DNA of 11,862 bases from Myxococcota bacterium (GTDB lineage: Bacteria; Myxococcota; Polyangia; GCA-2747355; JAKLHH01), in contig JAKLHH010000110.1 in assembly GCA_022710245.1 (NCBI GenBank), positions 1 to 11,862 on the forward strand, given 5' to 3'. Made by a program: the position numbers and the translations under genes. A model generated the notes under the pieces. The model did not search any database, was not told the origin of the DNA, and worked only from the letters and a program-made list of their open reading frames with translations. Positions 1 through 11,862 of the stretch are shown here, piece after piece. How positions within the stretch are numbered: the stretch's first letter is position 1; every line of letters starts with the position of its first letter.

Positions 1-1259
1 CCGTGGCCGTTGCCGTTGCCGTTCCCGTTGCCGCTTCCGTCGAGCCACGCCTCGCCGGCCGTCCCCTCCTCCTCGTCGACCGCCTGCGCGACCGAGGGCG
101 TCACCCCGGCGAGCGCCGCGCTCTCCGTGCCGCCCGTGTGCTCCTCGGCCATCGCCAGCAGGCGCTCCTGCATGGTCTTCACGTTGGCGCCGGTCAGGTT
201 GTTGAGGGAGTGGACCAGCTCGCCGATGTACATCTCGAAGATGCTCTTGCGCCTGGCCTCGAGCCTGGCGTGCTCCTTGTGCCGCAGGAAGTGGGCGAGC
301 TTGCGGCCCACGTCGCGCAGCGCGAGCTTGATCTCCTTGATGATGTCCGGGTAGTGCGCGATCGCCTCCTTGCTCTCGGAGGTGAAGGGCACCCAGACCG
401 AGGCGAAGTGGACGAGGAGCACCATCGGCCCCAGCGGCAGCCCGCCCCGCGGCTGCGCGAGGCCGTACTGCTTCCAGTTGCTCTCCGCCACCGCCTTGAA
501 GATCGCGCAGGCGCTCTGCTGGTACTGGAGCGGCACGCGGTTGGCGAAGCGAATGAGCGAGATCGGTCCCTGCGCCCGGTCCTCGGCCTTGACGGCGATC
601 GTCTCGACGTCGGCGTCCAGCTCGACGGCCGAGCGCAGCTCACCGCCGTAGGCGAGCCCGACCTCGACGCGGAACGGGTTGCCGCGGTAGACCGCGGGCG
701 GCCGCGTCGACGACACGTAGAGGTCCGCGTTGATCTCGCGCTCGAGGCCCTTGCGGATCAGCTCCTCGCCGATGGGGACCACGCAGCTCGTCTGCGGGGC
801 CATGATCCTCACCGACGGGATCGCCTTGTAGAGCCGCTCCATGTCGGCGAGCGTGAGGGTCTTCGGCGAGGCGCACTTCCAGTTCGTGATCGCCGGCAGG
901 TCGGGCGTGACGGTGGGCAGGTCCGGGCTGGGCAGGTCGACCTTGGGGGCGTCGGCCTTGGCAGCGTCGGCCTTGGCAGCGTCGGCCTTGGCGGCGTCGG
1001 TCTTGGCCGCGTCGGTCTTGGCCGCGTCGGTCTTGGCCGCGTCGGTCTTGGCCGCGTCGACCTTGTGCGCGTCGGCCTTGAGGTCCTTCTGCACCTTCTG
1101 GTCGATGACCTTCTGGTCGATGCCCGCCTCGGGCTGGGTGACCGGCCGGTCGACGGAGGTGTCCTTCTGAACGGGCTTCTGGTCCGGCGTGGCGACGGTG
1201 TCGTCGCTGCACGACCAGAGCCCGAGGCAGAACAAGCCGAGCATGGTCAGGTGCCTCAT
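1..1259 (-). CDS. Lipoprotein signal and Lys/Asp repeat fused to topoisomerase VI-B transducer domain (partial, runs off left edge)
   Basis: The frame is open from an ATG at 1259 to the window edge (419 codons, no stop). Residues 1-17 look like a lipoprotein signal peptide (MRHLTMLGLF, then LWSC with Cys17). Residues 20-120 are a Lys/Asp/Pro-rich linker holding ten Lys-x-Asp-Ala-x repeats (61-110). From about residue 130 the protein closely resembles the transducer region of topoisomerase VI subunit B: PIGEELIRKGLE (162-173), GNPFRVEVGLAYGG (193-206), RFANRVPL (237-244), the NWKxYG motif (261-266) and SESKEAIA (294-301), whose Lys297 matches the family's switch lysine. The GHKL ATPase and H2TH domains are absent. 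The tail is acidic and ends in Gly-Asn repeats. A GAGAGGGA ribosome site precedes the ATG. I translated the whole stretch by hand and found no frame break. The domain assignments rest on family knowledge. Whether this is a real fusion, a decayed gene or an assembly join is open. A signal peptide would keep the domain away from DNA. Confidence 0.85.
   Translation of the reverse strand, partial: MRHLTMLGLFCLGLWSCSDDTVATPDQKPVQKDTSVDRPVTQPEAGIDQKVIDQKVQKDLKADAHKVDAAKTDAAKTDAAKTDAAKTDAAKADAAKADAAKADAPKVDLPSPDLPTVTPDLPAITNWKCASPKTLTLADMERLYKAIPSVRIMAPQTSCVVPIGEELIRKGLEREINADLYVSSTRPPAVYRGNPFRVEVGLAYGGELRSAVELDADVETIAVKAEDRAQGPISLIRFANRVPLQYQQSACAIFKAVAESNWKQYGLAQPRGGLPLGPMVLLVHFASVWVPFTSESKEAIAHYPDIIKEIKLALRDVGRKLAHFLRHKEHARLEARRKSIFEMYIGELVHSLNNLTGANVKTMQERLLAMAEEHTGGTESAALAGVTPSVAQAVDEEEGTAGEAWLDGSGNGNGNGNGH
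930..1079 (-). repeat. 15-bp tandem repeat encoding Lys-x-Asp-Ala-x
   Basis: Ten 15-bp units lie in frame inside the lipoprotein/Top6B gene. They encode Lys-(Ala/Thr/Val)-Asp-Ala-(Ala/His/Pro); the tenth diverges to Lys-Val-Asp-Leu-Pro. The central units are nearly identical at DNA level, differing mainly in third positions and Thr/Ala swaps. Alternating charge suggests an extended or helical spacer between the lipid anchor and the downstream domain. Such arrays readily gain and lose units, so copy number may vary between strains and is a likely place for assembly error. Confidence 0.9.
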
Positions 1260-1325
1260 CGCTGTCCCTCTCTGTCTTTTAATGTGTACGAAAGCTTGTC
1301 TGCCGGCGTGTGCGCGGCAACCGCA

Positions 1326-1355
1326 ATTTGAGCCGGGGAACCCGCTCCCTGTCAA
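1326..1355 (-). promoter_or_regulatory. Putative sigma70-type promoter for the lipoprotein/Top6B gene
   Basis: On the minus strand a perfect TTGACA (1355-1350) is followed after 18 bases by TCAAAT (1331-1326), four of six matches to the -10 consensus. The predicted start near 1318 leaves a leader of about 60 bases before the ATG at 1259. The leader has an AT-rich patch (about 1273-1296) that stands out in this GC-rich DNA. The element lies in the 121-base gap after the upstream gene's stop, consistent with independent transcription. It is judged by consensus only. Confidence 0.4.
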
Positions 1356-1380
1356 CGGCGAAGCGATCGAAGCGCTGCGC

Positions 1381-1776
1381 CTACTTGCCCTTCCTGGCCG
1401 CGGTGATGTGGAGCACGGCGGCGCCGGGAGGGCGGTTGTCGACGTTCCTGACGCGGAGGACGTAGCTGCCCCACCTCACCGGGCCGCACTTCAGGCAGAA
1501 GGGGACCTTGACCCTGCCGGCCTTGCCGCCGGCGCGGAGGTCGAGGGTGACCTCGGCGTAGTCCTCGCTGCCCTCGTCGTTCCGCTCGATGACGGTGTCG
1601 AGGAGCACCAGGCTGAGGCGGCGGTCCTCGGAGCGGGCGGGCTGCTTGAGCGTGACGCGGAAGTCGACCCCGAGCTTGAAGGAGACGGGCGCGCCGGCCG
1701 GAGGGCTCGCCCGCAGCCCAGGGGAGAAGAACGTGCTGAGGCTGACCAGGAGTGTGCTCCACAGACCTCTGGACAT
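1381..1776 (-). CDS. Small secreted protein of unknown function
   Basis: 131 residues. The frame extends further upstream, but the ATG at 1776 was chosen: it has a GAGG ribosome site about seven bases before it and opens a typical signal peptide (MSRGLWSTLLVSLSTFF, likely cut near LRA/S at about residue 24). The longer form would bury that hydrophobic segment behind an Arg/Ser-rich run. The mature part of about 105 residues alternates hydrophobic and polar residues, including VSFKLGVDFRVTLKQ and GSYVLRVRNVDNRPPG, suggesting a compact beta-sandwich. It has two nearby cysteines (FCLKCG). I recognise no family. It is divergent from the DUF1349 gene across 91 bases and is probably periplasmic. 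Confidence 0.75.
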   Translation of the reverse strand: MSRGLWSTLLVSLSTFFSPGLRASPPAGAPVSFKLGVDFRVTLKQPARSEDRRLSLVLLDTVIERNDEGSEDYAEVTLDLRAGGKAGRVKVPFCLKCGPVRWGSYVLRVRNVDNRPPGAAVLHITAARKGK

Positions 1777-1867
1777 GCTGGACCTCGCTCGCAGCCAGGA
1801 TAGCAGAGCGCGGCGTCGGGCTGCGGTAAGATGCGCGCCCGAGAGCAACCCTCGAGAGGAGGCGTGC

Positions 1868-2473
1868 ATGCGTGCGACAGCTTCGCCGGAGGCGGGGGCC
1901 GCGAGGCAGCGGGCCCGCCGCGAGCGGGTCTCGCCCCGCGAGGACGGCGACGTCCTCGAGGTCCGGGCGCCTGCCTGCTCGGACTTCTTCATCGATCCCG
2001 CGAGCGGTGACGAGCGCGACGACGCGCCCTTCCACTACGTCGACGTCACGGGCGACTTCACCGCCCGGGTCAAGGTGCGACCCGCCTTCCGCCGGACCTA
2101 CGACGCCGGCGGGCTGCTCGTCCTCGACCGGCCGCGGCGGTGGATCAAGCACGAGCTGGAGCGGACCGACCTCGGCTACCCCGCGGTCGTCTGCGTGGTG
2201 ACCGACGGCACCTCCGACGACAGCAACGGCGAGCGCATGGACGGCCGCGAGGCGGTCTGGCTGCAGGTGGCGCGGCGGGGCGACCTCTGGGCGCTGCACT
2301 GGTCCGACGACGGCCGGCGCTGGCGGATGGCGCGCACCTTCCGGCTCGCGATGAAGGCCACGGTGAAGGTCGGCATCGAGGCGCAGTCGCCGCTCGGCCG
2401 CGGCTGCCGGGTCGAGTTCTCCGGCCTCCAGATCGCCTCCGGCGCGCCCGATGACCTGCGCAAGGGCCGCTGA
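1868..2473 (+). CDS. DUF1349 family protein (concanavalin A-like beta-sandwich)
   Basis: 201 residues, matching the usual size of the DUF1349 family (often labelled regulation of enolase protein 1, concanavalin A-like). Family landmarks are visible in order: GDFTARVKVRP (62-72), YDAGGLLVLD (78-87), WIKHELE (92-98), VVCVVTDGTSDDS (107-119), VWLQVARRGD (130-139), SDDGRRWRMAR (146-156) and KVGIEAQSPLGRG (167-179). The fold suggests carbohydrate or ligand binding, but the role of these bacterial proteins is not established. The ATG at 1868 has a strong AGAGGAGG site seven bases upstream. There is no signal peptide, so it is probably cytoplasmic. A TAAGAT at 1827-1832 could be a -10 element, but I see no matching -35. 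The gene converges on the next gene across 31 bases. Confidence 0.92.
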   Translation: MRATASPEAGAARQRARRERVSPREDGDVLEVRAPACSDFFIDPASGDERDDAPFHYVDVTGDFTARVKVRPAFRRTYDAGGLLVLDRPRRWIKHELERTDLGYPAVVCVVTDGTSDDSNGERMDGREAVWLQVARRGDLWALHWSDDGRRWRMARTFRLAMKATVKVGIEAQSPLGRGCRVEFSGLQIASGAPDDLRKGR

Positions 2474-2504
2474 GCAGCACGACGCGCGGGGCTGCGCGGC
2501 GGGG

Positions 2505-2999
2505 CTACTTCGACTGGTCGAGGTGCTCGCTCCAGATCTTGCCGCCCCGCTCGTGGCTGTCGACCCCCTGCCAGAACGCCTGCAGGGCCACGTCGAGGTC
2601 GAAGTCCTCGCAGCGCTGCCACTCGAGGATCTTGGGCTTGTGGACGAGGAAGCTCCCGGCGCCCCCGGGCGTGTACGGCACGGCCATCACCGCCCTCGCC
2701 TCTGGAGCGACATAGGCGCGCAGCTCGAGGATGATCGCGTCGAGCTTCTCCTCGCCCACGGTGATGCGGCCGTCATAGACGAGGACCGCGTCGGCGGCGC
2801 CCATCTCGTTCGACGCCAGCTGCGCCTGGCCGGTCGCCACCGCGCCGGCGAGGTCGTGGCTGACGAGCCGCTGCAGCTGGCGCTCGCCCGAGGCGCCGGT
2901 GAAGGCGAGCATCGGGATCAGCGGCTCGCCCTCGAGCTCCGAGACGCACCAGATCGCGTGGGCGGCAAAGTAACCGGCCAGGTTGTGTGCGGTGATCAT
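2505..2999 (-). CDS. Conserved hypothetical protein, 164 residues
   Basis: 164 residues, no signal peptide or membrane segment, probably cytoplasmic. The ATG at 2999 has a GAGGAG ribosome site about eight bases upstream. The composition is that of a folded alpha/beta protein. It starts with a helix-like segment (HNLAGYFAAHAIWCVSE), has a strand-rich middle (ADAVLVYDGRITVGEEKLDAIILELRAY spans about residues 69-96) and ends with a segment rich in Trp, His and acid residues (FWQGVDSHERGGKIW). The absence of stops over about 500 bases, codon-like composition and ribosome site make it a real gene. I cannot assign a family or function. It is divergent from the cysteine-rich lipoprotein gene, so the two may share a control region. 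Confidence 0.8.
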   Translation of the reverse strand: MITAHNLAGYFAAHAIWCVSELEGEPLIPMLAFTGASGERQLQRLVSHDLAGAVATGQAQLASNEMGAADAVLVYDGRITVGEEKLDAIILELRAYVAPEARAVMAVPYTPGGAGSFLVHKPKILEWQRCEDFDLDVALQAFWQGVDSHERGGKIWSEHLDQSK

Positions 3000-3030
3000 G
3001 GAGGCGCTCCTCGTCCCCGAGGGTGATCAT
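2991..3030. repeat. Pair of GGTGATCAT direct repeats at a divergent promoter region
   Basis: GGTGATCAT occurs at 2991-2999, where its complement forms the start of the 164-residue gene, and again at 3022-3030, with starts 31 bases (about three helical turns) apart. Each copy contains the palindrome TGATCA. A short inverted repeat GGAG-GCG-CTCC lies between them (3000-3010), over the ribosome site. The pair could be a two-site operator between the divergent genes or a chance duplication of the start region. The duplicate ATG lies in a different frame. Confidence 0.3.
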
Positions 3031-3067
3031 CTTGCCACCACGCGGCGTCCGGGCACACCATGATCCG

Positions 3068-3793
3068 ATGGCTCGACACCTCTGCGCCGCGTCGCTGGCA
3101 CGTCCCGCTCTGCTGATCGTCCCCGCGCTCCTCCTCGCTCCCGGCTGCCGGTCGTCTCCTCCCGCTCCGGCCAGGCAGCCGCCCGAGGAGACGGAGCTCG
3201 CCCGGCAGGCGAGCGCCTGCGCGCGCTCCGAGGAGTGCGAGGCCGTGCTCCTCCCGCGCTGCATCGACAAGGGGTGCAGCCCTCCCTGCGGTCGGGTCTA
3301 CCGCCTGACCCCCGCCGCGGTGAACCGCCAGCACCGCGAGCGCTGGCTCGCGGCGCTGGAGCAGGCCGAGCAGGAGCGCTGCAGGGTGGTCTGCCCCGAG
3401 TGCATCAAGCCGGCGCCGCGCAGCCCCGACCTGAGCGGCTTCTCCGCCGAGTGCAGGCAGGGCGTCTGCCAGCTGGCCGAGGACCGGGTCTGGGTCCACC
3501 GCCACTTCCAGGGGGGCCGGCAGTGCGAGCCCCGGCCACCGCCGCCGCTCCTCCCGCCGGGGAAGAGGCCGCACCCCGACGTGGTGCCCCCGCTCTCTGG
3601 CCCCGAGCACCCGTCCCGCACCGAGGAGGTGTTTCGCGCGAGCGGCGTGACGATCCTGAAGAAGAGCGAGAAGCACCTCCCGGTCTGCGCGGCCTGCGGG
3701 TGCCCCGCCTACTCCGTCGATCAGTCGGTCCTCATCCGGCGCGCGGATCTTCCCAGGGCCTCGCGTCACGGCTTCACCGAGCTGCAGCGCTGA
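3068..3793 (+). CDS. Cysteine-rich lipoprotein
   Basis: 241 residues from the ATG at 3068. An upstream GTG (3023) is in frame, but 3068 places the basic n-region and hydrophobic core (MARHLCAASLARPALLIVPA) correctly before a lipobox-like LAPGC with Cys27. No clear ribosome site is visible. Residues about 48-140 carry spaced cysteines: SEECE, PRCIDKGCSPPCG, the run AAVNRQHRERW, CRVVCPEC, AECRQGVC. This layout (acidic Cys pair, Cys-rich turn, 'AVNR' helix, final C-x4-C) is common in unannotated exported proteins of Myxococcota-type bacteria. A Pro-rich spacer (about 160-180) follows, then a second small module ending around PVCAACGCPAYS (206-217), whose three closely spaced Cys could form disulfides or bind metal. 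The protein is probably anchored in the envelope. Function unknown. Confidence 0.82.
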   Translation: MARHLCAASLARPALLIVPALLLAPGCRSSPPAPARQPPEETELARQASACARSEECEAVLLPRCIDKGCSPPCGRVYRLTPAAVNRQHRERWLAALEQAEQERCRVVCPECIKPAPRSPDLSGFSAECRQGVCQLAEDRVWVHRHFQGGRQCEPRPPPPLLPPGKRPHPDVVPPLSGPEHPSRTEEVFRASGVTILKKSEKHLPVCAACGCPAYSVDQSVLIRRADLPRASRHGFTELQR

Positions 3794-3813
3794 CCGCTGA
3801 CTGCTCTCAGCGG
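3794..3813. terminator. Terminator-like hairpin between convergent genes
   Basis: CCGCTGA and TCAGCGG form a perfect 7-bp stem around a 6-base loop. The hairpin starts directly after the stop of the cysteine-rich lipoprotein and lies 24 bases from the stop of the convergent FAD oxidoreductase gene. Only a weak pyrimidine run (CCTTCTTGCTC, 3820-3830) follows on the plus strand and no T-run on the other. It could serve both genes as a bidirectional terminator, or simply protect 3' ends. Confidence 0.5.
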
Positions 3814-3836
3814 CCGCGTCCTTCTTGCTCGCCGCC

Positions 3837-5348
3837 TCAGCGCCGCGGCAGCGCCGCGAGGACGCCGTCGGCCGCCTCCTGCCCCGAGCGGACCGCGGCC
3901 TCCATGCAGGGGAAGTCGAGCTCGTTCTTGACCCAGTCGCCGGCCAGCCAGAGGTTCTCGAGAGAGGTGCGCGACGGCGGGCGGAACTTCTGCACGCCGG
4001 GCTCGGCGTTGAAGTAGAGCTTGTGCGCGGCGCGGTTCCGGATCACCTGGTAGTGGAGCACGCCGCGGCGGTCGATCTTCTCGTAGCCCGGGAGCCGCGA
4101 GAGGTCGCGGAGCGCCAGCGCCAGGTGCTCCTCGTCGGAGAGGCGCTCGTAGCCGGTCTCCTGCCCGACCAGGTAGATGACCGAGCCGCTCGTCGGGTCC
4201 TCGCGGTGCTCGCGCATCACCTGCTTGGCGTCGAGCGTGAAGGCGAGCGGCCCCTCGAGCCCGCCGATGACGCTCGGGTAGCGCTTCGTCACCGGCTCGC
4301 GGTGCCAGATTTGCATGGCCAGCGAGGCGATGCCGCGGAGCTCGCGGGCGCGCGCCAGCTCGGGGACGCGCCAGAGCCCGCCGCCCGGGCTGAGCTCCTG
4401 GAGCGCGGTGGCGGGGAGCGTGCAGATGAGGTGGTCGAAGTCGCGGTCCTGCTCCTCGCTCCTCGGCTTCACCGGCACCTTGCCGTCGAAGACCGGGCGC
4501 CCGCGCGGCTGGCCGGCGCGCTCGTGGCCGGCCGGGTCGGGCTCGGCGAAGGTGGCGGCGACGACGCGGCGGCCCGCGAGCTCGAGCCCGACCAGCTTGC
4601 GCAGCGTGGCGAGCTCCGCGCCGCGGCAGGCGAGGTGCGTGGCCAGCGGTTGCCAGAAGCGCTCGCTCATGCCGCCGTCGCAGAACGCGTACTGCGTGCC
4701 GCGGAAGTCGTGCCCCGCCGCCTCGATCGAGCGCAGCATGCTGTAGGCGCTGATCTCGCCCGGCCAGTTGAGCTGCGCCAGGCGCGAGATGCGGAAGACG
4801 CTGGTCTGCACGATGGAGGGCGCGAGGCCGCGCGAGAGGCACCAGGCGGTGAAGCAGAGGTCGTCGAGGGGCTCGAGGTCCCGGGCGCCGAGGAAGACGC
4901 CGAGGTTGGCCAGGATGAAGCGCGCGATGCTCCGCTTCTCCGCGCCAGTGAGGCCGCTGTAGCCGAGCGCGCGGTGGAGGGCCAGCGCCGGGTTGCGGGC
5001 GAAGGCGAGGTCGTGGACGCGCCCGTCGCGCGGCTCGTAGACGATGGTGTGGCCGCCCGCGGGGACCAGGTGCGCCTCGACGTCGACGCCGGCGCGGCGG
5101 AGGAGCCCCTTCATCGCCGTGTACCAGGAGAAGATCACGTGGAGCCCGTGGTCGATCAGGCGCCCCTCGGGGTCACGCCAGGAGTCGGCCTTGCCGCCGA
5201 AGTGGTGGCCGAGGGTGACCAGGCGGACGCGCACGCGGCCCTCCGCGCGCTCGAGGAGGCGCTCGGCCGCGGCCAGCCCCGCCGGTCCGCCACCGACGAC
5301 GAGCACCCGCGGCCGTCCGTCCTTCGCTGGTCCGCCTGCGTTCTTCAT
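3837..5348 (-). CDS. FAD-dependent oxidoreductase of the carotenoid-desaturase / flavin amine oxidase superfamily
   Basis: 503 residues. The N-terminus has the FAD Rossmann motif VLVVGGGPAGLAAAERL (15-31; Gly19, Gly21, Gly24). A second family patch, HFGGKADSWRD, follows near residue 50, then DHGLHVIFSWY. The C-terminus carries NLWLAGDWVKNELDFPCMEA (465-484), the FAD-contacting motif of phytoene desaturase-like enzymes (COG3349 type). Such enzymes remove hydrogens from, or otherwise remodel, isoprenoid chains; the substrate here is unknown. No signal peptide is present, so it is expected in the cytoplasm or on the inner membrane face. The ATG at 5348 overlaps the previous gene's TGA as ATGA, implying translational coupling. 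A longer frame reaches 5807 but would run inside the upstream gene with no family sequence. This is the last gene of the five-gene cluster, ending at a hairpin. Confidence 0.92.
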   Translation of the reverse strand: MKNAGGPAKDGRPRVLVVGGGPAGLAAAERLLERAEGRVRVRLVTLGHHFGGKADSWRDPEGRLIDHGLHVIFSWYTAMKGLLRRAGVDVEAHLVPAGGHTIVYEPRDGRVHDLAFARNPALALHRALGYSGLTGAEKRSIARFILANLGVFLGARDLEPLDDLCFTAWCLSRGLAPSIVQTSVFRISRLAQLNWPGEISAYSMLRSIEAAGHDFRGTQYAFCDGGMSERFWQPLATHLACRGAELATLRKLVGLELAGRRVVAATFAEPDPAGHERAGQPRGRPVFDGKVPVKPRSEEQDRDFDHLICTLPATALQELSPGGGLWRVPELARARELRGIASLAMQIWHREPVTKRYPSVIGGLEGPLAFTLDAKQVMREHREDPTSGSVIYLVGQETGYERLSDEEHLALALRDLSRLPGYEKIDRRGVLHYQVIRNRAAHKLYFNAEPGVQKFRPPSRTSLENLWLAGDWVKNELDFPCMEAAVRSGQEAADGVLAALPRR

Positions 5349-6457
5349 CGCCGCGGGTGCCCCGAGCGGAAGAGGCTGCGGCCGAAGGGGCGGTCGAGCC
5401 CCACCACCTCGGCGAAGCAGTCGCCGCGCGCCCGCTCGCCATCGAAGACGCCGCTCACCTCGAGCCCGCCCGCCCACATGTTCGCCGGGAAGACGACCAG
5501 CTCCTGCGCTGGCACGCTCGCGCGCAGGTTGAGGACGCCGCGGCCCGGGACGCGGAGCTGCCAGCCCGTCGGGTAGACCGTGCGCGTCCGCGGGCTGCGC
5601 CAGACGGCGCCGCTCTGGCTGACGCCGAGGCGGCTGAGCGCGATCGGCGTCACGCGCCCGTCCGGCTCCTCGACCACCGCGAAGGAGCCCGCGGCGAGGT
5701 TGTGCTGGCGGTCGAAGATGAGCCCGATCTCCAGGTCGTGGCCGCTCGCGAGCTGGACGCCGAACCAGGTCCAGCCGTCGAGGTGGTCCGTGTAGAGGAA
5801 GCCCCACTCGTGCTTCAGCCAGGCGAGCCCGCGCACGCGCCGGCGCTCGCCGTCGACGGTGAGGACGCCGGAGGCCGCCAGCCGCGGGATCGAGTAGTAG
5901 TAGTGCGAGGAGCGGGGCGGCACCGCGAGGTAGCCCTTCCGTCCGAGGAGCGCGGGGGGCTTCCGTGGGGTCAGCTCGAGGCTGAGGGTGCTCCGCCGCG
6001 TCGCCGCGCGGAGCTCGACCGCGCCGTCCTCGCGCCGCCGGGCGGTCCAGGAGTCGTGGCGCAGCGCGAGGCGATCACGGGCCGCGCTGGCGGCCCAGAC
6101 GTCCGGGTAGGCGTGCTTCTCGCGCAGCTCGAGCTCGCCGCGGCTGCGGTCGGTGAGCGAGAAGAACGCCATCTGGAAGGGGTCGAGGAACCAGCGCAGG
6201 GGCAGGCCGAGGAGGCGGTCGTGGTCCGTGTGCTGCTTGATGAAGCCGAGGAACCAGTCGTAGCGCCGGCCGGCGTCGTCGACGAGGTGGCCGTGCAGGT
6301 GCCACCACTCGGTCTGCGCGTCGTCGTGCGCCGCGTGATCGGCCGGGAGCACGACGCCGCGCACCGGGTCCGCCTCGCGCAGCAGGTGCCGCGTGCAGCC
6401 CGGGCTCGCGAGGACGAGGACGAGGACGCTGAGCAGAGCGATCAGGAGCGCGCGCAC
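5345..6457 (-). CDS. CrtC/AttH-type lipocalin-like lipoprotein (COG5621-like)
   Basis: 370 residues from a GTG placed directly after the preceding TAG, with GGAG seven bases upstream. A hydrophobic signal (RALLIALLSVLVLVLAS) ends in SPGC, so Cys21 is a likely lipidated residue. Family landmarks are TEWWHLHGHL (about 49-58), YYYSIPRL (about 185-192), GLAWLKHEWGFL (about 209-220), DGWTWFGVQL (about 226-235) and MWAGGLEVSGVF near the end. These belong to the tandem-lipocalin fold shared by carotenoid 1,2-hydratase CrtC, AttH and the proteins annotated as predicted secreted hydrolases. By analogy it may hydrate or bind an isoprenoid or lipid in the periplasm. The usual WxDHEW motif has Lys in place of Asp, which may change activity. 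Pairing with the downstream desaturase-like enzyme supports isoprenoid chemistry but does not prove it. Confidence 0.88.
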   Translation of the reverse strand: MRALLIALLSVLVLVLASPGCTRHLLREADPVRGVVLPADHAAHDDAQTEWWHLHGHLVDDAGRRYDWFLGFIKQHTDHDRLLGLPLRWFLDPFQMAFFSLTDRSRGELELREKHAYPDVWAASAARDRLALRHDSWTARRREDGAVELRAATRRSTLSLELTPRKPPALLGRKGYLAVPPRSSHYYYSIPRLAASGVLTVDGERRRVRGLAWLKHEWGFLYTDHLDGWTWFGVQLASGHDLEIGLIFDRQHNLAAGSFAVVEEPDGRVTPIALSRLGVSQSGAVWRSPRTRTVYPTGWQLRVPGRGVLNLRASVPAQELVVFPANMWAGGLEVSGVFDGERARGDCFAEVVGLDRPFGRSLFRSGHPRR

Positions 6458-6979
6458 CTAGAACTCCATGAAGAGGCCGAGCGTGGCGCCCGCCGAGCCG
6501 GCCTCGAGCAAGCGCGCCTCGCCGAGGCCGACCGGCGCCGAGCCGTGCAGCTCGAGGACCAGGCCGAGCCCCCAGAGGAGCAGGGTCTCGACGCCGAGCC
6601 CGGCGCGGAGCGCGAGGTCAGCGCGCACGTCGTGCTCCGGCCGCCAGACGAGGAGCAGCTCGGGACCCGCGTGCAGGTAGAGGCGCCACCAGCGCCGCTC
6701 GACGAGGAGCCCGCGGAAGCTCGCGGCGAGGCCGAGGCTCTTCGCCTGCCCGTGCAGGAGCAGGAGCCCGCTGCCGACGACGCCGAGCCGCTCGGAGACG
6801 CCGTAGTCGGCGCCGAGCTCGAGCGAGCCCGCCACCAGCGGCTGCTCCTGGTGCAGCATCGCCGCCCCGCCGCCGAGGCGGAGCACGAAGAGCCCCTCCT
6901 CGGCGCGGGCCGCGGCTGGCGCGCTGAGCAGGGCGGTGAGGAGGAGGGCGGCGAGGAGGAGGGGCGAGGCGGCTCTCAC
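6458..6979 (-). CDS. Probable outer-membrane beta-barrel protein
   Basis: 173 residues from a GTG at 6979 with GGAGG about six bases upstream. A clear signal peptide (RAASPLLLAALLLTALLSAP, probable cut after ARA at about 25) is followed by alternating amphipathic strands such as GLFVLRLGGGAAML, LVAGSLELGADYG and RLYLHAGPELLLVWR. The sequence ends in LGLFMEF with a C-terminal phenylalanine, the typical assembly signal of outer-membrane barrels. At about 148 mature residues it would fit a barrel of around eight strands. I recognise no specific family. The GTG overlaps the preceding gene's TGA as GTGA, and the stop abuts the next GTG, so it sits inside a tightly coupled operon. It may provide an outer-membrane site for the neighbouring lipoproteins. 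Confidence 0.82.
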   Translation of the reverse strand: MRAASPLLLAALLLTALLSAPAAARAEEGLFVLRLGGGAAMLHQEQPLVAGSLELGADYGVSERLGVVGSGLLLLHGQAKSLGLAASFRGLLVERRWWRLYLHAGPELLLVWRPEHDVRADLALRAGLGVETLLLWGLGLVLELHGSAPVGLGEARLLEAGSAGATLGLFMEF

Positions 6980-7227
6980 GGCGTGCCTCCGGCCACGCGC
7001 GCGGCGAGGCAGCAGCGCCCCGCGCCGGCGACGCGGCGGTAGTAGCGGCAGTGCCGGTGCTCGCAGCGGTGCGCGGTCGGCGCGGCGCTCGCCGGGCTCG
7101 CGTGGGGCAGGGTGGCGCAGCCACCGGCGAGCGACCCCGCGGCGAGCAGCGCGGCCGCGCAGCCTCCGCGCAGGAGCGCCCGGCGACTGAGGAGCGCGGC
7201 CTCCTCGCCCTCGCGGTCAGCGGCCAT
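6976..7227 (-). CDS. Small Tat-exported cysteine-rich protein, possible lipoprotein
   Basis: 83 residues. Residues 14-20 read SRRALLR, a twin-arginine motif, followed by a hydrophobic segment ending LAGGC with a possible lipidated Cys37. The mature part is only about 45 residues, with four cysteines in the order C55-x4-C60-x11-C72-C73 and the basic, aromatic stretch CEHRHCRYYRR. Tat export suggests folding or cofactor insertion before transport, and the Cys/His cluster could hold a metal or Fe-S centre. The spacing does not match HiPIP, rubredoxin or Rieske patterns. GAGGTGA lies about five bases before the ATG. The ATG overlaps the cytochrome gene's end by 11 bases and the TGA overlaps the barrel gene's GTG. 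It is easily missed by annotation because of its size. Confidence 0.78.
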   Translation of the reverse strand: MAADREGEEAALLSRRALLRGGCAAALLAAGSLAGGCATLPHASPASAAPTAHRCEHRHCRYYRRVAGAGRCCLAARVAGGTP

Positions 7228-8146
7228 GGCTCACCTCGCCGCCGGCGCGGGACGCCGGCTTGACCTCGGGGGCGGGGCTGGCGGCGGTGACCGCGGGCTC
7301 GGCAGTGCCCCAGGCCTCGAAGCGAAAGTAGGGCCAGAGCGGCCTCGCGAAGGGCCGCCGGGGCTTGCCCTCGGCGTCGCGCCCGAGGGAGGCGAGGTAG
7401 GTGGCGAGGTCCCAGCGCTCCGCGCGCGTCACCCGCGGGTGCACGGCGGGCATCGGCGTGCCGCTCAGCCCGGTCGAGAAGGCGCGGTAGAGATCGAGGA
7501 GCGCGTGGCCGCCGCGGGTGACGCCCTGGGTGACGTCGCGGGGCCGGATCTTCCGCCCCAGCGCGTCCTTCAGGAAGCGCGCCGCGCGTCCGTCGCCGCG
7601 GCCCTGCTCGCCGTGGCAGGCGGCGCACTGCTCGCGCGTGAAGACCGCGTGGCCGCGGGCCGCGTCGCCGCGCGGCGGGCCGGGCCAGGGCACCTCGGGG
7701 CCGGGGCCGTCCTCGGCGAAGAGGCGGCAGCGCGCCCTCACCTCGCCGACCAGCGCGGCGAGCGCCTCCTCGCGCACCGCCCCCGAGAAGCCGGGCATGC
7801 GGGTGCCGGGCACGCCCGTCGCCAGCGTGCGCAGGAGATCGCTGTCGGTGGGGAGCGTGCCGGAGGGCGTCGAGCGGTACTTGAAGTTGCAGCGCGTGAG
7901 GTCGCCCGCGGGAGGCTCGGTGCGGTAGCGCGTGCTGCCCTCGGCGGCGCGACCGTCCTCGCCGTGGCAGGCGGCGCAGAGCGCGGTGTAGAGGCGCGGG
8001 CCCCGGCCGCGGGCCGCGAGCGGGCCTGCGGGCGAGCTCGCGGCGCGGCCGCAGCCGCAGAGGAGCGCCAGCAGCGCGCCCAGCCCGGCGCCGAGGACGA
8101 AGCTGACGACGAACGGCCTTGGCCAGGGACTGCGTGCGGACGGCAT
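7217..8146 (-). CDS. Diheme cytochrome c lipoprotein
   Basis: 309 residues with an exported N-terminus (basic start, hydrophobic 11-29, possible lipidation at Cys30 or Cys32). Two heme c sites are present, CAACH at 57-61 and again at 174-178. Each is followed at about 55 residues by a likely axial methionine (TRMPGF, Met117; GTPMPAV, Met232). The two halves resemble each other: DLTRCNFKYRSTPSG in the first answers RDVTQGVTRGG in the second, then ATGVPGTRMP answers STGLSGTPMP, consistent with internal duplication. The ATG at 8146 has GAGGAG upstream and is the first gene of the five-gene cluster. It probably carries electrons in the periplasm, perhaps for the Cys-rich partner. The C-terminal tail (about 265-309) is Pro/Ala-rich and probably unstructured. 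Confidence 0.93.
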   Translation of the reverse strand: MPSARSPWPRPFVVSFVLGAGLGALLALLCGCGRAASSPAGPLAARGRGPRLYTALCAACHGEDGRAAEGSTRYRTEPPAGDLTRCNFKYRSTPSGTLPTDSDLLRTLATGVPGTRMPGFSGAVREEALAALVGEVRARCRLFAEDGPGPEVPWPGPPRGDAARGHAVFTREQCAACHGEQGRGDGRAARFLKDALGRKIRPRDVTQGVTRGGHALLDLYRAFSTGLSGTPMPAVHPRVTRAERWDLATYLASLGRDAEGKPRRPFARPLWPYFRFEAWGTAEPAVTAASPAPEVKPASRAGGEVSHGR

Positions 8147-8224
8147 GTGGCTCCTCGCGGTGGGTCTCTCCGCCTTCCACCAGCGAGGGGGCCAGAAGTT
8201 TCCTCGGACCTGACGAGCGGCGGC

Positions 8225-8407
8225 TCAGCGAGGGCTCGGCGCGGGCTCCTCGAGCAGCACCGCGTCGACCTCGACGCGAATGCCGGAGCTGTCGAGGTCG
8301 TGCAGCTGCAGCCGGGCGTCCCTCGCCGAGTGCCTCCTTTCCCTCGACGCCGGACGGTGAGAAGGAGAGCCGCTCGCAGCGGCGCGCGAAAGAGCCATGG
8401 GGCTCAC
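8225..8407 (-). pseudogene. Possible gene remnant ending in a folded-looking tail
   Basis: A 60-residue frame lies in the otherwise gene-free 8147-8428 stretch. The first half (SRAAASGSPSHRPASRERRH) looks non-coding. The last 29 residues (starting RLQLHDLDSSGIRVEVDAVL) look like the final beta-strands of a real domain. In the adjacent frame just upstream, SFSPSGVEGKEALGEGR also looks protein-like and would join it by a frameshift near 8317. No ribosome site or start fits. It may be the degraded 3' end of a lost gene, a very small gene, or chance. Confidence is low. Confidence 0.25.
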
Positions 8408-8428
8408 CCCATCATCGAGGGCCCGAGC

Positions 8429-8764
8429 TCAGATCGGGGTGTTGGTGACGAGCTCGGTGTGCGTCCTCGGCGTGTACTTGATCGTGCCCCAGAAGTCGCC
8501 GATCTCGAAGGTGCTCTCCACCACCTTGGGCCCGCCGAGCCAGAGGAAGACGCCGCGCCCGTCGAAGTAGACGCTGGCGTAGTGGAACTTGAACTTGCCC
8601 ACGGCCACCGGCGCCCCCGGCGAGCGAGCCCCACCGCCGGGATACTCCCAGAGGTCCCGCGTCCCGACGCGCTGCAAGGGCAAGCCAGCCTTGGTGAGGG
8701 CCTCGGCCAGCTTCGCGCTGTCGAAACGCGACGCGCCATCGATCAAGATCTTCGTTCCCAGCAT
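8429..8764 (-). CDS. Hypothetical protein, 111 residues
   Basis: 111 residues, no signal peptide or membrane segment. An excellent AGAGGAGG ribosome site precedes the ATG at 8764. The sequence reads as a folded alpha/beta protein: a strand (KILIDGASRFD), a helix (SAKLAEALTKAG), then mixed strands with aromatic residues (KFKFHYASVYFDGRG, FLWLGG, FWGTIKYTPR). I recognise no family. It is 122 bases downstream of the membrane protein gene, beyond a hairpin, and probably has its own promoter; an AT-richer patch at about 8820-8842 is the only candidate. A codon-like composition and strong ribosome site support it as real. Confidence 0.75.
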   Translation of the reverse strand: MLGTKILIDGASRFDSAKLAEALTKAGLPLQRVGTRDLWEYPGGGARSPGAPVAVGKFKFHYASVYFDGRGVFLWLGGPKVVESTFEIGDFWGTIKYTPRTHTELVTNTPI

Positions 8765-8860
8765 GAGACCTCCTCTCGCGAGCCTCGCTCGCGCGCTCAG
8801 TCCAGGTGACAGGAAGAGACAAGGATATCAGAAGATACGGTCCCCGGGGCTCCCCTCCTT

Positions 8861-8876
8861 CCCCGCCAGAGCGGGG
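8861..8876 (-). terminator. Short GC hairpin after the single-pass membrane protein gene
   Basis: CCCCGC and GCGGGG form a perfect 6-bp stem with a 4-base loop, starting ten bases past the stop at 8887. No U-tract follows in the direction of transcription (the next bases are purine-rich), so intrinsic termination would be weak. It may act with Rho or only shield the 3' end. Confidence 0.35.
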
Positions 8877-8886
8877 CGGAGACTGG

Positions 8887-9417
8887 TCAGTCCGCGACGG
8901 TCACGCGCAGCACGCGCACCCGCGTCGGCGGCGCGTCCTTGAGCGGCGCGTTGGAGAGGCCGCCGCGGGCCGGCCCGACGAGGAGCGTGCCCTTCAGCAC
9001 CACCCGCGTCCCGGCGGGCGGCTCGGGTCCACCGAAGATGAGGTGCTGGTCGAGCTTGCGGTCGTGCCCACCCCAGGCCCGATCCCGTAGATCGCCGGCG
9101 GAGATGCGGTTCTTGTGGAGGACCCTGTCCCCGGCCTGGAACGCCAGCTCGCCGGTGACGGGGAAGGAGCAGCTCTCGCACTGCAGGTCGAGGAAGACCC
9201 GCGGCTCCTTGCCGGTCGCGACGAAGGGGAGCTCGAAGGGCTCCCCCGAGCGGAGGTCCAGCACCGCCAGCGGCGGTCCCTTGGCTGGCGGGCTGACCAG
9301 GTGAAACATCAGGAAGGGCAGGGCGAGGCCGAGGACGAGCAGCAGCGGACCGAGGATCATCACCACCTTCATCAGCCGGGCACGCTTCTCTGCGTCCATC
9401 TCTCCGAGCTGTCCCAT
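8887..9417 (-). CDS. Single-pass membrane protein with periplasmic domain, unknown function
   Basis: 176 residues. A short charged N-terminus (MGQLGEMDAEKRARLMK) is followed by one strong membrane helix at about residues 18-41 (VVMILGPLLLVLGLALPFLM). The remaining 135 residues are soluble and strand-rich, for example EPRVFLDLQCESCSFPVTGE and TRVVLKGTLLVG. Charge distribution puts the C-terminal domain in the periplasm. The C-x2-C near residues 80-83 could form a disulfide. The final segment (PPTRVRVLRVTVAD) looks like a closing strand. GAAGGAG precedes the ATG, and a sigma70-like promoter sits 25-53 bases upstream. The 'FELPF...PRVFLDL' to 'GTRVVLKGTLLVG' layout recalls small beta-barrel membrane-anchored proteins, but no family is recognised. 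Confidence 0.8.
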   Translation of the reverse strand: MGQLGEMDAEKRARLMKVVMILGPLLLVLGLALPFLMFHLVSPPAKGPPLAVLDLRSGEPFELPFVATGKEPRVFLDLQCESCSFPVTGELAFQAGDRVLHKNRISAGDLRDRAWGGHDRKLDQHLIFGGPEPPAGTRVVLKGTLLVGPARGGLSNAPLKDAPPTRVRVLRVTVAD

Positions 9418-9441
9418 CGGCCGCTCCTTCTCCTGCCGGTG

Positions 9442-9470
9442 ATTGTCGAGAGAACGCGAGCAGGGGTCAA
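9442..9470 (-). promoter_or_regulatory. Sigma70-type promoter for the membrane protein gene
   Basis: On the minus strand TTGACC (9470-9465) and GACAAT (9447-9442) are separated by exactly 17 bases: five of six and four of six matches to consensus. The predicted start near 9434 gives a leader of about 17 bases containing only the ribosome site before the ATG at 9417. It is the best promoter match in the window. Confidence 0.5.
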
Positions 9471-9502
9471 TAATGGATGCCCTCGCCCGGTCGTCGTGAG
9501 GC

Positions 9503-9539
9503 GTGCCCGTCAGGTGTGCCCGTCAGGTGTGCCCGTCAG
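9503..9539. repeat. 13-bp triple tandem repeat over a stop codon
   Basis: GTGCCCGTCAGGT occurs at 9503-9515 and 9516-9528, and 11 of its 13 bases again at 9529-9539. The stop codon of the Cys-rich secreted protein gene (TGA, 9538-9536) lies in the third copy, and on the minus strand every copy contains a TGA. The array looks like slippage duplication of the gene's end. Confidence 0.85.
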
Positions 9540-10294
9540 TCGACGCAGATCGTCGGTACGCGGCGCGCCAGGCCGCCCCTCGCGCCCTTGCTCCAGCCGC
9601 GAGGCAGGGTGGAGTGGCAGCCGAAGGTCGTGCGGTAGGTCGAGCAGCGGAAGTCGCCCGGCGTGCCGCTGCCCACGCACCTGCCCTGGCACTCGTCGCC
9701 GTCGCTGCAGGGCTTGCCCGCGTCGGGCATGCGACAGTGGCACGCGGTGATGCCAGCGAGGCCGCGCGGCGCGAAGAGGCCGCTGCAGGCCTGGCAGCGA
9801 GCGCGGGCGCGCTCGAGGGTGGGGTTCCTCACGACGAGCTCGCCCGTGAGGCGGCGCTCGCCGCCCTCCTCGCCGCGCAGGACCACCATGACCCGGTAGC
9901 GCCGCTCGCGCTGCTCGATCCACTCCGGCGCGCTCCAGCGGTCGCCCGAGGCGATCCGCACCCCGGCCGGCTCGATGATCCTGCCGCCGCCCTGCGCCCT
10001 GTCCTGGCCAGCCGGTGCCAGCTCGAGCCGCAGCACCGTCATCGCCTCGCGCGCGCAGTTGAGCACCGAGATCGCCGGCGTCCCGCCGCACGAGCTCAGG
10101 CTGAAGCTCTCCGCGCTCTCGCAGCGCAGCTCGAGCGGCGCCACCTCGAGCACGGGGCCGCGCTCGCGGCCCGCGCAGAGCGAGGCGGCAGGGGCTCGCG
10201 GTGCGGCGGCCGGCGCCAGCGGCGCGCGCGGCGCCGCGGCGTGCGGGCAGGCGGCGCCCTGGAGCAGGAGGAGGACCAGCAGCGTGCTGCGCAT
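9536..10294 (-). CDS. Cysteine-rich secreted protein
   Basis: 252 residues from the ATG at 10294, chosen because it opens a signal peptide (MRSTLLVLLLLQGAAC). A longer frame starting with TTG at 10372 places this segment internally. Cys17 could be lipidated, but GAAC is a poor lipobox. An Ala/Pro-rich spacer is followed by a middle region with strand-like segments (RRYRVMVVLRGE, RRLTGELVVRN). The last 85 residues form a dense Cys module: CQAC, ACHCRMPDAGKPC, DECQGRC, FRCS, RTTFGCH and final PTICVD. The CxC-x-MPDAGKPC-DGDECQG-C layout ending in ICVD recurs in unannotated exported proteins of Myxococcota-like bacteria, presumably disulfide-bonded. The ribosome site is weak. The gene is 114 bases downstream of the dehydrogenase gene and probably has its own transcript. 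Function unknown. Confidence 0.82.
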   Translation of the reverse strand: MRSTLLVLLLLQGAACPHAAAPRAPLAPAAAPRAPAASLCAGRERGPVLEVAPLELRCESAESFSLSSCGGTPAISVLNCAREAMTVLRLELAPAGQDRAQGGGRIIEPAGVRIASGDRWSAPEWIEQRERRYRVMVVLRGEEGGERRLTGELVVRNPTLERARARCQACSGLFAPRGLAGITACHCRMPDAGKPCSDGDECQGRCVGSGTPGDFRCSTYRTTFGCHSTLPRGWSKGARGGLARRVPTICVD

Positions 10295-10408
10295 GGATCG
10301 TTCTACGAGCGGACGTGGTCCGGCTTCCCGATCGTGCCACGCCGCCAAGATCGTGGCGAGCTGCGATGGCAAGGACAGGAAGGGCGGAGGGGGCGGAGCG
10401 GGAGCGGG

Positions 10409-11862
10409 CTAGCGCTTCGCCGCTGGCACGCGCGCGCCGAGGCTGCGCAGGAGCGGCGCCTGCTCGCGGAGCGCGTCGCGGGTGAGCACGCGGCGCTCGA
10501 GGCTGGCGCGCGGGGCGCCCGCGAGGTGGAGCGAGCGCTTCATCATGCCGTCGACGGCCGCGAGCTCGATCGCCTGCCGCTCGGAGACGCCGCGGCCGTC
10601 CGCGATCTTCAGCGCGCGGTTCCAGCCGGCGCGCATGGTGCCGAGCAGCGAGCCCTTCGCGCGCGGGCTGGTCACCGGCTTGCCGAAGGTGTTCTGCACG
10701 GCCTCGAGGTCGGAGACGTGGACGCCGCCCAGGTTGGCGAGGTCACCGGCGACGGTCAGCACCTTGTCCCGGTGCTGGTCGAGGAGCCGCGCGCCCTCGG
10801 AGGTCTCGGCGAGGTTCGCGCCCTCGGCGATGATCTTGCGCTTGCCCTGGTGCGTGCCGGAGGTGAGGTAGGCGGGGACGGTGCGGTCGGTGAGCACGCT
10901 GCCGAGCGCGTTGACGCCCACGATGTCCGCGCGCACCTGCGAGGCGTCCATGCCCTCCTTGAAGCTCTTCGCGAGCTGGCCGCCCTTCCAGGTGGCGAGG
11001 TCGCCGTTCGCGCTGCGGCACGCCTCGACCTCGGCGAGCCAGCGCTTCACCTGCGCGGGCTTCGGATCCTTGCCCGGGAAGAGCAGCGTGCCGCCGACCT
11101 TGCGGCCGCCGACGGTCCAGAGCTCCTGCACGCCGATGACGCGCGCGCCGTCCTTCAGCGCGGCGAGCCCGAAGGCGCGCCCCACCTCGCCCCAGCCCTG
11201 CGCGACGACGGTGGCGCCGCGGAGCTTGAGCCCCACGCGGTGCGCGGCCAGGCGGGTCGACATCCAGACGCCCTCGCCGGTGGAGATGGCGCGGTACTCG
11301 ATGCCGCCCTTGGGATCGATGGTGCCGTCGGCGAGGCGCATGACCGCCTTGCCGCTGACGCCCGCCGAGGGCTTCTCGGGGCTGCCGTACGTCTCGGAGA
11401 GGACCTTCATCTCGGGGGCCTTGGTGTTGACGTCGCCGGCCTGGATGTCGAGGCCGGGGCCGACCTCGCCGCCGGTCGCGCGGAAGCTCGCCGCGAAGCG
11501 GGTCATCAGCTCGCCGCGGTTGAAGATCGACGCGGCCGGGTCGACCAGGTCGCCGACCCTGGCCTGGTAGCGGCTGCCCACCTTGACCACGCGGCCGGCG
11601 CCGATGCCGCCCTTGGCGCCGCGGAAGCTCTGCGAGGCGAGCGCGTCGCGCGAGGTCGCGAGCTTGGTGTCCATCTTCAGCGCGAGCGCGTAGACCTCCT
11701 CGGGGAAGACGCCGTAGTGGAGGCGGAGCCCGCCCTTGTTCGTCTCCTGGCGGGTGGCGCTCACGCGCTTGTCGGTGTTGGCGATGCGGTTCTCGGCGAA
11801 GCCGGTGCGGTACCAGGGGAACTCGACCTCGGTGCCGTCGGCGAGGCTGACCTTGAAGTTGC
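10409..11862 (-). CDS. Divergent Glu/Leu/Phe/Val-family dehydrogenase (N-terminus beyond right edge)
   Basis: 483 residues lie in the window and the start is missing. The frame continues through the possible GTG at 11764 to the edge with family-like sequence, so that GTG is not the start. Counting from the first whole codon, NKGGLRLH (Lys42), Lys66 in KMDTKL and FRGAKGGI (Lys83) match the substrate-binding and catalytic lysines of glutamate dehydrogenases; the 24-residue gap between the first two is conserved. GDVNTKAPEM matches the catalytic aspartate region. GWGEVGRAF is the dinucleotide-binding turn, and AEGANLAET and DLANLGGVHVSDLEAVQN match the C-terminal domain. Such enzymes interconvert an amino acid and its 2-oxoacid with NAD(P). 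Departures are RGAKGG for GGAKGG, GWGEVG for GFGNVG, NLGGV for NAGGV and unusual length, so glutamate specificity is likely but unproven. Confidence 0.9.
   Translation of the reverse strand, partial: NFKVSLADGTEVEFPWYRTGFAENRIANTDKRVSATRQETNKGGLRLHYGVFPEEVYALALKMDTKLATSRDALASQSFRGAKGGIGAGRVVKVGSRYQARVGDLVDPAASIFNRGELMTRFAASFRATGGEVGPGLDIQAGDVNTKAPEMKVLSETYGSPEKPSAGVSGKAVMRLADGTIDPKGGIEYRAISTGEGVWMSTRLAAHRVGLKLRGATVVAQGWGEVGRAFGLAALKDGARVIGVQELWTVGGRKVGGTLLFPGKDPKPAQVKRWLAEVEACRSANGDLATWKGGQLAKSFKEGMDASQVRADIVGVNALGSVLTDRTVPAYLTSGTHQGKRKIIAEGANLAETSEGARLLDQHRDKVLTVAGDLANLGGVHVSDLEAVQNTFGKPVTSPRAKGSLLGTMRAGWNRALKIADGRGVSERQAIELAAVDGMMKRSLHLAGAPRASLERRVLTRDALREQAPLLRSLGARVPAAKR

What the first reader, a model, noticed from the sequence alone, without database searches (positions are those of the whole stretch)
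1..1259. Lipoprotein signal fused in frame to the transducer domain of topoisomerase VI-B
The sequence shows one open frame joining a signal peptide with a lipobox-like Cys17 and a Lys/Asp linker to an almost canonical Top6B transducer, including NWKxYG and the switch-lysine region. The GHKL ATPase and H2TH domains are missing, and the join falls close to the natural domain boundary (residues 120-132, about 864-902). An exported Top6B transducer cannot act in DNA cleavage as known. It is either a repurposed domain, a recombination scar that removed the first half of a top6B gene, or an assembly chimera. I know of no described example.
Basis: partly seen in the sequence, partly recalled or inferred. 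Interest (0 to 1): 0.8.

Follow-up and report, generated by a model that had tools for sequence, protein, structure and literature searches.

The report
Two ordinary genes joined by error
A strange-looking protein, half secreted lipoprotein and half DNA-untangling enzyme, is best explained as two ordinary bacterial genes joined at a short stretch of DNA that both could supply, most likely when the sequence was pieced together and not by the bacterium.

Summary
The open frame is real: minus strand 1259 to 3, 419 codons, cut by the window's left end. Its two halves are as described. It is not good evidence of an exported topoisomerase domain.

Residues 1-138 read as the start of a lipoprotein family: lipobox Cys, Lys/Asp linker, then PPC-like repeats that begin roughly N-x-x-C-A-[ST]-[PA]-x-x-L-T-L. 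Strong members are in all 4 held genomes of the order whose Top6B is closest. The window's NWKCASPKTLTLA scores 27.9 bits against that repeat start (next best site 2.8). One database relative (P0205) has KCASPKTLTL at the end of its own linker.

Top6B homology begins at residue 128-133 in 106 of 120 relatives. One of them reads ASPRTLALADIERLYKAIP there. So residues 130-138 (27 nt, window 846-872) fit both parents, and the frame is kept because both read them in the same phase. The join cuts inside the H2TH domain.

None of 76 informative top6B loci (of 80 fetched, the best of 501) has the fusion. Most likely an assembly or library chimera; second, an in vivo short-homology scar. Reads across 840-880 would decide.

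The parts
873..1259 (-). Lipoprotein-only part, residues 1-129: signal peptide with Cys17, Lys/Asp/Ala linker, then N126-W-K-C129, the start of a PPC-like repeat
   Evidence: ORF; same layout in P0205, P0180, P0181, P0194, P0196; PPC-repeat start profile 27.9 bits at residues 126-138, next site 2.8
846..872 (-). 27-nt segment holding the join, residues 130-138 ASPKTLTLA, which both parent genes can supply
   Evidence: Top6B homology starts at residue 128-133 in 106 of 120; lipoprotein profile runs to residue 138; P0205 has KCASPKTLTL, Top6B relatives have ASPRTLALAD (P0011) and SPKTLELAE (P0005); 23 of 27 nt identical to a lipoprotein repeat of G001
3..845 (-). Top6B-only part, residues 139-419: end of H2TH, transducer and C-terminal tail, cut by the window's left end
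   Evidence: PF09239 E 6.3e-54, NF003218, PDB Top6B chains; 75-80% identical to the eight closest Top6B by blastp
252..797 (-). Top6B transducer domain (Pfam PF09239), residues 155-336, with NWKQYG at residues 261-266 and the switch-loop lysine K297
   Evidence: alignment with 11 Top6B. Which lysine is the switch-loop one is taken from its place in TSESKEA (recalled)
929..1080 (-). 15-base tandem repeat coding the Lys/Thr/Asp/Ala linker
   Evidence: Tandem Repeats Finder
1..38 (.). Hexamer tandem repeat (Asn-Gly tail of Top6B) at the very left edge of the window, a likely place for an assembly to stop
   Evidence: Tandem Repeats Finder: 1-33 period 6 and 1-38 period 12; P0001 and P0003 carry a like Asn-Gly tail. 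That the window edge is a contig end is inference

Best explanation
The frame is a chimera of two ordinary genes of a Myxococcota-like lineage (inferred from the record titles of relatives). The upstream parent is a lipoprotein gene of a family with an Asp-rich linker and tandem PPC-like repeats. The downstream parent is a normal full-length top6B. By chance the first repeat of the lipoprotein (N-x-K-C-A-S-P-K-T-L-T-L-A) and the H2TH region of Top6B (A-S-P-K-T-L-T-L-A-D) can both supply the same nine codons, in the same phase. A short-read assembler, or a chimeric library molecule, passed from one gene to the other inside this 27-nt stretch. Because both genes read the stretch in the same frame, the fusion is automatically in frame. 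Shown here: the identity of both halves, the overlap at residues 130-138 as judged from relatives, and the absence of the architecture in the relatives examined. Inferred: that the overlap was identical or nearly so at DNA level in the true parents, and that the join arose in the data and not in the cell. The natural products would be an unremarkable lipoprotein and an unremarkable DNA topoisomerase VI subunit B.
For: (1) Lipoprotein parent: a 331-aa stretch of a G019 lipoprotein matches at E <= 1e-6 in 12 of 289 genomes. The four strongest, G019 (itself), G001, G028 and G037 (best E 2.0e-45 to 5.3e-35 in the last three), are all 4 held genomes of G019's order. (2) A profile of 30 repeat starts from 9 such proteins scores window residues 126-138 at 27.9 bits. 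The next best site of the window protein scores 2.8; true members scored without their own protein range 1.8-33.3. The best of 2000 shuffles reached 16.4, and the best site in any of 96 Top6B longer than 560 aa 8.5. (3) P0205 ends its linker with PTNSKCASPKTLTLS, against the window's AITNWKCASPKTLTLA. (4) Top6B parent: homology starts at residue 128-133 in 106 of 120 proteins (3 earlier, 11 later). (5) In 14 of the first 15 Top6B by E-value the join site is the best match of the nine-residue repeat-start motif in the whole protein (28 of 96 overall, within the top 20 of about 650 sites in 58 of 96). (6) A lipoprotein repeat in G001 is identical to the window at 23 of 27 nt; in G019 only 1 of 2200 positions of top6B fits the repeat starts better than the join site. 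(7) The fusion is in 0 of the 76 of 80 top6B loci whose contig reaches far enough upstream. (8) The join cuts inside H2TH. (9) The left window edge lies in a hexamer repeat, so the Top6B piece is probably a tail of about 870 bases at a contig end (inference). (10) P0070 (1,914-base contig) shows another Top6B joined at another point to a sequence unlike Top6B. MetaVelvet-DL (PMC8171044, passages) describes chimeric contigs arising at nodes common to two sequences in de Bruijn graphs.
Against: No reads, coverage or assembly data were available, so an in vivo event with the same footprint cannot be excluded. The exact parent sequences were not found: the Top6B DNA at the join is only 18 (G019), 12 (G001) and 11 (G002) of 27 identical to the window, and for G001 and G002 the join site is not special at DNA level (231 of 2257 and 299 of 2548 positions fit better). 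Within the window's own transducer half one other 27-mer reaches 21 of 27 against the repeat starts, near the 23 of the join. The rank statistic is weaker in distant Top6B (median rank 11, counted from 0, of about 650), and the Top6B sequences are related, so they are not independent tests. The repeat-start set was picked with a pattern that itself fixes the Cys and two hydrophobic positions. The specific DNA pattern of the repeat start was found in only 1 of 5 genomes (G019, twice). Both halves have similar codon choice, so an inter-species chimera is not indicated. That the window's left edge is a contig end is inferred.
Confidence: 0.76

Rival explanations
1. A real recombination scar: in the cell, short-homology recombination or a template switch at the same 27-nt stretch joined a PPC lipoprotein gene to top6B, giving a pseudogene-like fusion or a partial duplicate. 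The fusion has no selected function.
For: The same overlap would also guide recombination in a cell. Both halves look alike in codon choice. In G019 a PPC lipoprotein lies on the same contig as top6B, about 30 kb away.
Against: The transducer half has no stop or frameshift and is 75-80% identical to the eight closest Top6B, so the event would have to be recent. PMC11302465 (passages) reports that bacterial families with topo VI lack topo IV outside Terrabacteria and Pseudomonadota, and suggests topo VI can fill its role, so loss of a sole top6B could be costly. Whether this lineage has topo IV or a second top6B was not tested (no genome held).
Confidence: 0.18
2. A repurposed exported domain: the lipoprotein signal really carries a Top6B transducer to the outer membrane, where the sheet and stalk act as a binding or dimerisation scaffold.
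For: The frame is intact and has, by eye, a plausible lipobox and ribosome-binding sequence; NWKxYG and the switch-loop region are kept. A Top6B-transducer homologue without a clear GHKL domain exists in yeast (Rec102; PMC11746154, passages).
Against: Not found in 76 informative top6B loci, nor in the 22 protein relatives that I read in full out of 120 listed and 7999 scored; the four listed proteins without ATPase domains that were not among those 22 also begin inside Top6B. The switch-loop lysine, which serves ATP turnover by the missing GHKL domain (PMC11746154), is kept. The join splits H2TH. The linker ends in the first residues of a PPC repeat whose remainder is missing.
Confidence: 0.03
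3. A deletion at the native top6B locus: in G019 and G001 a Cys-rich lipoprotein gene lies directly upstream of top6B on the same strand, so one deletion of about 1.5 kb could fuse them.
For: Lipoprotein gene at L093 9059-9607 before top6B 9698-11920, and at L095 7249-6638 before top6B 6568-4343.
Against: That lipoprotein has a short proline-rich linker and a different Cys-rich domain, not the PPC start seen in the window. Its upstream genes (two lspA-like genes, and an ileS-like gene in G019; names recalled) are not in the window, and no right-hand window gene has a significant match near top6B in G019, G001 or G002.
Confidence: 0.03

Closest known systems
DNA topoisomerase VI subunit B (Top6B; Pfam PF09239, NCBIfam NF003218 and TIGR01052; PDB 2q2e, 2zbk, 1mu5)
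   Same: Residues 130-419 align with the end of H2TH, the transducer and the tail, including NWKxYG and the switch-loop region.
   Different: No GHKL ATPase and only the last piece of H2TH; preceded by a lipoprotein signal.
PPC-repeat lipoproteins with D-rich or D/K-rich linkers (e.g. P0177, P0178, P0205; P0177 reaches the Pfam PF04151 cut-off, P0205 does not)
   Same: Signal with lipobox Cys, Asp-rich linker, N-x-x-C-A-[ST]-[PA]-x-x-L-T-L type repeat start.
   Different: The window protein leaves the family after residue 138; the rest of the repeats is absent.
Rec102 of the yeast Spo11 core complex
   Same: A Top6B-transducer homologue without a clear GHKL domain (PMC11746154, passages).
   Different: A meiotic protein whose switch loop is short and whose switch-loop sequence is not essential; not exported (recalled). 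Sequence relation not tested here.
Chimeric metagenome contigs at common de Bruijn graph nodes
   Same: Two sequences joined at a stretch that both share (PMC8171044, passages).
   Different: The published case concerns stretches shared between species; here the shared stretch is inferred from relatives and not seen in reads.

Membership tests
Top6B | Transducer domain with WKxY and switch-loop lysine | tested here: met
   PF09239 E 6.3e-54; NWKQYG and SESK conserved in the alignment
Top6B | GHKL ATPase domain | tested here: not met
   No Pfam match before residue 155; NCBIfam Top6B models start at residue 130, except NF011439, whose match is stretched over the linker from residue 59 but starts at model position 420 of 795
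Top6B | Complete H2TH domain | tested here: not met
   Alignment starts at M. mazei residue 289, after R263 and K268 of H2TH
Top6B | top6A next to top6B | not testable with these tools
   The window ends inside the frame and no genome is held for it; in G019, G001 and G002 a gene of 364-367 aa that I take for top6A (name recalled) follows top6B
PPC-repeat lipoprotein of this order | Signal peptide with lipobox Cys and Asp-rich linker | tested here: met
   Alignment with P0205, P0180, P0181, P0194, P0196; signal peptide judged by eye
PPC-repeat lipoprotein of this order | Repeat start N-x-x-C-[AT]-[ST]-[PA]-x-x-[LVI]-[TA]-L after the linker | tested here: met
   27.9 bits, range of true members 1.8-33.3
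PPC-repeat lipoprotein of this order | At least one complete PPC-like repeat | tested here: not met
   Sequence turns into Top6B at residues 130-138
Assembly or library chimera | Two unrelated parents that share sequence at the join | tested here: met
   (judged from relatives, not from the parents themselves, which were not found)
Assembly or library chimera | No reads across the join, or a coverage step | not testable with these tools
   No reads available
Assembly or library chimera | Join not seen in other genomes | tested here: met
   0 of 76 informative loci out of 80 fetched; ten early-starting matches of the class search checked and full-length

The most novel reading that the evidence does not exclude
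A very recent recombination in the cell, at a 27-nt in-frame overlap, produced a working gene whose product displays a Top6B transducer on the outer membrane as a lipid-anchored, linker-borne scaffold: a DNA-topoisomerase domain moved out of the cytoplasm.
Probability: 0.03. Interest if true: 0.75.

Novelty: not a real feature. Interest (0 to 1): 0.1.

Why it matters
If real it would be a nucleic-acid enzyme domain turned into an envelope protein, which would be very surprising. As found, it matters as a warning: in very G+C-rich genomes, where codon choice is nearly fixed, unrelated genes that share nine residues can share nearly the same 27 bases in the same phase. A join there yields a long, in-frame, domain-like fusion that looks designed. 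Checking whether both parents explain the residues at a join is a cheap test for such cases.

Tried and rejected
Deletion at the native locus: attractive because relatives carry a lipoprotein gene directly upstream of top6B, rejected because that lipoprotein and its upstream genes differ from the window.

Synteny of the right-hand genes: the 131-aa neighbour (1381-1776) has no match in 289 genomes of the class (the tool warns that an empty answer shows nothing). No window protein matches nine stretches around PPC lipoproteins at E <= 1e-4.

Lipoprotein search by the window's own N-terminus (56 proteins at E <= 0.001 among 7991 candidates) gave what look like low-complexity hits in the nine that I read. 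The family was found through a G019 lipoprotein instead.

Structure prediction of the fusion was poor (mean pLDDT 44.8) and is not used.

Inter-species chimera: not indicated, codon choice is alike on both sides.

Plasmid collection: no match. First genome-contig scan with the single sequence: nothing. Viral contigs and the phage collection were not searched.

In print: one search for topo VI / Top6B with lipoprotein, signal peptide and transducer (529 papers hold at least 3 of 5 terms, 15 listed) lists no title that describes such a fusion; I saw titles and abstract starts only. In PMC11302465 the words lipoprotein and fusion do not occur in the main text.

Rows dropped: for the 30 repeat starts I used 9 of the 23 frames printed. 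Left out were copies of the same frames (L133, L157, L155, L152, L153, L145, L148, L156) and the hits outside the order (L137-L141, L144). Repeat starts that my pattern did not catch, and any start within 40 residues after another, were also left out.

Full report
WHAT IS THERE. The minus-strand frame 1259..3 is open, starts with ATG and runs off the window's left end after 419 codons. The C-terminal two thirds is an almost canonical Top6B transducer: Pfam PF09239 at residues 155-336, E = 6.3e-54, NCBIfam NF003218 at residues 130-380, and five distinct Top6B sequences in the Protein Data Bank. It is 75-80% identical by blastp to the eight closest Top6B. The N-terminal third is, by eye, a lipoprotein signal (Cys17), then a Lys/Asp/Ala linker made of 15-base repeats.

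WHERE THE JOIN IS. In blastp against 120 relatives the Top6B match starts at residue 128-133 in 106 (exactly 130 in 61), earlier in 3 and later in 11. Reading the other way, I asked how far the lipoprotein goes. Among 289 genomes of the class, G019 has the closest Top6B (69% identity). It also has a lipoprotein with a D/K linker followed by repeats that begin AKCTTPTVVTL, GKCSGAQAVTL, SKCATPQTITL and GACATPKVVTL. A search with a 331-aa stretch of it (residues 100-430, the end of the linker and the first repeats) matched 12 of 289 genomes at E <= 1e-6. The four strong ones, G019, G001, G028 and G037, are all 4 genomes held for G019's order; the other eight have best E-values of 1.7e-11 to 8.6e-7. 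From 9 of these proteins I took 30 repeat starts. Their profile gives the window's NWKCASPKTLTLA (residues 126-138) 27.9 bits. The second best site in the window protein has 2.8, and true members scored without their own protein have 1.8-33.3. The best of 2000 shuffled window proteins has 16.4, and the best site in any of 96 Top6B longer than 560 aa has 8.5. The pattern used to collect starts fixes the Cys and two hydrophobic positions, so those columns are not independent. The Asn (24 of 30), the Ala or Pro at residue 132 (30 of 30) and the Thr at residue 136 (15 of 30) were not fixed. A narrower DNA pattern of the repeat start was found in 1 of 5 genomes only (G019, two places), so the exact wording of the motif varies.

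BOTH PARENTS EXPLAIN THE SAME NINE RESIDUES. A database search with the G019 lipoprotein found 60 relatives among 7990 scored candidates. One of them, P0205, ends its linker with PTNSKCASPKTLTLS; the window has AITNWKCASPKTLTLA. Top6B relatives at the same place read KASPRTLALADIERLYKAIP (P0011) or NGSPKTLELAEIERLFKAIP (P0005); the window has CASPKTLTLADMERLYKAIP. Residues 130-138, 27 bases at 846-872, fit either gene. In 14 of the first 15 Top6B by E-value the join site is the best match to the nine-residue repeat-start motif in the whole protein. Over all 96 it is best in 28, within the top 20 of about 650 sites in 58, and has a median rank of 11 counted from 0. At DNA level a lipoprotein repeat of G001 is identical to the window at 23 of 27 bases. 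In the G019 top6B gene only 1 of 2200 positions fits the 30 repeat starts better than the join site does. In G001 and G002 many do (231 of 2257 and 299 of 2548), and another 27-mer in the window's own transducer half reaches 21 of 27. The held Top6B DNA is not close to the window at the join (18, 12 and 11 of 27 for G019, G001 and G002), so the shared stretch is inferred from relatives, not read from the true parents.

WHY IN FRAME. Both genes read the shared stretch in the same phase, so a join inside it keeps the frame without selection. An open frame is also cheap here: third positions are 98-99% G+C in the two halves, and one plus-strand frame of the same 870 bases has no stop either.

NOT A DOMAIN BOUNDARY. 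Query residue 132 corresponds to M. mazei Top6B residue 289. Residues R263, K268 and K308 are the H2TH residues mutated in M. mazei (PMC5922973, passages). The join lies between them, inside H2TH.

RELATIVES. Of 80 top6B loci fetched (the best 80 of 501), 72 show a GHKL Asn-box motif in the same frame. Four more (L012, L020, L044, L079) have 300-815 open codons upstream of the match. Their last 60 residues before it read as Top6B, L044 has a variant Asn-box, and L020 the SRGQQG motif; in L012 and L079 neither motif was found. Four are cut by the contig start within 85 codons of the match (L007, L021, L030, L055). So 0 of 76 informative loci has the fusion. Ten listed transducer matches began at residues 54-123 (G135, G261, G222, G289, G005, G009, G088, G184, G211, G227); all ten are full-length Top6B with an Asn-box upstream. 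Among proteins, 7999 were scored and 120 listed. I read 22 in full and none has a lipoprotein start. Four further listed proteins without ATPase domains begin inside Top6B. The rest of the 120 carry ATPase-domain matches in the list.

GENOME CONTEXT. No genome is held for the window. In G019 and G001, top6B is followed by a gene that I take for top6A and preceded by a different Cys-rich lipoprotein gene and then lspA-like genes (names recalled from the sequences, not tested). That neighbourhood suggested a local deletion, but the window's lipoprotein has the PPC start. None of the 13 other window proteins matches the top6B regions of G019, G001 or G002 beyond one 27-residue hit at E 0.008. None matches nine further stretches, the PPC lipoprotein neighbourhoods and the rest of the G019 top6B contig. 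The window's left edge is inside a hexamer repeat (1-38) that codes an Asn-Gly tail like that of P0001 and P0003. I infer that the contig ends there, which would make the Top6B piece a tail of about 870 bases; such tails are a usual form of misjoin (recalled).

PRECEDENT. P0070, on a 1,914-base contig, begins to match its relatives only at residue 67, so Top6B joined to something else occurs in metagenome data. MetaVelvet-DL describes de Bruijn nodes common to two sequences as a source of chimeric contigs, with training graphs at k = 31 (PMC8171044, passages).

VERDICT. Two ordinary genes joined inside a 27-base stretch that both can supply: about 0.94 in all. Made in the data: 0.76. Made in the cell, without function: 0.18. 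A functional exported transducer: 0.03. A deletion at the native locus: 0.03. Reads across 846-872 decide.

Noticed in passing
L093 9059-9607 and L095 6638-7249: In G019 and G001 a short Cys-rich lipoprotein gene sits directly upstream of top6B on the same strand, with two adjacent lspA-like genes (name recalled) farther upstream; the order looks conserved.
   Followed up: partly
P0056 (711 aa): A Top6B whose N-terminal part carries a weak Intein_splicing match (residues 174-223, E 2.5e-5, below the Pfam cut-off) ending right before SRGQQG (residue 224) of the ATPase domain; it looks like an intein in Top6B.
   Followed up: partly
L012, L014, L039, L079: Archaeal top6B frames with 763-815 open codons upstream of the transducer match, against 288-300 in several other archaeal loci; possibly inteins in the ATPase domain.
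   Followed up: no
P0070 (422 aa): Another apparent Top6B chimera on a 1,914-base contig: residues 1-66 unlike Top6B, the rest 72-81% identical to five relatives.
   Followed up: partly
G019, G001, G028, G037 (L133-L136, L145-L157): A multi-copy family of PPC-repeat lipoproteins with D-rich or D/K-rich linkers, strong in all 4 held genomes of one order and weak (best E 1.7e-11 to 8.6e-7) in 8 of the other 285 genomes searched.
   Followed up: partly
window 3837-6457: A flavin amine-oxidase-like gene next to a CrtC/lipocalin gene; matches to both are also close together in G098 (L109) and G052 (L108).
   Followed up: no
window 10409-11860: A Glu/Leu/Phe/Val dehydrogenase, cut by the right window edge, 57% identical to one in G001 (L107).
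   Followed up: no
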